Assembly: GCF_000715505.1 (NCBI RefSeq)
Contig: NZ_JHEH01000011.1
Span: 1 to 64,000, forward strand
From: Thioclava dalianensis
Lineage (GTDB): Bacteria; Pseudomonadota; Alphaproteobacteria; Rhodobacterales; Rhodobacteraceae
Length of the DNA: 64,000 nt
Direction: 5' to 3'
Position numbers and translations under genes: made by a program. The notes beneath the pieces were generated by a model. The model saw only the letters and a list, made by a program, of their open reading frames with translations, made no database searches and was not told the DNA's origin. Positions 1-64,000 of the stretch are shown in pieces; within the stretch, counting starts at the first letter, position 1, and every line of letters starts with the position of its first letter.

Positions 1-825
1 GGCGTCCGGCGCGAGCCGATGGCGATGGGATTTGCGCGGATCCAAGGTGGGCGCGCATCGCTGATCATCGATGCCGCACCGCCGCCGCGCGGGATGGAAT
101 CGGCCAATGGCCATGCCTCGACGCTGGCTTTCGAGATGACATCGGGCCGCCGCCCTCTCATCGTCAATTGCGGCTCGGGCGTGCATTTCGGCCGAGACTG
201 GGCGCGCGCGGGGCGCGCCACGGCGAGCCATTCGACGCTTTCGATCTTCGGCTATTCCTCGTCGCGGCTCGGCCCCGAGCGCCTGTTTGGCCGCGCGCCG
301 CGCGCCTATCTGGCGAAAACGCCGAAAAATGTCTGGACGCGCAGCGACGACCTGACCGAGACAGGCCAGCTCTTTGGCCATGACGGCTATAGCGAAACCC
401 ATGGCATGACCCATATCCGCGAGCTGGATCTGAGCGCGGATGGCCGCACGCTGCACGGGCGCGACACGTTGGGGGCGATGACGCCGCAAGATATCGCTCG
501 CTTCGATCAGATCTTCGAGCGCGAGGGGCTTCGCGGCATTCCCTTCGACATCCGCTTTCACCTGCATCCCGATTGCGACGCCACTCTGGATATGGGCGGG
601 CATGCCGTATCCGTCGCTCTGCGCACCGGCGAGATCTGGGTGTTTCGCCATGACGGCGTGGCCGAGCTGGCGCTGGAACCCTCGGTCTATCTCGAAAAAG
701 GGAGGATCAGGCCCCGCCCATCGCTTCAGATCGTGCTTTCGGCACGTGTTTTGGACCGCGCATGCCAGATCGGCTGGACCTTTTCGCAAGCACGCGATAA
801 CCCGTCCGCGAACGACGCGCCCTGA
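1..825 (+). CDS. Heparinase II/III-family protein, C-terminal part (5' truncated by window)
   Basis: The reading frame is open from base 1, so only the last 274 residues are seen. The segment reads as the beta-sandwich C-terminal half of a heparinase II/III-like polysaccharide lyase: repeated short beta strands, and a stretch describing a 'mask' over a surface (VNCGSG, SHSTLSIFGYSS) with His and Tyr residues typical of the lyase fold. The alpha-toroid catalytic part lies outside the window. purH follows after 59 bases on the same strand, an arrangement I recall from other Rhodobacteraceae. The substrate cannot be told; in this family it may be an acidic polysaccharide of the cell envelope. 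Family assignment is fairly firm, function is inference. Confidence 0.75.
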   Translation, partial: GVRREPMAMGFARIQGGRASLIIDAAPPPRGMESANGHASTLAFEMTSGRRPLIVNCGSGVHFGRDWARAGRATASHSTLSIFGYSSSRLGPERLFGRAPRAYLAKTPKNVWTRSDDLTETGQLFGHDGYSETHGMTHIRELDLSADGRTLHGRDTLGAMTPQDIARFDQIFEREGLRGIPFDIRFHLHPDCDATLDMGGHAVSVALRTGEIWVFRHDGVAELALEPSVYLEKGRIRPRPSLQIVLSARVLDRACQIGWTFSQARDNPSANDAP

Positions 826-884
826 CCTTGGGGCAAACTCCAAGGCCTCCCCGTTGCGCGTATTCCTGACCAACGCTAGCGAGG

Positions 885-2480
885 ATGCTGCCCGTGACCC
901 GCCCGATCCCTCTGACCCGTGCCCTGATTTCCGTCTCTGACAAAACCGGCCTGCTTGATTTCGCTCGGGCGCTGTCGGCGCGCGGCGTCGAGCTGCTCTC
1001 CACCGGCGGCACCGCCAAGGCTCTGCGTGAAGCGGGCATGAGCGTGCGCGACGTGGCCGATCTGACGGGCTTTCCCGAAATGATGGATGGCCGCGTGAAG
1101 ACGCTGCACCCGGCGGTCCATGGGGGGCTGCTCGCGCTGCGCGACAATGACGAGCATCTCGCCGCGATGGAGGCCCATGGCATCGAGGGGATCGATTTGC
1201 TGGTGGTCAACCTCTACCCGTTCGAGGAAACCGTCGCCAAGGGCGCCGATTACGATGAATGCATCGAGAATATCGACATCGGTGGCCCCGCGATGATCCG
1301 GGCTGCCGCCAAGAACCATGCTTTCGTGACCACGGTGGTCGATGTGGCCGATTACGGGCGCGTTCTGGCCGAGCTGGACCGCAATGACGGTGCGATTGGC
1401 TATGCCTTCCGCCAGAAGCTGGCCCAGATCGCCTATGCGCGCACCGCCGCCTATGATTCTGCCGTCAGCACTTGGATGGCGGGCGCGATTGGCGAAGAGA
1501 CCCCGATCCGCCGCACCTTTGCAGGCACGCTCGCCCAGACCCTGCGCTATGGCGAGAACCCGCATCAGAGCGCGGCTTTCTACCATGACGGTACCAACCG
1601 CCCGGGCGTCGCGACCGCCAAGCAGCTTCAGGGCAAGGAGCTGAGCTACAACAATATCAACGACACCGATGCGGCCTTTGAACTGGTCGCGGAGTTCGGC
1701 ACCGAAAAGCCGACCGTCGCGATCATCAAACACGCCAATCCCTGCGGTGTGGCCAGCGGTGACAGCGTGATCGAGGCCTATAAGCGCGCCTTCGATTGCG
1801 ACCGCACCTCGGCCTTCGGGGGGATTATCGCCCTGAACCAGCCGCTCGATGCGGCCACTGCCGAAGAAATCACTAAGATCTTCTCCGAGGTCATCATCGC
1901 GCCTTCGGTCGAAGAGGCCGCGAAAGAGGTCATCGCAAAGAAAAAGAACGTGCGCCTGCTGGAGACCGGCGGGCTGCCCGACCCGGCTTCTGCGATCACC
2001 ACCTATCGTCAGGTGGCAGGCGGTTTCCTCGTGCAGGGCAAGGATAACGGCGAGATCACGCTTGATGACCTCAAGATCGTGACCGAGCGTCAGCCCTCGG
2101 AGCAGGAACTCAAGGACATGCTCTTTGCCTGGAAAGTGGCCAAGCATGTGAAATCGAACGCGATCATCTACGTCAAGGATGGCGCAACCGTGGGCGTGGG
2201 CGCAGGTCAGATGAGCCGCGTCGATTCGACCCGGATCGCCGCGCGCAAGGCGCAGGACATGATGGAGGCCTGCGGTTTTGACGTGACGCCGACGCAGGGC
2301 TCTGTCGTGGCCTCGGATGCGTTCTTCCCCTTCGCCGACGGGCTGATCACAGCCGCCGAGGCAGGGGCCACCGCGATCATCCAGCCGGGTGGCTCGATGC
2401 GCGATCAGGAGGTCATCGATGCGGCCAATGAGCGCGGCCTTGCGATGGTCTTCACATCGATGCGCCATTTCCGCCATTGA
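885..2480 (+). CDS. purH: Bifunctional AICAR formyltransferase / IMP cyclohydrolase PurH
   Basis: This enzyme does the last two steps of purine synthesis: it formylates AICAR with 10-formyl-THF and closes the ring to IMP. The protein has 531 residues, the usual length. The N-terminal MGS-like cyclohydrolase domain shows the conserved [12 protein letters not shown] stretch near residue 70. The transformylase domain carries the family signature [11 protein letters not shown] near residue 285 and the FGGIIALN stretch after it. The ATG at 885 is preceded by AGCGAGGATG, which gives only a modest ribosome site. lspA starts 82 bases downstream on the same strand, with a GC-rich hairpin between them. 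Confidence 0.97.
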
Positions 2481-2501
2481 ATCTAAGAACTGCCCTCTGC
2501 A

Positions 2502-2521
2502 CCCCGGGACAGGCCCCGGGG
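2502..2521 (+). other. GC-rich hairpin in the purH-lspA gap
   Basis: A 7-bp perfect inverted repeat (CCCCGGG / CCCGGGG, loop ACAGGC) lies 22 bases after the purH stop. No T-run follows, so it is not a classical terminator; it may stabilise the purH message or pause transcription before lspA. Confidence 0.4.
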
Positions 2522-2562
2522 GCGGGGGATATCTCTGCGCCGATCAACAAGCGAGACCCAAG

Positions 2563-3042
2563 ATGCAACTGGCCGGACGCACCGCCGCACTTGTGCTGAT
2601 CATTGATCAGCTATCGAAATATATCGTGGTCCAGCGCATGCAGCTTGACCGCGTTGGCGCGATCGATGTTTTGCCGCCATGGCTCAATTTCCGCATGGCG
2701 TGGAATCGCGGTGTGAATTTCGGCCTGTTCTCGGGAGAGGGCGATGTTACGCGCTGGGTGCTGATCGCGGTGGCGCTTATCATCTCGGGCTGGGTCTGGG
2801 TCTGGGTGGCACGCACGCCCCATTCCCGCCCCGTCATGATTTCAGCGGGGCTTTTGATCGGCGGTGCGCTTGGCAATGTCGTCGACCGGATCGCTTATGG
2901 CGCGGTGGCCGATTTCATCAATACCTCCCTGCCGGGCTGGTCCAACCCGTTCTCGTTCAACGTCGCAGATATCTCGATCTTCCTCGGCGCGATCGGTCTG
3001 GTGCTGTTTGCAGGCAAGGACAAAGCCCCCAGCAAGGACTAG
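2563..3042 (+). CDS. lspA: Lipoprotein signal peptidase LspA
   Basis: LspA is the inner-membrane aspartyl protease that removes the signal peptide from diacylglyceryl-prolipoproteins. The 159-residue product has four hydrophobic segments and both catalytic aspartates, in GNVVDRI (about residue 107) and FNVADISI (about 132), with the NRGVNFG stretch typical of the family. An in-frame extension to 2389 overlaps purH and is not needed: the first residues at 2563 (MQLAGRTAALVLIIDQ) match the expected N terminus, although no strong ribosome site precedes this ATG. A lipoprotein gene follows directly, so enzyme and substrate are neighbours. Confidence 0.95.
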   Translation: MQLAGRTAALVLIIDQLSKYIVVQRMQLDRVGAIDVLPPWLNFRMAWNRGVNFGLFSGEGDVTRWVLIAVALIISGWVWVWVARTPHSRPVMISAGLLIGGALGNVVDRIAYGAVADFINTSLPGWSNPFSFNVADISIFLGAIGLVLFAGKDKAPSKD

Positions 3043-3115
3043 ACCGATTTTTCGCTGGTGACGGCGCTGCGATGTTGCGTTAAGACAGGGGCACAAACGG
3101 TAATGGGAGTTGTCC

Positions 3116-3667
3116 ATGCAGGTTCGATACGGCACGCTCAGCATCGCGATGGCTGCGGTCCTGATGCTCACGGCTTGTGGCAATGACCGCACGCCGAGCC
3201 TTATGAATCTGCGGTCTTCGCATCAGGGACCGGATGAATTCGGTATTGTGCCGAACAAACCGCTTCAGATGCCCGAGAACCTCGCGCAGCTTCCGACGCC
3301 AACGCCGGGCGGCACGAATCTCACCGATCCCACGCCAGAGGCCGATGCCGTGGCCGCTCTTGGCGGCAATCCGCGCCGTGTGACCGCAAGCGGCACAGTG
3401 CCGGGTTCCGATCAGGCCTTGGTGGCCGCTGCCTCGCGCTATGGCACGCAGGCTGGCATCCGTCAGACCCTTGCCGCCGAAGATCTGGCCTATCGCAAGA
3501 AGAATGACGGTCGCCTACTGGAGCGCCTGTTGCAGGTCTCGGTCTATAACAAGGCCTATAAGCCGATGGAGCTGAACCAGACCGCCGAGTTGCAGCGCTG
3601 GCGTCGTGCCGGTGTTGCGACCCCCGCAGCACCGCCCTCCAGTGCCGCGCAGGATGCGGCAAAGTAG
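3116..3667 (+). CDS. DUF3035-family lipoprotein
   Basis: A 183-residue small lipoprotein. The N terminus has a hydrophobic segment ending in a lipobox (LTAC, Cys about residue 22), so LspA and Lgt should process it. The rest is Pro/Ala-rich with a predicted helical region that contains a conserved-looking YRKKNDGRLLERL stretch, as in DUF3035 proteins of Rhodobacterales. GGGAG at 3105-3109 sits 6 bases before the ATG at 3116, which favours this start over the in-frame TTG at 3110. It lies between lspA and the M16 peptidase pair on the same strand. The molecular role is unknown; an envelope role is inferred from the anchor and the neighbours. Confidence 0.8.
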   Translation: MQVRYGTLSIAMAAVLMLTACGNDRTPSLMNLRSSHQGPDEFGIVPNKPLQMPENLAQLPTPTPGGTNLTDPTPEADAVAALGGNPRRVTASGTVPGSDQALVAAASRYGTQAGIRQTLAAEDLAYRKKNDGRLLERLLQVSVYNKAYKPMELNQTAELQRWRRAGVATPAAPPSSAAQDAAK

Positions 3668-3766
3668 CGCCGCCACGCGTCTTCACGACAATGTCACCAC
3701 TCTATACGGTCGCGGCGCGAGCCCGTATCGTATTCGCCTATATTGGTCCTGTGAGGAGTTCTGATT

Positions 3767-5158
3767 TTGCGCGCTTTCCTGCTGGCCCTGCTGTTCATCG
3801 CAGGCGTTACTCCGGCCGTCGCCGAGACTGTCTCGACCTTCGAATTGCCCAATGGCTTGCAAGGCGTCGTGATCGAGGATCACCGGGCCCCTGTTGTCGT
3901 GCAAATGGTTTGGTACAAGGTCGGGTCCGCCGATGAGCAGCGCGGCAAATCGGGCATCGCGCATTACCTAGAGCACCTGATGTTCAAGGGCACGAAAACG
4001 ATGGCGCCGGGCGAGCTGTCCAAGACGGTTTCGGCCAATGGCGGCTCGGACAACGCTTTCACGAGCTACGATTACACCGCCTATTTTCAGCGCATCGCCG
4101 CAGATCGCCTGCCTTTGGTGATGAAGATGGAAGCGGACCGGATGCGCAACCTCCAAATCACGCCCGAGGATGCCAAGACCGAGTTGCAGGTGATCCTCGA
4201 AGAGCGCTCGCAGCGCACCGATTCCAACGTCAACGCGCAGTTCTCAGAGCAGCAGCGGGCCGCGCAATTCCTCAACTCGCCCTATGGCACGCCGGTGATC
4301 GGCTGGCGGCGCGAGATGGAGGGACTGACCCGGCAGGATGCGCTCGACTGGTATCACGAATTCTACGCGCCCAATAACGCGATCCTTGTGGTGGCGGGCG
4401 ATGTCACCCCCGATGAGGTCAAAGCGCTGGCCGAGAAATATTACGGCCCGCTCAAGCCGACCGAGGGTCTCAAGCCCCGCGCGAGGCCGCAGGAGCCGCC
4501 GCAGCGCGCCGCCCGCCATCTGACCTTCAAGGATGACCGGGTCGCACAGCCCTATCTGACGCGCAGCTATCTCGCGCCCGAGCGCAACCCCGGCGATCAG
4601 AAAACCGCCGCTGCTCTGAGCGTGCTGGCCGAGATCCTTGGCGGCAATCAGGCCTCTTCGGTGCTGGGGCGCAAGCTGATCTACGGCAATGGCACGGCGA
4701 TTTACGCATCGGCGGGCTATGACGGGATGTCGATTGACCCGACGACCTTCACGGTCTCGGTGCTGCCCGCCAAGGATGTGAGCCTGCCCGAGGCCGAGCA
4801 GGCCCTCGATACGGCTCTGGCGCAGTTCCTCAAGGAAGGGATCGACCCCGAGCAATTCGCCCGCATCAAGACGCAGATCAAGGCCGCCGAGATCTATTCG
4901 CGCGACAACACCCAAGGGCTTGCGCGCCGCTATGGCGAAGCGCTGGCCTCGGGCTTTAGCGTGAAGGATGTGGAGGATTGGCCCGATGTGCTGACCGCCG
5001 TGACCGAGCAGGATGTGATGGATGCCGCCAAGGCGCTGTTCAACCCCGATACCTCGGTGACGGGCTATGTCGAGCGCGCCGATGCAGCACCCGCCGGGGC
5101 CAGCGCCACCTCTGCCCCGGCCTTGCCGCCCACCACGACGCAGGAGGTCACGCAATGA
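3767..5158 (+). CDS. M16-family zinc metallopeptidase (catalytic member of pair)
   Basis: A 463-residue pitrilysin-type peptidase with a cleavable signal peptide (about residues 1-20), so it is periplasmic. The inverted zinc motif HYLEH is seen at residues 66-70, with the downstream acidic stretch ELQVILEER near residue 145 that supplies the third metal ligand. The start is a TTG at 3767, supported by GTGAGGAG at 3751-3758 just upstream; no ATG fits. The stop overlaps the next M16 gene by ATGA. In this family the zinc-bearing and zinc-free proteins usually form a heterodimer, which fits the coupling seen here. The physiological substrate is unknown. Confidence 0.92.
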   Translation: MRAFLLALLFIAGVTPAVAETVSTFELPNGLQGVVIEDHRAPVVVQMVWYKVGSADEQRGKSGIAHYLEHLMFKGTKTMAPGELSKTVSANGGSDNAFTSYDYTAYFQRIAADRLPLVMKMEADRMRNLQITPEDAKTELQVILEERSQRTDSNVNAQFSEQQRAAQFLNSPYGTPVIGWRREMEGLTRQDALDWYHEFYAPNNAILVVAGDVTPDEVKALAEKYYGPLKPTEGLKPRARPQEPPQRAARHLTFKDDRVAQPYLTRSYLAPERNPGDQKTAAALSVLAEILGGNQASSVLGRKLIYGNGTAIYASAGYDGMSIDPTTFTVSVLPAKDVSLPEAEQALDTALAQFLKEGIDPEQFARIKTQIKAAEIYSRDNTQGLARRYGEALASGFSVKDVEDWPDVLTAVTEQDVMDAAKALFNPDTSVTGYVERADAAPAGASATSAPALPPTTTQEVTQ

Positions 5159-6480
5159 TCCGCGCCATCTTCACCCTGCCCACGCGCCTTGTGCTGGCGG
5201 GGCTCTTCGCGCTGGTGCTGGCCCTGCCCGCCCGCGCCATCGAGATCCAGCAGGTCACCTCGCCGGGCGGCATCAAAGCGTGGCTGGTGGAGAATCACGA
5301 CATCCCCTTCACCGCGCTCGACATCGCCTTCCGCGGAGGTGCCAGCCTTGATGCGCCGGGCAAACGCGGCGAGATCAACCTGATGACCGCGACCCTCGAA
5401 GAGGGGGCCGGCACGCTCGACAGCCAGCAATTCGCCGCCGCTCAGGAGGCACTGGCCGCCGAGTTCGGCTTTGATGTCGGCGATGATACGCTCGAAGTTT
5501 CGGCCCGGATGCTGACGGAAAACCGCGACAAATCGGTCGATCTGCTGCGCTCTGCGCTGATCAATCCGCGCTTCGATCAGACCGCGATTGACCGGGTGCG
5601 CCAACAGGTGCTCTCGATCATTGCCTCGGATGCGAGCGATCCCAACGCGCTGGCCGCCGAGACCTTCCGCAAGCTGGCCTATGGCGATCATCCTTATGGC
5701 AGCTCGCTCAACGGGACCGTCGAGAGCGTGAAGGGCCTGACCCAAAGCGATATGTTCGACGCCAAGGCCCGGGTGATGAGCCGCGATCACATGGTCGTCT
5801 CGGTGGTGGGCGATATCACACCCGCCGAGCTTGGCCCGATGCTCGACACGCTGCTGGGCGATCTGCCTGCAACCGGGGCTGCGATGCCCAAGCCGGTGAC
5901 GCCCGTTTTCAAAGGCACGGTCACCCGGGTCGATTTCGACAGCCCGCAATCGGTGGTGATTTTCGGCCAGAAGGGGATCAAGATGGATGATCCCGATTTC
6001 TTCGCCGCCTATGTGCTCAACCAGATTATCGGCGCGGGCGGTTTCTCGTCGCGGCTGATGGATGAGGTGCGCGAGAAGCGCGGGCTGACCTATGGCATTG
6101 CCTCATATCTTGTCGACAAGGACGATGCGCAGACATGGCAGGGCAGCTTTGCCTCGGCTAATGAGAAGGTCGCCAAGGCGATCTCGGTGGTCAAGGATGA
6201 GTGGAGCAAGGCCGCGACCGGGGCGGTCAGCGATAAGGAACTCGCGGATGCGAAAGCCTATCTCACCGGTGCCTATCCGCTGCGCTTCGACGGCAATGGC
6301 ACGATTGCGGGGATCATGACGGGCATGCAGCTCAACGGGATGTCGCCTGACTACATCAAGACCCGCAACGACAAGGTCAACGCCGTGACCAAGGCCGATA
6401 TCGCACGGGTTGCCAAGCGGGTGCTCGATCCCGAAGAGCTGAGTTTCGTGATCGTCGGGCGGCCGATCGGGCTGAACTGA
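5155..6480 (+). CDS. M16-family peptidase, non-catalytic partner
   Basis: A 441-residue M16 homologue with its own signal peptide (cleavage near ALPARA). The HxxEH zinc motif is absent: the equivalent region reads KRGEINLM. The C-terminal domain retains the family stretch [14 protein letters not shown] (about residue 306), the R/Y motif typical of the substrate-binding partner subunit. It starts inside the stop of the upstream catalytic gene (ATGA), so the two are almost certainly translated together and act as one complex in the periplasm. An in-frame extension to 4978 lies wholly inside the upstream gene and is rejected. Confidence 0.92.
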
Positions 6481-6545
6481 ATTCGACGGCGATCGCCTGC
6501 GCGAATCTCTTGGGGAGACCCGCGCATCATGCTATCCCTAGTAGG

Positions 6546-8408
6546 ATGAACCAGCACAACCGCAACATGCGCGCGAGCGAGCGCCCCGTAATCCGCCAGC
6601 TTGATGACGCGGCGGCCAACCGTATCGCGGCGGGCGAGGTCGTGGAGCGGCCCGCCAGCGCCGTCAAGGAACTGGTCGAGAACGCGCTCGATGCCGGGGC
6701 CGGTCGGATCGAGATCGCCTATGCCGATGGCGGCAAGACGCTGATCCGGGTCAGCGATGATGGCTGCGGGATGACTGCCGAGGATCTGCCGCTCGCGCTT
6801 TCGCGCCATGCCACCTCGAAGATCGACGGCTCGGATCTGCTCAACATCCACACCTTCGGGTTTCGCGGAGAGGCGCTGCCCTCGCTCGGCGCGGTCGGGC
6901 GGCTCACCATCACCTCGCGCGTGGCGGAGGGCGAGGCGGTGCAGATCGCGGTGGCGGGTGGCGCAATCGGCCCGGTGAAGCCCGCCGCGCTCAATCGCGG
7001 GACGGTCGTTGAGCTGCGCGATCTGTTCTATGCGACGCCTGCGCGGCTGAAATTCATGCGCACCGACCGCGCGGAGGCTCAGGCGATCGCCGATGTCATC
7101 AAGCGGCTCGCGATGGCCGAGCCCTATGTCAGCTTCACGCTCACCGATATGTCGGGCGAAAAGCAGCGCGAGATCCTGCGGGTCGATGGCGAACAGGGCG
7201 AACTGTTCGATGCGCTCTCCGCCCGGCTGGCCCGCGTGATCGGACGCCAGTTCGTCGACAATTCCGTGCAGATCGAGGCCGAGCGCGACGGCGTTCGTCT
7301 GACCGGATTTGCAGCCCTGCCCACCTATTCCCGCGGAGCTGCCGTCGAGCAGTTCCTCTTCGTCAACGGGCGCCCCGTGCGCGACAAGCAACTGACCGGG
7401 GCGTTGCGCGCGGCCTATATGGATTTCCTCTCGCGCGAGCGACATCCGGCAGCCTGCCTGTTCCTGAGCTGCGATCCCGAGCAGGTCGATTGCAACGTCC
7501 ACCCCGCCAAGGCGGAGGTGCGCTTTCGCGAGGCGGGCAGCGTGCGCGGGCTGATCGTGACCGGGCTGCGCCATGCGCTCGCCAATGCAGGCCATCGCGC
7601 CTCTTCGACCGTGGCGGATGCGACGCTGGGCGCGATGCGCCCCGAGGCGGCCCCTGCCCCCGGCCAGCCGCCGCGGATCTACCAGATGGACCGCCCCAGC
7701 ATGGGGGCTGTGCGCCACGCCTATCAGGCGCAGGCCCCGGCCTTTAACGAGCCTGCGCCCTCCTTCGACTATGCCCCCTCGGCGCGCGCCGAGCCACCTC
7801 CGCCGCCGCAAGCGCCCGAATTGGAGGCGCGGCCTTTGGGAGCCGCCCGCGCGCAGGTGCATGAGAATTACATCATCGCTCAGACCGAGCACGGCATGGT
7901 GATCGTCGATCAACACGCGGCGCATGAGCGGCTCGTCTATGAAAAGCTCAAGGCGCAGATGGCGCAGAACGGCGTGCCCGCGCAGGCCCTGCTGATCCCC
8001 GAGATCGTCGAGCTATCGCCGGGCGATGCCGCACTTCTTCTGGAACATGCCGAGGCTTTGATGAAGCTCGGCCTGAGCATCGAGCCTTTCGGCGGCTCTG
8101 CGGTGGCCGTGCGCGAGACCCCCGCTGTGCTGGGCGAGATCAATGCCGAGGCAATGCTGCGCGATGTGCTCGATGAACTGTCCGATCTGGGCGACAGCCA
8201 GCTTGTGCAGGCCCGTATCGAGGCCGTGCTTTCGCGCATGGCTTGTCATGGCTCGATCCGCTCGGGCCGCCAGATGCGCGCCGATGAGATGAACGCGCTG
8301 CTGCGCCAGATGGAAGCCACGCCCCATTCGGGCCAGTGCAACCATGGCCGCCCCACCTATGTCGAGCTTCGTCTCAGCGATATTGAAAGACTGTTTGGCC
8401 GCACATGA
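6546..8408 (+). CDS. mutL: DNA mismatch repair protein MutL (endonuclease type)
   Basis: MutL couples MutS mismatch recognition to strand removal. The N-terminal GHKL ATPase motifs are clear: [26 protein letters not shown] and [11 protein letters not shown] Pro/Ala-rich linker (about residues 370-435) leads to the C-terminal dimerisation domain. That domain has the endonuclease motif [12 protein letters not shown] from Asp455, plus CHGS and CNHGRP near the end, so this is a nicking MutL as expected in bacteria without MutH. The start is uncertain: ATG 6546 is chosen, ATG 6567 is possible, and a TTG at 6510 is unlikely. The stop overlaps rmuC (ATGA). Confidence 0.96.
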
Positions 8409-9853
8409 TCCAGATTGGCACGCTCACGCTCGACCTCAATGACCCGATCGTTCAGGGGCTGATCGGCGCAGCCCTGCTGGCGCTGATCTTTGCGGGGCTG
8501 TGGATTTCCGCGCGCCGCCAAGCCCGCGAGCTGGCCGCCGATCTGGCGCAGGCCGAGCCTTACCGCGAAGAGGCGCAGAACCTGCGCGAGGCGCTCGCGG
8601 CCTCTGAGGCGGCTGCCGAACGGCTGCAAGAGGTGGAGCAGGCGCTGGAGCAGACCCGGGCGCAACGCGATGGGGAATACCGCGCGCGCATCGCGAAATC
8701 CGAGGCCTATGACAGTCTGCAACGCGAACATGGCGCCCGGTTGGAAGAGTTGCGCGGCATGAAGAAGGAAATCGAGGATCGGTTTTCTTCGGTCGCCTCC
8801 GGCGTGCTGCAAAAGAATTCCGAGGCCTTCCTCAGCCTTGTGAGCGAGCGCTTCAAGACCCATGAGAAAACCGCCCAGGAAGAGCTGGACCGCCGCCGCG
8901 ACGCGATCGAGCATCTGGTGAAACCGCTCAATCTGCGGCTCAATGAATTCGGCGAGCAGATCCAATCTATCGAGAAAGCCCGCAACGAGGCTTACGGCGC
9001 GATCCACCAGCAGGTGCGCTCATTGGCCGAGGGGCAGAGCTCGCTGGGGCAGGAGACACGCAAGCTGGTGCAGGCGTTGCGCGCGCCAAAGACACGGGGC
9101 CGCTGGGGTGAGATGCAGCTGCGCCAGGTCTTCGAGATGGCGGGCATGACCGAGAATGTGGATTTCCATCTCGAGCATCACATGTCGACCGATGAGGGCG
9201 CGCGCCGCCCCGATGCGATTGTGCATATCCCGGGCGGCAAAAGCATCGTTGTGGATGCCAAGACGCCGCTTGAGGCCTATCTCGACGCGCTGGAGGCCGA
9301 CACGCCAGAGCTGCAAAACGCCGCGATCACCCGCCATGCCCAACAGGTGCGCAACCACGTCAAGATGCTGGCCTCGAAGGCCTACCAGTCCCAGCTCTCC
9401 GAGACGCCGGATTTCGTCGTCATGTTCATCCCCGGCGAAACCTTCGTGGCCGCCGCCGCCGAAGCCGATCCGGGCCTGATCGAATATGCGTTCCAGAACA
9501 AGGTTCTGATCTCAAGCCCGACGACGTTGATGGCGCTGGTCAAGGCCATCGCCTATGGCTGGCAGCAAGAAAAAATGGCCAAGAACGCCGTCGAGGTGCA
9601 GAAAACCGCGCAGGATCTCTATGAGCGGATCAAGGTGTTTGGCGGCCATGTCGATGCGGTGGGCCGTGCGCTGACCCGCTCGGTCGAAAGCTACAACAAA
9701 GCCGTGGGCTCGCTCGAAAGTCGCGTTCTGCCCTCGGCGCGCAAGTTCGAATCGCTGGGTGTGGTGGCCGATGAGGGCAAGCTGGAAACGCCTTCGCTTG
9801 TCGAAAGCCAGCCCCGCCCGCTCTCGGCCCCGGCCCTCACCAATGACGAATAG
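8405..9853 (+). CDS. rmuC: DNA recombination protein RmuC
   Basis: A 482-residue RmuC-family protein, associated with limiting recombination at inverted repeats. It begins with a membrane segment (about residues 17-35), then a long coiled coil rich in Glu/Arg/Ala (about 40-230), then the conserved nuclease-fold domain with [17 protein letters not shown] (about 237), [14 protein letters not shown] (about 282) and FIPGETF (about 341). It starts inside the mutL stop, so the two repair genes are translationally coupled. The last 40 residues are low-complexity and probably flexible. Confidence 0.94.
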
Positions 9854-9911
9854 CGCATGAGGCTTGCGCAAACTGGCCTGCGGGTGGACACTACTTGCAG
9901 GAGGATTGCCC

Positions 9912-10256
9912 ATGCTCACTCTCAGCCCCGCCGTGATTGCCACCGTCATCCTGCGCGCCCGGAAGTTCGATGCGGGCGTCCCCAGCTCGGGCCATGCGCG
10001 TGAGCTGCGCGCCTTCATCGCGTCGCTGAACGACGACGAGAAGGCCGAGCTTACCGCCGTGATGTGGATCGGACGCGAGACGTTCGAGCCCTCGGAACTC
10101 GCCGAGGCGATCCAGACCGCCAAGGCCGAGGCGACTGTGCCCACCGAAGATTACCTGTTGGGCATCCCGATGCTCGCCGATCATCTCGAAGATGGGCTGA
10201 ATGCGATGGGTGTAACGCTCGAAGAGGCCGAAGAAGATATCTTTCCCAGCGTCTAG
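9912..10256 (+). CDS. DUF3775-family protein
   Basis: A 114-residue acidic cytoplasmic protein of unknown function, matching DUF3775 in length and in the stretches VPSSGHARELRAFI, ELTAVMWIGRE and DYLLGIPMLADHLEDGL. A strong AGGAGG at 9899-9904 with 7 bases to the ATG at 9912 sets the start; an upstream in-frame TTG (9864) has no such site. The protein is helical, without membrane segments or known catalytic motifs. It is convergent with the response regulator downstream, from which a hairpin separates it. The family is common in Alphaproteobacteria but has no assigned role. Confidence 0.8.
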   Translation: MLTLSPAVIATVILRARKFDAGVPSSGHARELRAFIASLNDDEKAELTAVMWIGRETFEPSELAEAIQTAKAEATVPTEDYLLGIPMLADHLEDGLNAMGVTLEEAEEDIFPSV

Positions 10257-10281
10257 CGGCCCCAAGCGCCGGACGAAAAAA

Positions 10282-10301
10282 GCGGCCCCCGAAAGGGCCG
10301 C
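10282..10301 (-). terminator. Rho-independent terminator of the response regulator gene
   Basis: A 7-bp perfect stem (GCGGCCC / GGGCCGC, loop CCGAAA) lies between the convergent DUF3775 and response-regulator genes. Read on the minus strand it is followed by TTTTTT, so it terminates the regulator transcript. It may act weakly in the other direction. Confidence 0.8.
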
Positions 10302-10332
10302 CTGAACCGATACTCACACCGAAATGCAGGTC

Positions 10333-11019
10333 TTAGCCCACGAGGCGATAGCCACCGGATTCGGTGACGAGCAGCCGCGCATTCGAGGGATCGGGCTCGA
10401 TCTTCTGGCGCAGGCGATAGATATGGGTCTCCAGCGTATGCGTGGTAACGCCCGCATTGTAGCCCCAGACCTCATGCAGCAGCACGTCGCGCGGCACAAC
10501 ACCATCGGTGGCGCGATAGAGGAACTTGAGGATATTGGTCTCTTTCTCGGTCAGACGGACCTTCTTGTCCTTGTCGTCGACCAGCATCTTCATCGCCGGT
10601 TTGAACGTATACGGGCCGAGCTGAAAGACGGCATCCTCGGATTGTTCATGCGTACGAAGCTGGGCGCGCAACCGGGCAAGGAGGACCGGGAATTTGAACG
10701 GCTTGGTCACATAATCGTTGGCACCGGAATCGAGGCCGAGGATCGTGTCGGCATCGGTATCATGACCGGTCAGCATGACGATCGGGCACTTCACGCCCTG
10801 CTTGCGAAGCTTCTTGCACAGCTCACGGCCATCGGTATCGGGCAGGCCCACATCCAGCACCACAAGGTCGTAAAGCGCGCTGCGGGCCTTATCGACCGCG
10901 TCATGCCCGTTCTCCGCCTCATAGACTTCGAAGTCATCCGTCGCGACCAATTGCTCAGCCAGCGCCTCGCGCAGGTCGGTGTCGTCATCGACCAGAAGAA
11001 TTTTTTTCAGTGATGCCAT
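10333..11019 (-). CDS. OmpR/PhoB-family response regulator (CenR-like)
   Basis: A 228-residue two-component response regulator. The receiver domain (about 1-120) has the acidic pair DDD at 11-13, the phosphoacceptor Asp56 in VLDVGLPD, the Thr of MLTGHD and the Lys of VTKPF. The winged-helix domain follows (about 130-228), ending in ESGGYRLVG. GGAGG with 8 bases to the ATG at 11019 decides the start, against a longer form from 11049. No histidine kinase is adjacent. The N-terminal sequence resembles CenR, the essential cell-envelope regulator of Caulobacter and Rhodobacter; that identity is from memory and is moderate. Confidence 0.85.
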   Translation of the reverse strand: MASLKKILLVDDDTDLREALAEQLVATDDFEVYEAENGHDAVDKARSALYDLVVLDVGLPDTDGRELCKKLRKQGVKCPIVMLTGHDTDADTILGLDSGANDYVTKPFKFPVLLARLRAQLRTHEQSEDAVFQLGPYTFKPAMKMLVDDKDKKVRLTEKETNILKFLYRATDGVVPRDVLLHEVWGYNAGVTTHTLETHIYRLRQKIEPDPSNARLLVTESGGYRLVG

Positions 11020-11161
11020 CTTATTCGCCTCCGATTGCATTTGACGCATAGCTGTTGCGTTTTCACGCTTGCGACAAGGGGGATGAAACCTATCTCACGC
11101 GGACGTGTCGAATCACGCAAGGATATTTCAATTTGTTACAGTCATCGCTATCTGAGGGGGT

Positions 11162-12241
11162 ATGAAACCGATTTCCCCCCTTGGCCCGAGCGCCTCTGAA
11201 CGGCTCAACCGCGCCCGCGGCGATCTTCGCATGGGCCTTCCCGTCCAGCTCGAGGGGCAGGGCCTTGCGACCGCTGTCGAGGCTCTGACGCCGGACCGTC
11301 TGGCCGCTCTGCGCGCGCTCGGGCCGCTCACTTTGGCACTGACGGCGCGCCGCGCGCAAACGCTCAAGGCGCGGGTCTACGATGGCGATCTCGCCCGGAT
11401 CCGCGTGCCAGAGGAGGCTGATCTGAGCTGGCTGCGCGCGCTGGCCGATCCCGCCGATGACCTGCGGATGCCGATGAAGGGCCCGCTGATCAGCTTGCGC
11501 GAAGGCGACAGCGCCCCGGCCCGTGCGGCGATCCGGCTGATCAAATCGGCCCATCTCCTGCCCGCGGCCCTGCTGGTCGACACGCCCGAGACGCTGCCCG
11601 AAGGGCTGACCGCGATCCGTGTCGCAGAGGCGCTCGAGGCCGCCGATATCCCGCAAAGCTTCGCGCCGGTCTCGGCAGCCCGGGTACCGATGCGCGCCGC
11701 AGAAGCCGGTCGGTTGCATATCTTTCGCCCCGATAACGGTGCCGAAGAGCATTACGCCATCGAGATCGGCAAACCTGATCGCAGCAAACCCGTGCTCGCG
11801 CGGCTGCATTCCGCCTGCTTCACCGGCGACGTGCTGGGCTCTCTGAAATGCGATTGCGGCCCGCAGCTGGATGCAGCGCTCACGATGATGGGGGAGCAGG
11901 GCGCAGGCGTGCTGCTCTATCTCAATCAAGAGGGCCGCGGCATCGGGCTTGCCAACAAGATGCGCGCCTACAGTCTGCAAGATCAGGGGTTTGATACGGT
12001 CGAGGCCAATCACCGTCTGGGCTTTGAAGATGACGAGCGGGATTTCCGCATCGGCGCGGCGCTGCTCAAGAAGCTGGGCTTCGCCTCGGTCCGGTTGCTG
12101 ACCAACAATCCGGCGAAATCCGCGATGCTCGAAGCAAATGGAATCACCGTGAGCGAACGGGTGCCGCTGAAAGTCGGGCGCAGTCGCCATAACGCGGCCT
12201 ATCTCGCGACGAAAGCCGCCAAATCGGGGCATCTGCTGTGA
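11162..12241 (+). CDS. ribA: GTP cyclohydrolase II with extended N-terminal domain
   Basis: RibA opens GTP to start riboflavin synthesis. The catalytic part is the C-terminal 190 residues or so: [20 protein letters not shown] supplies the three zinc cysteines, followed by [11 protein letters not shown] and the [10 protein letters not shown] stretch. The 359-residue length is far above the roughly 200 of E. coli RibA. The first 150 residues look like a degenerate copy of the DHBP synthase (RibB) half of RibBA, without its acidic active-site motif. GAGGGGG directly before the ATG marks the start. The stop overlaps the L,D-transpeptidase gene (GTGA). Confidence 0.9.
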
Positions 12242-12810
12242 TCCGGCTCAGCCGCAGGGGCTTGCTCTATCGCGGTCGCTGGTTGCCGGTCGAGATCGGG
12301 CGCGGGGGGATCACCGCCACCAAGGTTGAGGGCGATGGCGCCACACCGGCGGGGCGCCTACATATCACGGGCATGCTCTACCGCCCGGACCGGATCGCGC
12401 CACCCCAGCCTTGGGCGCAACCGATCGGCCCGCGCGATCTGTGGTGCGATGCGCCCGAAGATCCGCAATATAACCAACAGGTCGCAGCCCCCTTCGCCGC
12501 CAGCCACGAGGCCCTGCGCCGTCCCGATCCGCTCTATGACATCGTGCTGCTCACGGATTGGAATCACCCAAAAGCCATCCCCGGAAAAGGCTCCGCGATC
12601 TTCGTTCATCAACGTAGGCGCGCCGGATATCCGACCGCAGGCTGCCTTGCGCTGCGCCGCGATCACCTGATCTGGATTGCCCGCACCATCACGCGCGGCG
12701 CCGCCATCGAGATTCCCTTCATCTTGGCGAAAATATCTCGGGGGGATGCGCCGTCAGGCGCGGGGGGGCAGCGCCCCCCTCTCCCGCGCGCAAATCGCGA
12801 CAAGGCTTAG
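12238..12810 (+). CDS. L,D-transpeptidase (YkuD-domain) protein
   Basis: A YkuD-type transpeptidase, the enzyme class that makes 3-3 cross-links in peptidoglycan or attaches proteins to it. The active-site stretch has His124 and Cys136 in HQ...YPTAGCLAL. The start is a GTG inside the ribA stop. No signal peptide is visible, which is usual for this short COG3786-like form. From about residue 161 (after EIPF) the frame runs into a dispersed hairpin repeat that encodes a Gly/Pro/Arg-rich tail of about 30 residues; this part is probably not native to the fold. Its stop TTAG is shared with the convergent YggS gene. Confidence 0.85.
12717..12781 (+). repeat. Dispersed hairpin repeat, copy 1 (inside L,D-transpeptidase 3' end)
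   Basis: A stretch starting CTTCATCTTGGCGAAAATATC and ending in a strong hairpin (GGGGGGC / GCCCCCC, 12763-12779). It aligns with the sequence right after accD (31443-31511, minus strand) over about 65 bases: both share CTTC-TCTTG, AAATATC, and a terminal G-run/C-run hairpin. Here it is translated as the C-terminal tail of the transpeptidase; at accD it follows the stop codon. Confidence 0.6.
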
Positions 12811-13466
12811 GCCGTGCCGTAATCCCGCGCGCCAAAGATTGCAGACCCTACGCGGATATGGGTGGCACCCGCCGCAATCGCCGCTTCGAAATCGGAACTC
12901 ATCCCCATCGACAGCCCCGCCAGCCCGTTGCGCCCGGCCATCTGCGCCAGCGCCTCGAAATGGGGCGCGGCATCCTCTGCCTCCGGCGGGATACACATCA
13001 GCCCTTCGACGGGCAGATCCATCCCGCGCGCCTGCGTCAGAAACCCGTCGAGATCTTCCGGCAGCACGCCTGCCTTTTGCGGCTCGCGACCGGTATTGAC
13101 CTGCACGAACAGCGCCGGGCACCGCCCCTGCGCCTGCGCCTGATTGGCCAGTTTGCGTGCCAGCGAGGCGCGATCAAGCGTGTGAATCGCGTCGAACAGC
13201 TCGCAGGCAAGCTTGGCCTTGTTGCTTTGCAGCGGGCCGATCATATGCACTTTGCAGCCGGGATAGGCCGCGCGCCAATCGGGCCATTTGCCCTGCGCCT
13301 CTTGCACGTAATTTTCGCCAAAAAGGCGGTGACCCTCACGCAGCACCGCCTCGACCCGCGCGTTGGGCTGCACTTTCGAGACCGCGATCAGTTGCACAGC
13401 CCCTGCAGGACGCTCGGCCAGCCGCTCGGCTTCGGCGATCCGGTCCTTGATATCGTTGAGCCCCAT
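12807..13466 (-). CDS. YggS-family pyridoxal-phosphate-binding protein
   Basis: A 219-residue single-barrel PLP-binding protein (PLPBP/YggS/YlmE family), which controls free PLP and amino-acid balance and has no catalytic activity shown. The PLP lysine lies in LIAVSKVQP (about residue 29), and the phosphate-binding region in LSMGMSSDFEAAI and IRVGSAIFGAR near the end. GGAGG with 8 bases to ATG 13466 fixes the start; a longer frame from 13553 runs into the intergenic hairpin. The gene lies downstream of the porin on the same strand but behind its terminator, so it probably has its own promoter. Confidence 0.93.
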   Translation of the reverse strand: MGLNDIKDRIAEAERLAERPAGAVQLIAVSKVQPNARVEAVLREGHRLFGENYVQEAQGKWPDWRAAYPGCKVHMIGPLQSNKAKLACELFDAIHTLDRASLARKLANQAQAQGRCPALFVQVNTGREPQKAGVLPEDLDGFLTQARGMDLPVEGLMCIPPEAEDAAPHFEALAQMAGRNGLAGLSMGMSSDFEAAIAAGATHIRVGSAIFGARDYGTA

Positions 13467-13514
13467 CTGGCACCTCCGCTTTGCGCGCAGAAAACACCCT
13501 TGGCGCAAAAAAGA

Positions 13515-13541
13515 AAAGAGCGGGCGCAAGGCCCGCTCTTT
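13515..13541 (-). terminator. Rho-independent terminator of the porin gene
   Basis: An 11-bp perfect stem (AAAGAGCGGGC / GCCCGCTCTTT, loop GCAAG) begins 24 bases after the porin stop. On the minus strand it is followed by TCTTTTTTG, a clear U-tract. It separates the porin transcript from yggS. Confidence 0.85.
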
Positions 13542-13564
13542 CCGTTCGTTCAATCCGGGTTGGA

Positions 13565-14575
13565 TTAGAACGAGAACTTCATGCCGAGGTCGGCTTGGGT
13601 GCCGGTGCCGTCGATGTCGCTGTCTGCAACACCGCCAACAACCGAAGCGCCGCCGCCGAGGTCGTATGCAGCGCCGATACCGTAGGTCGTGCCGTCTTGC
13701 GACATCGGGCCGTCGAAGCTGTTTTCGATGTGCTGGACGTAGCCCAGAACGGTGGTTGCGCCGAAGACCGAGGTCACGCCCAGGCCGTAGCCTTGGTCGA
13801 GCGTGTTAGCTTTGCCGCCTTTGGCGTAGTAAGCTTTGACCGAGGTGTTGCCGAATGCGGCGGTACCGACAAGCTCAGCCTGCGACTTATCTTCCATGCC
13901 GTTTGCGCCCGAGATGAACTCGTAGCCAGCGCCGACGGTGTAGTTGCCGAAGGTGTAAGCAGCTGCGATCGCGGCTTCTTGATCAACGCTACCATTCGGG
14001 CTTTTTTGACCCTCACGACCGGTGTCTTTGCCGTCCGACATCGAAGCTGCGATCGAGTATGCACCGAAGGTGCCGGTGTACAGAACGTTCGGGCCGGAGT
14101 TGTAACCGTCGAACTGGGTGCCGCCGTCATCGCCCGTCAGGTAGGGGATTTCGTTTGCGCCGAGGTTCGGACGGTTTTGACCGAGGTGCATCGCAGCAGC
14201 GCCGAAGCCTGCGCCGTCGAGATCGGTGTAGCCAACTTCCGGCAGGTCGCCGAACAGAGCTTCCGAAGCGCCAACGGTGTCACCCATCGAGACTTTACCG
14301 AAAGCGCCCGAAATGTAAGCAGCGCCCGCGGCACCGGTCGAGTTTGCAGTGTTTGCCTGGTCAGCACGCAGCGAAGCGCCGAATTCCAGACCACCGTCGG
14401 TTTGACCCGACAGCGTGAATTTCACGCGGATCCGGCTGGAGAAGTTCCAGTCCTTAACGCCATCATTGCCGTTATACGCCACACCCATACGGGCCGTACC
14501 ACCGGTCGAGACTTCAGCGGCGGCAACGCCAGCCGACAGCACCAGAGCGGTCGTCGCGAAGAGAACCTTTTTCAT
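13565..14575 (-). CDS. Rhodobacter-type outer-membrane porin
   Basis: A 336-residue trimeric-type general porin. A signal peptide (MKKVLFATTALVLSAGVAAA) is followed by alternating beta-strand sequence rich in Gly, Asn, Asp and aromatic residues, and the protein ends in the outer-membrane signature KFSF with a C-terminal Phe. Cys is absent, as expected. Codon use is strongly biased to the GGT/GCT/GTC set, unlike neighbours, which suggests high expression. GAGGGAAAACG stands before the ATG. It is transcribed alone, with a 285-base upstream region shared with the divergent DUF3576 gene, and has its own terminator. Confidence 0.93.
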   Translation of the reverse strand: MKKVLFATTALVLSAGVAAAEVSTGGTARMGVAYNGNDGVKDWNFSSRIRVKFTLSGQTDGGLEFGASLRADQANTANSTGAAGAAYISGAFGKVSMGDTVGASEALFGDLPEVGYTDLDGAGFGAAAMHLGQNRPNLGANEIPYLTGDDGGTQFDGYNSGPNVLYTGTFGAYSIAASMSDGKDTGREGQKSPNGSVDQEAAIAAAYTFGNYTVGAGYEFISGANGMEDKSQAELVGTAAFGNTSVKAYYAKGGKANTLDQGYGLGVTSVFGATTVLGYVQHIENSFDGPMSQDGTTYGIGAAYDLGGGASVVGGVADSDIDGTGTQADLGMKFSF

Positions 14576-14662
14576 CGTTTTCCCTCATCATCTTAAGGTA
14601 TTTAAGGTAACCCCCAACTCCGGGGAATCCGAATTGGGTATGACGGTGTTTTCCCCTCAAGC

Positions 14663-14677
14663 GTTGCTCAATGCAAC
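14663..14677. promoter_or_regulatory. Inverted repeat GTTGC-N5-GCAAC upstream of the porin gene
   Basis: A perfect 5-bp inverted repeat with a 5-base spacer lies about 88 bases before the porin start, in the gap between the divergent porin and DUF3576 genes. Its form suits a dimeric repressor or activator site, but no regulator can be named. The rest of this 285-base gap shows a doubled ACCTTAA in the porin leader (minus strand) and nothing else that I recognise. Confidence 0.35.
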
Positions 14678-14860
14678 AAAATGCACTGCCTCTTCGTGAA
14701 AGCCGCACGGCATGGTGCAGACATGTCACAGTGTTCTGAGCGGCCAAAATCCACGCCTCGCGCGTTCCAAAACGCCTCGTCCGGAAAAACCTTGTCGGTC
14801 TCCGGGCCATAGTCTAGAGACAGAACGAGCAACATTACCGGCCGACGGGGACAGCGCCTC

Positions 14861-15412
14861 ATGAATAGCAGACGCCTTTTGCAAATCACCGCAGTACTTG
14901 GCCTGAGCCTCGCGCTGGCTGGATGCGGCAACAGAACTTCCGGTGGAGGCTCCTTCTTCGGCGGCGGCACCGCCAAGCAGAAAGAAGCGAACTCCCTCAG
15001 CCACTTGGGTGGGGGCAGCGGCGACAATCAGGCGATTATCGACGGACCTGTGCGCGCCCAGACCAAGCAATCGTCGGTCTGGGATCTGTTTGGCAACAAG
15101 AACGACCCCAACATCACGATCGAAGTGAACAAGTATCTCTGGCAGGCCTCGCTGGAAGTGCTCGATTTCCTTCCGATCCAAGAGGTCGACCCGTTCTCTG
15201 GCGTGATCGTGACCGGCTACGGCACTCCGCCGGGCGGTGGACGCGCCTATAAGGCCACGGTCTATATCACCGATCCTTCGCTCGATGCGCGCTCGCTCAA
15301 GGTGTCGCTCAGCTCGCGCGGCGGTCCGGTCTCAGCCGACACCCAGCGCGCCGTCGAGGATGCGATCCTGACCCGCGCCCGGCAGATTCGCATCCGCGAT
15401 TCCAAGCTGTAA
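14861..15412 (+). CDS. DUF3576-family lipoprotein
   Basis: A 183-residue lipoprotein. The signal segment ends in the lipobox LAGC (Cys about residue 22), followed by a Gly-rich linker and a folded domain with the stretches IEVNKYLWQASLEVLDFLP and PFSGVIVTGYG, which are typical of DUF3576. The family is a small outer-membrane-associated lipoprotein of Alphaproteobacteria without known biochemical role. It is divergent from the porin gene. leuS follows on the same strand after about 150 bases without a visible terminator, so the two may share transcription. Confidence 0.82.
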   Translation: MNSRRLLQITAVLGLSLALAGCGNRTSGGGSFFGGGTAKQKEANSLSHLGGGSGDNQAIIDGPVRAQTKQSSVWDLFGNKNDPNITIEVNKYLWQASLEVLDFLPIQEVDPFSGVIVTGYGTPPGGGRAYKATVYITDPSLDARSLKVSLSSRGGPVSADTQRAVEDAILTRARQIRIRDSKL

Positions 15413-15564
15413 GCGATACGCCTAACAGAATCGGACACCCCGTTTCCCCGCCCGAGCTAGCCTCCGGCGGGGATATTTATGACCCGAAAGCGGGCCGTGT
15501 CTGGACCTTTCCCCTGCGCGCGGTGTAGCAAGCCTGCGCAGAATCCGACGATGAGGGCCTCGAT

Positions 15565-18123
15565 ATGTCGCGCTACGAACCGAGCCAGAGCGAAGCGAAA
15601 TGGCAAACCGCATGGAACGAGGCCGAGCTTTTCGCCGCCCGCCCCGATCCCGCGCGCCCGAAATATTACGTGCTCGAGATGTTCCCCTACCCGTCGGGCC
15701 GCATCCATATGGGCCATGTGCGCAACTACACGATGGGCGATGTGGTCGCGCGCTATAAGGCCGCGCAGGGCTATGCGGTGCTGCATCCGATGGGGTGGGA
15801 TGCGTTCGGCATGCCCGCCGAGAATGCCGCGATGGAACGCGGCGGCCATCCCAAAGACTGGACCTACGGCAATATCGCCGACATGAAGGAGCAGATGCGT
15901 CCGCTGGGCTTCTCGCTCGACTGGACCCGCGAATTCGCGACCTGCGATCCTGACTATTACGGCCAGCAGCAATCGATGTTTCTCGACATGCTCAAGGCCG
16001 GGCTCGTCTATCGCAAGAATGCGGTGGTGAACTGGGACCCTGTCGACATGACGGTGCTTGCCAATGAGCAGGTGATTGACGGTCGCGGCTGGCGCTCGGG
16101 TGCCGAGGTCGAGCGGCGCGAGCTGACGCAGTGGTTCTTCAAGATCTCGGACTATTCCGAAGAGCTGCTGAGCGCGCTGGACGGTCTCAAGGACTGGCCC
16201 GAGAAGGTGCGGCTGATGCAGGCCAATTGGATTGGCAAATCGCGCGGCTTGCAATTTGCCTTCTCCACCAAGGACGCACCCGATGGGTTCGAGGCGCTTG
16301 AGGTCTATACCACGCGCCCCGACACGCTGCTGGGCGCAAGCTTTGCTGCGATCTCGCCCGATCATCCGCTGGCCAAGCATCTGGAGCGCCACGACCCCGC
16401 GATTGCCGAATTCGTTGCGAAATGCCGTGCGGGCGGGACGACCGAAGAAGCGATTGAGACCGCCGAGAAGCTCGGGATGGATACGGGCATCACCGTACGC
16501 CACCCGCTGAACACCGAGGTCGAGCTGCCGGTCTGGATCGCGAATTTCATCCTGATGGATTACGGCACCGGCGCGATTTTCGGCTGTCCGGCCCATGACG
16601 CGCGCGATTTCGAGTTCGCGACAAAATACGGCCTGCCGATCACCCCGGTCTTCGAGCCGGTCGAGGGCGACTATCCGGCGGCGGAATTCGTGCCGCTGAA
16701 ATCCGAGCCCGTCCGCTATATCCGCGGCTTCGCAGGCAATGAGATTCAGACCGGCGAAGACGGTGTCGCGTCGGCCATCGCGTTTTGCGAAGAGAACGGC
16801 ATCGGCCAGGGTGTGACCAAATTCCGCCTGCGCGACTGGGGCCTGTCGCGCCAGCGCTATTGGGGCTGCCCGATTCCGGTCGTGCATTGCGAGAGCTGCG
16901 GCGTCGTGCCGGAGAAAAAAGAAAACCTGCCCGTCGCGCTTCCCTATGACGAAGACGGCACGCCGATTGACTTCTCGGTCCCCGGCAATCCGCTCGACCG
17001 TCACCCGAGCTGGCGCGATTGTGCCTGCCCGTCCTGCGGAGCGCCCGCCAAACGCGAAACCGACACGATGGACACATTCGTCGATTCTTCGTGGTATTTC
17101 ACGCGCTTCACGTCGCCCGGTGCGCCCACGCCCACCGATCCCGAGGAAGTCGCCTATTGGATGAATGTCGACCAATATATCGGCGGCATCGAGCATGCGA
17201 TTCTGCACCTGCTCTATTCGCGCTTCTTTGCCCGCGCGATGCACAAGACCGGCCACCTGCCCGCCGATGCGATTGAGCCCTTCGATGCGCTCTTCACGCA
17301 AGGGATGGTGACCCATGAGATCTACCAGACACGCGACGAAAAGGGCCGGGCGGTGTATCACCTGCCCGAGGATGTCGAGGACGGCAAACTGAAGGCCACC
17401 GGCGAGGCAATCGAGACGATTCCTTCCGCCAAGATGTCGAAATCCAAGAAGAACGTGGTCGATCCGATGAATATCATCGCCCAGTTCGGCGCGGATACCG
17501 CGCGATTCTTCGTGATGTCGGACAGCCCGCCCGAGCGCGATGTGGAATGGACGGCTGCGGGAGCCGAGGCCACCTCGAAATTCCTCGCCCGCGTCCACCG
17601 GATCGCCGATGAAATCGCGGCCTCTGAGGCCCCGGCGGACCCGGCGCAGGATACAGCGCTGTTGAAGGCCACGCATAAGGCCATCGACGAAGTGACCCGC
17701 TCGATCGAGGGGTTTGCCTTCAACAAGGCGGTGGCGACGCTTTACGGGCTGTCGAACACGCTGTCGAAATCGAAGGCGGGGGCCGAGGCCAAACGCGAAG
17801 CCATGAAGCTGATGGCGCAGCTGATGGCACCGATGGTTCCCCACCTCGCCGAAGAAATCTGGGCGATGCTGGGCGGGACGGGATTCGTGATCTCCGCACC
17901 ATGGCCCAAGGCCGATCCGGCGCTGCTGGTCGAAGACACGGTGACGCTTCCGATCCAGATCAACGGCAAGCGCCGCTCGGAACTCTCCGTGCCCAAGGAT
18001 ATGGGCAAGGAAGAGGTTGAAAAGCTGGTGCTGGAAGACGAACATGTGCGCAAGGCGCTCGATGGCGGGCAGCCCAAAAAGCTCATCGTTGTACCGGGGC
18101 GGATCGTCAATGTGGTCATCTGA
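15565..18123 (+). CDS. leuS: Leucyl-tRNA synthetase
   Basis: Class I synthetase that charges tRNA-Leu, 852 residues, normal for a bacterial enzyme. The HIGH motif is HMGH at residues 48-51 and the KMSKS loop begins at Lys623. The CP1 editing domain lies between, with the conserved Thr-rich [12 protein letters not shown] (about 249) and the [13 protein letters not shown] stretch (about 333). A zinc-binding pair CESCG occurs near residue 443. The C-terminal anticodon-binding and tail domains are complete. lptE begins inside its last codons, which couples leuS to the LPS and replication genes downstream. Confidence 0.98.
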
Positions 18124-18607
18124 CCGAAGATCGTTTTTGCTGCTCGCAGGCACGGCCGCCGCCGTGTCCGCTTGCGGGTTCACGCCAGCCTACGGGCCCA
18201 AGGGGGGCGCGGCCACCCTGCTTAACGGGGTCTTGCCCGATGCGCCCGACACGCCCGATGCCTTCGCGCTCGTGCAACAGCTCAAGGCGCGGTTGGGGCC
18301 GCCCGAGGCGCCGCGCTATCGGCTAAGCTATAAGATTTCGACCTCGGTTCTGGGTCAGGGCGTTCAGCCCGACAACTCCACGACGCGCTATCAGCTGAGC
18401 GGCATGGTCGATTACACCCTGCGCGCGCAAGGCAGCGATGCGATCCTGCTGACGGGCCGGGTCAATTCCTTCACCTCGTGGTCCGCGACCGGCACGGTTG
18501 TGGCCACGCAGGCGGCAGAAGACGACGCCCATCGCCGCTTGATGCGCATTCTGGCGGATCAGATCATCACCCGACTTCTCGCCCAAGCCTCGAGCCTGCC
18601 GCGATGA
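18110..18607 (+). CDS. lptE: LPS assembly lipoprotein LptE
   Basis: LptE plugs the LptD barrel in the outer membrane and helps deliver lipopolysaccharide to the surface. The 165-residue product opens with a signal sequence that includes a twin-Arg-like [10 protein letters not shown], ending in a lipobox (VSAC, Cys about residue 21) directly followed by GFTPAYG, the usual LptE start. The ATG at 18110 overlaps the end of leuS by 14 bases; a frame from 18017 is inside leuS. The stop overlaps holA (ATGA). The gene order leuS-lptE-holA is common in Proteobacteria and supports the call despite low sequence conservation. Confidence 0.9.
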
Positions 18608-19626
18608 AATTGACCGGGGCGGCAGCGGCGCGTTATTTCGCCAAGCCCGATCCTGACCGCACCGGATTGCTGATCTACGGCACCGATGCGATGCGGGTGG
18701 CGCTGCGGCGGCAGGAGGTGATTGCCGCTCTGCTGGGTCCGCAGGGCGAAGAAGAGATGCGGCTGAGCCGAATCTCGGGCGCCGATCTGCGCAAGACGCC
18801 CTCGCTTTTGCTCGATGCGATCAAGGAGGTCGGGTTTTTCCCGGGGCTCCGCGTCGTCTTTGTCGAGGATGCGACCGACGGGCTGGCAGAGCCGATCACG
18901 ACCGCGCTCAGCGAATGGCGCGAGGGCGATGCCCGGATCGTGGTCACCGCAGGCTCGCTCACCGCTAAATCCAAGCTGCGCAAAGCTTTCGAGGCGCATT
19001 CAAGCGCCTATGCGACGGGGATTTACGACGATCCGCCCTCGCGCGAAGAGATCGAGGACATCCTCAAACGCGCCGGGCTGCGCGATATCGGCTCCGAGGC
19101 GATGACGGATCTCGTGGCGCTTTCGCGCGCGCTCGATCCGGGCGATTTCCGCCAGACCATCGAGAAGATCTCGCTCTACAAGTTTCGCGATGAGACCCCG
19201 CTCAGCCCCGAGGATGTGGCCGCCTGTGCGCCCTCTTCGGTCGAAGCGGGGGTCGATGACGTGCTTGAGATTGTCGCCGAAGGGCGCGCGCCCGAGCTGG
19301 GACCGGTGATGCAACGGCTCGAAAGTCAGGGCATCCAGCCGGTGCAGCTTGCGATCATGGCGCTGCGCCATTTCCGCGCGCTGCATGCCGCGGCCTCCGA
19401 TCCGGGCGGTCCCGGTGCGGGCATCGCGCGGATGCGCCCGCCGATCTTCGGGCCGCGCCGCGACAAGATGCAACGTCAGGCGCAGGCTTGGGGGATGTTC
19501 AAGCTTGAGATCGCGTTGAAAGATCTGGTCGAGGCCGATCTCACGCTGCGCTCGGCCTCGCGCGCGCCGCAGATGGCGGTGATGGAACGCGCGCTGATGC
19601 GCCTTGCGATGCTGGCGCGGCGATGA
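18604..19626 (+). CDS. holA: DNA polymerase III subunit delta
   Basis: HolA is the clamp-loader subunit that opens the beta ring. The 340-residue protein has the AAA-like N-terminal fold with LLIYGTDAMRVALRRQEVI near the start, a lid region with the stretch REEIEDILKRAGLRDIGSEAM (split here by normal family insertions), and the C-terminal collar domain with QPVQLAIMALRHFRAL (about 240). It has no functional P-loop, as usual for delta. The start at 18604 overlaps the lptE stop. It is translationally linked to the flavoprotein gene downstream (ATGA). Confidence 0.93.
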   Translation: MKLTGAAAARYFAKPDPDRTGLLIYGTDAMRVALRRQEVIAALLGPQGEEEMRLSRISGADLRKTPSLLLDAIKEVGFFPGLRVVFVEDATDGLAEPITTALSEWREGDARIVVTAGSLTAKSKLRKAFEAHSSAYATGIYDDPPSREEIEDILKRAGLRDIGSEAMTDLVALSRALDPGDFRQTIEKISLYKFRDETPLSPEDVAACAPSSVEAGVDDVLEIVAEGRAPELGPVMQRLESQGIQPVQLAIMALRHFRALHAAASDPGGPGAGIARMRPPIFGPRRDKMQRQAQAWGMFKLEIALKDLVEADLTLRSASRAPQMAVMERALMRLAMLARR

Positions 19627-20810
19627 GCACGGCGGTCGTCATTGGCGGCGGTCCGGCAGGGCTGATGGCCGCAGAGCAGCTGGCCCGCGCAGGCGCGCAG
19701 GTCACGCTGATCGAGGCCAAGCCGACGCTGGCGCGCAAATTCCTGATGGCTGGAAAATCCGGCTTGAACCTGACCCGCGCAGAGCCGCTGGAGCCGTTTC
19801 TGTCGCATTACTCGCATCCGCAGATCGCGCAGATCACCGCCGCATTCGGCCCCCAAGAGGTTCAGAGCTTTGCGAAAGGGCTCGATATTGCGCTGTTCAC
19901 CGGCTCGACGGCGCGGATCTTTCCCACCGGCATGAAGGCCTCGCCGATGCTGCGGGCGTGGATCGCGCGGCTCACCGGGCTGGGCGTGCAGATCCAGACG
20001 CGCTGGCGCTGGCAGGGCTGGGATGCAGAGGCGCTGGCGTTCGACACGCCGGAAGGCCCGGTGACGCTGCGACCCGATGCCTGCGTTGTGGCGCTTGGCG
20101 GGGCCAGCTGGCCGCGACTTGGATCGGATGCCGCATGGGTGCCGTGGCTTGCGGAGCGCGGCGTTCAGATCACCCCCTTTGCGCCTGCGAATATGGGTTT
20201 CACCGTCGCGTGGTCCGAGCATATGGCGCCGCATCTGGGCCAACCTGTCAAGAATGTCGGGCTAATCACGCCGACGCGCCGGATGCGGGGTGAATTTGTG
20301 TTCTCGCAACAGGGGATCGAAGGCGGTGGGATCTATCAAATCGCAGCCGAGCTGCGCGCCGGGGCCATGCTGCACCTTGATCTGGCGCCCGATCTTGATG
20401 CCAACGCGCTGGCGCTGCGCCTTGCTGCGACCGCCTCCAAGCAAAGCCTGACGAACCGCCTGCGCAAGGGCGCGCGGCTCGACCCGGTCAAGCTGGCGCT
20501 GGCCATGGAATGGGGCCGCCCGCTGCCGCGCGATCCGGGCGATCTGGCGGCCCTGCTCAAGGCGATGCCGGTGCCGCTGCGCGGGCCGCGCCCGCTTGCC
20601 GAGGCGATCTCAAGCGCCGGTGGAATCAGCTGGGGCGCTCTGAGCGCCGATCTGGAACTGACTGCGCTTCCGGGGGTCTTCGCTGCGGGAGAGATGCTCG
20701 ACTGGGAGGCACCGACGGGGGGCTATCTGCTGACCGCCTGCATCGCCTCGGGGCGGCATGCGGGTCAGGCGGCAGCGCGCAGGCTTGGGCTGACACCGGC
20801 TGAGGGCTAG
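19623..20810 (+). CDS. HI0933-like FAD-dependent flavoprotein (TIGR03862 type)
   Basis: A 395-residue flavoprotein with an N-terminal Rossmann FAD site, VVIGGGPAGLMAAEQL, then the family stretch KFLMAGKSGLNLTR (about residue 40), and a C-terminal FAD-binding GVFAAGEMLDWEAPTGGYLL (about 350). These are hallmarks of the HI0933/YhiN group, here its TIGR03862 branch. The reaction is unknown; relatives have been discussed as oxidoreductases acting on RNA or small molecules without proof. It starts inside the holA stop and its own stop CTAG is shared with the convergent zapE. Confidence 0.88.
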   Translation: MSTAVVIGGGPAGLMAAEQLARAGAQVTLIEAKPTLARKFLMAGKSGLNLTRAEPLEPFLSHYSHPQIAQITAAFGPQEVQSFAKGLDIALFTGSTARIFPTGMKASPMLRAWIARLTGLGVQIQTRWRWQGWDAEALAFDTPEGPVTLRPDACVVALGGASWPRLGSDAAWVPWLAERGVQITPFAPANMGFTVAWSEHMAPHLGQPVKNVGLITPTRRMRGEFVFSQQGIEGGGIYQIAAELRAGAMLHLDLAPDLDANALALRLAATASKQSLTNRLRKGARLDPVKLALAMEWGRPLPRDPGDLAALLKAMPVPLRGPRPLAEAISSAGGISWGALSADLELTALPGVFAAGEMLDWEAPTGGYLLTACIASGRHAGQAAARRLGLTPAEG

Positions 20811-21880
20811 GCCTCCGCGCCCCAATCGGCGCCCTGCATTTCGCGCAACCGGCTGGCGGTGCGCTCAAATTCGAACGTCCCTTCGCCTTCGACATAAAGC
20901 CGCTCGGGCGTATCGGCGGCCGAGCAAATCAGGCGCACCTTGCCCTCGTAGAGCGCATCGATCAGCGTCACGAACCGCTTGGCCTCGTTGAAATTGGTGG
21001 CCGATAGCAGCGGAATATCGTCGATCAGCAACGCGCGCACGGCACCTGCCACGGCGAGATAATCCGCAGGCCCCAGCGGCTTGGCGCAGAGATCCCAAAA
21101 GCTCGCGCGCCCGACACCGGCATGAAACTGCGGCAGCTCGACCGAGCGGCCCTTCACCGTCAACACCAGCGCCTCGCCAGAGGCCCCGCCCGTAAGTTCG
21201 TCCCAAAGCGCATCCATCTGCGCGCGAGCCTCGCGATTGGCGGGGTGGAAATAGACCTCGTGATCGGACAGGCGGTCCTGCCGATAATCGGTCGGAGAGG
21301 CCAATTCGCGCACAGTCAGCGTTTCGCGGATCAGCTCGATGAAAGGCACGAACAGCTGGCGGTTGAGGCCGTTCTTATACAGATCTTCGGGCGGGCGATT
21401 CGATGTCGTCACAATCGTCACGCCACGCTCGAACAGAGCCTCAAAGAGCCGCCCCACGATCATCGCGTCGGCGATGTCGGTGATCTGCATCTCATCGAAG
21501 CAAAGCAACCGCAGCGATCCCGCCACCGCCTCGGCCACGGGGCGCATCGCATCGAGCGTGTTGGCCCGGCGCGCCGTCTCCAGCTCGCCTTGGATCTCTT
21601 GCATGAAGGCGTGGAAATGGACCCGGCGCTTGGCGACATCGGTATGCTCGCAAAACAGATCCATCAGCATCGATTTGCCGCGCCCGACGCCGCCCCAGAA
21701 ATACAGCCCCTTCACCGGCGCGACGGGTTTGGGCTTGCGCGCAAAGAAGCCTTTCTTCGCCGGGGCGGGCGCGGCCTCAAGCCCGGCGCGGATCTCCTCG
21801 AGGATCGGCAATACCTCGCGCTGCGCGGCGTCAGGGGTCAGGGCTCCCTGTGCCACGCGCTCTTCGTAGATCTCGGTCAT
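20807..21880 (-). CDS. zapE: Cell division protein ZapE (AFG1-like ATPase)
   Basis: ZapE is a P-loop ATPase that associates with the Z-ring during constriction in E. coli; mitochondrial AFG1 is its homologue. The 357-residue protein has Walker A GGVGRGKSMLMDLF (about residue 65), Walker B LLCFDEMQITD (about 129), a sensor region TTSNRPPEDLYKNGLNR (about 165) and the C-terminal LRLICSAADTPERLY. The start is ambiguous: ATG 21880 matches homologues, and ATG 21892 in the same frame has a slightly better upstream GGAAAG. The longer frame to 21979 overlaps the divergent gene and is rejected. Confidence 0.92.
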   Translation of the reverse strand: MTEIYEERVAQGALTPDAAQREVLPILEEIRAGLEAAPAPAKKGFFARKPKPVAPVKGLYFWGGVGRGKSMLMDLFCEHTDVAKRRVHFHAFMQEIQGELETARRANTLDAMRPVAEAVAGSLRLLCFDEMQITDIADAMIVGRLFEALFERGVTIVTTSNRPPEDLYKNGLNRQLFVPFIELIRETLTVRELASPTDYRQDRLSDHEVYFHPANREARAQMDALWDELTGGASGEALVLTVKGRSVELPQFHAGVGRASFWDLCAKPLGPADYLAVAGAVRALLIDDIPLLSATNFNEAKRFVTLIDALYEGKVRLICSAADTPERLYVEGEGTFEFERTASRLREMQGADWGAEA

Positions 21881-21971
21881 CGTGCGTCTCATAGCTTTCC
21901 GATATAGCGCGCGCCCGGGATTGAAAAGCCCCGGGACTTGCGCAACCATCGCGAAGACCGGGAGGAGAAAT

Positions 21972-22793
21972 ATGGCCAAGACTTTGCCGTTGCTGGGCGC
22001 CGCGCTGAGCCTCGATATGTTCGCGCATCATCATGACTGGATCTTGGGCGATCAGCGCGATCTGGAGCTGCAGAGCTTTTGCTGGCCCAACACCTCGCAA
22101 GCCGAGCTGCAGCAAATGCTCACCCGTGCGCAGGGCCTGCTGGAGGGCCATACCGGGCGGCGTGGATTGCACGGGCCGTTCACCGGCTTTTCGCTCGATT
22201 GCGCCGATCCCGAGATCGTCACCGTGATTCAGGACCGGATGCTGCGCACGCTGGAATGCTGCGCGGCGCTGGGGGCGGACCAGATGGTCATTCACTCGCC
22301 CTATACAATGTGGAAGGAGAGCGATCTGCAGGCCAATCCGGCGAGCGGTTTCATCCAGATCGAGCGGGTGCGCTTCGTATTGACCCCGGTGATCGCGCGG
22401 GCCGAGACGCTGGGGGTGACGCTGGTGATCGAGAATTGCGAAGATCTCAACCCTGCCCTGCGCGTTGAGCTGGCCGCGCGTCTGAAAAGCGAGCGGGTCC
22501 GCGTCTCTCTCGATACGGGGCATGCGCAGTTTATGCATCGCAGGCTGGGCGCACCGCCCGTTGACGCCTTTATCGGGGCGGCGGGGGGCGCGCTTGAGCA
22601 TGTCCATCTGCAAGATGTCGACGGCTATGGCGATCGGCACTGGCACCCGGGAGAAGGCTCGATTGCGTGGCACAGCGTGTTCAAGGCGCTCGGGCGTCTG
22701 CCCAAAATGCCCCGGCTGATCCTTGAGGTGAATGACGAGCGTGGTCTGCTCAAGGGCGCACGCCACTTGATTGAGAGCGGGCTTGCGCGCTAG
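21972..22793 (+). CDS. Sugar phosphate isomerase/epimerase-like TIM-barrel protein
   Basis: A 273-residue xylose-isomerase-like (AP endonuclease family 2) barrel. The metal-ligand pattern is visible: HGPF (about 56), IHSPYTMW (about 98), VIENCED (about 152), SLDTGHAQFMH (about 179), HVHLQDVDGYGDRHW (about 208) and ILEVND near the end. These give the usual Glu/Asp/His set for divalent metals. GGAGGAG right before the ATG at 21972 fixes the start. Substrate is unknown; this fold includes sugar epimerases, myo-inositol enzymes and endonuclease IV. The gene is divergent from zapE. Confidence 0.82.
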   Translation: MAKTLPLLGAALSLDMFAHHHDWILGDQRDLELQSFCWPNTSQAELQQMLTRAQGLLEGHTGRRGLHGPFTGFSLDCADPEIVTVIQDRMLRTLECCAALGADQMVIHSPYTMWKESDLQANPASGFIQIERVRFVLTPVIARAETLGVTLVIENCEDLNPALRVELAARLKSERVRVSLDTGHAQFMHRRLGAPPVDAFIGAAGGALEHVHLQDVDGYGDRHWHPGEGSIAWHSVFKALGRLPKMPRLILEVNDERGLLKGARHLIESGLAR

Positions 22794-22883
22794 GTGCCAG
22801 CCGACAGGGTCGGGGCCCTGCTTGTGAACCCCGGGTGCAAGGCGTAGTCTCTGCACCGCAGAAAAGCGCACAGGAGTATAGCC

Positions 22884-23141
22884 ATGTCCAAACCCAGCCC
22901 ACAGCGTCTTCACCTCGTCTTCGGCGGTGAGCTTGTAGACCCGACGCGTTCGGAATTCGCCGATGTCTCGAAGATCGACATCGTCGGCATGTATCCCAAC
23001 TATGCGACCGCCTATGCCGCTTGGAAAGGCGCCGCGCATCGCACCGTGGACGATGCCCATACCCGCTACTTCATCGCCCACCTGCATCGCCTGCGCGACG
23101 AAGAGCTGGAAGTCTCGCCCACCGAAGAACTCGGCAACTGA
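22884..23141 (+). CDS. DUF4170-family small protein
   Basis: An 85-residue protein matching DUF4170, with the recognisable stretches LVFGGELVDP, DIVGMYPNYATAYAAWKGAA and the helical YFIAHLHRL. No membrane segment or signal is present, so it is cytoplasmic. An AGGAGT before the ATG is a good ribosome site. It is the first gene of a set with the WaaA-like protein (23 bases downstream) and lpxK. This order recurs in Rhodobacteraceae as far as I remember, which hints at a role tied to lipid A/Kdo synthesis, but no function is known. Confidence 0.82.
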   Translation: MSKPSPQRLHLVFGGELVDPTRSEFADVSKIDIVGMYPNYATAYAAWKGAAHRTVDDAHTRYFIAHLHRLRDEELEVSPTEELGN

Positions 23142-23164
23142 TCGATAAAGGGACCGGCGGCGGA

Positions 23165-24391
23165 ATGCGGCATACCCTTCCTGCATGGATCGAACGCCCG
23201 CTTTCCGCACTGCGCCCCGCAGGCGCGCGGGCGCGCGCGGCGACCGCCTCGGAGCGACCCGAGGGCGTTCTGCTGTGGATCTGGGATTGCTCGGATGGGG
23301 GCGCGCGGGCGGCGCTTGTCGCTCGCCGCGTCTCTGCAAGGCTTCCCGAGCTGCAAATCGCGCTGACCTATTGCACGGATCTCTCGGGACTGACCGAGCT
23401 GCCGCCCGAGACGCTCTGTCTGCCCGCCCCCGAGGATCGCCCGGCCTCGGTACGTCTTGTGCTTGATGCATGGCGCCCCGCGATGATCCTGATCTTGGGC
23501 AATCGCTTGCCCGCCGCGCTGATCGCAGAGGCCAACCGCCGCGGGATTGCACTGGCGCTGGCCGATGCGCAGTTCGGCACCGGGGTGGATGCGATTTCGG
23601 GCGACCGGATGATCAAGCTGCTGGCCCGGTTCGAGCGGATCTATCTGCGCGACGATAGCAGCCGTAGCGCGCTGGAGCGGCGCTTGTCCTCGGTCCCCAT
23701 CGCGGTCAGTGACGGCGCGCTTTCAGAGCCCGCCGATCCGCTGCCCTGCTCAGAGGCCGAGCGCAGTTCGATGGCCGAGGCGATTGGTGCGCGGCCTGTC
23801 TGGCTGGCCACGAGCCTGCCCCGCGCCGAACTGGATATCATCCTCGGCGCACATCGCTACGCCATGCGCCACGCCCATCGCCTGCTTCTGGTTTTGGTGC
23901 CCGATGACAGCTCTGAGGGCGCCGACCTCGCACGCGAGCTGAGCGCGCAGGGCTGGGCCGTGGCCTGTCGGTCGCAAGAGAGCGAGCCGCAGGAGACGAC
24001 CGAGATTTTCGTGGCCGATGATGCGCAGGAATACGGGCTTTGGTACCGCCTTGCGCCGCTCTCCTATATGGGCGGCACGCTCAGCGGCGAGGCGCAGGGG
24101 CCGCGCGCGCCCTTCGAGCCGGCAGCGCTTGGCTCTGCGGTCCTGCACGGGCCGCATCTGGGCCCGGCCCGTGCGCAATATATCCGTCTGGAAAACGCCC
24201 ATGCCTGTCGCGGCATCCGCAGCGCGTCGGATCTGCCCGATGCGCTCGCCGATCTGATCGCACCGGACCGCGCGGCTCATCTGGCGCATAATGCGTGGCT
24301 GGTGTCCTCGGGCGGCGCGGGCGCGGTCGAGACCGTCGCGGGCGGCGTCGCGGCCCTCCTTGAAGGCCATATCGCAAACGGACGAACGTGA
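23165..24391 (+). CDS. WaaA-like (Kdo transferase family) glycosyltransferase, divergent
   Basis: A 408-residue GT-B protein of the WaaA/KdtA family, which normally adds Kdo from CMP-Kdo to lipid IVA on the inner membrane. The C-terminal half keeps the nucleotide-site signature YMGGTLSG...[15 protein letters not shown]. The N-terminal half is unusual: there is no membrane anchor, and the place of the catalytic SVGE motif reads SDGG at residues 43-46, so the general-base Glu is missing. It overlaps lpxK by ATGA, which keeps it in the lipid A context. It may be an inactive or repurposed paralogue; a canonical waaA may lie elsewhere. Confidence 0.75.
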
Positions 24392-25380
24392 TGGGCGCTC
24401 CGCTGTTCTGGTTCAACGCGCCTGAGGCGCCCGGACTGGCCGCGCGGGTTCTGTCGCCGCTGGGCGCGCTCTACGCGCGCGCCACGGCGCGCCGTGTCCG
24501 CAAGTCGGGACAGGCGCTGGCGGTCCCGGTCATCTCCGTCGGCAATATCAATGCAGGCGGGACCGGCAAGACGCCCACGGTTATCTGGCTGACCCAACAT
24601 CTCGCCGCACGCGGGATCACCGCGCATGTGGTCACCCGCGGTTACGGCGGCACGCTGGAGGGCCCCGTGCGCGTCGATGAGCGGCTCCATAGCGCGGCGC
24701 AGACTGGGGATGAGCCATTGTTGCTTTCAGCCTTCGCACCGACCTGGGTGGCGCGCGACCGCGCGGCGGGGGCGCAGGCCGCCGTGGCCGCCGGGGCGGA
24801 GGCGGTGGTGCTTGACGATGCGCATCAGAACCCGGCGCTGCGCAAAGATCTGTCGCTGGTTGTGGTCGACGCGGTGAAGGGCTTTGGCAACGGGCGCTGC
24901 CTGCCTGCCGGACCGCTGCGCGAGCCGGTGGCGCAGGGGCTGAAACGCGCCGATCTTCTGATCTCGATCGGAGAGAATGCTGCGCAGCATTCCTTCGCGC
25001 AAACCTGGGGAGACCAGATCACCGTGCCGCATATGACCGGGGCTTTGCGGCCGCTGCAAACCGGTATGGATTGGGGGGGGCTTCCGGTTTTGGCCTTTGC
25101 AGGCATAGGCCATCCCGAGAAATTCTTCGCCACGCTGCAGTCGCTCGGCGCGCAAATGCTGCGCAGCGAAGCGCTTGAGGATCATCAGGCATTTTCGCCC
25201 CGCCTGCTGACCCGACTTGAGACCGAGGCTACGCTTTTGGGCGCGCAGCTTGTCACCACCGAAAAGGACGCGATGCGGTTGCCGCCCGCCTTCCGCCCCA
25301 AGGTGCTGAGCCTGCCGGTGCGGCTTGAGATCCCCGCCCGCGCGCCCCTCGACGCAGCGCTCGCGCGGCTCGGTCTGTAA
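24388..25380 (+). CDS. lpxK: Tetraacyldisaccharide 4'-kinase LpxK
   Basis: LpxK phosphorylates the 4' position of the lipid A disaccharide, the sixth step of the Raetz pathway, at the inner face of the cytoplasmic membrane. The 330-residue protein has an N-terminal amphipathic/membrane segment and the P-loop [12 protein letters not shown] (about residue 52), then [23 protein letters not shown] and [11 protein letters not shown], all family signatures. It starts in the stop of the WaaA-like gene. A hairpin downstream marks the convergent junction with the DsbA-like gene. Confidence 0.95.
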
Positions 25381-25387
25381 CGCAAAA

Positions 25388-25409
25388 GGCCGGCCCCGAA
25401 GGACCGGCC
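25388..25409 (-). terminator. Terminator hairpin between lpxK and the DsbA-like gene
   Basis: GGCCGG and CCGGCC pair, extended by a further 2 bp after a C-A mismatch, around a CGAA loop. On the minus strand TTTT follows, so it should end the DsbA-like transcript. On the plus strand no U-tract follows. Confidence 0.65.
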
Positions 25410-25430
25410 CTGTCGCTCAGACGCGCAATC

Positions 25431-25466
25431 TTAGTTGGCCTTCTTGGCTTAGTTGGCCTTCTTGGC
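25431..25466. repeat. Perfect 18-bp tandem duplication at the end of the DsbA-like gene
   Basis: The 18 bases TTAGTTGGCCTTCTTGGC occur twice without a gap (25431-25448 and 25449-25466). On the minus strand each copy encodes Ala-Lys-Lys-Ala-Asn-stop. The inner copy supplies the real C terminus and stop; the outer copy repeats the same codons in frame behind it. Confidence 0.95.
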
Positions 25467-26129
25467 CAGTTCGTCGTCGAGAATCTTCTTGAAATCGTCC
25501 CAAGCCATGTTGGCGTGTTTCTCGCCATCGATGAGGAATGTCGGCGTGGCATCGATCTTATCGGCGCTGGCATTCTTCTGGTAGGTCGCAACCAGTTGCT
25601 CGGCGCGCTTCTCGTCGCTCATGCAGGCATTGACCTGATCTTGGCTCAGCCCAGCCTGCAGGCCGATCTTGCGCAGGTTGTCAGCGATGGTCTGCTGCTT
25701 GCCGTCGCCGATCCACTCCTTCTGCTTGTCAAAGAGCATATTCGAGATCGCGTAATATTTGGGATCTCCACCACATTGCGCGATCAGCCCCGCCCAAATC
25801 CCGAACTTGTCGAAATAGACTTCCCGCTGGATGAACTTCACCTTGCCGGTGTCGATGTAATCCTTCTTCAGCGTCGGAAATTCGGTCTCATGCCAATGTG
25901 CGCAATGCGGACAGGTGAAGGACGCATATTCGATCACGGTGACCGGCGCATCTTCCTGACCCAGCACCACGTCGGGCAAGGTTTGGACGTCTTTCGTATC
26001 GGCAGTGGCCTCTTGCGCCTGCGCTGCCGTGATCAGGCTCGCCTCGCTATGCTGGCTGGCATACCAACCACCGGCACCGAGAACACCCGCAACGGCCAAA
26101 CCGCCTAGGATCGTAAGAGTTTTGCTCAT
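25449..26129 (-). CDS. DsbA-family thiol-disulfide oxidoreductase
   Basis: A 226-residue thioredoxin-fold protein of the DsbA/DsbG-like group (thioredoxin_4). An N-terminal membrane or signal segment (about residues 6-24) places it in the periplasm, either anchored or secreted. The active site is CPHC at residues 73-76 in YASFTCPHCAHWH, and the cis-proline loop is DATPTFLIDG near residue 192. It should catalyse or repair disulfide bonds in exported proteins. The DUF721 gene lies only 3 bases upstream, so the two are one operon. The last 5 codons and stop are tandemly duplicated. Confidence 0.9.
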   Translation of the reverse strand: MSKTLTILGGLAVAGVLGAGGWYASQHSEASLITAAQAQEATADTKDVQTLPDVVLGQEDAPVTVIEYASFTCPHCAHWHETEFPTLKKDYIDTGKVKFIQREVYFDKFGIWAGLIAQCGGDPKYYAISNMLFDKQKEWIGDGKQQTIADNLRKIGLQAGLSQDQVNACMSDEKRAEQLVATYQKNASADKIDATPTFLIDGEKHANMAWDDFKKILDDELAKKAN

Positions 26130-26132
26130 GAA

Positions 26133-26678
26133 TCAGCCTTTCTTCTGCGCGGCCCGTTCCGCGGACCTCGTTAGAACGTTTCTTGCCAGTGTTTCCAGCG
26201 CCGATTTTAGCTCGGCATTCGCGCAACCCTCCGTGGTGCGTTCTGCGGCCCGGAGAATTTTCGGGTCGGGAGCCTTGGGGGCGGGTTTCGGCGCTGGGGT
26301 GAATTGCGCCTGACCTTCGGCAAAGCCGGTCGGCGCGGTTTGCGTCAGCGAGATGCGCGAAATCGCGTTGTAACCGTAGCAGGCATTCACCTTCTCGCGG
26401 ATCTGCGGCAGTTGCATCTGAACCATCGGCGCGGCAGGGCCGGTGGTCAGCAAAGTCAGCGTCGCCCCAAGCCCGCCCTTGGAATAGCCGATCTTGACCG
26501 GGCGGGTCTGGGCCGCCAGATCCTGCCCGACGACCTCGGCCCAATGGGTCAGCAAACGCGAGACCGCAAAGCCGCGCGCCTCGCCCACTTCGCGAATCCG
26601 CGTGCGCAGCAGACCGCCTGCGGTTTCAAAGCCACGCATCCGCCTGTCGGGCTTGCCGTTATGGTGTTTTGCGCGCAT
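26133..26678 (-). CDS. DUF721-family protein (DciA-like)
   Basis: A 181-residue basic protein with the DUF721 domain in the N-terminal half: LLTHWAEVVGQDLAAQTRPVKI is the recognisable KH-like core. DciA, the ancestral replicative helicase loader, belongs to this family, so a role with DnaB is possible but not shown for this form. The C-terminal part is Pro/Ala/Lys-rich and probably unstructured. It is divergent from mutY, and the DsbA-like gene follows it after 3 bases; this mutY-DUF721-dsbA order is, to my memory, frequent in Rhodobacterales. Confidence 0.8.
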   Translation of the reverse strand: MRAKHHNGKPDRRMRGFETAGGLLRTRIREVGEARGFAVSRLLTHWAEVVGQDLAAQTRPVKIGYSKGGLGATLTLLTTGPAAPMVQMQLPQIREKVNACYGYNAISRISLTQTAPTGFAEGQAQFTPAPKPAPKAPDPKILRAAERTTEGCANAELKSALETLARNVLTRSAERAAQKKG

Positions 26679-26763
26679 TGCAGGCAGGGTTCCTCTTGAT
26701 CGCGGTCATACTAAGCAGCACATCGGTGCTGGCCAACAGGTGTAAAAGAGGGGAGCATAAAGT

Positions 26764-27816
26764 TTGCGTGACGGTAAAGGCCCAATCGGCGGAAGCCTGC
26801 TGAAATGGTACGATGCCCATGCCCGCGTGATGCCTTGGCGGGTGTCTCCGGCGGATCGTGCAGGCGGCATGCGCCCCGATCCCTACCGGGTCTGGCTCTC
26901 CGAGGTGATGCTTCAGCAAACCACCGTGGCCGCCGTGCGCGACTATTTCCATCGCTTCACCGAACGCTGGCCCGATGTCGCAGCGTTAGCGGCGGCCGAG
27001 GATGCCGATGTCATGGCGCAATGGGCCGGGCTTGGGTATTACGCACGGGCGCGCAATCTTCTCAAATGCGCCCGCGTCGTGGCCGATGAGCTGAGCGGGC
27101 AATTTCCCCAAACCGCCCCCGAGTTGCAAAAGCTGCCCGGGATCGGCCCCTATACCGCAGGCGCCATCGCCGCGATCGCCTTTGACGCGCCGGTGCCTGT
27201 CGTGGATGGCAATGTCGAGCGCGTCGTCTCGCGGCTGTTCGCCGTGCAGACGCCGCTGCCCACAGCCAAGCCGGAACTGACCGAGTTGACCGCCCAGATC
27301 ACCCCGGACCAGCGTCCGGGCGATTTTGCGCAGGCCATGATGGATCTGGGCGCCACGATCTGCACGCCCCGCAATCCCGCCTGCGCGATCTGCCCGCTGA
27401 TTGGCGCATGTGCGGCGCAAGCGCAGGGCATCGCCGCCGATCTGCCGCGCAAAGCTGCGAAAAAGCCCAAACCCACGCGGCACGGCTTTGCCTATGTCGC
27501 GGTGAATGCGGCGGGCGATGTGCTGCTGGAACGCCGGCCCGACAAGGGGCTTTTGGGCGGCACGCTGGGCTTTCCCGGCTCGGACTGGTCAGAGACCCCC
27601 AGCCCAGCCCCGCCATTTGAGGCCGATTGGCGTGAAGCCCCCGCCGAGGTGCGCCACACGTTCACGCATTTCCACCTCCACCTGCGCGTGCTCACTGCGC
27701 AGGTGGAGGGGAACGATTTCACGGCGCGCGCCCAGTTTGCGCCCGGCGATCTGCCGACCTTGATGCGCAAGGTGTGGGACGCGGCGCAAAGCGCTGATCT
27801 GCCGCTGTCTGGATGA
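26764..27816 (+). CDS. mutY: A/G-specific adenine DNA glycosylase MutY
   Basis: MutY removes adenine mispaired with 8-oxoguanine. The 350-residue protein has the catalytic Glu in WLSEVMLQQTTV (about residue 46), the helix-hairpin-helix LPGIGPYTAGAIAAIAFD with catalytic Asp in VPVVDGNVERVVSR, and the 4Fe-4S ligands spaced C-X6-C-X2-C-X5-C in the segment from CTPRNPAC to GAC. A C-terminal NUDIX-like domain for 8-oxoG recognition follows. The start is a TTG at 26764: GAGGGGAG at 26748-26755 lies 8 bases before it and no ATG fits. Confidence 0.95.
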   Translation: MRDGKGPIGGSLLKWYDAHARVMPWRVSPADRAGGMRPDPYRVWLSEVMLQQTTVAAVRDYFHRFTERWPDVAALAAAEDADVMAQWAGLGYYARARNLLKCARVVADELSGQFPQTAPELQKLPGIGPYTAGAIAAIAFDAPVPVVDGNVERVVSRLFAVQTPLPTAKPELTELTAQITPDQRPGDFAQAMMDLGATICTPRNPACAICPLIGACAAQAQGIAADLPRKAAKKPKPTRHGFAYVAVNAAGDVLLERRPDKGLLGGTLGFPGSDWSETPSPAPPFEADWREAPAEVRHTFTHFHLHLRVLTAQVEGNDFTARAQFAPGDLPTLMRKVWDAAQSADLPLSG

Positions 27817-27871
27817 TTGTGCCGGAGTAATCCCACGCTATCATATCCGTGCGCACAGAATTGAGGCCAGA

Positions 27872-29014
27872 ATGTCAAACCGCGAAGAGTTACGCCGCCC
27901 CGGTCACGCCCTCCCGTTCTGGCTTTCGCTTGGCACCGTGCCACTTGTGGTCATCGAGGCGTGGTTCGGGGGCTGGACGCTGATCTTGCTGCCCGCCTAT
28001 GCGTGGTGGCTGGTGACCATGCTCGACACGCTGCTGGGCCGCAACGAGGATCAGCCCGATACGGAAACCCCCGAGGACGCGCTGGGCTGGTACCGTGCCA
28101 TCACGCTGATCTGGTGGCCGATTCAGATCGCGGTGATCTACGGCACGATCTGGTGGGTGACACATGGCGCGGATCTCAACGGGTTTGAGATCGTGGCGCT
28201 GATGTTCGGCGTGGGCGTGATCTCGGGGACGATCGGGATCGTCTATGCCCATGAGCTGCTCCATCAAAAAAACCGGATGGAGCGCTGGCTGGGTGATCTG
28301 TTGCTGGCCAGCGTGCTCTATTCCCATTTCCGCACCGAGCATCTGCTGGTCCATCACTTGTGGGTCGGCACGCCACGCGATGCGGTCTCTGCGCGCTACA
28401 ATGAAGGGTTTCACCGGTTTTTCTGGCGGGTGATCCGAGAATGTCCCGCCTCGGCATGGCGGGCGGAGCGTTTGAAACTCGCGCGGGCGAAGCGCCCGGT
28501 CTGGCACCGCTCGAACCCGTTTTGGCGCTACGGCGCGCTGCAACTGACCGCGCTGGCGCTGGCCTTCGCGATTGGCGGCTGGGCGGGACTGGGACTGTTC
28601 GTGCTGCAAGCCATCTTCGCGATCTGGCAGCTTGAGCTGACGAATTACGTCGAGCATTACGGGCTGACGCGCGAATACTTGGGCGAGGGGCGCTACGAGC
28701 ATGTCCTGCCGCGCCATAGCTGGAATGCCGATCACACCGCATCGAACTGGCTGCTGATCAATCTGCAACGCCATTCGGATCACCATTACAAACCCGACCG
28801 GCGCTTCCCGCTTTTGCAGACCTATGATGCCGAGGAGGCGCCGCAACTGCCCTTCGGCTATCCCGGCATGACCGCGCTGGCGATGATCCCACCGCTGTGG
28901 CGGCGACGGATGAACCCGCGCGTGCGGGCGTGGCGCAAGCGCTACTACCCGCATATCGAGGATTGGACACCCTATCGCGAGGGCCGCACCCCGATGCCGC
29001 GCGGCTCAGTCTGA
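27872..29014 (+). CDS. AlkB-type alkane 1-monooxygenase (membrane di-iron hydroxylase)
   Basis: A 380-residue integral-membrane fatty-acid-desaturase-fold protein with about six hydrophobic segments. The histidine boxes are HELLH (127-131), EHLLVHH (156-162), the AlkB-specific NYVEHYG (258-264) and LQRHSDHH (298-305). The NYVEHYG box separates AlkB-type hydroxylases from desaturases, so terminal hydroxylation of an alkane or similar chain is likely. The second box has Val where AlkB enzymes usually have Gly. No rubredoxin or rubredoxin reductase gene is nearby. The gene stands alone after mutY and is convergent with the LLM gene. Confidence 0.85.
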   Translation: MSNREELRRPGHALPFWLSLGTVPLVVIEAWFGGWTLILLPAYAWWLVTMLDTLLGRNEDQPDTETPEDALGWYRAITLIWWPIQIAVIYGTIWWVTHGADLNGFEIVALMFGVGVISGTIGIVYAHELLHQKNRMERWLGDLLLASVLYSHFRTEHLLVHHLWVGTPRDAVSARYNEGFHRFFWRVIRECPASAWRAERLKLARAKRPVWHRSNPFWRYGALQLTALALAFAIGGWAGLGLFVLQAIFAIWQLELTNYVEHYGLTREYLGEGRYEHVLPRHSWNADHTASNWLLINLQRHSDHHYKPDRRFPLLQTYDAEEAPQLPFGYPGMTALAMIPPLWRRRMNPRVRAWRKRYYPHIEDWTPYREGRTPMPRGSV

Positions 29015-29023
29015 GCGCGCTGG

Positions 29024-30040
29024 TCAGCCAAGCAGGTCGCGCACGCGGGGCGCAACCTTGGTGCCATATAGCTCAATCGTCTTGCGCAGGGTCGCCGGGT
29101 CTTGCTGGCCTGCGGAGTATTTCAGCGTGAACCGCGTCAGATCGAGCGCCTTGATGGTGCTGGCGATCTTGGCCGCGACCGTCTCGGGGCTGCCGACATA
29201 AAGCGATCCATGCGCGATCTCGGCCTCGAACTGCTCGCGGCGCAGGGGCGGCCAGCCGCGCGACGCACCGATCATCGCATGCATCTTCTGATAGCCCGGG
29301 AAAAACTCGTCTTGGGCCTGTTGGTCAGTCTCTGCGATATGGCCGGGCGAATGAACGCCGATCACGCCCGGTTTCGTGCCGAGCTGCTCATGGGCGCGTT
29401 TGTAGAGATCGACAAGCGGGGCAAACCGCGCCGCATCGCCGCCGATGATCGCGAGCATCAGGTTCATTTCCATCGCAGCCGTCTCGATCACCGATTGAGG
29501 ACTGCCGCCCACTCCGCGCCAGACCCGCAGCGGCTGCTCGGGGCGCGGATGCACGGTGACGGATTTCAGCGGCGGGCGGAACCGGCTTTCGAAGCTGACC
29601 TTTTCCTGCGTCACAAGCTGATGGAACATCTGGGATTTTTCTTCGAACAGGACCTCGTAATCATCAAGCGCGAGACCGAAAAGCGGGAAGCTCTCGGTAA
29701 AGGAGCCCCGGCCGATCGTGACTTCGGGGCGTCCCGGCGCCAGCGCATCAAGCGTGGAAAACCGCTGAAACACCCGGATAGGATCGTCTGATGAGAGAAC
29801 GGTGACCGAGGTGCCGACCCGGATCTTCTCGGTCCGCGCGAGAATGGCGGCCATGATCGGCTCCGGCGTCGAGATCGCGAAATCGGGACGGTGATGCTCA
29901 CCCAGCCCGATGTAATCCAGCCCGACCTGCTCGGCCAATTCGCCCTCGGCCAGCGTGTCGCGGATTACCTGCGCAGGGCTACGCAGCCCGTTTGCGTCGC
30001 GGGTAATGTCTCCGAACGTGTCGATGCCGAATTCGATCAA
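29024..30040 (-). CDS. LLM-class flavin-dependent oxidoreductase
   Basis: A 338-residue luciferase-like TIM-barrel monooxygenase that would use FMNH2 supplied from elsewhere. Family stretches are LDYIGLGEHHRPDF (about 50), KIRVGTSVTVLSSDDPIRVFQRFSTLD (in two blocks about 80) and the C-terminal LTRFTLKYSAGQ. The start is a TTG at 30040: AAGGAG lies 8 bases before it and the protein then begins (M)IEFGIDTFGD as relatives do; a frame from 30115 lacks a ribosome site. The substrate is unknown. It is convergent with the AlkB gene with a 9-base gap. Confidence 0.9.
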   Translation of the reverse strand: MIEFGIDTFGDITRDANGLRSPAQVIRDTLAEGELAEQVGLDYIGLGEHHRPDFAISTPEPIMAAILARTEKIRVGTSVTVLSSDDPIRVFQRFSTLDALAPGRPEVTIGRGSFTESFPLFGLALDDYEVLFEEKSQMFHQLVTQEKVSFESRFRPPLKSVTVHPRPEQPLRVWRGVGGSPQSVIETAAMEMNLMLAIIGGDAARFAPLVDLYKRAHEQLGTKPGVIGVHSPGHIAETDQQAQDEFFPGYQKMHAMIGASRGWPPLRREQFEAEIAHGSLYVGSPETVAAKIASTIKALDLTRFTLKYSAGQQDPATLRKTIELYGTKVAPRVRDLLG

Positions 30041-30136
30041 GATGCGTCTCCTTTTGTCTCTGCGCCACAAGGTAATGTCTGGGCGCGCCGGGGCGAACCC
30101 CAAGCCTGCGCACAAGAGGTGAGCGCATGTGCAGGA

Positions 30137-31408
30137 TCAGCCGTTTTCCTGCAGCACCCGGCCCGCAAGATAGAGCGAACCGCAGATCAGCACCCGCGCC
30201 TGCGGGTCGCGCGCCACGATGGTGGCCAGCGCCATGCCCACGGAGGCGGAGGGTGCCGCAGACATCCCCACGGCTTCTGCGGCGGCCGCTGTCGTCTCGG
30301 CGGGCAGCGTATTGGCCTCTCCGGGGATCGACACGGCAAAGAGCCCCGCCGCATGGGCCGCCAACGGCTTTAGATAGCCCGTCACATCCTTGGTGTTGAG
30401 CATGCCGCAGATCAGATAGGTCGGGCGCTGCGGCAATCGCGCAAGCGTCTGGGCCAGCATCTCGCCCGCCGCCGGATTGTGCCCGCCATCCAGCCAGATC
30501 TCGGCCTCGGGGGCTGCTTCTGGCAGCGGACCTTGGCGCAGGCGCTGCATGCGCGCGGGCCATCGTGCGCGCGTCACCGCCGCCTCGCAGGCGCTCTCAT
30601 CAAAGCCCAACTGGCGCAGCGCCGCCAAAGCCGCCCCCGCGTTGAGCACCTGATGCGGCCCGGGCAGGTTCGGCAAAGGCAGATCGAGCAGCCCGGTTTC
30701 ATCCTGAAAGATCAGCCGCCCCCGCTCTTCCCAGACCTGCCAGTGCTGGCCGTGCGCTGCAATCGGCGCGCCCAGCTTTTGCGCACGCGCCTCGATCACC
30801 TCGAGCGCTGGCTCTTGCTGCGGCCCCACGATGACCGGCACGCGGCGCTTGAGGATGCCCGCCTTTTCGCCCGCGATCTCGGGCAGGGTCTCGCCAAGAA
30901 ATTGCTGATGGTCGATCGAGACCGGCGTGATGATGGTGAGCGCGGGGGTCTCGATCACATTGGTCGCATCGAGCCGCCCGCCGAGGCCGACTTCGAGCAG
31001 GGTGTAATCGGCCTCGACCCGCGAAAAGGCCAGAAACGCCGCAGCGGTCGTCACCTCGAAAAAGGTGATCGGCGCGCCATCATTGGCCGCTTCGCATTCA
31101 TCGAGGATTGCCGCGAGATCGGCCTCGGGGATCAGAGAGCCCGCCAGCCGGATGCGCTCGTGGAACCGGGCGAGATGGGGCGATGTATAGGCATGCACGC
31201 GCTGGCCCGCCGCCTCGAGACCCGCGCGAATCATCGCCTGAGTCGAGCCTTTGCCATTGGTGCCCGCGATGTGGATCACCGGGGGGATCTTGCGCTCGGG
31301 ATGATCGAGCGCGGCCAGCAAGTGCTCCATCCGGTCGAGCGAGAGGTCGATCACCTTCGGGTGCAGCCCCATCAGCCGTGCAAGGATCTGGTCGGAAGCG
31401 TCGGACAT
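30137..31408 (-). CDS. folC: Folylpolyglutamate synthase / dihydrofolate synthase FolC
   Basis: FolC joins glutamate to dihydropteroate and extends folate polyglutamates. The 423-residue Mur-ligase-fold protein has the P-loop HIAGTNGKGST (about residue 46), the YTSPHLARFHERI stretch, GLGGRLDATNV with a Mg-site and the hinge HNPAAGEML in the C-terminal domain. ATG 31408 (MSDASDQ) is taken as the start; ATG 31423 in the same frame is the alternative. It lies about 100 bases behind accD in the same direction; the accD-folC pair is widely conserved. A hairpin repeat sits in that gap. Confidence 0.94.
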   Translation of the reverse strand: MSDASDQILARLMGLHPKVIDLSLDRMEHLLAALDHPERKIPPVIHIAGTNGKGSTQAMIRAGLEAAGQRVHAYTSPHLARFHERIRLAGSLIPEADLAAILDECEAANDGAPITFFEVTTAAAFLAFSRVEADYTLLEVGLGGRLDATNVIETPALTIITPVSIDHQQFLGETLPEIAGEKAGILKRRVPVIVGPQQEPALEVIEARAQKLGAPIAAHGQHWQVWEERGRLIFQDETGLLDLPLPNLPGPHQVLNAGAALAALRQLGFDESACEAAVTRARWPARMQRLRQGPLPEAAPEAEIWLDGGHNPAAGEMLAQTLARLPQRPTYLICGMLNTKDVTGYLKPLAAHAAGLFAVSIPGEANTLPAETTAAAAEAVGMSAAPSASVGMALATIVARDPQARVLICGSLYLAGRVLQENG

Positions 31409-31442
31409 GGCCGGACCTGTCATGAAAGAGGGAGCTCGGGCA

Positions 31443-31511
31443 CCGAGGGGGCGCAACCCCCTCTTCGGCTACCGCCGAATTCACGCCTGGGATATTTGGA
31501 TCAAGAGGAAG
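31443..31511 (-). repeat. Dispersed hairpin repeat, copy 2 (between accD and folC)
   Basis: On the minus strand, starting 3 bases after the accD stop, the sequence runs CTTCCTCTTGATCC-AAATATCCC and ends in a G5/C5 hairpin (31447-31451 with 31457-31461). It matches copy 1 at 12717-12781 in order and spacing of its blocks. Being placed right after a stop and carrying a hairpin suggests a REP-like or terminator-linked element. Confidence 0.6.
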
Positions 31512-31514
31512 AGA

Positions 31515-32474
31515 TCAGGTCTTGGCCTCATCACCCTCCAAGACCTCGGGCGCCGGTTCCGGCGCGGGGACGACGGGTTCAACCTCAGGTGGGGCGGGCG
31601 CGGGCAAATCGCCTGCTACAGCCGGGGGCATGCCCATTAGCATGCGCAGGATCGTGACGAGTTCCTCACGCATTTTCATGCGGTGAGTCACCCGGTCGAG
31701 CATCCCATGATCAAGCAGATATTCGGCGCGCTGGAAGCCCTCGGGCAGTTTTTCGCGGATCGTCTGTTCGATCACGCGCGGCCCGGCAAAGCAGATCAGC
31801 GCATTGGGTTCGGCGATTTGCACATCGCCCAGCATCGCATAGGAGGCCGTGACCCCGCCCGTCGTCGGGTGGGTCAGAACCACGATATAGGGCAGGCCTG
31901 CCTCTTTGAGCATCTGCACCGCAATCGTGGTGCGCGGCATCTGCATGAGCGACAGGATGCCCTCTTGCATCCGCGCCCCGCCGGCTGCCGAGAACACGAT
32001 GAAGGGGCGTTTGAGTTTGACCGCGCGCTCTGCCCCCGCAAGGAAGGCATTGCCCACATACATGCCCATCGAGCCCAGAATGAAGGAGGCGTCCTGACAG
32101 GCCGCGACCACGGGCGTGCGCCCGATCTCACCTTCGGCGACCAGCATCGCCTCTTTTTCGCCGGTGGCGCGTTGGGCGGCCTTCATCCGGTCGGGATAGC
32201 GTTTCTGGTCCTTGAAATGCAGCGGATCGGCAATCGCTTCGGGGACCTTCACCTCGGAGAAGACGCCGCCGTCAAAGAGCGCTCCGAAGCGCTGGCGCGG
32301 CGTGATCGCGAGGTGGTGATCGCAATTGGAGCAGACATTAAGATTGTCCGACAGTTCGCGGTGGAACAGCATCGTCCCGCATTCGGGGCATTTCGTCCAA
32401 AGATTCTCGGGCGTATCGCGCCGTGAAAATAACGAGTTGATCCGTGGGCGGACGTAATTGGTGATCCAGTTCAT
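31515..32474 (-). CDS. accD: Acetyl-CoA carboxylase carboxyltransferase subunit beta
   Basis: AccD forms with AccA the carboxyltransferase that makes malonyl-CoA. The 319-residue protein has an N-terminal zinc ribbon with Cys29, Cys32, Cys48 and Cys51, then the crotonase-fold domain with FSAAGGARMQEGI (about 160), LTHPTTGGVTASYAMLGD and FAGPRVIEQTIREKLPEGFQ. The last 35 residues are a Pro/Glu/Ala-rich tail, beyond the conserved domain and probably disordered. folC follows downstream. The start ATG at 32474 gives the standard MNWITNYVRP beginning. Confidence 0.97.
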   Translation of the reverse strand: MNWITNYVRPRINSLFSRRDTPENLWTKCPECGTMLFHRELSDNLNVCSNCDHHLAITPRQRFGALFDGGVFSEVKVPEAIADPLHFKDQKRYPDRMKAAQRATGEKEAMLVAEGEIGRTPVVAACQDASFILGSMGMYVGNAFLAGAERAVKLKRPFIVFSAAGGARMQEGILSLMQMPRTTIAVQMLKEAGLPYIVVLTHPTTGGVTASYAMLGDVQIAEPNALICFAGPRVIEQTIREKLPEGFQRAEYLLDHGMLDRVTHRMKMREELVTILRMLMGMPPAVAGDLPAPAPPEVEPVVPAPEPAPEVLEGDEAKT

Positions 32475-32541
32475 CGGGTGGCCCCTGAGCTGTTCTGATG
32501 TGGCGTTGGCCTGAGATAGCGACAGCTTAGGGGAATTGCAA

Positions 32542-33432
32542 TCAGACCCGCAAGATCAGCCGGATCACAAGCCAACTTATGAACAAGGTGAGCGCATCGA
32601 CCAGCAGCCACGGCACAAGCACGGCGGCATCGCGGGCGTTGATCACGATGGTGTAGAGCGCCAGCCCGTCGAGATCGCCGTAAAAGCCCACAAAGAGCAT
32701 CGAGGTGGCGTTGTTGACGAGATGGAGCACGAGGGCGGCTCCGAGATTGCCCGTTCGCGCGGTCAAATCGGCCGCGAGGCAGCCGAACGCGAAGGCCCAG
32801 AGCACCAGCAACCATGCGCTGCTGCCAAATCCCGCACTGTCGTAATGCAGCAGGCCAAACAAGGCGGAGGGCACCCCCATCCACACCCAGCGGCTGCGCC
32901 AGCGCGCGCCGAGTTGCTGCAACAGGTAGCCGCGAAACAGAACCTCTTCGGCAGAGATCTGAATTGCCAGCATCGGCAGCGACAGGGGCAACCACGCCAG
33001 CATGATCGCCAGCGGCGTCGAGCGCCCGACATTGCCATCAAAAAGCGCCAGCGCCGCGCAAACCAACCCGGCACCCAAGACGCTGGGAAAAACCGCGCGC
33101 GCCGAGCGCCACGCACCGGGGCCAAGGAGGGTCACGGCAGAGCGCCTGTGCCACCACCGGGTCACAAAGATCACGCCACATAGAAGCGGCAGAAAGCTGG
33201 ACAGAAGGATGACAAGCCCGCGCGGACTGGAACCGGATGCGATCTCGCTGAGTAGCCGCGTCAAGTGCCGTGGCGCTACGGCTTGCCCCAGCACGATCAG
33301 CAATGCCCAGCTCGCAACAAGGTAGATTGCTGCGATGAAGACGAGCCCGAGCAGGGTACGCGATATCTCGCAGCGCGCCTGCGCGGGCCTCACATAGGCC
33401 GCCAACCCGGAATAGCGGGCCGCGCCGATCAC
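32542..33432 (-). CDS. CPBP (CAAX/Abi) family intramembrane metalloprotease
   Basis: A 296-residue protein with about eight hydrophobic helices. The three conserved motifs of the family are seen: EEVLFRGYLLQQ (about residue 163), LLHYD (about 196) and HLVNN (about 240), giving the Glu-Glu, Arg and His residues of the active site. Bacterial members are tied to processing of prenylated or bacteriocin-like substrates, but the target here is unknown. The gene precedes accD on the same strand with a 67-base gap. The start is uncertain since the first 25 residues are hydrophilic and no strong ribosome site was found. Confidence 0.88.
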   Translation of the reverse strand: MIGAARYSGLAAYVRPAQARCEISRTLLGLVFIAAIYLVASWALLIVLGQAVAPRHLTRLLSEIASGSSPRGLVILLSSFLPLLCGVIFVTRWWHRRSAVTLLGPGAWRSARAVFPSVLGAGLVCAALALFDGNVGRSTPLAIMLAWLPLSLPMLAIQISAEEVLFRGYLLQQLGARWRSRWVWMGVPSALFGLLHYDSAGFGSSAWLLVLWAFAFGCLAADLTARTGNLGAALVLHLVNNATSMLFVGFYGDLDGLALYTIVINARDAAVLVPWLLVDALTLFISWLVIRLILRV

Positions 33433-33490
33433 GGGCGGCTCCCGGTCGCGCGCGGCGACGGGCGGCGTGTCGAAAGCAGGTCTTGCATCG

Positions 33491-33563
33491 TCAATCCTTG
33501 TGCGGGGTCAATCCTTGTGCGGGCGGGGCCTCGTGCGGGTGGGCCCTCATGCGGGCAGGGCCC
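33491..33563 (+). repeat. Degenerate tandem repeat upstream of the TauE-type gene
   Basis: The 16-mer TCAATCCTTGTGCGGG occurs twice with a 17-base period (33491 and 33508), followed by two shorter, related units with TC(G/A)TGCGGG and GGGCCC (33531-33546 and 33547-33563). It fills part of the 239-base gap between the divergent CPBP and TauE genes and so lies where their promoters should be. Confidence 0.8.
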
Positions 33564-33671
33564 GGGTTGGCTCCAGATAGCCCCAGCCCCGCGCGCGAAG
33601 CAACCGTGCAGACTTTACAACCGGCGCGATTGCAGAGAGGAAGCGATCGGGATCATCGAGGGAGACGGCGC

Positions 33672-34433
33672 ATGTTCGAGCTTGGCTATGAGTTGGTCGC
33701 GATGCTGATACTCGCGGCATTTGTGGCCGGTATCGTTGATGCGATCGCCGGAGGCGGCGGGCTGATCACCGTGCCCGCGCTCTTGCTCGCCGGCGTGCCG
33801 CCGTTGCAGGCGCTGTCGACCAACAAGGTGCAGGGCACCTTTGGGGCTGCGACCTCGGCGCTGTCCTATGCGGCCTCGGGGCGGGTCGATCTGCGCAAGC
33901 AATTGCCCGCCGCTGCGGTCTCGTTTCTGGGCGGGCTGGCCGGTGCCTTGCTGGTCTCGGTCATCCCGACCGATAGCTTGCAAAACGCCCTGCCCTTCGT
34001 GCTGATCGCGATCGCTGCCTTCTTCGCGCTGCGCCCCGGGCTGGACGATACCGACCGGGTCGAGCGGATCAAACCGGCACTTTTCACCGCCACTTTCGTG
34101 CCGCTGATCGGGTTTTACGACGGGCTGATCGGACCGGGAACCGGCTCCTTCTTTATGATCGGCTTCGTGATGCTGGCAGGCTATGGCGTGTTGCGTGCGA
34201 CCGCCCATACCAAGCTTCTGAATTTTGCCTCAAACATTGGCGGGCTCGTGGGGTTCATTGCCATGGGATCGCCGCTTTGGGCTTTGGGGCTGGCGATGGG
34301 CGTGGCGCAGATCGCCGGGGCGCGACTTGGGTCGCTGCTGGCCATGCGGATCGGCGCGCGGCTGATCAAACCGCTGCTGGTGGGGACATCCTCTTTGCTG
34401 GCGATCAAGCTGATTTGGGATCGGTTTCTCTAA
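33672..34433 (+). CDS. TauE/SafE-family sulfite/organosulfonate exporter-like permease
   Basis: A 253-residue membrane protein with about eight hydrophobic helices in two related halves: the first has GGGGLITVPALLLAGVPPLQALSTNK (in two blocks), the second YDGLIGPGTGSFF. These are the paired signature loops of the TauE/SafE (DUF81) family, which exports small anions such as sulfite or sulfoacetate. GGGAGAC 8 bases before ATG 33672 decides the start; a longer frame from 33483 runs through a tandem repeat. Its stop CTAA is shared with the convergent fliI. The substrate is inference. Confidence 0.9.
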   Translation: MFELGYELVAMLILAAFVAGIVDAIAGGGGLITVPALLLAGVPPLQALSTNKVQGTFGAATSALSYAASGRVDLRKQLPAAAVSFLGGLAGALLVSVIPTDSLQNALPFVLIAIAAFFALRPGLDDTDRVERIKPALFTATFVPLIGFYDGLIGPGTGSFFMIGFVMLAGYGVLRATAHTKLLNFASNIGGLVGFIAMGSPLWALGLAMGVAQIAGARLGSLLAMRIGARLIKPLLVGTSSLLAIKLIWDRFL

Positions 34434-35755
34434 AGTTTGGCTTGGCTAAGCACGTCAGATAGCTGTGAAAAACTATCGGCCGTGCCCATTGGTGCTGGCG
34501 CTGCAAGGAAGCTGTCCAGATCGCGCCAGACCCTGATCGCAGCGTCAATCATCTGATCCGATCCTGGCGCATAGAGGCCAGCCTGAATCATCATCTCCGC
34601 GCGATCATAGGCGCCCAGAAGCGCACGGGCCTGTCCGATCAAATGGTTCTCCTCGGGGCTAGCCGCATCAGGCAGAGAGCGCGAGACCGAGCGCAGCAGA
34701 TTGATCGCCGGAAAGCGCCCGCGCTCTGCGATTTCGCGCTCCAGAACGACATGGCCATCCAGCACACCGCGCAGGATATCGGCCACGGGTTCGTCCATAT
34801 CCGAACCGGCCACCAGCACCGAGAAGACCGCCGTGATGTCGCCCGCCCCCTCAAGCCCGGGCCCTGCACGTTCGCCCAGCGCCATGATCTGATAGGAGGT
34901 CGAAGGTGGATAGCCGCGCAGGCTTGCAGGCTCTCCCCCCGCCAGCGCGACTTCGCGATGCGCCTCGGCAAAGCGGGTCACCGAATCTGCGAGAAACAGC
35001 ACATGGCGGCCCTGATCGCGAAAATGCTCTGCCACGGCCATTGCCGCCCATGCGCAACGCCTGCGCACCAGCGGTGATTGATCCGAGGTCGCAGCGACAA
35101 TCACCGCCCGCGCCATCCCTTCGGGGCCGAGCGTTTTTTCGACGAATTCGCGCAGCTCGCGCCCGCGCTCGCCGATCAGCGCGATCACCACGATATCGGC
35201 CTGCACGCCGCGCGCGAAATTCGCCAGAAGCGATGATTTCCCGACACCAGAGCCCGCAAAGAGGCCGATCCGCTGGCCGCGCACCAAGGGCAAAAGTGTG
35301 TCGAATGCCGCCATTCCGGTCGTCAGCCGCGCCCCCAGACGCTTGCGCCGGGCCGCCGCAGGGGGTGCCGCGCGCAGGCCGCGCTCCACCGGGCCCTTCG
35401 CCAGAGGCCGACCGTCGAGCGCCGTGCCGAACGGATCGACGATGCGCCCGATCCAGCTGTCATCGGGCGAAATGGCACCTTGGTTTTGCAAGGCAACCTC
35501 GTCGCCGATGGCCACACCATCCGCCGCCCCGTCGGGCAGCAGGCTGAGCGAGCCGCGCGCGAGCGACAGCACCTCCGCCCCGATCTCGCGCCCGGTGCTG
35601 CATCTGATCCGGGCGCGGTCCCCCAAAGTCGCGCTTTGGGTCAGACCGCTGACCTCAATGATGCCCTGCCCCACCTGCGTCACCCGACCGATGGGTTGGG
35701 CGATGCTCAACGTGCGCAGCTCGGCGCGCAGCGTGTCGAATCCTGTGAAAGCCAA
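34430..35755 (-). CDS. fliI: Flagellar export ATPase FliI
   Basis: FliI is the F1-beta-like ATPase of the flagellar type III export apparatus at the cytoplasmic face of the basal body. The 441-residue protein has Walker A AGSGVGKSSLL (about residue 165), IGERGRELREFVE, the Walker B FLADSVTRFAEAHREVAL and the YPPSTSYQI stretch. The start is a TTG at 35755: GGGAG stands 7-8 bases before it, and the frame further upstream runs through the flgB promoter region. It is divergent from flgB; its export partner FliH is encoded 17 kb away. Confidence 0.96.
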   Translation of the reverse strand: MAFTGFDTLRAELRTLSIAQPIGRVTQVGQGIIEVSGLTQSATLGDRARIRCSTGREIGAEVLSLARGSLSLLPDGAADGVAIGDEVALQNQGAISPDDSWIGRIVDPFGTALDGRPLAKGPVERGLRAAPPAAARRKRLGARLTTGMAAFDTLLPLVRGQRIGLFAGSGVGKSSLLANFARGVQADIVVIALIGERGRELREFVEKTLGPEGMARAVIVAATSDQSPLVRRRCAWAAMAVAEHFRDQGRHVLFLADSVTRFAEAHREVALAGGEPASLRGYPPSTSYQIMALGERAGPGLEGAGDITAVFSVLVAGSDMDEPVADILRGVLDGHVVLEREIAERGRFPAINLLRSVSRSLPDAASPEENHLIGQARALLGAYDRAEMMIQAGLYAPGSDQMIDAAIRVWRDLDSFLAAPAPMGTADSFSQLSDVLSQAKL

Positions 35756-35787
35756 TCTGCCTCTCCCGATGTTCTCGCAACGTTTTC

Positions 35788-35806
35788 TTAAGTGATTCGC
35801 CCTTAA
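35788..35806 (+). promoter_or_regulatory. TTAA-N11-TTAA element in the fliI-flgB divergent gap
   Basis: Two TTAA blocks lie 11 bases apart, the second within GCCCTTAA, 32 bases before the flgB start and 33 bases before fliI. TTAA is the half-site of CtrA, but CtrA prefers a 7-base spacer. A sequence identical at 14 of 19 positions stands before sltF (45524-45542). A regulatory site shared by flagellar operons is inferred. Confidence 0.4.
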
Positions 35807-35838
35807 GGCTTGGTTGATATCTCGGAGGAGAAGCCCCG

Positions 35839-36225
35839 GTGTTTGAGAAACTTGAAACATTACAGATGGCCAGTGCGATGGCAGTGCATGCCTCCGCCCG
35901 GCAAAATGCGGTGGCGCAAAACATCGCGAATGCGGACACGCCGGGCTACATGGCCCGCGACCTGCCCGCATTCTCAGAGCTGTATCAAAGCGAGGCAGCC
36001 TCGGGCATGCGTTCGACCCGCGCGGGCCATATCGGCGCCGATCACAGCGTCACGGTCGGGCTGGCGGATCGCGCCAATCCCGGGGTGATGTCGCCCAATG
36101 GCAATGCCGTCTCGCTCGAAGACGAAATGGTCAAGGCGATTGATGTGAAACGCCAGCACGATCAGGCCCTCGCGATCTACAGATCCACAATGACCGTCCT
36201 GCGCGCCTCACTCGGGAGGGCTTGA
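35839..36225 (+). CDS. flgB: Flagellar proximal rod protein FlgB
   Basis: FlgB forms the inner rod next to the MS-ring. The 128-residue protein has the N-terminal rod motif ARQNAVAQNIANADTPGYMARD and a C-terminal coiled segment (DEMVKAIDVKRQHDQALAIY), as in all FlgB. The start is a GTG at 35839 with GGAGGAG 8 bases upstream. It heads the rightward rod/L-ring operon flgB-flgC-fliE-fliQ-flgF-flgG-flgA-flgH-fliL, in which gaps are mostly under 20 bases. Confidence 0.95.
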   Translation: MFEKLETLQMASAMAVHASARQNAVAQNIANADTPGYMARDLPAFSELYQSEAASGMRSTRAGHIGADHSVTVGLADRANPGVMSPNGNAVSLEDEMVKAIDVKRQHDQALAIYRSTMTVLRASLGRA

Positions 36226-36227
36226 TC

Positions 36228-36620
36228 ATGGGAGATTTTTCCAGCGCCCTGAGCAGCTCTGCCTCCGGCATGAAAGCGCAAGCGATGCGCCTGCGCCATG
36301 TATCTGAGAACATCGCGAATACCGACACGCCCGGCTATCACCGCAAGACCGCCGCGTTCGAGCAGGTCTTCGATGGCGGCACGCGCACCGGAGAGGTGAC
36401 GCTCGGATCCGTCCAGCTTGACCGGCGAGAGCTCTCTCGCATCTACGACCCCGGCCACCCGATGGCCGATGAAACCGGCTACTACAACGGCTCTAATGTC
36501 GATCTGGTGGTCGAAATCGCTGACGCGCGCGAAGCGCAACGCAGCTACGAGGCGAATCTCAAGATGTTCGATCAGGCGCGGCAAATGTCGTCGTCCCTGC
36601 TCGAGTTGCTTCGCCGTTAA
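36228..36620 (+). CDS. flgC: Flagellar proximal rod protein FlgC
   Basis: A 130-residue rod subunit that sits on FlgB. The N-terminal motif RLRHVSENIANTDTPGYHRK and the C-terminal VDLVVEIADAREAQRSYEANL are diagnostic. ATG 36228 is chosen since GGGAGG lies 8 bases upstream, whereas a TTG at 36222 would lie only 2 bases from it. The gene follows flgB after 2 bases. Confidence 0.95.
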   Translation: MGDFSSALSSSASGMKAQAMRLRHVSENIANTDTPGYHRKTAAFEQVFDGGTRTGEVTLGSVQLDRRELSRIYDPGHPMADETGYYNGSNVDLVVEIADAREAQRSYEANLKMFDQARQMSSSLLELLRR

Positions 36621-36637
36621 CAAAGAGGACTTCCAGA

Positions 36638-36931
36638 ATGGATTTCAACACCTCTCTTGCATCGCAAAGCTATGCCAACGCCCGCGCCGCTGCGGCCCCG
36701 CAGTCGCAAGCGGCCGGGCAGGCTGGCTCTGCGTTCTGGCAAGTTGCCGGCTCCTTTGCAGAGACGCTTCAACACGGTGAGGAGACCGCGAAAGCCGCGA
36801 TGACCGGCGGCGCTGATCCGCATGCGCTGGTGCAGGCGCTCGCCCAGACAGAGCTGGCCGTCGAGACCGCCGTGACCGTACGCAACAAGGTCGTCGAGGC
36901 CTATCAGGAAATTCTCAGGATGCCGGTCTGA
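36638..36931 (+). CDS. fliE: Flagellar hook-basal body protein FliE
   Basis: FliE links the MS-ring to the rod. The 97-residue protein matches in length and in its C-terminal signature: QTELAVETAVTVRNKVVEAYQEILRMPV aligns with the conserved helical end of FliE (two blocks of the same helix). The N-terminal 30 residues are Ala/Gln-rich. It starts 17 bases after flgC and ends in the first base of fliQ. Confidence 0.92.
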   Translation: MDFNTSLASQSYANARAAAAPQSQAAGQAGSAFWQVAGSFAETLQHGEETAKAAMTGGADPHALVQALAQTELAVETAVTVRNKVVEAYQEILRMPV

Positions 36932-37197
36932 TGCAGGAAGCCGTCTTCTTCGACACGCTGCGGCAGGGCCTTTGGATCGCCGTGATGATCTCGGCCCCGC
37001 TGCTGGGTGTCGCCCTCATCGCAGGCGTCACCATCGGTCTCTTTCAGGCGCTGACCTCGGTGCAGGAAATGACGCTGACCTTCGTGCCGAAGGTCGGTGC
37101 GATGCTGATCGTGTTCTGGGTGTCGATGTCATTCATGTCCGATGCGCTGGTCGATTTCTTCACCCAGACGCTCGTGCCTTTGATTGCGGAGATCTGA
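36931..37197 (+). CDS. fliQ: Flagellar export gate protein FliQ
   Basis: An 88-residue inner-membrane protein with two transmembrane helices (about 15-40 and 52-75), part of the FliP5Q4R1 export gate. The conserved stretch GLFQALTSVQEMTLTFVPK between the helices is diagnostic. It is translated from an ATG overlapping the fliE stop by one base. Its placement in the rod operon, away from fliP and fliR, is common in Alphaproteobacteria. Confidence 0.95.
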   Translation: MQEAVFFDTLRQGLWIAVMISAPLLGVALIAGVTIGLFQALTSVQEMTLTFVPKVGAMLIVFWVSMSFMSDALVDFFTQTLVPLIAEI

Positions 37198-37200
37198 CCT

Positions 37201-37917
37201 ATGGACAACTCCATCTATGCCGCGTTGAACCGCCAGTCCGGCTTGATGCAGGAAATGCGCGTCGTGGCCAACAATATCGCCAATGCCTCAACCACCGGGT
37301 TTCGCCGCGAAGGGGTGATCTTCGCAGAGCATGTGGCCGCGCTGCAGGCGCAGGAACCCTCGCTGTCGATGGCCGATGCGCGCGGGCGTGAGATCGATCT
37401 GACGCAAGGCGGGCTCACCCAGACCGGCAATGCCTTTGACTTCGCCATTGAGGGCGAGGGGTTCTTCATGATCGAGACCCCGCAGGGCAACCAATTGACC
37501 CGCGCGGGTAGCTTCATCCCCTCCCCCGAAGGCGAGCTGCTGACACCCGATGGCTACCGTCTGCTTGATCCGGGTGGCACGGCCATCGCGGTGCCCGGCG
37601 GGGTGGGTGATATCGCCCTTGCCCCCGACGGCACGCTTTCGGCCCAGGGCAATCCGATTGCTCAGGTCGGGGTGTTCCTTCCCACCGATCCAGCCGGGCT
37701 GCGCCATGTCGGCGGGACCCGCTTCAGCACTGAGGCCGGGGCAGAACCGGTCGAGCAGGCCACGCTTTTGCAGGGATATCGGGAGGAGTCGAATGTCGAT
37801 CCGATCACCGAGATTTCCCGCATGATCGAGGTCCAGCGCGCCTATGAGCTGGGCCAGAAATTCCTCGACCGAGAGGATGAACGCATCCGCGGCGTCATCA
37901 CGACGCTGGGTCGCTAA
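37201..37917 (+). CDS. flgF: Flagellar rod protein FlgF
   Basis: A 238-residue distal-type rod component placed between FlgC and FlgG. The N-terminal rod motif RVVANNIANASTTGFRRE and the C-terminal SNVDPITEISRMIEVQRAYELG are typical, with the middle beta-rich domain (FAIEGEGFFMIETPQGNQLTRAG in two blocks) shared with FlgG. Length and position before flgG fit FlgF better than FlgG. It starts 3 bases after fliQ. Confidence 0.93.
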   Translation: MDNSIYAALNRQSGLMQEMRVVANNIANASTTGFRREGVIFAEHVAALQAQEPSLSMADARGREIDLTQGGLTQTGNAFDFAIEGEGFFMIETPQGNQLTRAGSFIPSPEGELLTPDGYRLLDPGGTAIAVPGGVGDIALAPDGTLSAQGNPIAQVGVFLPTDPAGLRHVGGTRFSTEAGAEPVEQATLLQGYREESNVDPITEISRMIEVQRAYELGQKFLDREDERIRGVITTLGR

Positions 37918-37932
37918 CATCAGGAGACAGCC

Positions 37933-38718
37933 ATGCGCGCCCTTCAAATCGCAGCCTCGGGAATGAGTGCCCAGCAAATGCGGGTCGAGGTGATCTCGAA
38001 CAACCTCGCGAACATGTCGACCACGGGCTACAACACGCGGCGCGCCGAGTTTGCCGATCTGCATTATCAGCAAATGACGCGACCCGGCACGATCAATGCC
38101 ACCGATGGCACGCAAATCCCGGCGGGCGTGCAGCTTGGTCTGGGCGTGCGTCCCACTGCGGTGACGGTGACGCTGGCGCAGGGCTCGCTCACCGCCACGG
38201 GCGGCGATCTGGATGTCGCGATCGACGGGAGCGGCTATCTGGAGATCACGCTGCCGTCGGGGATCTCGGCCTATACCCGCGATGGCGGTCTCAAACGCTC
38301 GGCTGACGGGCAGGTTGTGACGTCGGACGGCTTTCCAGTCGTGCCGAATATCACGATCCCCGCAGATGCCCGCGCCATCGCGATCAATGCCGATGGCGAG
38401 ATGTATGCCTATTTCAATGATCAGGTGCAGCCGCAGCTTCTGGGGCAGTTCACGCTGGCGAACTTCACCAATGAAAAAGGTCTTGAGGCGATCGGGTCGA
38501 ACACATTTCTGGAAACCGGGGCCTCCGGTCCGCCGGTGGTCGCCACGCCGGGACAGGACGGGCTGGGCACGCTGCGGCAGGGCTATCTGGAGGAAAGCTC
38601 TGTCGATCCCGTCCGCGAAATCACCGAGTTGATCAAGGCGCAACGTGGCTATGAGCTCAACGCCAAGGTGATCACCGCCGCCGACCAGATGCTCGGCGCA
38701 ACGACTCAGGTGCGCTGA
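37933..38718 (+). CDS. flgG: Flagellar distal rod protein FlgG
   Basis: The 261-residue distal rod subunit, at the normal length. Both termini are canonical: QQMRVEVISNNLANMSTTGYNTRR at the start and EESSVDPVREITELIKAQRGYELNAKVI at the end (each as family blocks), with the DLDVAIDGSGYLEI stretch in between. AGGAGACAGCC before the ATG is a good ribosome site. The stop overlaps flgA by one base (TGATG). Confidence 0.96.
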   Translation: MRALQIAASGMSAQQMRVEVISNNLANMSTTGYNTRRAEFADLHYQQMTRPGTINATDGTQIPAGVQLGLGVRPTAVTVTLAQGSLTATGGDLDVAIDGSGYLEITLPSGISAYTRDGGLKRSADGQVVTSDGFPVVPNITIPADARAIAINADGEMYAYFNDQVQPQLLGQFTLANFTNEKGLEAIGSNTFLETGASGPPVVATPGQDGLGTLRQGYLEESSVDPVREITELIKAQRGYELNAKVITAADQMLGATTQVR

Positions 38719-39140
38719 TGTTACGCCTCACCCTGTGCTGGGCCCTTTGTGCCGCAGCGACACCCGGATGGGCCGAGCAACTGGTCGCGGCGCGCACGAT
38801 CCGCGCGCAAACCGTGCTGGCAGCCGAGGATGTTCAGGTCGAACCGGGCACGCGTGCAGGCACGTTTACAGAGCCCGCAGAGGTCGTCGGACTTGAGACG
38901 CGCGTCACGCTTTATGCCGGGCGCCCGATCCGTATCAGCGATCTCGGCAAGCCCGCCATCGTAGAGCGCAACCAGTTTTTACCTCTCATCTTTCTCAAGG
39001 GCGGGCTGACGATCCGCACCGAGGGGCGCGCATTGGAGCGCGCCGGGATCGGCGAGACGATCCGCGTGATGAACGCCGCCTCGAAAGCCACCGTCAACGC
39101 CCGGCTTGCCAAGGACGGCGCCGCTTATGTCACCCAGTGA
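38718..39140 (+). CDS. flgA: P-ring assembly chaperone FlgA
   Basis: A 140-residue periplasmic protein with a signal peptide (about 1-19, ending PGWA) and an SAF domain: LVAARTIRAQTVLAAEDV and TLYAGRPIRISDLGKPAIV. FlgA assists assembly of the FlgI P-ring around the rod. It is at the short end of the family (E. coli FlgA is over 200 residues) and lacks the extra N-terminal domain, as often in Alphaproteobacteria. flgI itself is not in the window. Confidence 0.9.
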   Translation: MLRLTLCWALCAAATPGWAEQLVAARTIRAQTVLAAEDVQVEPGTRAGTFTEPAEVVGLETRVTLYAGRPIRISDLGKPAIVERNQFLPLIFLKGGLTIRTEGRALERAGIGETIRVMNAASKATVNARLAKDGAAYVTQ

Positions 39141-39153
39141 GGAGACCCATGCC

Positions 39154-39876
39154 ATGAAACTGCGCGCGCTGCTTTTGGTGCTTGCGATGGCGTCCTGCGG
39201 GCGTCTCGAGAATGTCGGAAAAGAGCCGGGCTTCACGCCTGTGGAAAGCGGCAACGAGTTCTTCGCGATGTCGAGCGTGGCAATGCCGGTCGAGATAGAG
39301 CGGCGGCGCCCCACGCAGGATGCCTCGCTTTGGTCGGGATCGCGCAACTCGCTTTTGGGCGACCGGCGCGCCGCCCAGCGCGGGGATATCATGACGGTCG
39401 TTATCGAGATCGACGACAAGGCAGAGATTTCCAATTCCAGCGGACGGTCGCGCTCGGGCTCGGAAAGCCTTGGCATCCCCTCCTTGCTGGGCATTCCGCA
39501 ACGTCTGGACAAGGTGCTGCCAGACGGGGCCTCGATGGCTGATGCGGTCTCGACCAATTCCAGCTCATCCTATCGCGGGGACGGCTCTGTCTCGCGCAAT
39601 GAAAAGCTCACTCTGCGCGTCGCGGTTACCATCATCGAGACGCTGCCAAACGGCGTCTTGCGCATCCAGGGCAGCCAAGAGGTCCGGGTGAATTACGAGG
39701 TGCGTGAGCTGGTGGTAAGCGGCTTTGTCCGGCCCGAGGATATCAGCCGCCAAAACGAGATCACCTATGACAAGATCGCCGGCGCCCGGATTTCATATGG
39801 CGGGCGCGGCCAGATCAGCGACGTGCAGCAGCCGCGCTATGGCCAACAGATCACCGATATCCTGCTGCCATTCTAA
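39154..39876 (+). CDS. flgH: Flagellar L-ring protein FlgH
   Basis: A 240-residue outer-membrane lipoprotein that forms the L-ring. The signal segment ends in the lipobox MASC (Cys about residue 15). The conserved stretches SLWSGSRNSLLGDRRAAQRGDI and the C-terminal NEITYDKIAGARISYGGRGQI are seen in blocks. ATG 39154 lies downstream of GAGGAGAC; an in-frame upstream start overlaps flgA and would spoil the lipobox distance. A FliL-like gene follows after 11 bases. Confidence 0.95.
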   Translation: MKLRALLLVLAMASCGRLENVGKEPGFTPVESGNEFFAMSSVAMPVEIERRRPTQDASLWSGSRNSLLGDRRAAQRGDIMTVVIEIDDKAEISNSSGRSRSGSESLGIPSLLGIPQRLDKVLPDGASMADAVSTNSSSSYRGDGSVSRNEKLTLRVAVTIIETLPNGVLRIQGSQEVRVNYEVRELVVSGFVRPEDISRQNEITYDKIAGARISYGGRGQISDVQQPRYGQQITDILLPF

Positions 39877-39887
39877 GGGGACGTTCG

Positions 39888-40385
39888 ATGGGCAAACTCA
39901 TACCGATTCTCCTGGCGCTTGTCGGGCTCGCGGGGGGTGGCGGGGCGGGCTATTTCCTGCGCCCGCCCCCGCCCGACCCCGAGGCGCTGGCCGAGTGCGG
40001 ACCGGTGCAGACCGATCACGATCTGCAAAGCTTGCCCCCGGGCGAAGAAGAAGGCGAAGCCACCACGGAATTTGTCAAACTGAACAACCAATTCATCGTG
40101 CCCGTCGTGACCTCTGGCAAGGTAAGCTCGCTTGTGCTCCTGTCGCTTGGCCTTGAAGTCCGGGTCGGTGGGACCGAGGCCGTCTATCGCGCCGAACCCA
40201 AACTGCGCGATGCATTCCTGCAAGTTCTGTTCGACCACGCCAATGTTGGTGGCTTCGCCGGTGATTTCACCGGCGCGGCCACGATGGATCGGCTGCGCAT
40301 GTCTCTCCGCGAGACCGCACAAAGCATCCTTGGCGACCAAGTGATCGCTATCCTCATCTCGGACATCGTGCGTCAGGACACCTGA
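39888..40385 (+). CDS. FliL-like basal body-associated protein (second copy)
   Basis: A 165-residue protein with one N-terminal membrane helix (about 5-24), a Pro/Glu-rich linker and a FliL-type periplasmic domain with FVKLNNQFIVPVV, SLGLEVRVGGTEAVYRAEPKLRDAFL and a long amphipathic helix. FliL surrounds or supports the stator around the motor. A separate FliL lies at 49904-50410, so the cluster encodes two paralogues. This copy closes the flg operon and may serve the L-ring side or be specialised; that is inference. Confidence 0.82.
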   Translation: MGKLIPILLALVGLAGGGGAGYFLRPPPPDPEALAECGPVQTDHDLQSLPPGEEEGEATTEFVKLNNQFIVPVVTSGKVSSLVLLSLGLEVRVGGTEAVYRAEPKLRDAFLQVLFDHANVGGFAGDFTGAATMDRLRMSLRETAQSILGDQVIAILISDIVRQDT

Positions 40386-40401
40386 GCACGCCGCACCCCG
40401 C

Positions 40402-40746
40402 CTAAGGGTTTTGCCGTTTCGCAAGTTTGACAAGTGCCGCGTGCCGCCCCACGGCGCGCGCAGCCGCATCGCGGGCGCCCTCAAAGCGAGGGGCGCCCGC
40501 TTTGAGTTCGTCTGTAATCTGCTCCGTCCGGTTGTGCACAAAGGTGTCAAAGCGCGCAGCGGCAATGGCGGTCTCAGGACTGGCCGCCGCAGATTTTCGG
40601 GCGCTGCGTTGCTCTGCGGCCAAAGCCTCGCGCTGCGCCTCGATTGCCTGACGCTCGCGCGCGAGCGCTGCAAACCCGCTCAGCGCCACCATCCGATGTA
40701 TCTGCGCCAGATCCGTGAGGCGGCTGAGTTGGCGGCGCTTGTTCAT
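40402..40746 (-). CDS. Small coiled-coil flagellar-cluster protein (possible FliJ)
   Basis: A 114-residue, almost wholly helical protein, rich in Ala, Arg, Glu and Gln (ALARERQAIEAQREALAAEQ). It begins in the stop of flhB (TGATG, ATG 40746, with GGAG 6 bases upstream) and is the last gene of the leftward flhA-side operon. Size, charge and coiled coil suit FliJ, the export chaperone-escort and FliI stalk, but sequence evidence is weak and fliI is on another operon. Other small helical flagellar chaperones remain possible. Confidence 0.55.
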   Translation of the reverse strand: MNKRRQLSRLTDLAQIHRMVALSGFAALARERQAIEAQREALAAEQRSARKSAAASPETAIAAARFDTFVHNRTEQITDELKAGAPRFEGARDAAARAVGRHAALVKLAKRQNP

Positions 40747-41828
40747 CATGATCTCCGACGGCCCGCCCGCGCGCGCATCTTCTCGGCAAAGCGGATCGCT
40801 GCGGCCACGGGCTTGTAATGTTCGGGCCGGATATCCTCGCCGACCTCAACCACGGCATAGAGCGCACGCGCGGTCGGTGGATCGGAATGAATCGGCACGC
40901 CTGATTCCGCCGCGATCTCGCGGATCCGTGCGGCCAGCGCATCCATGCCTTTGGCCACGCAGGTCGGCGCGCGGCCACTTTCGCGATCCCATTTCAGAGC
41001 CACGGCATAATGCGTCGGGTTGACGATGATCACATCGGCCTGAGCCGCATTACGCAATGTCTGACCTGTCGCAATCTCGATACCGCGTTGGCGACGCTGG
41101 CCCTTGAGATGCGGATCGCCTTCTGATTGCTTCATCTCATCCATGAGTTCCTTGCGGCTCATCCGGTTGCGGCGCAGAAAATCGGCACGCTGCCAGAAGT
41201 AATCGACCGCCCCCATCAGGGCCGCGAGCCCCGTGACAAGTGCGAGAAATTCGACGATCATCTCCATCAGCATCCCGCTGGACTGCCCCGGAGACAGACG
41301 CTGGCTCACGAGGATCTCGTCCAATTTGGCCCGCAGATAAAACGCCAGAACGACCGAGATCACGATGAGCTTCACCGTGCTTTTCGCGAATTCGAACAGA
41401 CCGTTGCGTCCGAATTTCTGCACGGCATTCGCCATTGGATTGATGCGGCTGAGCTTGGGTTGCAGCTTCTCGGGGGCGGCCACGATGGCGCGCTGCGCCC
41501 AATAGGCGACCAAGGCGGCAATCAGCGGCCCCAGCAGGAACGGAGCGACCGGCGCGAGCATCGAGAACATCGCGCCCATCCCCAAAGCGCTCCCGCCCGA
41601 AAAAATGGTTTTCGACAGGCTGTCGGCGCGATCGAGCATCACCATTGCGCGCGACCCGAACTGCTCAAGCGCGACATGCCCCACGGCAGCGATCGCAAGC
41701 AGGAAGCCGCCATAGACCGCCGCCACCGCGATTTCGCTCGAGCGCACAAGATCGCCCTTCCGGCGGGCCTCTGTCAGCTTGTGCTCGGTCGGTTCATATT
41801 CCTTTTCGGCGGCGTCTTCCTCACTCAT
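40746..41828 (-). CDS. flhB: Flagellar export switch protein FlhB
   Basis: FlhB controls the switch from hook to filament export and is cut by its own NPTH motif. The 360-residue protein has four membrane segments in the first 210 residues, a basic linker, and the cytoplasmic domain with VIVNPTHYAVALKW (cleavage between Asn and Pro). The N terminus EKEYEPTEHKLTEARRKGDLVRS is canonical. It is ATGA-coupled to fliR upstream and TGATG-coupled to the coiled-coil gene downstream. Confidence 0.97.
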   Translation of the reverse strand: MSEEDAAEKEYEPTEHKLTEARRKGDLVRSSEIAVAAVYGGFLLAIAAVGHVALEQFGSRAMVMLDRADSLSKTIFSGGSALGMGAMFSMLAPVAPFLLGPLIAALVAYWAQRAIVAAPEKLQPKLSRINPMANAVQKFGRNGLFEFAKSTVKLIVISVVLAFYLRAKLDEILVSQRLSPGQSSGMLMEMIVEFLALVTGLAALMGAVDYFWQRADFLRRNRMSRKELMDEMKQSEGDPHLKGQRRQRGIEIATGQTLRNAAQADVIIVNPTHYAVALKWDRESGRAPTCVAKGMDALAARIREIAAESGVPIHSDPPTARALYAVVEVGEDIRPEHYKPVAAAIRFAEKMRARAGRRRS

Positions 41829-42601
41829 GGAGGCACCACGAACGGGTTGCCCAGAAAGTCGCGGATCGCCTCATGCCACAGGACGATCCCGCCGGGCAGC
41901 GCGATGGCCAAAAGCATCAAGCCACCCGCCGTCAGCGCAGGCGCCCCGACGAAAGCGACCATAAGCTGTGGCATCGCACGGTTGATCGCGCCAAGGGCCA
42001 CATTGTAAATCAGGCCAGTAATCACGAAGGGTGCGGCGATCATGAAGGCCAGCACGAAACTCTGCGCGATCCCCGAGACGCCCCACATCCGCAACGCGCC
42101 GGCATCGGGCCACGCCCCTGCGGGGAGCACATCGTAAGAGCCGATCAGAAACGCGGTTAGATGCACGGCAAATCCCAGCTTCATCAGCAAAGCAATGGCC
42201 GCGATCAGCAAGAGGTTTCCCACGGCGGGCTGCGGCTCGCCGCCCATCCCGCCAAGCAGTTGCGACAGCGATGTCGCCTGCGCGGCAATCGTCCCCGCCA
42301 CCTGAAGCGCGAACACGAAGGCGCGCAGCCCCAGCCCAAGAAACAGCCCGATCATGAGCTCAGAGAGCATCCAGAACGGTATGCCCTCACGGCTGCGCAA
42401 GGGGGCCAGATCGGTCGCAAGCGCGGGCATCACGAGCACGGTAAGGCCCAGCGCGATCATGGTTTTGATGCGCGCCGGCACGGCTTGCTCTCCAACGCCC
42501 GGGGCGAGCGCCACCAGACCGCCCACGCGCAATAGCACCACGAAGCCCAGAAACAGCGCGGCCCGACTGCCATCGAGAAGCTGCACGAGCGCCTCGGTCA
42601 T
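41825..42601 (-). CDS. fliR: Flagellar export gate protein FliR
   Basis: A 258-residue inner-membrane protein with about six hydrophobic helices, part of the export gate with FliP and FliQ. Family stretches are VPARIKTMIALGLTVLVMP (about 40), GLFLGLGLRAFVFALQVAGTIAAQ (blocks about 85) and the conserved APFVITGLIYNVALGAINRAMPQL near residue 190. Its start overlaps the flhA stop (ATGA) and its stop overlaps the flhB start (ATGA), so flhA-fliR-flhB form one coupled unit. Confidence 0.95.
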   Translation of the reverse strand: MTEALVQLLDGSRAALFLGFVVLLRVGGLVALAPGVGEQAVPARIKTMIALGLTVLVMPALATDLAPLRSREGIPFWMLSELMIGLFLGLGLRAFVFALQVAGTIAAQATSLSQLLGGMGGEPQPAVGNLLLIAAIALLMKLGFAVHLTAFLIGSYDVLPAGAWPDAGALRMWGVSGIAQSFVLAFMIAAPFVITGLIYNVALGAINRAMPQLMVAFVGAPALTAGGLMLLAIALPGGIVLWHEAIRDFLGNPFVVPP

Positions 42602-44685
42602 GCGGCCACCATCCCGACCATCGCGGGGCGCGCGTCCAATCCGATCTCTTCAAAGCTGAGCACCGGGGCCGCGATCCCTTTCGCGCTGAGCACCGTGCGC
42701 AGAAACCGCCGCCGCCGTCCCGATGCGACCAGCGCTGGGAAGATCCCGCTTTGCCCGGCCACGGACAGCCGCTCGGCGATATTGCCCGCCAGCCGATTGA
42801 ACATCTCGGGCGGCAAGGCAACATCACCCGCCCCGCGCTCCCCGACCGTATAGGTGCCGAAGGTCTCCTCCCATTCGGGCGCCAGTTGAATGAGCGGGAT
42901 CGTTCCATCTTCGCGGCGCAGCTCTGCCACAAGCTGAAAGCCCAGCCGTTGCCGCACATGTTCGCAGATCGCCTCGGGCGTCGGCAGGCTGCGCACCTCC
43001 GCGATCGCTTCGATGATCAGCAAAAGGTTGCGGATCGACACCCGTTCCTCAAGCAGCAACCGCAACACTGCAAGAAGCAGATCGACCGGCACCTTGTCAG
43101 GGACGAGTTCCTCGAGCACGCGGCGATTGGCTTGGGCACGAGCGGGATCCGAAAGGTTGACCACCTCGTCGAGCAACCGCCGCAAGGCCCGCTGTGTCAT
43201 CAGACGCGCGAAATTCGCCTTGATCACCTCCAGCAGATGGGTGGCCAGAACTTCGGTCGGGCTGACAACGGTCGAGCCCGCCAGAGCCGCCTCTTCCTGC
43301 GTGTCCGCCGACACCCAGCGCGCGGGCGCCTGAAAGACCGGCTCGCGCACCTCGGGCCCTTCGGGCAGGATCTCGCGATTGTCGGCGATCAGCGCCAGAA
43401 CGCGCTCCGGGTAAAGCCGGTCTCGCGCCTGCTCGACGCCCTGAATGCGGATCCGGTAGCCGCCCGGCCCAAGCGTCGCATCGTCGGTCAGCCGGATCTC
43501 AGGGAGGATCAAGCCAAAATTCGTAGCCACATGGTTACGCATATTCGAAATCCGCGCATCCAGCCCGGTGGCCGGGTCCAGAGCCATCGCGACCAGATCC
43601 GGCGAGAACTCGACATGGATATCATCGACATCGAGCATATCGCCGAGCGACTTTTTCGGAGCGACTTTTTCTGGCGCGGGCATCTTCATCGCCTCGCGCC
43701 GCAGCCGCGCCCGCTCGTTCCGGGCCAACATATAGGCAGCCCCGCCCAAGATCGTAGCGCCCAGCATGAAGGGGACGAAGGGCAGCCCCGGCACCAAGCC
43801 AAAGAGCCCCATCAAGATGCCGACCGTCGCAAGGGCTGGAGGGTATTTGCCCAATTGACGGAACATCTCTAGATCGGTGGAGCCCTTCGCCCCGCCGCGC
43901 GACAGCAAAAGCGCTGAGGCAATCGAGATGATCACGGCCGGGATCTGGCTCACCAACCCATCGCCGACCGTCAGGATCGCATAGGTTTCCAGCGCGCGCC
44001 CAATCGGCATTCCGTGGACCGCCGTCCCGATGATCAGCCCCATCACGAGGTTGAGCATGGTGATCAGCAAGCCCGCCACAGCGTCGCCCTTGACGAATTT
44101 CGACGCGCCATCGAGCGAGCCGAAGAAGGTGGTCTCGGCCTGCTCGCGTTCGCGCCGCTCGCGCGCTTCGGCGTGATCGATCGCGCCCGCATTCATATCG
44201 CTGTCGATCGCGAGCTGCTTGCCTGGCATCGCATCAAGCGCAAAGCGTGCGCCGACTTCGGCCATCCGGCCCGCGCCCTTGGTGATCACGATAAAATTCA
44301 CGATCAGGATCACGCAGAACACGACAAGCCCGATCAGGACCGAGCCGCTCATGATGAAATTCGCGAAGCCTTCGATCACGTCCCCAGCGGCGCCTGTGCC
44401 AGTATGCCCCTCGCCAATGATCAGCTTGGTGGAGGTGACGTTGAGCGAGAGGCGCAGCATCAGCGAGCCAAGCAGGATCGTCGGGAAGGCCGAAAAATCC
44501 AGAGGGCGCTCGATGAACAGCGTAACCGTGAAAATTAGGATGGCGAGCGCGAAGGATGTCGCAAGGCCGACATCGAGAACCCATGCGGGCACGGGCAGGA
44601 TCATCATCACGATGATCGCCATCAGGGCCAGCGCAAGAAGGATCGTGGGCTGAAAGATCCGGCGCAGGGTCAAGCTCGGCGTCAT
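42598..44685 (-). CDS. flhA: Flagellar export protein FlhA
   Basis: FlhA forms the nonameric cytoplasmic ring that docks export substrates. The 695-residue protein has eight membrane helices in the first 330 residues, with the FHIPEP-type loop GDAMPGKQLAIDSDMNAGAI read here as LDAMPGKQLAIDSDMNAG (about 150) and the preceding FIVITKGAGRMAEVGARF. The large C-terminal cytoplasmic domain contains VIVNPTEVL-like SPTEVLATHLLEVIK (about 480). The ATG overlaps the sltF stop. Confidence 0.97.
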   Translation of the reverse strand: MTPSLTLRRIFQPTILLALALMAIIVMMILPVPAWVLDVGLATSFALAILIFTVTLFIERPLDFSAFPTILLGSLMLRLSLNVTSTKLIIGEGHTGTGAAGDVIEGFANFIMSGSVLIGLVVFCVILIVNFIVITKGAGRMAEVGARFALDAMPGKQLAIDSDMNAGAIDHAEARERREREQAETTFFGSLDGASKFVKGDAVAGLLITMLNLVMGLIIGTAVHGMPIGRALETYAILTVGDGLVSQIPAVIISIASALLLSRGGAKGSTDLEMFRQLGKYPPALATVGILMGLFGLVPGLPFVPFMLGATILGGAAYMLARNERARLRREAMKMPAPEKVAPKKSLGDMLDVDDIHVEFSPDLVAMALDPATGLDARISNMRNHVATNFGLILPEIRLTDDATLGPGGYRIRIQGVEQARDRLYPERVLALIADNREILPEGPEVREPVFQAPARWVSADTQEEAALAGSTVVSPTEVLATHLLEVIKANFARLMTQRALRRLLDEVVNLSDPARAQANRRVLEELVPDKVPVDLLLAVLRLLLEERVSIRNLLLIIEAIAEVRSLPTPEAICEHVRQRLGFQLVAELRREDGTIPLIQLAPEWEETFGTYTVGERGAGDVALPPEMFNRLAGNIAERLSVAGQSGIFPALVASGRRRRFLRTVLSAKGIAAPVLSFEEIGLDARPAMVGMVAA

Positions 44686-45482
44686 TTCTCTGCACGCCGT
44701 GCCAGAGCGGAGGCGAAAAGCGATGCGCCCGCGGCATGGCCAAGCCGTGGCGTCGCGCTCTCATCGCGGATCAGGAGAGGGTAGCTATTCGCACGGCGCG
44801 GCGGCACCACCGGGTTTTGCGCCGAGACGATATCGGGAATTTCAGGGATGTCCGAGAGATCCTGCGAGGAACGTGTGGGCGATATCGCCGCTGTGTCTTG
44901 GATCCGCGCTGGCCGCAGCTGCGCCATGTTCCTATCTTCCTCGATGAAGCCTTCACGCAGGCTGGCGAACCGTTTTGAATAGCGGTCGGCATGTATCTTG
45001 GTGCGCGAATGAAAGGCACCGGCGGCCTGCGTCCAATCGCCCAATTCTTCATATAGCTCGCGAAGGAAACGCGCGGCGTAGCGCCCGTTGGCAAGCGGAT
45101 CGAACATTTCCTCGATCGATGCGAACTGATCGCCATGCCATTTGAAATTGATCTGAAAGCAGCCGACATCGAAGCTCCGCGCGCCGCGCTTATATTCACG
45201 AAACACATAGCGCAGAGCCTCATCACGGGTGTCGAACCAATGCCCAGCCCCTTCCATATTCACCGTCCAGGGCCAGGGCCGAAAGGTGCCGTCGCGCTTG
45301 CGTCCGGTTTCCGTGAGCGAAATCGCTTTGAGCACAGAGATCGGCACTTTCGTCTCACCTGCGACCAGCTCGGCGGTGCGTTCACACATCGCGGCAGTGT
45401 CCAACGAGCGGGCATGCACGAGACGCATCGGCATGACCAACAGCGCGCCGATCAGACAAAACGCAAGACAGATCTGTTGCAT
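44682..45482 (-). CDS. sltF: Flagellum-associated lytic transglycosylase SltF
   Basis: A 266-residue periplasmic muramidase with a signal peptide (about 1-24, VHARS) and an SLT fold: the catalytic Glu lies in AISLTETGR (about residue 57) and the substrate cleft in DVGCFQINFKWHGDQF (about 104). The C-terminal 80 residues are low-complexity. Rhodobacter sphaeroides SltF, a dedicated flagellar transglycosylase, opens the peptidoglycan for the rod and binds FlgJ; position before flhA and domain form match it. A TTAA-bearing upstream element (45524-45542) suggests its own promoter. Confidence 0.85.
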   Translation of the reverse strand: MQQICLAFCLIGALLVMPMRLVHARSLDTAAMCERTAELVAGETKVPISVLKAISLTETGRKRDGTFRPWPWTVNMEGAGHWFDTRDEALRYVFREYKRGARSFDVGCFQINFKWHGDQFASIEEMFDPLANGRYAARFLRELYEELGDWTQAAGAFHSRTKIHADRYSKRFASLREGFIEEDRNMAQLRPARIQDTAAISPTRSSQDLSDIPEIPDIVSAQNPVVPPRRANSYPLLIRDESATPRLGHAAGASLFASALARRAEK

Positions 45483-45523
45483 TGGGTTCTCCCTTGGCGA
45501 CGCAATTCATGCTGTCTGAAGGG

Positions 45524-45542
45524 TTAAGGGCAAAACCTTTAG
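45524..45542 (-). promoter_or_regulatory. TTAA-N11-TTAG element upstream of sltF
   Basis: On the minus strand the sequence CTAA, 11 bases, TTAA lies about 42 bases before the sltF start. Its second half GCCCTTAA is the same as in the fliI-flgB gap, and the two 19-mers agree at 14 positions. It stands in the 96-base gap between the large periplasmic gene and sltF. Confidence 0.4.
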
Positions 45543-45578
45543 ATTGTGTTTTCAGCCTCTGAGAAAGGTCGCGATTGG

Positions 45579-47939
45579 CTATTGATTTGCCGCGATTTCA
45601 TTGCCCACCATTCCCTCGGAAGGTGCCGCCACCTGCGTCGGCCCCAGTGCATTGAGGACATCGGCCAGCAATTCCCGCTCCTTGCGACTCGCCGCGATCA
45701 AGCTTTCTGCGCGTTCCAGCGGACCTGCGGGCGGAGGCGCGGCCTCGGCTGTGTCTGCGTCTGCAGCAAACGTCGCGACAAAGGCCTTTTCCGGTGCACT
45801 GCCATGTTGTTTCACGTATTCCCAATTGCCATCGCGCCAGGCTTCTCGCGTGGCACGTTCGGCCTCTCCCGCATTCGCGAAATAGTTTAGCGCGGCGGCG
45901 TGATCCCCGATCCGCGACATCGCCGAGGCCCGCATAGCCGTCACTTCAGCCCCTTCAAGCCCCTCAAGATAGGTCAGAGCGGCGGCGGCATCGTTCTCCT
46001 GCAAAGCGACTTGCGCCAACAAAAAGCGATCCGTGTCGTTCAAAGCCTCCGCCCTCGTCAGAAGGGTTTTGGCTGATGCAGCAAATCCCAAAGCCGTCAA
46101 ACGCTCCGCAAGCGTCGCGCGCACCTCCGGATCTGCGCCTGCAGCAATCGCGGCCTCGCGATGCGCAAAAAAGGCACGCGTGAATCCGTCATCCTCGGGG
46201 AGTTTGCCAAGAAGCATCGTGATCTCCGACAGTGTCTGCGCACGCAAATCTTCTTCGGCATCCGCAGGCCAATCCGCAAGCAAACCATATCCCTCATCAA
46301 ACGCGCCAATTGATGCATGGCCGAGAGCCGCCGCGCGCAGCAAGCGGCGCCCGATCGGCGTGCCTTGCAATTCGAAAGCAAGCGAGCGGGCATTCTGCAT
46401 TGTGGCCTCATCGATCGGCTGGCCTGCAGCGAGCCGCGCATCCACGAGAAGGAGGAGTGCTTGCGCGGCATGCGGACCGTCCTCGGCCACGACAGAGCGC
46501 AGCGCGGGTTCCGCATCGGGCGCGCCCTCATCAAGCTCGATCTGCGCGTCGACCATCTCAAGCGCGGCCTTGTCATCTTGCGAAACGCGCGACAGGGCCG
46601 GACGCAGCGCATAGGCCACATCCGACGCCCCCATCGCGATCAGGCGCGCGACAAGATCGGGGCCGACCGTGTGGCGCAGCTCCGGCGAGAGCGCGAAATA
46701 GGCCCGCTGAACAGCTGCGAAATTCACCTGATCTTTCTCCGGCAGAGGGTCTGCGCCAAGCACCGCCCAAAGCGCCACATCCCCGTCGCAACTTGTCATC
46801 TGAGCGAAGCGCGCGGTGCGGCTCTCTGGCCGTTCATCGAGAATGTCGGACAGGTAGAACAGCGAGTCGCGCGCGGGATCCTCGGTGGCCAGCTCGCGCA
46901 ACAACGCCCGCGCCTCGGCGCCGAAACCGAACGCAAGAAAAGTGCGGGCGAGCTGGAGAACCTGCACCTGATCCGGCCTGTCAAACTCCCCAAGCAAGGC
47001 GCGGCGTCCGTCACCGATCTGAGTGCTCACATCGCTCTCCCCGCGCCAGGAGCCGACAGCGAAGAGCGCATCAGGGGCGCAGCGCAGACCCGTCTTCGTG
47101 GTTTGTGACCCGGCATTGCGAAGATGCTCTGCCTGATCCACCGATGTTTCGGATTTGAACGCGATATGATCTCGCGGCAGATGGGATGTTTCGGTGGGCT
47201 CAGCGACTAGCGCCTGAACCTCCTTGCCCGGATCCCGGTCGGGCCGAGTTGGCAATTCCGGCAGTTCAAGCTCAATCAAGCCCTGCGAGGCTGCGCGCCC
47301 CAACTGCTTGATCAGATTGGACTGGACCGCGGCCACCCGCGAATCGGTCTGCGCGATCTCCGGCAGGGCAAGCGGCGCATCTTGAGGGGGTGCAATCGGG
47401 TCATTTGCGGGGCTTGGATCTGGCGCGGACCGCTCGGCCCAGTAAAGATCTAGATGCTGCTCACCGATCTTGACCGGCTGTCGGGTGACGCGTTCGGTTG
47501 GCGCCTCGCTTGCAGCGGCGGATGGGACCGGTGAGGCCGCAGTTCGAGCGGACCGTTCAAGCGCGGCCGGGCGCGGCTGGGGGCGAATCTGGTCGCTGTA
47601 GAAATCGACGACCACCCCGCCACCGGCAAGAGCGAAGGCGGAATATCTCACCCCCTTGGCCGTTCGAATGAGTACCGTCCCCGGATCAACCCCGGTTTCC
47701 AGATCGAGCACCCGATCGCGCGGGATTCGTCGGAAGACATCCTGCATCTGAAACTGCGGATCGGGCGCATCCGTCGCAAGGCGAAAACCCCGATTGGTTT
47801 CTTCGATCTCCCACTGCGCATTGGGCGGCACCATAAAGACAAGCCGCGTGAGGGCCTCATGCTCTCCCGAAAGCACGTTGATCCGCGCCGCCTGAGCGGG
47901 CGCGGCAAGCAAGCACAGCAAAACGAGTGCCCGCAGCAT
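45579..47939 (-). CDS. Large periplasmic protein of the motor locus, MotC-like candidate
   Basis: A 786-residue protein that I do not recognise as a named family. It has a signal peptide (ending PAQAA), an N-terminal beta-rich domain of about 110 residues (INVLSGEHEALTRLVF to VVVDFYSD), a Pro/Ala/Ser-rich linker to about 200, and a long alpha-solenoid, TPR-like, to about 740 (ALTYLEGLEGAEVTAMRASA is one repeat-like unit). It starts in the motA stop (TGATG; GGAGG 7 bases before ATG 47939) and motE is nearby. In Sinorhizobium MotE is the chaperone of the periplasmic motility protein MotC, so a MotC-like role in stator function is inferred. Confidence 0.7.
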   Translation of the reverse strand: MLRALVLLCLLAAPAQAARINVLSGEHEALTRLVFMVPPNAQWEIEETNRGFRLATDAPDPQFQMQDVFRRIPRDRVLDLETGVDPGTVLIRTAKGVRYSAFALAGGGVVVDFYSDQIRPQPRPAALERSARTAASPVPSAAASEAPTERVTRQPVKIGEQHLDLYWAERSAPDPSPANDPIAPPQDAPLALPEIAQTDSRVAAVQSNLIKQLGRAASQGLIELELPELPTRPDRDPGKEVQALVAEPTETSHLPRDHIAFKSETSVDQAEHLRNAGSQTTKTGLRCAPDALFAVGSWRGESDVSTQIGDGRRALLGEFDRPDQVQVLQLARTFLAFGFGAEARALLRELATEDPARDSLFYLSDILDERPESRTARFAQMTSCDGDVALWAVLGADPLPEKDQVNFAAVQRAYFALSPELRHTVGPDLVARLIAMGASDVAYALRPALSRVSQDDKAALEMVDAQIELDEGAPDAEPALRSVVAEDGPHAAQALLLLVDARLAAGQPIDEATMQNARSLAFELQGTPIGRRLLRAAALGHASIGAFDEGYGLLADWPADAEEDLRAQTLSEITMLLGKLPEDDGFTRAFFAHREAAIAAGADPEVRATLAERLTALGFAASAKTLLTRAEALNDTDRFLLAQVALQENDAAAALTYLEGLEGAEVTAMRASAMSRIGDHAAALNYFANAGEAERATREAWRDGNWEYVKQHGSAPEKAFVATFAADADTAEAAPPPAGPLERAESLIAASRKERELLADVLNALGPTQVAAPSEGMVGNEIAANQ

Positions 47940-48808
47940 CATGCCGCCTCCGTCTTCACGCTTTTGAGCGCCTCTTCGAGTTCAGAGAAGCTCGGGCGAA
48001 TGTGATGCGGGGTGTTCTGCCGCCCCACCTCGATGCAGATATTTGTCGCGTGATTATGCAGATTGGCGACAAGCACTTCACGGATCAGCTTGTAGAAATG
48101 GCTGTCCTCGTCGATCACCGATTTCATACGGGCGGCAAAGGGGGCGATGAACCCGTAGGCGAGAAACACGCCAAGGAATGTCCCCACCAAGGCACCACCG
48201 ATCATTTTCCCCAGAATTTCTGGGGGTTGATCAATTGAGGCCATCGTCTTGATCACACCCAGAACCGCCGCGACGATGCCAAGTGCGGGCATTGCGTCGG
48301 CCACGGATTGCATCGCATGCGACGAGTGCATCGCGTGGTGATAATTCGCCTCGAGCTGCTTATCGAGCACTTCTTCGACCTGCATCGGATCATCGTAATT
48401 CATCGATGCGGAGCGCATCGTGTCGCAGACGATTTCAATCGCCTCGTGATCGTGGAGGATCCTGGGATACTTGCCGAAAATCGACGAGCTTTCAGGCGCT
48501 TCGATATGTTCTTCGATCGCGACCGGGTTCTGCCGCGCCAGTCGGATCAGCTCAAAGAGCAGACATAGCAAATCGCGATAATCGCCGGGCTTCCATTTCG
48601 GCCCCTTGAAGACCTTTCCGATATCCTTGAGCGTATGTTTAATCGCGGCCATGTCGTTGGACAGCACGAAGGCTCCGACCGCCGCACCGCCGATCATGAT
48701 CATTTCAAACGGAAGGGATTTAAGGATAATCCCCATCTTTCCACCCGCAGCAACGTAGCCTCCAAAGACCATCGCGAAGATGATGACGATACCGATGATG
48801 CCGACCAT
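47939..48808 (-). CDS. motA: Flagellar motor stator protein MotA
   Basis: MotA is the stator subunit that pushes on FliG using ion flow through MotA-MotB. The 289-residue protein has four membrane segments, the cytoplasmic loop with the charged rotor-facing helix, and the conserved end stretches MPALGIVAAVLGVIKTMASID and GTFLGVFLAYGFIAPFAARMK (blocks). GGAG with 8 bases to ATG 48808 sets the start against a frame from 48835. motB is not in the window, which is unusual. A TTAA lies in the 62-base gap before it. Confidence 0.95.
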   Translation of the reverse strand: MVGIIGIVIIFAMVFGGYVAAGGKMGIILKSLPFEMIMIGGAAVGAFVLSNDMAAIKHTLKDIGKVFKGPKWKPGDYRDLLCLLFELIRLARQNPVAIEEHIEAPESSSIFGKYPRILHDHEAIEIVCDTMRSASMNYDDPMQVEEVLDKQLEANYHHAMHSSHAMQSVADAMPALGIVAAVLGVIKTMASIDQPPEILGKMIGGALVGTFLGVFLAYGFIAPFAARMKSVIDEDSHFYKLIREVLVANLHNHATNICIEVGRQNTPHHIRPSFSELEEALKSVKTEAA

Positions 48809-48870
48809 GAAACTATCTCCAAATCCGAGCTGCACTCTCGCAGAAGAGGCTTAAGAAAGGCCTGATCGCT

Positions 48871-49500
48871 TCATTCTTTCGGGGCGCCGGCATTGCGACC
48901 GGCCATCAAAACACTGATCGTATAGGCAGATTTGGGATCGAGGCTTGAAAGCACCGCCGCCGCCGCCTCGGGACGCATCCGCCCCAAAAAGCCTGCCGCA
49001 AATTCCGGGGACATCTCTTCGAAAAGCGGGGCGGCCTGTTTTGGCTTCATGTTCTCGTAAAGCGTCACGAGGCGCGCGACGTCCTTCTCGGCGGCCTGAT
49101 CCGCGATCGTGACGGTCTGCGACAAAGCCTCTTCGGCGGCGCGCAGTTCCGCAAGCCGCGCCTCAAGTCGGGTCTGGGCAATCGACATGGCCTGTTCACG
49201 ATCCAGCAAAGAGCCCTCGCGGTCGGCCAGGGTCTCCTCGCGGCTTTGCAGCTCCGCATGAAGCGCCATCAGCCCGGGCTCAGTCACACATTCGCCCGCC
49301 GTTTGCTCCGCCGCGTCCGCGCTTTCGGTCTGGCGGGCAATCGCACTGCCCCCCGCTTCCACAAGGCGCAGCACCCCGGAGCTTACAAACAGACCCGCGA
49401 TGATCCAAAGGAGGCCCCGCCCGAGGCGGCGGCGAAGGCCCCGGGCCTTCTTTTGACCCGAACGCTTGGTATCGGTTGTGGCGCGTGCAGCCGTCTTCAT
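48871..49500 (-). CDS. motE: MotE-like flagellar protein with MgtE-N-type domain
   Basis: A 209-residue protein with a basic N terminus, one membrane segment (about 28-45), a coiled coil (ELQSREETLADREGSLLDRE and on) and a C-terminal MgtE intracellular-N-like domain with YENMKPKQAAPLFEEMSPEF and FLGRMRPEAAAAVLSSLD. This is the layout of MotE of Sinorhizobium, reported as a periplasmic chaperone of MotC. It is ATGA-coupled to the DUF6468 gene and lies before motA and the large periplasmic gene, which supports a shared function. The name rests on layout, so it is tentative. Confidence 0.78.
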   Translation of the reverse strand: MKTAARATTDTKRSGQKKARGLRRRLGRGLLWIIAGLFVSSGVLRLVEAGGSAIARQTESADAAEQTAGECVTEPGLMALHAELQSREETLADREGSLLDREQAMSIAQTRLEARLAELRAAEEALSQTVTIADQAAEKDVARLVTLYENMKPKQAAPLFEEMSPEFAAGFLGRMRPEAAAAVLSSLDPKSAYTISVLMAGRNAGAPKE

Positions 49501-49892
49501 TCTGCCGCCTCCAGATCGATATCGCGCAGGCGTCGGCGCAGCACGCGACGACGCGGCTCAGGCTCAGGCGTCACCTCTGGCGTCGCGACGGGGGCCGGTT
49601 CAGGCTCCGAGGGCAGGTCATGCAAAGAGGCAAGCAGGATTTCGAGTTTTTCCGCCCCCGCCTCCGCACGTTCGGTAAGCGCGCGCAGCTCGGTTTCCGA
49701 ATGGGCCGCCGTTGCCTGCGCTTTTTGCAGGGCCCGCGTCATGTCATCGACCTGCGCCGAGAGCACGGCAATCGCACCCCCCATCCCGCTTTCAAGCTGA
49801 TTGAACTGCTTGAGACGCCGGGCCAAGACAAAGCAATAGCCTGCCGCCACCAATGCCGCGAGGGCGAGAATGATATCCGAGATAAGCTGCAT
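49497..49892 (-). CDS. DUF6468-family flagellar-cluster protein
   Basis: A 131-residue protein with one N-terminal membrane helix (MQLISDIILALAALVAAGYC), then a coiled coil (about 30-90, VLSAQVDDMTRALQKAQATA) and a Pro/Glu-rich tail ending in a run of Arg. It fits what I know of DUF6468, found in alphaproteobacterial flagellar clusters next to fliL and motE. GGGAG 7 bases before ATG 49892 decides the start. Function is unknown; the membrane helix and location suggest a structural role by the stator. Confidence 0.7.
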   Translation of the reverse strand: MQLISDIILALAALVAAGYCFVLARRLKQFNQLESGMGGAIAVLSAQVDDMTRALQKAQATAAHSETELRALTERAEAGAEKLEILLASLHDLPSEPEPAPVATPEVTPEPEPRRRVLRRRLRDIDLEAAE

Positions 49893-49903
49893 TTTCGTCT
49901 CCC

Positions 49904-50410
49904 TCAATTCAGCACGAATTCGATGACCAGAAGATCGCGCACCCGGCCCTCGCCGGTCACGATCTGCACCCGTCGCAGCATCTGCGCGCGCAGGCGCATC
50001 AGGGCAGACGAATCTTCCAGCATGGCGGTATCGACCGCGCGCAGATAGCCGTTCAGCACGTCCATCACCCGTGGCTTGAGCATCTCGACATCGGATTGAT
50101 AGGCGACCGGAACCTCAAGCTGGGCGACGAATCGCAGATGGCGCGCGCCGTTTCCGGCCAGATTGATTGTCATCGGATCGAGCGCCACGAAGGCAATTTC
50201 CGGCAAGGCTGAAGGCGCGGCCTCTGGCGTGTGCTCTTCGGCATCCGCCGCGCCCTCTGGCACAGGCGGGGCAAGAATCATCCCCGAATAGACTGCGAAG
50301 AAACCGCCGCCACCAAGCAGCAGCATAAGCACCACCCCGATCAACAGCGGAAGCTTGGACTTTTTCTTCGGCGCTGCATCGGCAGCACCGGTCATATCAA
50401 TGTCAGCCAT
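49904..50410 (-). CDS. fliL: Flagellar basal body-associated protein FliL
   Basis: A 168-residue FliL. It has a short cytoplasmic Lys-rich start, a membrane helix (LPLLIGVVLMLLLGGGGFF), a Pro/Glu linker and the periplasmic SPFH-like domain with FVALDPMTINLAGNGARHLRFVAQLEVP and the C-terminal VRDLLVIEFVLN. FliL encircles and stabilises the stator. The ATG at 50410 is preferred (GGTGAG upstream); an earlier ATG at 50443 in frame is possible. It is divergent from fliF across a gap that holds a CtrA-like site. Confidence 0.9.
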   Translation of the reverse strand: MADIDMTGAADAAPKKKSKLPLLIGVVLMLLLGGGGFFAVYSGMILAPPVPEGAADAEEHTPEAAPSALPEIAFVALDPMTINLAGNGARHLRFVAQLEVPVAYQSDVEMLKPRVMDVLNGYLRAVDTAMLEDSSALMRLRAQMLRRVQIVTGEGRVRDLLVIEFVLN

Positions 50411-50456
50411 GGTCTCACCGATTTCTTCGATGCAAGCAGTCATAACCCGAAACCGA

Positions 50457-50471
50457 CTAACCGATTGTTAA
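50457..50471. promoter_or_regulatory. Candidate CtrA site in the fliL-fliF divergent gap
   Basis: CTAA-N7-TTAA on the plus strand (minus strand TTAA-N7-TTAG) has the half-site spacing of the CtrA consensus, with one base off in one half. It lies 47 bases before the fliL start and 62 before fliF. CtrA control of flagellar genes is established in Caulobacter and Rhodobacter; binding here is inference. Confidence 0.5.
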
Positions 50472-50532
50472 GCGCCTTCGTGGAAAGTGAGTGCACGCGA
50501 CGGGGCAGAACGCCCGCTCAAGGAGGTGCGCT

Positions 50533-52185
50533 TTGCAACAGCTACTCGGTGTCTGGCAGGCTCTGGATCTGCGCAAAAGGATCATCGTGAGCCTCGCAAC
50601 TGGGGCCATGTTCGCCGCGATTCTCGCGATCTCCTCAATGGCATCGAAACCCTCGATGAGCCTGCTTTTCGCCGGGCTTGGCGGATCGGAATCAGGTGAG
50701 GTCGTAAGCGCGCTGGAACAAAGGGGAGTTGCCTACGAGGTGCGTGGCGACGCGATTTTCGTGCCCGCCGCGCAACGCGATGCCCTGCGCATGACGCTGG
50801 CCGCCCAGGGTCTGCCTGCCGGGGGATCGGCGGGCTACGAGCTGCTGGATTCGCTTTCCGGTTTCGGGACGACGTCGCAGATGTTCGATGCTGCCTATTG
50901 GCGCGCGAAGGAGGGCGAATTGGCACGCACGATCGCCGCCTCTCCGGCGATTCGTTCAGCGCGCGTGCATATCGCCCATCCCACCAACCAGCCCTTTCGC
51001 AAGGATTTGGCGCCCAGCGCATCGGTTACGGTGACAGGAACCGGCGGGCCGATCGGGGCGGAACAGGCCAAGGCGCTGCGCTATCTCGTCGCCTCCGCCG
51101 TGACCGGGATGAGCCCCGACGCCGTCTCGATCATCGATTCCACCCGTGGATTGGTCGCCTCGAGCGAGGATAGCTCTGCGCAGGAGGGCGCGGATGAGCG
51201 CGCCAAGGCGCTCAAGGAGAATGTCGAACGTCTGCTCGCCGCGCGCGTGGGCGCGGGCAATGCGGTGGTCGAGCTGTCCGTCGAGACGATGAACGAACGC
51301 GAGGCGATCACAGAGCATCGCTTCGATCCCGAGGGCCGCGTCGCGATCTCTACCGATACGGTCGAGACGACGAAACAATCCGATGCAACACAGCCCGCAG
51401 CGGTGACCGTCGCCTCGAACCTGCCCACAGGGGACGCGGCAGATGGCGGGAAGTCGCAAAGCCAAAGCTCTGAGACGCGCGAGCGGACGAATTACGAAGT
51501 GTCCGAGACCCGTCGCGAAGTGCTGCGCACCCCCGGCGCGATCAAGCGCCTCAGCGTTGCAGTGCTCGTTGACGGGGTCACCACGCAAAACTCCGATGGG
51601 ACGACCTCTTGGGCCCCCCGCTCAGAGGCAGAACTGGCAACGCTCAAGGAGCTGGTCTCTTCCGCGGTGGGTTTTGATGCAGAGCGCGGCGATGTGATCA
51701 CCTTGCAATCGCTGCAATTCGAATCCCTTCCCGAGCAAGGCACCTATGCCGGGGCAGGCGCGCTTGGCGGCATGTCCTTCGATCTCACGCAGATCATCCA
51801 GATCGCCGTTCTGGCACTGGTCGCACTTGTGCTTGGGCTTTTCGTCGCCCGGCCGATCCTGACGCAGCAGCCCGAATCCGCCGCAAGGGGGCTGCCCGCG
51901 CCCGAACCAGAGAGCGCCTCGGATCGGCCCACCGCGCTGACCGGCGAGATTGCCGATGACGCGATGCCCGAGATGAACATGCAGGTGGTCTCTGATTTCG
52001 ACATGAGCGATCTGCCGATGGGGGTGGCCGGAGATTTCGATCTTGGAGACTTCAGCGGCATTGGCGCTGAAAGAGCACTGGAGAGCGACCCGGTCACGCG
52101 GCTGAAGAAGCTGATCGAAGCCCGGCAAGCCGAATCGGTCGAGATCTTGCGCAACTGGATGGATGACAGCGAGGAGAAAGCCTGA
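50533..52185 (+). CDS. fliF: Flagellar MS-ring protein FliF
   Basis: FliF builds the MS-ring in the inner membrane, on which rod and rotor assemble. The 550-residue protein has a first membrane helix (about 17-37), the ring-building motifs with VPAAQRDALRMTLAAQGLPAGG and SARVHIAHPTNQPFRKD (blocks, about 75-160), a second membrane helix (about 425-445) and a short acidic cytoplasmic end that binds FliG (KKLIEARQAESVEILRNWM). The start is a TTG at 50533, with a perfect AGGAGG 6 bases upstream; no ATG fits this site. Confidence 0.96.
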   Translation: MQQLLGVWQALDLRKRIIVSLATGAMFAAILAISSMASKPSMSLLFAGLGGSESGEVVSALEQRGVAYEVRGDAIFVPAAQRDALRMTLAAQGLPAGGSAGYELLDSLSGFGTTSQMFDAAYWRAKEGELARTIAASPAIRSARVHIAHPTNQPFRKDLAPSASVTVTGTGGPIGAEQAKALRYLVASAVTGMSPDAVSIIDSTRGLVASSEDSSAQEGADERAKALKENVERLLAARVGAGNAVVELSVETMNEREAITEHRFDPEGRVAISTDTVETTKQSDATQPAAVTVASNLPTGDAADGGKSQSQSSETRERTNYEVSETRREVLRTPGAIKRLSVAVLVDGVTTQNSDGTTSWAPRSEAELATLKELVSSAVGFDAERGDVITLQSLQFESLPEQGTYAGAGALGGMSFDLTQIIQIAVLALVALVLGLFVARPILTQQPESAARGLPAPEPESASDRPTALTGEIADDAMPEMNMQVVSDFDMSDLPMGVAGDFDLGDFSGIGAERALESDPVTRLKKLIEARQAESVEILRNWMDDSEEKA

Positions 52186-52781
52186 TGGCACAGCGCCTGA
52201 AACTCGAGTCTTTCGAGCAACTCCCCGCCGAAGAGGAGATGGTCGAGCTGGATCCCGTCGCCTTCGAGGAGGCCAAACTTGCCTCCTTCGAGACCGGGTA
52301 TCAGGCCGGCTGGGATGATGCGGTGGCCGCCCAAAATGCCGAGACGGCGCGGCTGCATGCCGATCTGGGGCGCAATCTTCAGGCACTGTCCTTCACCTAT
52401 CACGAGGCGCGGCAGCACATGCTCGATGCGATTGAGCCGCTTTTGACTGAAATCTGCGCCACGATCCTTCCAGCGATGGCGCGCGACGCGATCCCGGGCC
52501 TAGTGGCGGACCAGCTGATGCCGCTTGCAGAGGCCCGGACTCTGACACCGATCACCATCGTCGCCCATCCCGAGGCTTTGACGCAGATCGAGGAGATCTT
52601 GCGCAGATGCGACTCCCTGCCGCTTGTCTACACCTCGGAGCCCAGCCTCGATACGGGCCAAGTGCTTCTAAAATTTGCCGAAGGTGAGACCCGTATCGAC
52701 CTGAGCGAGGCGCTTGCGCGCATTTCCCAAACCCTTGCCACCTGTTTCCAAGCCCCCGCCGAGGAGAGCCACAATGACTGA
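52185..52781 (+). CDS. fliH: FliH-like flagellar assembly protein
   Basis: A 198-residue acidic protein with the FliH pattern: an N-terminal ESFEQL region, the GYQAGWDDAVAAQ helix (about 38) of the repeated type, and a C-terminal domain with LDTGQVLLKFAEGETRIDLSEALARI, akin to the C-terminal part of V/F-type ATPase subunit E. FliH dimers hold FliI at the export gate. It overlaps fliF (TGATG) and fliN (8 bases). Sequence conservation in FliH is low, so the call leans on layout and operon position. Confidence 0.75.
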   Translation: MAQRLKLESFEQLPAEEEMVELDPVAFEEAKLASFETGYQAGWDDAVAAQNAETARLHADLGRNLQALSFTYHEARQHMLDAIEPLLTEICATILPAMARDAIPGLVADQLMPLAEARTLTPITIVAHPEALTQIEEILRRCDSLPLVYTSEPSLDTGQVLLKFAEGETRIDLSEALARISQTLATCFQAPAEESHND

Positions 52782-53055
52782 CGCCCCTGCCGAGACAACC
52801 GGAACCAATCCGTTCAGCCAGGTGCCGATCGAAATCACGATCTCTGTCGGAAAGGCGCGCCCGCTGGTGCGCGACATGTTGCGGCTGCAGCGCGATTCCG
52901 TCTTGCCACTGGATCGCCGGGTCGATGATCCGGTCGAGCTTTATGTCGGCGATAAGCTGATCGCGCGGGGCGAGCTGACCGAGGTCGAGGGTGACCCGAA
53001 CGGGCAGCTTGCCGTGCGGCTGACCGAGGTTGCCGATCTGCAAAACGGATTGTGA
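52774..53055 (+). CDS. fliN: Flagellar motor switch protein FliN
   Basis: A 93-residue C-ring protein made almost wholly of the SpoA/FliN C-terminal domain: PIEITISVGKARPLVRDMLRLQRDSVLPLDRRVDDPVELYVGDKLIARGELTEV in canonical blocks. FliN helps form the lower C-ring and docks FliH. It starts inside the fliH end (ATG 52774, after GAGGAGAGCC). The other C-ring genes fliM and fliG are not in the window. Confidence 0.94.
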   Translation: MTDAPAETTGTNPFSQVPIEITISVGKARPLVRDMLRLQRDSVLPLDRRVDDPVELYVGDKLIARGELTEVEGDPNGQLAVRLTEVADLQNGL

Positions 53056-53059
53056 GGCG

Positions 53060-53803
53060 ATGCGCGGTGCGACCCTGATCTGGCGGATCTGCCTGCCGCT
53101 GCTGGGCCTTGTACTTTCGGCGCAGGGGGCAATTGCGCAGGACATCACGCTCTCGATGGGGGAGGGCGACAGTCTGGCAGGTCGGTCGATCCTGATCATC
53201 GTCGCGATCACCTTGCTCAGCCTTGCGCCGGGGCTTGCCATCATGGTGACCGCGTTTCCCTTCATCGTCACGGTGCTGTCGATCTTGCGGCAGGCGATCG
53301 GATTGCAGCAATCACCGCCCAACATGCTGATCGTCAGCCTCGCGCTGTTTCTGACTTGGTTCATCATGGAGCCGGTTTTCATGGAAAGTTGGCGGGTGGC
53401 TGGCGCGCCTCTTGTCGAGGGCAGCATCGATTGGCAAACCGCCCTGCCCCGCGGGATAGAGCCGTTTCGCGCCTTCATGGCCAATCGCGCCGATCCCGAG
53501 ACCTTCACGGCGCTTTCGGCGCTGCGCGATGGCACGCCCTATGAGGGGACGCTGAAAGACGCCCCTTTATCGACGCTCGTACCCAGCTTCATGCTCTCTG
53601 AAATCACCCGCGCCTTTCAGATCGGCTTTCTGATTTATCTGCCATTCCTGATCATCGATCTCGTGGTCTCAGCGGTGCTCATGTCGATGGGGATGATGAT
53701 GGTGCCGCCTGCGGTGGTCGCGATGCCTTTCAAGCTTGCGTTTTTCGTCGTCGCGAATGGCTGGGTTCTGGTTTCTGGAGCTTTGGTGCGCAGCTATTTC
53801 TGA
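53060..53803 (+). CDS. fliP: Flagellar export gate protein FliP
   Basis: A 247-residue inner-membrane export-gate subunit. It has a signal-like first segment (ending AIAQD), then membrane helices with the conserved blocks FIVTVLSILRQAIGLQQSPPN (about 60, as family core), TLVPSFMLSEITRAFQIGFLIYLPFLIIDLVVSAVLMSMGMMM (about 170, in blocks) and PFKLAFFV at the end. GAGG just before ATG 53060 places the start 4 bases after the fliN stop. It is the last gene of the fliF operon. Confidence 0.96.
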   Translation: MRGATLIWRICLPLLGLVLSAQGAIAQDITLSMGEGDSLAGRSILIIVAITLLSLAPGLAIMVTAFPFIVTVLSILRQAIGLQQSPPNMLIVSLALFLTWFIMEPVFMESWRVAGAPLVEGSIDWQTALPRGIEPFRAFMANRADPETFTALSALRDGTPYEGTLKDAPLSTLVPSFMLSEITRAFQIGFLIYLPFLIIDLVVSAVLMSMGMMMVPPAVVAMPFKLAFFVVANGWVLVSGALVRSYF

Positions 53804-53868
53804 CGCTGCAGCGCGGTCCGGTAGCGCAAAGGCATTTCGTGCCGGAGGCTCAGCGCCACGCTATCCGC

Positions 53869-54477
53869 TCACACGAGGCGCCGTGCTGCCGCGATGGCAA
53901 GCATTTCATTGGGATTCTTGGCGTCGAATTTACGGCAGGCCGACGCAATCCGTGCCTTCACCGCGCTTTCGCTGATCTCCAACTCGGCGGCGATCTGTTT
54001 GAGACGCAGCCCGCTGGCCCGCATGCGGATGGCCTCGGCCTCGGCCGGTGTCAGGCTCGGAGCGACCTGCGGCACATGATGAAGTGCCCGGAGCGCGTCA
54101 AGCGCCTCGTTCAACTCCGCATCCTCAAACTCTCGATCGGGATGAAAGAGCACCGCGTAGCTGCGCTTACCGATATCCTCGGCGCGGCTGAACGAGACCG
54201 AGGCCCCGAAGCCCAGCTTCATCTGACGTGACAGCGAGATCACGCCAATCGGATCTGGGAGATCGATCTCGCTCCAGCGAATGGCTCCGAAATTCGAATA
54301 AACCCAGCGCATTGCCGGGTCATGAACGTAGAGGCCAAGCTGCGTGTAGAGGTCGATCCAGCCTTGATCGAGACAGTTGATTTCATCCTCAGGCGATGAA
54401 AAGCCCACCCGCAGAGCAACGTAATACCCACCTGGCGCGAGCTTTTCGAAAACGGGCTGACTTTGCCGCAAATCCAT
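53869..54477 (-). CDS. LuxR-family regulator with acyl-homoserine-lactone-binding domain
   Basis: A 202-residue quorum-sensing-type regulator. The N-terminal autoinducer domain keeps the pocket residues in the spacing of TraR/LuxR: Trp40, Tyr44, Asp53, Pro54 and Trp68 (W-X3-Y-X8-DP-X13-W). The C-terminal helix-turn-helix (about 140-200) begins LTPAEAEAIRMRASG and reads KQIAAELEISESAVKARI. No luxI gene is near, so it may be a solo that reads signals made elsewhere. It is convergent with fliP at the end of the flagellar cluster, suggesting a link to motility. An inverted repeat lies just upstream. Confidence 0.9.
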   Translation of the reverse strand: MDLRQSQPVFEKLAPGGYYVALRVGFSSPEDEINCLDQGWIDLYTQLGLYVHDPAMRWVYSNFGAIRWSEIDLPDPIGVISLSRQMKLGFGASVSFSRAEDIGKRSYAVLFHPDREFEDAELNEALDALRALHHVPQVAPSLTPAEAEAIRMRASGLRLKQIAAELEISESAVKARIASACRKFDAKNPNEMLAIAAARRLV

Positions 54478-54528
54478 AATTTGATCTTATCACTTTATTC
54501 TAAAAGAGCGGCACGCCGCGCCGGATCA

Positions 54529-54543
54529 TGCCAAAAACTGGCA
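54529..54543. promoter_or_regulatory. Inverted repeat TGCCA-N5-TGGCA upstream of the LuxR gene
   Basis: A perfect 5-bp inverted repeat with a 5-base AT-rich spacer, about 52 bases before the luxR-type start. It could be an operator for that regulator or a neighbour. It is shorter than a standard 20-bp lux box and does not match it. The remainder of 54478-54745 shows no gene; it is visibly richer in A+T than its surroundings. Confidence 0.35.
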
Positions 54544-54745
54544 CCTCACGTAAACTATGATCGATAAGGGTCTATGAAAACCCAAATCAGCGCTTTTCAA
54601 CGCAGGCAGGTTCAGGGGCCCGGCACCGCGATGCGCAAAACGGTGGCTCACAGCTAGTCTTCCGGAAAGCGGTCATGGGCATTGCTGCCACGAAACCAGC
54701 GCCAGACGCCGACATGGTACTTAGCAAATGTCGAGAGCGCTCACG

Positions 54746-55309
54746 TCACGTTCGGCACATCGTCCAGAGGTCGGGATAATCAGTGATCGCTCCGAATGCG
54801 TCCGTGACGAGCGTCGCCCGGTAGTCGTGCTGCGGTGATACATAGGCATAGGTCCGGGGGCCGGTTCGATGGTAGCTTTGAGGCAGGCGCTTTACGCTCC
54901 AGTCTTCGGTGTCGAGCCACACCGCCACGCAATCCGCGCCAGTACCCTCGGATAGATCTAACCGTCTGATCGCATTGGTATTACTGGCAGGCGTAAAGCC
55001 AAGATCGATGTCGTCCAACCCCGTCATATTCGGGTCGATCTCGCCATTTACGCGCCAGTCATCTGTTCCCGCGCGTTCCAGTGTCAGATCGAGAGACATA
55101 TGTCCGACCCATCCCGATACCGAAGCCCCGCGGCTTCGCCATGTGGCGTCGCAGAACAAGCGATATGCCAGATGAGCCGCCGTTCCATTCTGCGCGAACA
55201 CAGCAGCGCCCTCGATTGTCCAACCCTGAGACGTCGCAGCAATGCGACACGCATCATATCCCGGTTGATCGAGGCGGCGCCAAAGGACGGTATGCACAAA
55301 ACTCTCCAT
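54746..55309 (-). CDS. Putative glycolipid-binding-domain protein
   Basis: A 187-residue protein matching the 'putative glycolipid-binding' family (formerly DUF1089): VLWRRLDQPGYDACRI at the start, VSGWVGHMSLDLTL in the middle, DIDLGFTPASNTNAIRRLDL (about 118) and YRATLVTDAFGAITDYPDLW at the end. These stand for strands of a lipocalin-like barrel. The start is uncertain: ATG 55309 gives the family N terminus, with in-frame ATG 55330 and TTG 55384 upstream; none has a good ribosome site. Codon third positions are less G/C-rich than in neighbours, which suggests later acquisition. Confidence 0.8.
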   Translation of the reverse strand: MESFVHTVLWRRLDQPGYDACRIAATSQGWTIEGAAVFAQNGTAAHLAYRLFCDATWRSRGASVSGWVGHMSLDLTLERAGTDDWRVNGEIDPNMTGLDDIDLGFTPASNTNAIRRLDLSEGTGADCVAVWLDTEDWSVKRLPQSYHRTGPRTYAYVSPQHDYRATLVTDAFGAITDYPDLWTMCRT

Positions 55310-55467
55310 TTTTGCATCATACCAACTCATGTGGTTGCCGGAAGCTTCGTCCTCGCAAAGCCAACCAAAATATTTGCCCTCCAACCATGAGATAGGGACA
55401 GAGAGACCCAGCGATAGCCTGAAACGACAAAGGGCTCAGCCATCTCTGGCTAAGCCCTTGGATATGA

Positions 55468-55543
55468 TGGTGAGCCGTGCAGGATTCGAACCTGCGACCC
55501 ACTGATTAAAAGTCAGTTGCTCTACCAACTGAGCTAACGGCCC
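55468..55543 (-). tRNA. tRNA-Lys (anticodon TTT)
   Basis: A 76-base cloverleaf on the minus strand. The acceptor stem pairs GGGCCGT with ACGGCTC, the anticodon arm is CTGAC-TTTTAAT-CAG type with anticodon TTT, the T-arm carries GGTTCGAATCC and the D-arm AGCTCAGTTGGTAGAGC. CCA is encoded (55468-55470 as TGG on plus). It lies alone between the glycolipid-binding gene and dapF. Confidence 0.97.
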
Positions 55544-55649
55544 ATCACACGGCGCTTCTCTATAAACCCCTGCCATGGGGGTCAAGGCTAAAAGATCGCA
55601 AAAATTGCATGTCTGGAAAAAACTTTTGCGCAAGCGTATATCGCGCTTC

Positions 55650-56486
55650 ATGAACACTGTGCGACAGCCCCCCGGCCAGCCCTTCATGAAGATGCATGGT
55701 CTTGGCAACGACTTCGTCGTCATCGACGCCCGCACGGGCGACGATCCGGTGACGCCTGCGCTTGCGCGCGCGCTTGGCGACCGGCATCGCGGGGTGGGCT
55801 TTGACCAGCTTGCCGTTATCCGACCCTCGCAAGATACGGATTACACGCTGGAATTCTGGAATTCGGACGGCTCGCGGGCGGGCGCTTGCGGCAATGCTTC
55901 GCGCTGCGTGGGCGATTACATGATGCGTGAGCTTGATCGCGATGCGCTTCGTTTCACGACCGAGCGCGGCGCGCTTGCAGCGGTCCGGGGGCCCGACGGG
56001 CGGGTGTCGATCAACATGGGCGCGCCGATTCTCGACGCCGCCGCAATCCCGGTGCGCGCGGGGAGTGATCCGGCCCATCTGCCGCTCGACGGCGATCCGA
56101 TCGCAGTTGGCATGGGCAATCCGCATTGCATTTTCTTCGTGGCCGATGCCGAGTCTGTCGATCTTGCGGGGCGTGGGCCTCTGATCGAGCATGATCCGCT
56201 CTTTCCCGAACGGACCAATGTCGAGTTTGCAACGCTAACCGGCCCCGACCACCTGCGTATGCGAGTCTGGGAGCGCGGCGCGGGTATCACCTTGGCCTGC
56301 GGCTCTGGCACCTGCGCCACCGCCGTGGCCGCCCATCTGCGCGGCCTGACAGGCAAACGCGTCTTGGTCGATGTGGATGGCGGCCAGCTTGAGATCGACT
56401 GGCGCGATGACGGGGTCTGGATGACCGGGCCTGTGGCCCATGTCTTCTCGGCCCATCTGACACCCGAATTTCTGGCCGCAATATGA
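55650..56486 (+). CDS. dapF: Diaminopimelate epimerase DapF
   Basis: DapF turns LL- into meso-diaminopimelate, the precursor of lysine and of the peptidoglycan peptide. The 278-residue protein has [15 protein letters not shown] near the start and both catalytic cysteines: Cys80 in [11 protein letters not shown] and Cys217 in [12 protein letters not shown] 55650 gives a short family-like leader before MKMHGLGN; the ATG at 55686 is also possible and the one at 55575 is too far out. The stop overlaps mtaB (ATGA). Confidence 0.97.
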
Positions 56487-57742
56487 GCGCGCCGGTCTTC
56501 TCCACGCTGGGCTGCCGTCTCAACGCCTATGAGACGGAGGCGATGAAAGAGCTGGCCGAACAGGCCGGGCTGACCGGGGCCGTCGTCGTCAATACCTGTG
56601 CGGTAACGGCGGAGGCCGTGCGCAAGGCCAAGCAGGAGATTCGCCGCCTTGCGCGCGAGAACCCGGACGCGCCTGTGATCGTGACCGGCTGTGCCGCCCA
56701 GACCGAGCCCGAGACCTTCGCCGGGATGGCCGAGGTCACGAAGGTGATCGGCAATCACGAGAAGATGCTGGCCGAGACCTGGACCGCGCTGACCCCGCAA
56801 GGCCCTGATTTCATCGGCCAGACAGAGCGCGTCATGGTCGATGACATCATGTCGGTGAAGGAGACCGCCGGTCACCTGATCGACGGTTTCGGACGCCACC
56901 GCGCCTATGTGCAGGTGCAAAATGGCTGCGATCACCGCTGCACTTTCTGCATCATCCCCTATGGTCGCGGCAATTCGCGCTCGGTGCCTGCGGGCGTGGT
57001 GATCGAGCAGATCAAGCGGCTGGTGGATCGCGGCTTCAACGAGGTCGTGCTGACCGGGGTGGACCTGACCTCGTGGGGGGCAGACCTGCCTGCAACGCCC
57101 CGGCTCGGTGATCTGGTGATGCGGATCTTGCGGCTGGTGCCGGATCTACCCCGGCTGCGGATCTCTTCCATCGATTCGATCGAGGCCGATGAGAACCTGA
57201 TGCTCGCGATTGCGACCGAACCGCGCCTGATGCCGCATCTGCATCTGTCGCTGCAAGCGGGCGACGACATGATTCTCAAGCGGATGAAGCGCCGTCACCT
57301 GCGCGACGACGCAATCGCGTTTTGCGAGGAGGCGCGGCGCCTGCGGCCCGGTATGGTGTTTGGCGCCGATATCATCGCAGGCTTCCCGACCGAGACCGAA
57401 GCGATGTTCGAGAATTCGCTGAAGCTGGTCGATGATTGCGACCTGACATTCCTGCATGTGTTTCCTTATTCCGCGCGCAAGGGCACGCCTGCGGCGCGCA
57501 TGCCTGCCGTGGCGGGCCCCGAGGTGAAATCCCGCGCGGCGCGGCTGCGGGCCAAGGGTCAGGAGGCGCTGAGCGCGCATCTCGCGCAGCAGGTCGGACA
57601 ACGCCTTCGCGTGTTGACCGAAGGCCCGCGCGTTGCGCGCACCGAGGGCTTTGCCGAGGTCGCCCTTGCAAGCGATCATCCCGAAGGCAGCCTGCTAGAT
57701 CTCGACATCACCGGCCATGACGGGGCGCGGCTTCTGGCCTGA
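56483..57742 (+). CDS. mtaB: tRNA t6A37 methylthiotransferase MtaB
   Basis: A radical-SAM enzyme that converts t6A37 to ms2t6A37 in ANN-decoding tRNAs. The 419-residue protein has the UPF0004 N-terminal domain ([37 protein letters not shown]) with three cysteines for the auxiliary cluster, and the radical-SAM motif Cys149-X3-Cys153-X2-Cys156 in [17 protein letters not shown]. The pattern KRHR-like [12 protein letters not shown] and a C-terminal TRAM-type end follow. It is coupled to dapF by ATGA; dapF-mtaB pairing is frequent in Rhodobacterales. Confidence 0.95.
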
Positions 57743-57866
57743 CACAGGCAGGCCCGCGCGCGGCTGATCGTCTCGCAGCTTCTTTTTGATCGTTCCGCCA
57801 CCAATAGGGCGGGGCAGCCGCGGAAAAGGGGTTTCGTTTTTCCGGCCCTGCACTAGCTTGAGCCCT

Positions 57867-58289
57867 ATGTTGCGTATCAATGATCAGATCAGCATCGAGG
57901 ATTGGGAAATCGTCGAGACATTCACCCGGGCTCAAGGGCCGGGCGGGCAAAACGTCAACAAGGTCTCGACGGCGGTCGAGCTGCGTTTCGAGGCCGATCG
58001 CTCACCGAACCTACCCCCGCCGGTGAAGGCGCGCCTGCGGCGGTTGGCGGGGCGCAAATGGACGACGGATGGGGCGCTTGTGCTCTTGGTGCAGGACACG
58101 CGCAGTCAGGCCCGCAATCGCGAAATCGCCCGGGAGCGGCTGGCAGAGATGATCGTCAAAGCCTGTGAGCGGCCCAAGCGGCGCATTCCGACGAAACCCA
58201 CCAAGGGCAGCCAGCGGCGGCGGCTCAAGACCAAGACGATCCGAGGCGAGGTCAAGGCGCTGCGCGGAAAGGTTGGCGATGGCGAATGA
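57867..58289 (+). CDS. arfB: Alternative ribosome-rescue factor ArfB (YaeJ)
   Basis: ArfB frees ribosomes stalled on messages without a stop codon, by peptidyl-tRNA hydrolysis. The 140-residue protein has the release-factor GGQ motif in RAQGPGGQNVNKVST (about residue 26) and a basic C-terminal tail (RIPTKPTKGSQRRRLKTKTI) that enters the empty mRNA channel. The length equals the E. coli protein with ATG 57867; a frame from 57786 adds an unlikely leader. It overlaps the aminotransferase gene by 11 bases. Confidence 0.94.
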   Translation: MLRINDQISIEDWEIVETFTRAQGPGGQNVNKVSTAVELRFEADRSPNLPPPVKARLRRLAGRKWTTDGALVLLVQDTRSQARNREIARERLAEMIVKACERPKRRIPTKPTKGSQRRRLKTKTIRGEVKALRGKVGDGE

Positions 58290-59544
58290 GCTGATCGAGC
58301 GGCGCGCGCGGCTTCTTGGGCCGAATGTCCCGACATTCTACGCCGATCCGGTCCATATCACCCGCGGTGCGGGCAGCTATTTGTGGGATGCAGACGGGCA
58401 GCGCTACCTCGATGCCTATAACAACGTCGCCCATTGCGGCCACTGCCATCCAAAGGTGGTGGAGGCGATCTCGGCGCAGGCGGCCCGGCTCAACACCCAT
58501 ACCCGCTATCTGCATGAGGGCATCTTGGATTATGCCGAGGCGCTGCTCGCCCGGTTTGGCCCTGGGCTGGATCAGCTTTTGATGACCTGCACGGGATCTG
58601 AGGCCAATGATGTTGCCCTGCGCATGGCACAGGCTGCGACCGGAAAACGCGGCTTCATCGCCACCGACAACACCTATCACGGCAACACCACGGCGGTTGC
58701 GCATCTCTCGACGCGACGCCCGCCCATCGGCGGCTGGCCCGATCATATCCGCCGCGTGCCTGCGCCTGACAGCCTCGCGCCGCTGGGGGGCACCGCCGAG
58801 GCACAGGCGGAGGCGTTCGCTGCGAATATCGCCACAGCCATCGCCGAGCTGGAAGCCGCAGACCATGGCTTTGCCGGGCTGATGCTCTGCCCGATCTTTG
58901 CCAATGAGGGCATGCCCGGCATCGCGCCCGGCTTTCTCGACCCGACCGTCGATCTCGTTCGCCGCGCCGGTGGGCTGATCCTGTGTGACGAGGTTCAACC
59001 CGGGTTCGGGCGCATCGGCAGCCATTTCTGGGGGCATGACTGGCTGGGGTTTTCCCCCGATGTCGTGACGCTTGGAAAGCCGATGGGCAACGGGCATCCG
59101 GTGGCGGGTGTCGTGGCACGCCCCGCAACCATGGCCGCCTTCCGCGAGGCGTTCGGGTATTTCAACACGTTCGGCGGCAATCCGGTCTCCTGTGCGGCAG
59201 CGCTCGCGGTGCTGGAGGTGATCGAGGAGGAGGGCCTGCAGGAAAATGCGCGCGATGTCGGCGCCTATCTCCTGACAGGGCTGCAAGAGCTGTCTCATCC
59301 GCTGATCCATGACGCGCGCGGACTGGGCCTGTTTTTGGGCCTTGAACTTGCCCGCGACGGCGCTCCCGCCGGAGAGGAGGCCGCCCGGATCGTTGAAGAG
59401 ATGCGCGCGCGGCATGTTCTGATGGGGCGCGTCGGGCGCGCGCAGCATATCCTCAAGATCCGCCCGCCCATGGTATTTTCACGCGATGACGCGGATATGC
59501 TGCTGGCGGCGCTCGACGCCAGCTTCCGCGCGATACCGGCATGA
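58279..59544 (+). CDS. Class III aminotransferase fold, probable phospho-lyase (AGXT2L-like)
   Basis: A 421-residue PLP enzyme of the class III aminotransferase fold. The PLP lysine is Lys267 in DVVTLGKPMGNGHP, the cofactor-stacking region TGSEANDVAL lies at 105-114 and the Asp-Val-Gln (DEVQPGFGRIG) at 237. The N-terminal stretch (YLDAYNNVAHCGHCHP, LNTHTRYLH) is strikingly like animal ETNPPL and PHYKPL, which cleave phosphoethanolamine and phosphohydroxylysine to ammonia, phosphate and an aldehyde. The APH-type kinase next to it (ATGA overlap) would make the phosphorylated substrate. The lyase call is inference; transaminase activity is the alternative. Confidence 0.82.
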   Translation: MANELIERRARLLGPNVPTFYADPVHITRGAGSYLWDADGQRYLDAYNNVAHCGHCHPKVVEAISAQAARLNTHTRYLHEGILDYAEALLARFGPGLDQLLMTCTGSEANDVALRMAQAATGKRGFIATDNTYHGNTTAVAHLSTRRPPIGGWPDHIRRVPAPDSLAPLGGTAEAQAEAFAANIATAIAELEAADHGFAGLMLCPIFANEGMPGIAPGFLDPTVDLVRRAGGLILCDEVQPGFGRIGSHFWGHDWLGFSPDVVTLGKPMGNGHPVAGVVARPATMAAFREAFGYFNTFGGNPVSCAAALAVLEVIEEEGLQENARDVGAYLLTGLQELSHPLIHDARGLGLFLGLELARDGAPAGEEAARIVEEMRARHVLMGRVGRAQHILKIRPPMVFSRDDADMLLAALDASFRAIPA

Positions 59545-60512
59545 CGGACGGGGCGGATATGCTTTGGGCTGCGCATGACGCGCTTCAGGCATGGGACGCA
59601 GACAAAACCGCGCCGCGCCTTGTCAGCCATCGCGAGAATATCGTTTTTGACGCCTCTCTGAACGGGGGGCGGCGGATCGCCCTGCGGCTGCACAGACCCG
59701 GCTATCAGGAGCGCGCTGCTATTGAGGCCGAGCTGAACTGGTGTGCCGCGCTCGCCGCGCGAGGCCTGCCGGTCCCTCGCCCCGTCCCAAGCCGGACGGG
59801 CACGCTGACGGTGCAGGCAGGTCCGCGTCTGGCCTCTTGCGTGGATTGGCTCGACGGCACACCGATCGGCGCGGGAGATCAACCACTTGGGCCGGATGCC
59901 GCATCGGTCGCGCGGGATGCACGGGCGCTTGGGCGGCTGATCGCTCAGTTGCACAACGCCACGGATGCGCACCCGCCCGCGCCCTTCCCGCGCCCGGTCT
60001 GGGATGCCGAGGGCCTGCTGGGCGAAACGCCGCTCTGGGGCCGCTTCTGGGAGCACCCGGCCCTTACCCCCCCGCAGCGCGACTGTCTGGGGCAGGCCCG
60101 CGCGCTGGCTGCCGATACTTTGAAAGCGGTCACGGATTTCGGACCGATCCACGCCGATATCCTGCGCGAAAATGTGCTGAAGACCGACCGAGGTCTCGCG
60201 CTCATCGATTTCGACGATTGCGGCACGGGCTATCGGCTTTACGATCTGGGAACAGCCCTGATTCAGGGCTGGGGCGATCCGCTTTGGGCCGCGCAGGTCG
60301 CGGGTCTGACCGAAGGCTATCGCAGCCAGCGTTCGCTGCCCGATGACCAGATACGCTTGTTGCCCGTTCTCGTGGCATTGCGCGGTTTTGCCTCTGCTGG
60401 CTGGATCGTGACGCGTGCCACAGGTGACGATTCCCGTCAGATGTCGTATGTCAGGCGCGCACTGGCATTGGCCCAGCATGTGATCAACCAGACGACCCCA
60501 TGGGAGCGCTAG
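59541..60512 (+). CDS. APH-family phosphotransferase, probable hydroxylysine/aminoalcohol kinase
   Basis: A 323-residue kinase of the aminoglycoside-phosphotransferase/homoserine-kinase-II fold. The catalytic loop is GPIHADILRENVL (about residue 211), with the catalytic Asp in HAD, and the metal-binding LIDFDDCGTGYRLYDL follows. The N-terminal lobe has the Lys/Arg-poor nucleotide pocket of this family. It starts in the stop of the phospho-lyase-like gene. The pair resembles mammalian HYKK (AGPHD1) and PHYKPL, so hydroxylysine, ethanolamine or a related amino alcohol is the likely substrate. Not a resistance gene by any sign seen. Confidence 0.8.
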   Translation: MTDGADMLWAAHDALQAWDADKTAPRLVSHRENIVFDASLNGGRRIALRLHRPGYQERAAIEAELNWCAALAARGLPVPRPVPSRTGTLTVQAGPRLASCVDWLDGTPIGAGDQPLGPDAASVARDARALGRLIAQLHNATDAHPPAPFPRPVWDAEGLLGETPLWGRFWEHPALTPPQRDCLGQARALAADTLKAVTDFGPIHADILRENVLKTDRGLALIDFDDCGTGYRLYDLGTALIQGWGDPLWAAQVAGLTEGYRSQRSLPDDQIRLLPVLVALRGFASAGWIVTRATGDDSRQMSYVRRALALAQHVINQTTPWER

Positions 60513-60513
60513 A

Positions 60514-60963
60514 ATGAAATGGGCAAAACGGATCGCCAAAGACCTGATCGGCAGCCGCCCCGCTTCGCTGCAAGTGGGAGCGCTGTGCACGCGCAGGATC
60601 GATGGCAAATTGCAGATCCTGCTGATCACCTCGCGCGATAGCGGGCGCTGGGTGGTCCCAAAGGGCTGGCCGATGCGCGGGCGTTCACTGGCAGGAGCGG
60701 CGCGTCAGGAAGCTTGGGAAGAAGCCGGGGTCAAAGGCCGGATCTCTTCCGAACCCGTCGGCAGCTTTCACTATGAAAAGATACTGGATGGAGGGCTTGG
60801 GGTTCCGACCGATGTGGTACTATACCACCTCAAAGTGGATCACTTGGAGAAGGTTTATCCCGAGGATCACCAACGCAAGCGGCAATGGTGCTCGCCCAGA
60901 TATGCCGCAGATCTTGTCGCGGAAGACAGCCTCAAAAAGATCCTGCTGGAGTTCAAGGGCTGA
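60514..60963 (+). CDS. NUDIX hydrolase (DIPP-like)
   Basis: A 149-residue NUDIX protein with the box form GWPMRGRSLAGAARQEAWEEAGV (about residue 52, split over two helices), in which KGWP precedes the helix as in diphosphoinositol-polyphosphate and diadenosine-polyphosphate hydrolases. The metal-binding Glu pair EAWEEAG is intact. It starts 1 base after the kinase stop, so it is co-transcribed, but a functional link to that pair is not obvious. The substrate is unknown. Confidence 0.9.
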   Translation: MKWAKRIAKDLIGSRPASLQVGALCTRRIDGKLQILLITSRDSGRWVVPKGWPMRGRSLAGAARQEAWEEAGVKGRISSEPVGSFHYEKILDGGLGVPTDVVLYHLKVDHLEKVYPEDHQRKRQWCSPRYAADLVAEDSLKKILLEFKG

Positions 60964-61051
60964 GGCCGCAACAACGTCAGCGCGCTTGTACGACAGGGTC
61001 AAATCCGTTAGGGGAGCGGCTTTGTAACGCAATCATGACAGGTAGCTGACA

Positions 61052-62536
61052 GTGGCTTCGGACGAAAACAATCCGCCCGTCAACCAGTGGAAGACGCTCG
61101 ATCGGGATCTCAAGCGGTTCGGACGCCTTGAAGCGGGCAGCCATTCGATCTCGCGCGGTCTGGTCGCACCGGGGCTGGCCCTCGCCTTCATCGTATTCGT
61201 GGGACTTGTCACAGCCGTCTTGATGGGCGGGCAGACCGGTCAGCTTGTGGTGATCGCCGCCGCCTCGATCGGCGCCTATATGGCGATCAATATCGGCGCC
61301 AATGACGTGGCCAACAATATGGGCCCAGCGGTGGGCTCGCGGGCGATCACGCTGCTGGCGGCGCTGGTTCTCGCGGCAGTCTTCGAGTCGATGGGGGCGC
61401 TGCTGGCGGGCGGCGATGTCGTCGACACGGTCGCCAAGGGCATCATCGCGCCAAGCGCCCTGCCCGATTCCTCTCATTTCGTCTGGGCGATGATGTCGGC
61501 GCTGCTGGCCGCAGCGCTGTGGCTGAACCTTGCGACATGGCTTGGCGCGCCGGTTTCAACCACCCATTCCATCGTGGGCGGTGTCGTGGGCGCCGGGATC
61601 GTGGCTGCGGGCTTCGGAGCCGTCAACTGGGACACGATGGGCATGATCGCCGCAAGCTGGGTGATCTCTCCTATCATGGGGGGCGTGATCGCAGCGCTGT
61701 TTCTCGCGCTGATCAAAAGCAAGGTCATCTATACCGAAGACAAGATCGCCGCCGCGCGCCGTTGGGTGCCGATCCTGATCGGGATCATGGCGGGCGTGTT
61801 CTCGGCCTATCTTGCGCTTAAAGGGCTCAAACATCTGTTCAAAATCAGCCTCCTCGAGGCGCTCGCCATTGGTCTCGTGATCGGTGTCGGCTGCTGGCTG
61901 ATCGCGATCCCGCTGATCCGGCGCCAATCCGAAGGGCTGGAGAACCGCAAGAAGTCGCTCAAGACGCTGTTCTCCTTTCCGCTGATCATCTCCGCGGCTC
62001 TACTGAGCTTCGCCCATGGCGCCAATGATGTGGCCAATGCCGTAGGCCCGCTCGCCGCGATCGTGCACACGGTCGAGCAGGGCGACGTTGCAAGTCAGGT
62101 GGGGATTCCGTTCTGGGTGATGGCAGTGGGGGCGTTGGGCATTTCCTGCGGGCTTTTGCTGTTTGGTCCCAAGCTGATCCGTCTGGTGGGCGACCAGATC
62201 ACCAAGCTCAACCCGATGCGCGCCTATTGCGTGGCGCTGTCCGCGGCGGTGACGGTGATCTTGGCCTCGTGGCTTGGCCTGCCGGTGTCCTCCACCCATA
62301 TCGCGGTGGGCGGCATCTTTGGCGTGGGGTTCTACCGCGAACACTACGCCGAGAAGCGCGCCCGTGAAAAAGGCATCAGCAAGGGCAAGCCGGTTCCGCC
62401 CGAAGAGCGCAAGCGCCGCCTTCTGGTGCGCCGCTCGCATATGGTGACGGTGGCTGCGGCCTGGATCATCACGGTGCCGGCCTCGGCGGCGCTGTCCGCC
62501 GTCGTTTATCTCGTGCTGGACCGGCTGGCGTCCTAG
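61052..62536 (+). CDS. Inorganic phosphate transporter, Pit family
   Basis: A 494-residue membrane protein with about ten hydrophobic helices, in two inverted halves. Each half has the PiT signature: [16 protein letters not shown] (about residue 81) and [15 protein letters not shown] (about 324), followed by the SSTHIAVGG-type ends ([22 protein letters not shown]). It transports phosphate (or metal phosphate) with protons or sodium. A hydrophilic N terminus of about 40 residues precedes helix 1. The start is a GTG at 61052 after AGGTAGCTGAC. Its stop CTAG is shared with the convergent pncB. Confidence 0.94.
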
Positions 62537-63840
62537 ACCACGACGTCGAACGCCTGCTGATCGCCCACGCCGAAGACGCGCTTGTAACGCGCGATTTCGG
62601 CCTCGGGGCCCATCGCCTTCTCGGGGTTGTCCGACAGTTTTACGGTCGGGCGACCATTCGCCGAGATCGCCTTGCACACAAGGCTGAACGGCGCGAGCCC
62701 GTCATCAGGCACCAGCTTGCGGAAATCGTTTGTCAGCAAGGTTCCCCAGCCGAAAGAGACCTTCACGCGACCGGAGAACTGCGCGTGCAACTCGCGGATC
62801 TTGTCGACCGTCAGCCCGTCGGAAAAGATCACCAGCTTGTCGCGCGGGTCCTCGCCACGCGCGCGCCACCACGCAATCGCATCCTCGGCGCCCGAAGCCG
62901 GATCGCCCGAATCGATGCGAATGCCCGTCCAGCCCGCCAGCCAGTCCGGCGCAAGCTCCAGAAAGCCCTTCGTGCCATAGGTGTCGGGCAGGATGATCCG
63001 CAGATTGCCCTCATGTTCCTCGTGCCAATCGGCCAGAACCTTGTAGGGCGCGCGGCGCAGGGTCTCGTCCGTCTCGGACAAAGCCGCATAGACCATCGGC
63101 AGCTCATGGGCGTTGGTCCCCACCGCCTCGATATCGCGCCGCATCGCGATCAGACAGTTCGAGGTGCCGGTGAACGCGCCGCCTTTCGCGCTGTCGCCCA
63201 GCCCCTCCAACATCGCCTGCACGCACCAGTCCTGCCACAGGAATGAGTGCCGCCGCCGCGTGCCGAAATCCGCGATCTTGAGATCGGGCAATTCGCGCAG
63301 CGCCTCGATCTTCTCCCAGACCCGCGTCATCGCCCGCGCATAGAGCACCTGCAATTCGAACTTGCCCATCCGATCAAGCACCGCGCGCCCGCGCAGCTCC
63401 ATCAGGATTGCGAGCGCCGGGATCTCCCAGAGCATGACCTCGTGCCACTTGCCCTCGAAGGTCAGCTCATATTGCCCGTCGCGTTTCTCAAGATGGTAGG
63501 GCGGAAGCTGGAAGCCCTCGAACCATTCCATGAAATCCGAGCGGAACATCTGCCGCTTGCCGTAAAACGTGTTGCCGCGCAGCCATGTGCTCTCGCCCCG
63601 TGCCAGCCGCAGCGAGCGCGCATAATCCAGCTGCTCACGCAGTTCACCTTCATCGACCAGCTCGGCCAGACGCACCGATTTCGTGCGGTTGATCAGGCTA
63701 AAGGTCACCTGCGTGTCCGGATGATTTCGGAAAATCGATTGACACATCAACAGCTTGTAGAAATCCGTGTCGATCAGTGACCGCACGATCGGGTCGATTT
63801 TCCATTTGTGATTGTGAACGCGCGTGGCGATATCGACCAT
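62533..63840 (-). CDS. pncB: Nicotinate phosphoribosyltransferase PncB
   Basis: PncB turns nicotinic acid and PRPP into nicotinate mononucleotide in the NAD salvage (Preiss-Handler) route. The 435-residue protein has [20 protein letters not shown] at the start, the catalytic region [19 protein letters not shown] (about residue 192) with the His of [29 protein letters not shown] (blocks, about 220) and [18 protein letters not shown], all family signatures. It begins 1 base after the pncA stop, so the salvage genes form an operon. Confidence 0.96.
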
Positions 63841-63841
63841 G

Positions 63842-64000
63842 TCAGTGCTCCAGTTTGACGCCCGCGGCGGTCATTGCATCACGGGCCGCGTTGAGCGACC
63901 CCTCAAGATCGATCGCCCGGCAGGCGTCCTCCAGAACCCGTGCCTCAAAGCCAAGGCGCGCCGCATCCATCGCCGACCAAGCGACGCAGAAATCGAGCGC
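63842..64000 (-). CDS. pncA: Nicotinamidase PncA, C-terminal part (5' truncated by window)
   Basis: Fifty-two codons and the stop are seen; the gene starts beyond the right edge. The residues [18 protein letters not shown] carry the catalytic cysteine in the DFCV stretch of nicotinamidases, followed by [10 protein letters not shown] and the short helical end. PncA deamidates nicotinamide to nicotinate, the substrate of PncB encoded 1 base downstream, so context and sequence agree. Confidence 0.92.

Follow-up and report, generated by a model that had tools for sequence, protein, structure and literature searches.

The best-described relative of the gene studied here is motK (RSWS8N_12065) of the Fla2 flagellar system of Cereibacter sphaeroides, reported by Velez-Gonzalez et al. 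in 2024 (PMC10954123). It closes the gene order fliL-pflI-motE-motA-motK, and its product begins with a signal peptide and an AMIN-like N-terminus and also contains disordered regions and a TPR part. MotK and MotE are both periplasmic in C. sphaeroides, and mutants lacking either protein build flagella that do not rotate (PMC10954123). MotE binds MotK and MotB2, while MotK binds MotB2 more weakly. MotK forms polar foci only if MotA2 and MotB2 are present, and loss of MotE weakens them; fusions of MotK and of MotE form foci along with the hook (PMC10954123). Proteins similar to MotK were found in Paracoccaceae and Roseobacteraceae, and no BLAST similarity to MotK was reported for the Caulobacteraceae proteins (PMC10954123). 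Further afield, PflA of C. jejuni combines an AMIN-like β-sandwich, a linker that wraps the protein PflB, and 16-17 TPRs. A Caulobacter study reports that hyperadhesion in a flgH mutant is suppressed when CC_2058 (fssB) is lost, and places this gene in a stator-dependent pathway.

Here we analyzed a stretch of 64,000 nucleotides from a Thioclava genome (the window). An open reading frame at 45579..47942 on the minus strand encodes a 787-residue AMIN-linker-TPR protein with a Sec-type signal peptide. Its ATG start (47942-47940) overlaps the TGA stop of motA (47941-47939), which bears out the initial annotation in placing the start at the motA stop codon; the reading frame given there was confirmed as well, but its length of 786 residues counted from the second of two adjacent methionines. 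The protein matched the 652-residue MotK of one genome in our set, G094, with a BLASTP E value of 3e-47 and 31% identity over 628 columns. This alignment spans residues 2-624 of 787, most of the length of the protein, and includes two cysteines that are discussed below. We took G094 to be C. sphaeroides because its COX1 matches PDB 1m56_A (100% identity over 566 residues) and its MotK, counted from an ATG inside the called open reading frame, and its MotE have the published lengths; 1m56 is an R. sphaeroides structure. The G094 locus contains fliL, pflI, motE (185 aa), motA, motK, a gene for an SLT transglycosylase and flhA, and the window shares the order from fliL to motK along with the touching stop and start codons. 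As the BLASTP match to the C. sphaeroides protein settles membership, the gene is an ortholog of MotK. The initial reading of the locus was thus sound, but its description of the protein as uncharacterized was wrong at the family level, the family having been published in 2024 (PMC10954123). Taken as a whole, the best explanation is very probably that this gene is the motK of a Fla2-type flagellum and that its product serves, with MotE, as a scaffold for stators.

The genes upstream of motK lie on the same strand, in agreement with the earlier proposal that it shares an operon with a motE-like gene. fliL (49904..50443, minus strand; model match) is followed by a pflI-like gene (49497..49907, minus strand), whose DUF6468 match (E 2.4e-5) is below the Pfam cut-off and whose product matches the protein at the C. 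sphaeroides pflI position at E 4.3e-39. Next is motE (48871..49500, minus strand), a member of the MotE/FlgY/FlbB family (named COG3334 in the literature), with an MgtE_N match at E 3.9e-7 (31 bits against a cut-off of 25.9). As in that family, its product is predicted to have a long helix followed by an MgtE_N/FliG-like end. The match to the FlbB collar model (E 7.7e-7) fell below the model cut-off, and the best Foldseek rows for the predicted MotE structure were FliF-YlxF, FliG and MgtE, all with E values of 5.7e-3 or worse. By eye, the window MotE shows an arginine-rich N-terminus along with a hydrophobic helix, which may stay as a membrane anchor instead of being cleaved. We also observed that, as called, the motE open reading frames of our named loci (the best 80 of 293) encode exactly one cysteine in 46 of 76 cases and none in 22 of 76. 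motA itself (47939..48835, minus strand) scores 369 bits against a cut-off of 303.8 for TIGR03818 and starts here with GTG; many relatives begin at an internal ATG (289 aa) and not at the position of this GTG. The Thioclava genome holds four PF01618 matches, with the window motA among them, one MotB match on another contig, and one motE match. Downstream, motK is adjoined by the SLT lytic transglycosylase gene (44682..45482, minus strand), which is not a fixed part of the locus.

The architecture of MotK was assessed with an AlphaFold2 model (mean pLDDT 84.4) that contains each of the three parts seen in the initial annotation: a β domain, a disordered linker and a helical solenoid. The protein was also described there as secreted, which agrees with the signal peptide MMLRALVLLCLLAAPAQA at residues 1-18 (47889..47942, minus strand), read by eye and not by a predictor. 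The AMIN-like domain (residues 19-117; 47592..47888, minus strand) is assigned from the predicted fold, which in a structure comparison resembles the AMIN domain of AmiC, described as peptidoglycan-binding (PMC10954123); the Pfam AMIN family (PF11741) gave no match to the window protein at E 0.1. The low-confidence linker covers about residues 118-264 (47151..47591, minus strand), with pLDDT under 50 at residues 120-123, 125-195, 240-247 and 251-255. It is followed by a helical TPR-type solenoid (about residues 265-770; 45633..47150, minus strand). This TPR assignment rests on the predicted fold, since the sequence match to TPR motifs is non-significant (Pfam TPR_16 at E 0.027 only). Searches with the window protein found 0 matches among solved-structure sequences at E 1 and no catalytic family at E 0.1; nor did the model, an AMIN-like domain plus a solenoid, reveal the unrelated enzyme with an intact active site that had been named earlier as a possible outcome, and we rejected an enzymatic assignment.

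Conservation was examined in an alignment of 78 proteins (A2), comprising the window protein and those of 77 of the best 80 of 293 loci; contig ends truncate L060 and L065, and the motif filter used to set the start removed L052. This filter is partly responsible for G26, H28 and R33 being invariant, but not for the invariance of Cys288 (47079..47081, minus strand) and Cys385 (46788..46790, minus strand). These two cysteines occur in 78 of the 78 proteins and, judging from this pattern, could possibly form a disulfide pair in the Thioclava protein. A CxC pair in the AMIN domain, found in 57 of the 78, is absent from the window protein. Within the linker, model and alignment together define a conserved helix (residues 201-223; 47274..47342, minus strand; consensus LLxQLxRAASQGL), modeled as helical at residues 201-219, with L210 conserved in 75/78, A217 in 73/78 and G221 in 76/78. 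Searched against PDB sequences, the A2 profile returned TPR proteins (coatomer epsilon, designed TPRs) together with chance rows, the best at E 0.0038.

Of the 149 genomes of the order, 107 gave a MotK match by single-sequence search and 111 by profile search, which makes the observation more than a matter of chance. A close motE (E under 1e-40) is present in 113 of the 149. Both genes occur in 111 genomes, motE without a MotK match in 2 and neither in 36, and MotK without a close motE in 0 of 149, so that the co-occurrence with motE that the initial annotation had offered as a check is observed. The two genes lie within 3 kb of each other in 104 of the 111 genomes and apart in 7. Among the named loci (the best 80 of 293), the searches recovered motA in 78, motE in 76, pflI and fliL in 74 each, fliF in 72, flhA in 67 and, by single-sequence search, the SLT gene in 47; where motA, motE, pflI or fliL was not found, the contig ends there. 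The start of motK touches the motA stop in 76 of 77 cases from this same set of loci. The SLT gene was rejected as a fixed partner, being matched in only 47 of these best 80 loci and unmatched in 20 of the 67 in which flhA was found.

Several further observations concern individual genomes and replicons. Of the two genomes with a close motE but no MotK match, G110 (L129:5211-7313) encodes, next to motE and motA, a divergent MotK-like protein of 701 residues without a matched AMIN segment; in the other, G140, a short contig contains motE and neither motA nor motK. At eight loci (L120, L121, L123, L125-L128 and L131) a separate flagellar cluster encodes a divergent second MotE (E about 1e-15 to 1e-22), located after fliL and a gene that is fliM-like by eye; no MotK match was found in the stretch examined. 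Both MotE clusters are present in some genomes, including a Thioclava (G100). Viral contigs gave no MotK match. Plasmid records gave one, on the 137-kb plasmid pD4M1D of Paroceanicella profunda (L172:5290-7941), which carries a block running from fliL to motA and motK. Its motK-like gene is annotated as a hypothetical protein, and our analysis supplies a name for a gene that is still sometimes annotated in this way (e.g. WP_138578638.1 of Paroceanicella).

Of the 36 genomes with neither gene, 13 have a weaker motE match only: six of one genus (g7) and seven others, all of which except G070 were inspected. In the six g7 genomes with a motE match (L122, L124, L132, L133, L134 and L135), motE and motA are kept and MotK is unmatched, which indicates that MotE does not need MotK everywhere. 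The gene order in this genus is fliL, pflI (where called), motE, motA, a gene for a secreted protein of ~90 residues, and flhA, with fliF divergent. The ~90-residue protein occurs in 6 of the 6 g7 genomes with motE and in 0 of the other genomes of the 149-genome set, and it had no Pfam match in any of the six. We tried and rejected the idea that it is a remnant of MotK (hhalign 0.1%). At one g7 locus a transposase-like gene lies between motA and the small gene, and in L122 the start of the small gene is uncertain. For G006, COX1 matches a 206-residue segment of 1ar1_A at 93% identity, against 88% for the window genome, a hint that this genus is Paracoccus or close to it.

Outside the family, the A2 profile matched an open frame at E 1e-5 or better in 30 of the 36 motE loci inspected (L136-L171), which were chosen from 103 motE-positive genomes. 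These frames encode 433-1420 residues, some being cut by the end of the locus, and 29 of the 30 contain one or two AMIN segments, many carrying two. The motif RxGxHxxFxRLVFDWP occurs in a loose form in 19 of the 30, and a regular expression for the linker-helix pattern matched 0 of the 30. At 12 of the 30 loci, a MotB-like gene lies no more than 300 nt from the MotK-like one, as judged from one insensitive single-sequence query. In a Pfam search of six proteins, a sub-threshold AMIN match was found in two (L157 and L170) and AMIN-like matches in four (L141, L157, L166 and L170). Six loci (L137, L152, L153, L155, L161 and L167) had no protein at E 1e-5; in L153, L155, L161 and L167 a protein of 977-1190 residues is located near motE. 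As controls, none of 72 shuffled or reversed sequences was matched at E 10, and among 35 other large proteins of these loci the three that matched are the MotK-like proteins of their own loci. With this profile, MotK can be connected to large AMIN-TPR proteins encoded next to motE in genomes outside the family. Together with the g7 genomes, these results suggest a tentative and, in our judgment, somewhat doubtful scenario in which MotK would be the alphaproteobacterial form of an old spoke protein that pairs with a MotE E-ring, and its linker helix would dock MotE, MotB or the next MotK. One genus, probably Paracoccus or a close relative, would then have dropped the spoke while keeping MotE and MotA, with the ~90-residue protein, which is unrelated to it, as a stand-in, providing a natural minimal motor scaffold.

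The initial annotation proposed that the protein is a periplasmic scaffold of the stator. This accords with the ortholog being tied to the stator in C. sphaeroides (PMC10954123), and from orthology we infer the same function in Thioclava. MotK would be exported to the periplasm, where its AMIN domain probably holds peptidoglycan; MotE and the periplasmic portion of MotB are the probable binding partners of its TPR solenoid. MotE probably forms an E-ring around the MS-ring, and the two proteins would together constitute a wall-anchored scaffold, with MotK in a presumed spoke-like position, that recruits, holds or opens MotA/MotB stators. Cells without MotK would build flagella that do not turn. 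A listing of literature on TM1040 flagellar mutants contained nothing on the motK gene. It could also be argued that MotK only opens or tunes the plug of MotB and makes no structural spoke or ring, as isolated Fla2 basal bodies were without extra proteins and the C. sphaeroides authors leave both roles open (PMC10954123). We consider this unlikely, given the foci seen with the hook for fusions of MotK and of MotE in that species (PMC10954123) and the agreement in domain order between MotK and PflA spokes.

A less probable alternative is that MotK is a chaperone client of MotE, a functional twin of rhizobial MotC that is protected from degradation by MotE and acts on MotB. MotE is encoded in the same operon, the S. 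meliloti MotE protects MotC (PMC10954123), and a 2026 review describes both MotC and MotK as mainly TPR and proposes their remote homology from structure. The C. sphaeroides data point the other way, as loss of MotK severely reduces MotE, whereas MotK can still be detected in the absence of MotE (PMC10954123). The window protein is also not a MotC by any of our sequence tests, contrary to the counterpart relationship suggested initially. Using as reference the gene after motB in the annotated S. meliloti pSymB record, whose product scored 708 bits against the NCBIfam MotC model as a positive control, we obtained a best BLASTP E value of 1.7, and neither NF009442 nor its sister models were among the matches to the window protein at E 0.1. 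Comparison of the MotK family with a three-sequence MotC alignment by hhalign gave a probability of 1.4%, and the MotC model found no match in the 149 genomes of the order, though it found none in the control genomes either. Remote homology may still be compatible with these tests, as the MotC alignment holds three sequences. The earlier term "MotE client" is apt insofar as a large periplasmic partner goes with MotE here, but in its chaperone sense it is unsupported by the C. sphaeroides data. Finally, that MotK is an AMIN-TPR protein remodeling the cell wall with the neighboring SLT transglycosylase and not a motor component is highly improbable, for despite the SLT gene after motK and the AmiC-like domain, that gene is inconstant, motA and motE occur at every locus whose contig extends far enough, no genome of the 149-genome survey had MotK in the absence of a close motE, and ortholog mutants make flagella (PMC10954123).

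Compared with known systems, Thioclava MotK resembles S. meliloti MotC as a periplasmic partner of MotE and motility protein, and differs from it in that MotC has 433-434 residues in the copy examined, has no AMIN match and is encoded downstream of motB. Caulobacter crescentus CC_2058 is likewise a secreted TPR protein adjoining a MotE-family gene, with an AMIN-like N-terminus in a published model; it is reported to have no BLAST similarity to MotK (PMC10954123). The likeness to PflA foreseen in the initial annotation is one of form. As in descriptions of PflA, a β-sandwich, a linker and a TPR superhelix follow each other in that order, the lengths are similar and PflA too is the partner of a MotE-family protein, FlgY. 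The top PDB match in Foldseek was a Campylobacter scaffold chain, 9hmf_K (E 9.8e-5 over 890 columns, TM 0.15), which judging from its length of 773 is probably PflA. With TM-scores of 0.15 this likeness consists in shared domain order and not in superposition; no PflA chain was among the profile matches to PDB sequences at E 10, and PflA was absent among the 50 VIA-align matches listed. The structural comparison suggested at the outset thus upheld a PflA-like arrangement of domains but no superposable fold. C. sphaeroides MotK remains the closest system: the Thioclava protein is 135 residues longer and 31% identical, but has the same operon order, motA overlap, signal peptide, AMIN-linker-TPR architecture and both cysteines. 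This comparison places the gene in a published stator scaffold that is required for rotation in C. sphaeroides, to which our analysis adds small but testable pieces: a profile that reaches beyond the family, two invariant cysteines, a helix conserved within the linker, and a genus with the scaffold protein replaced.
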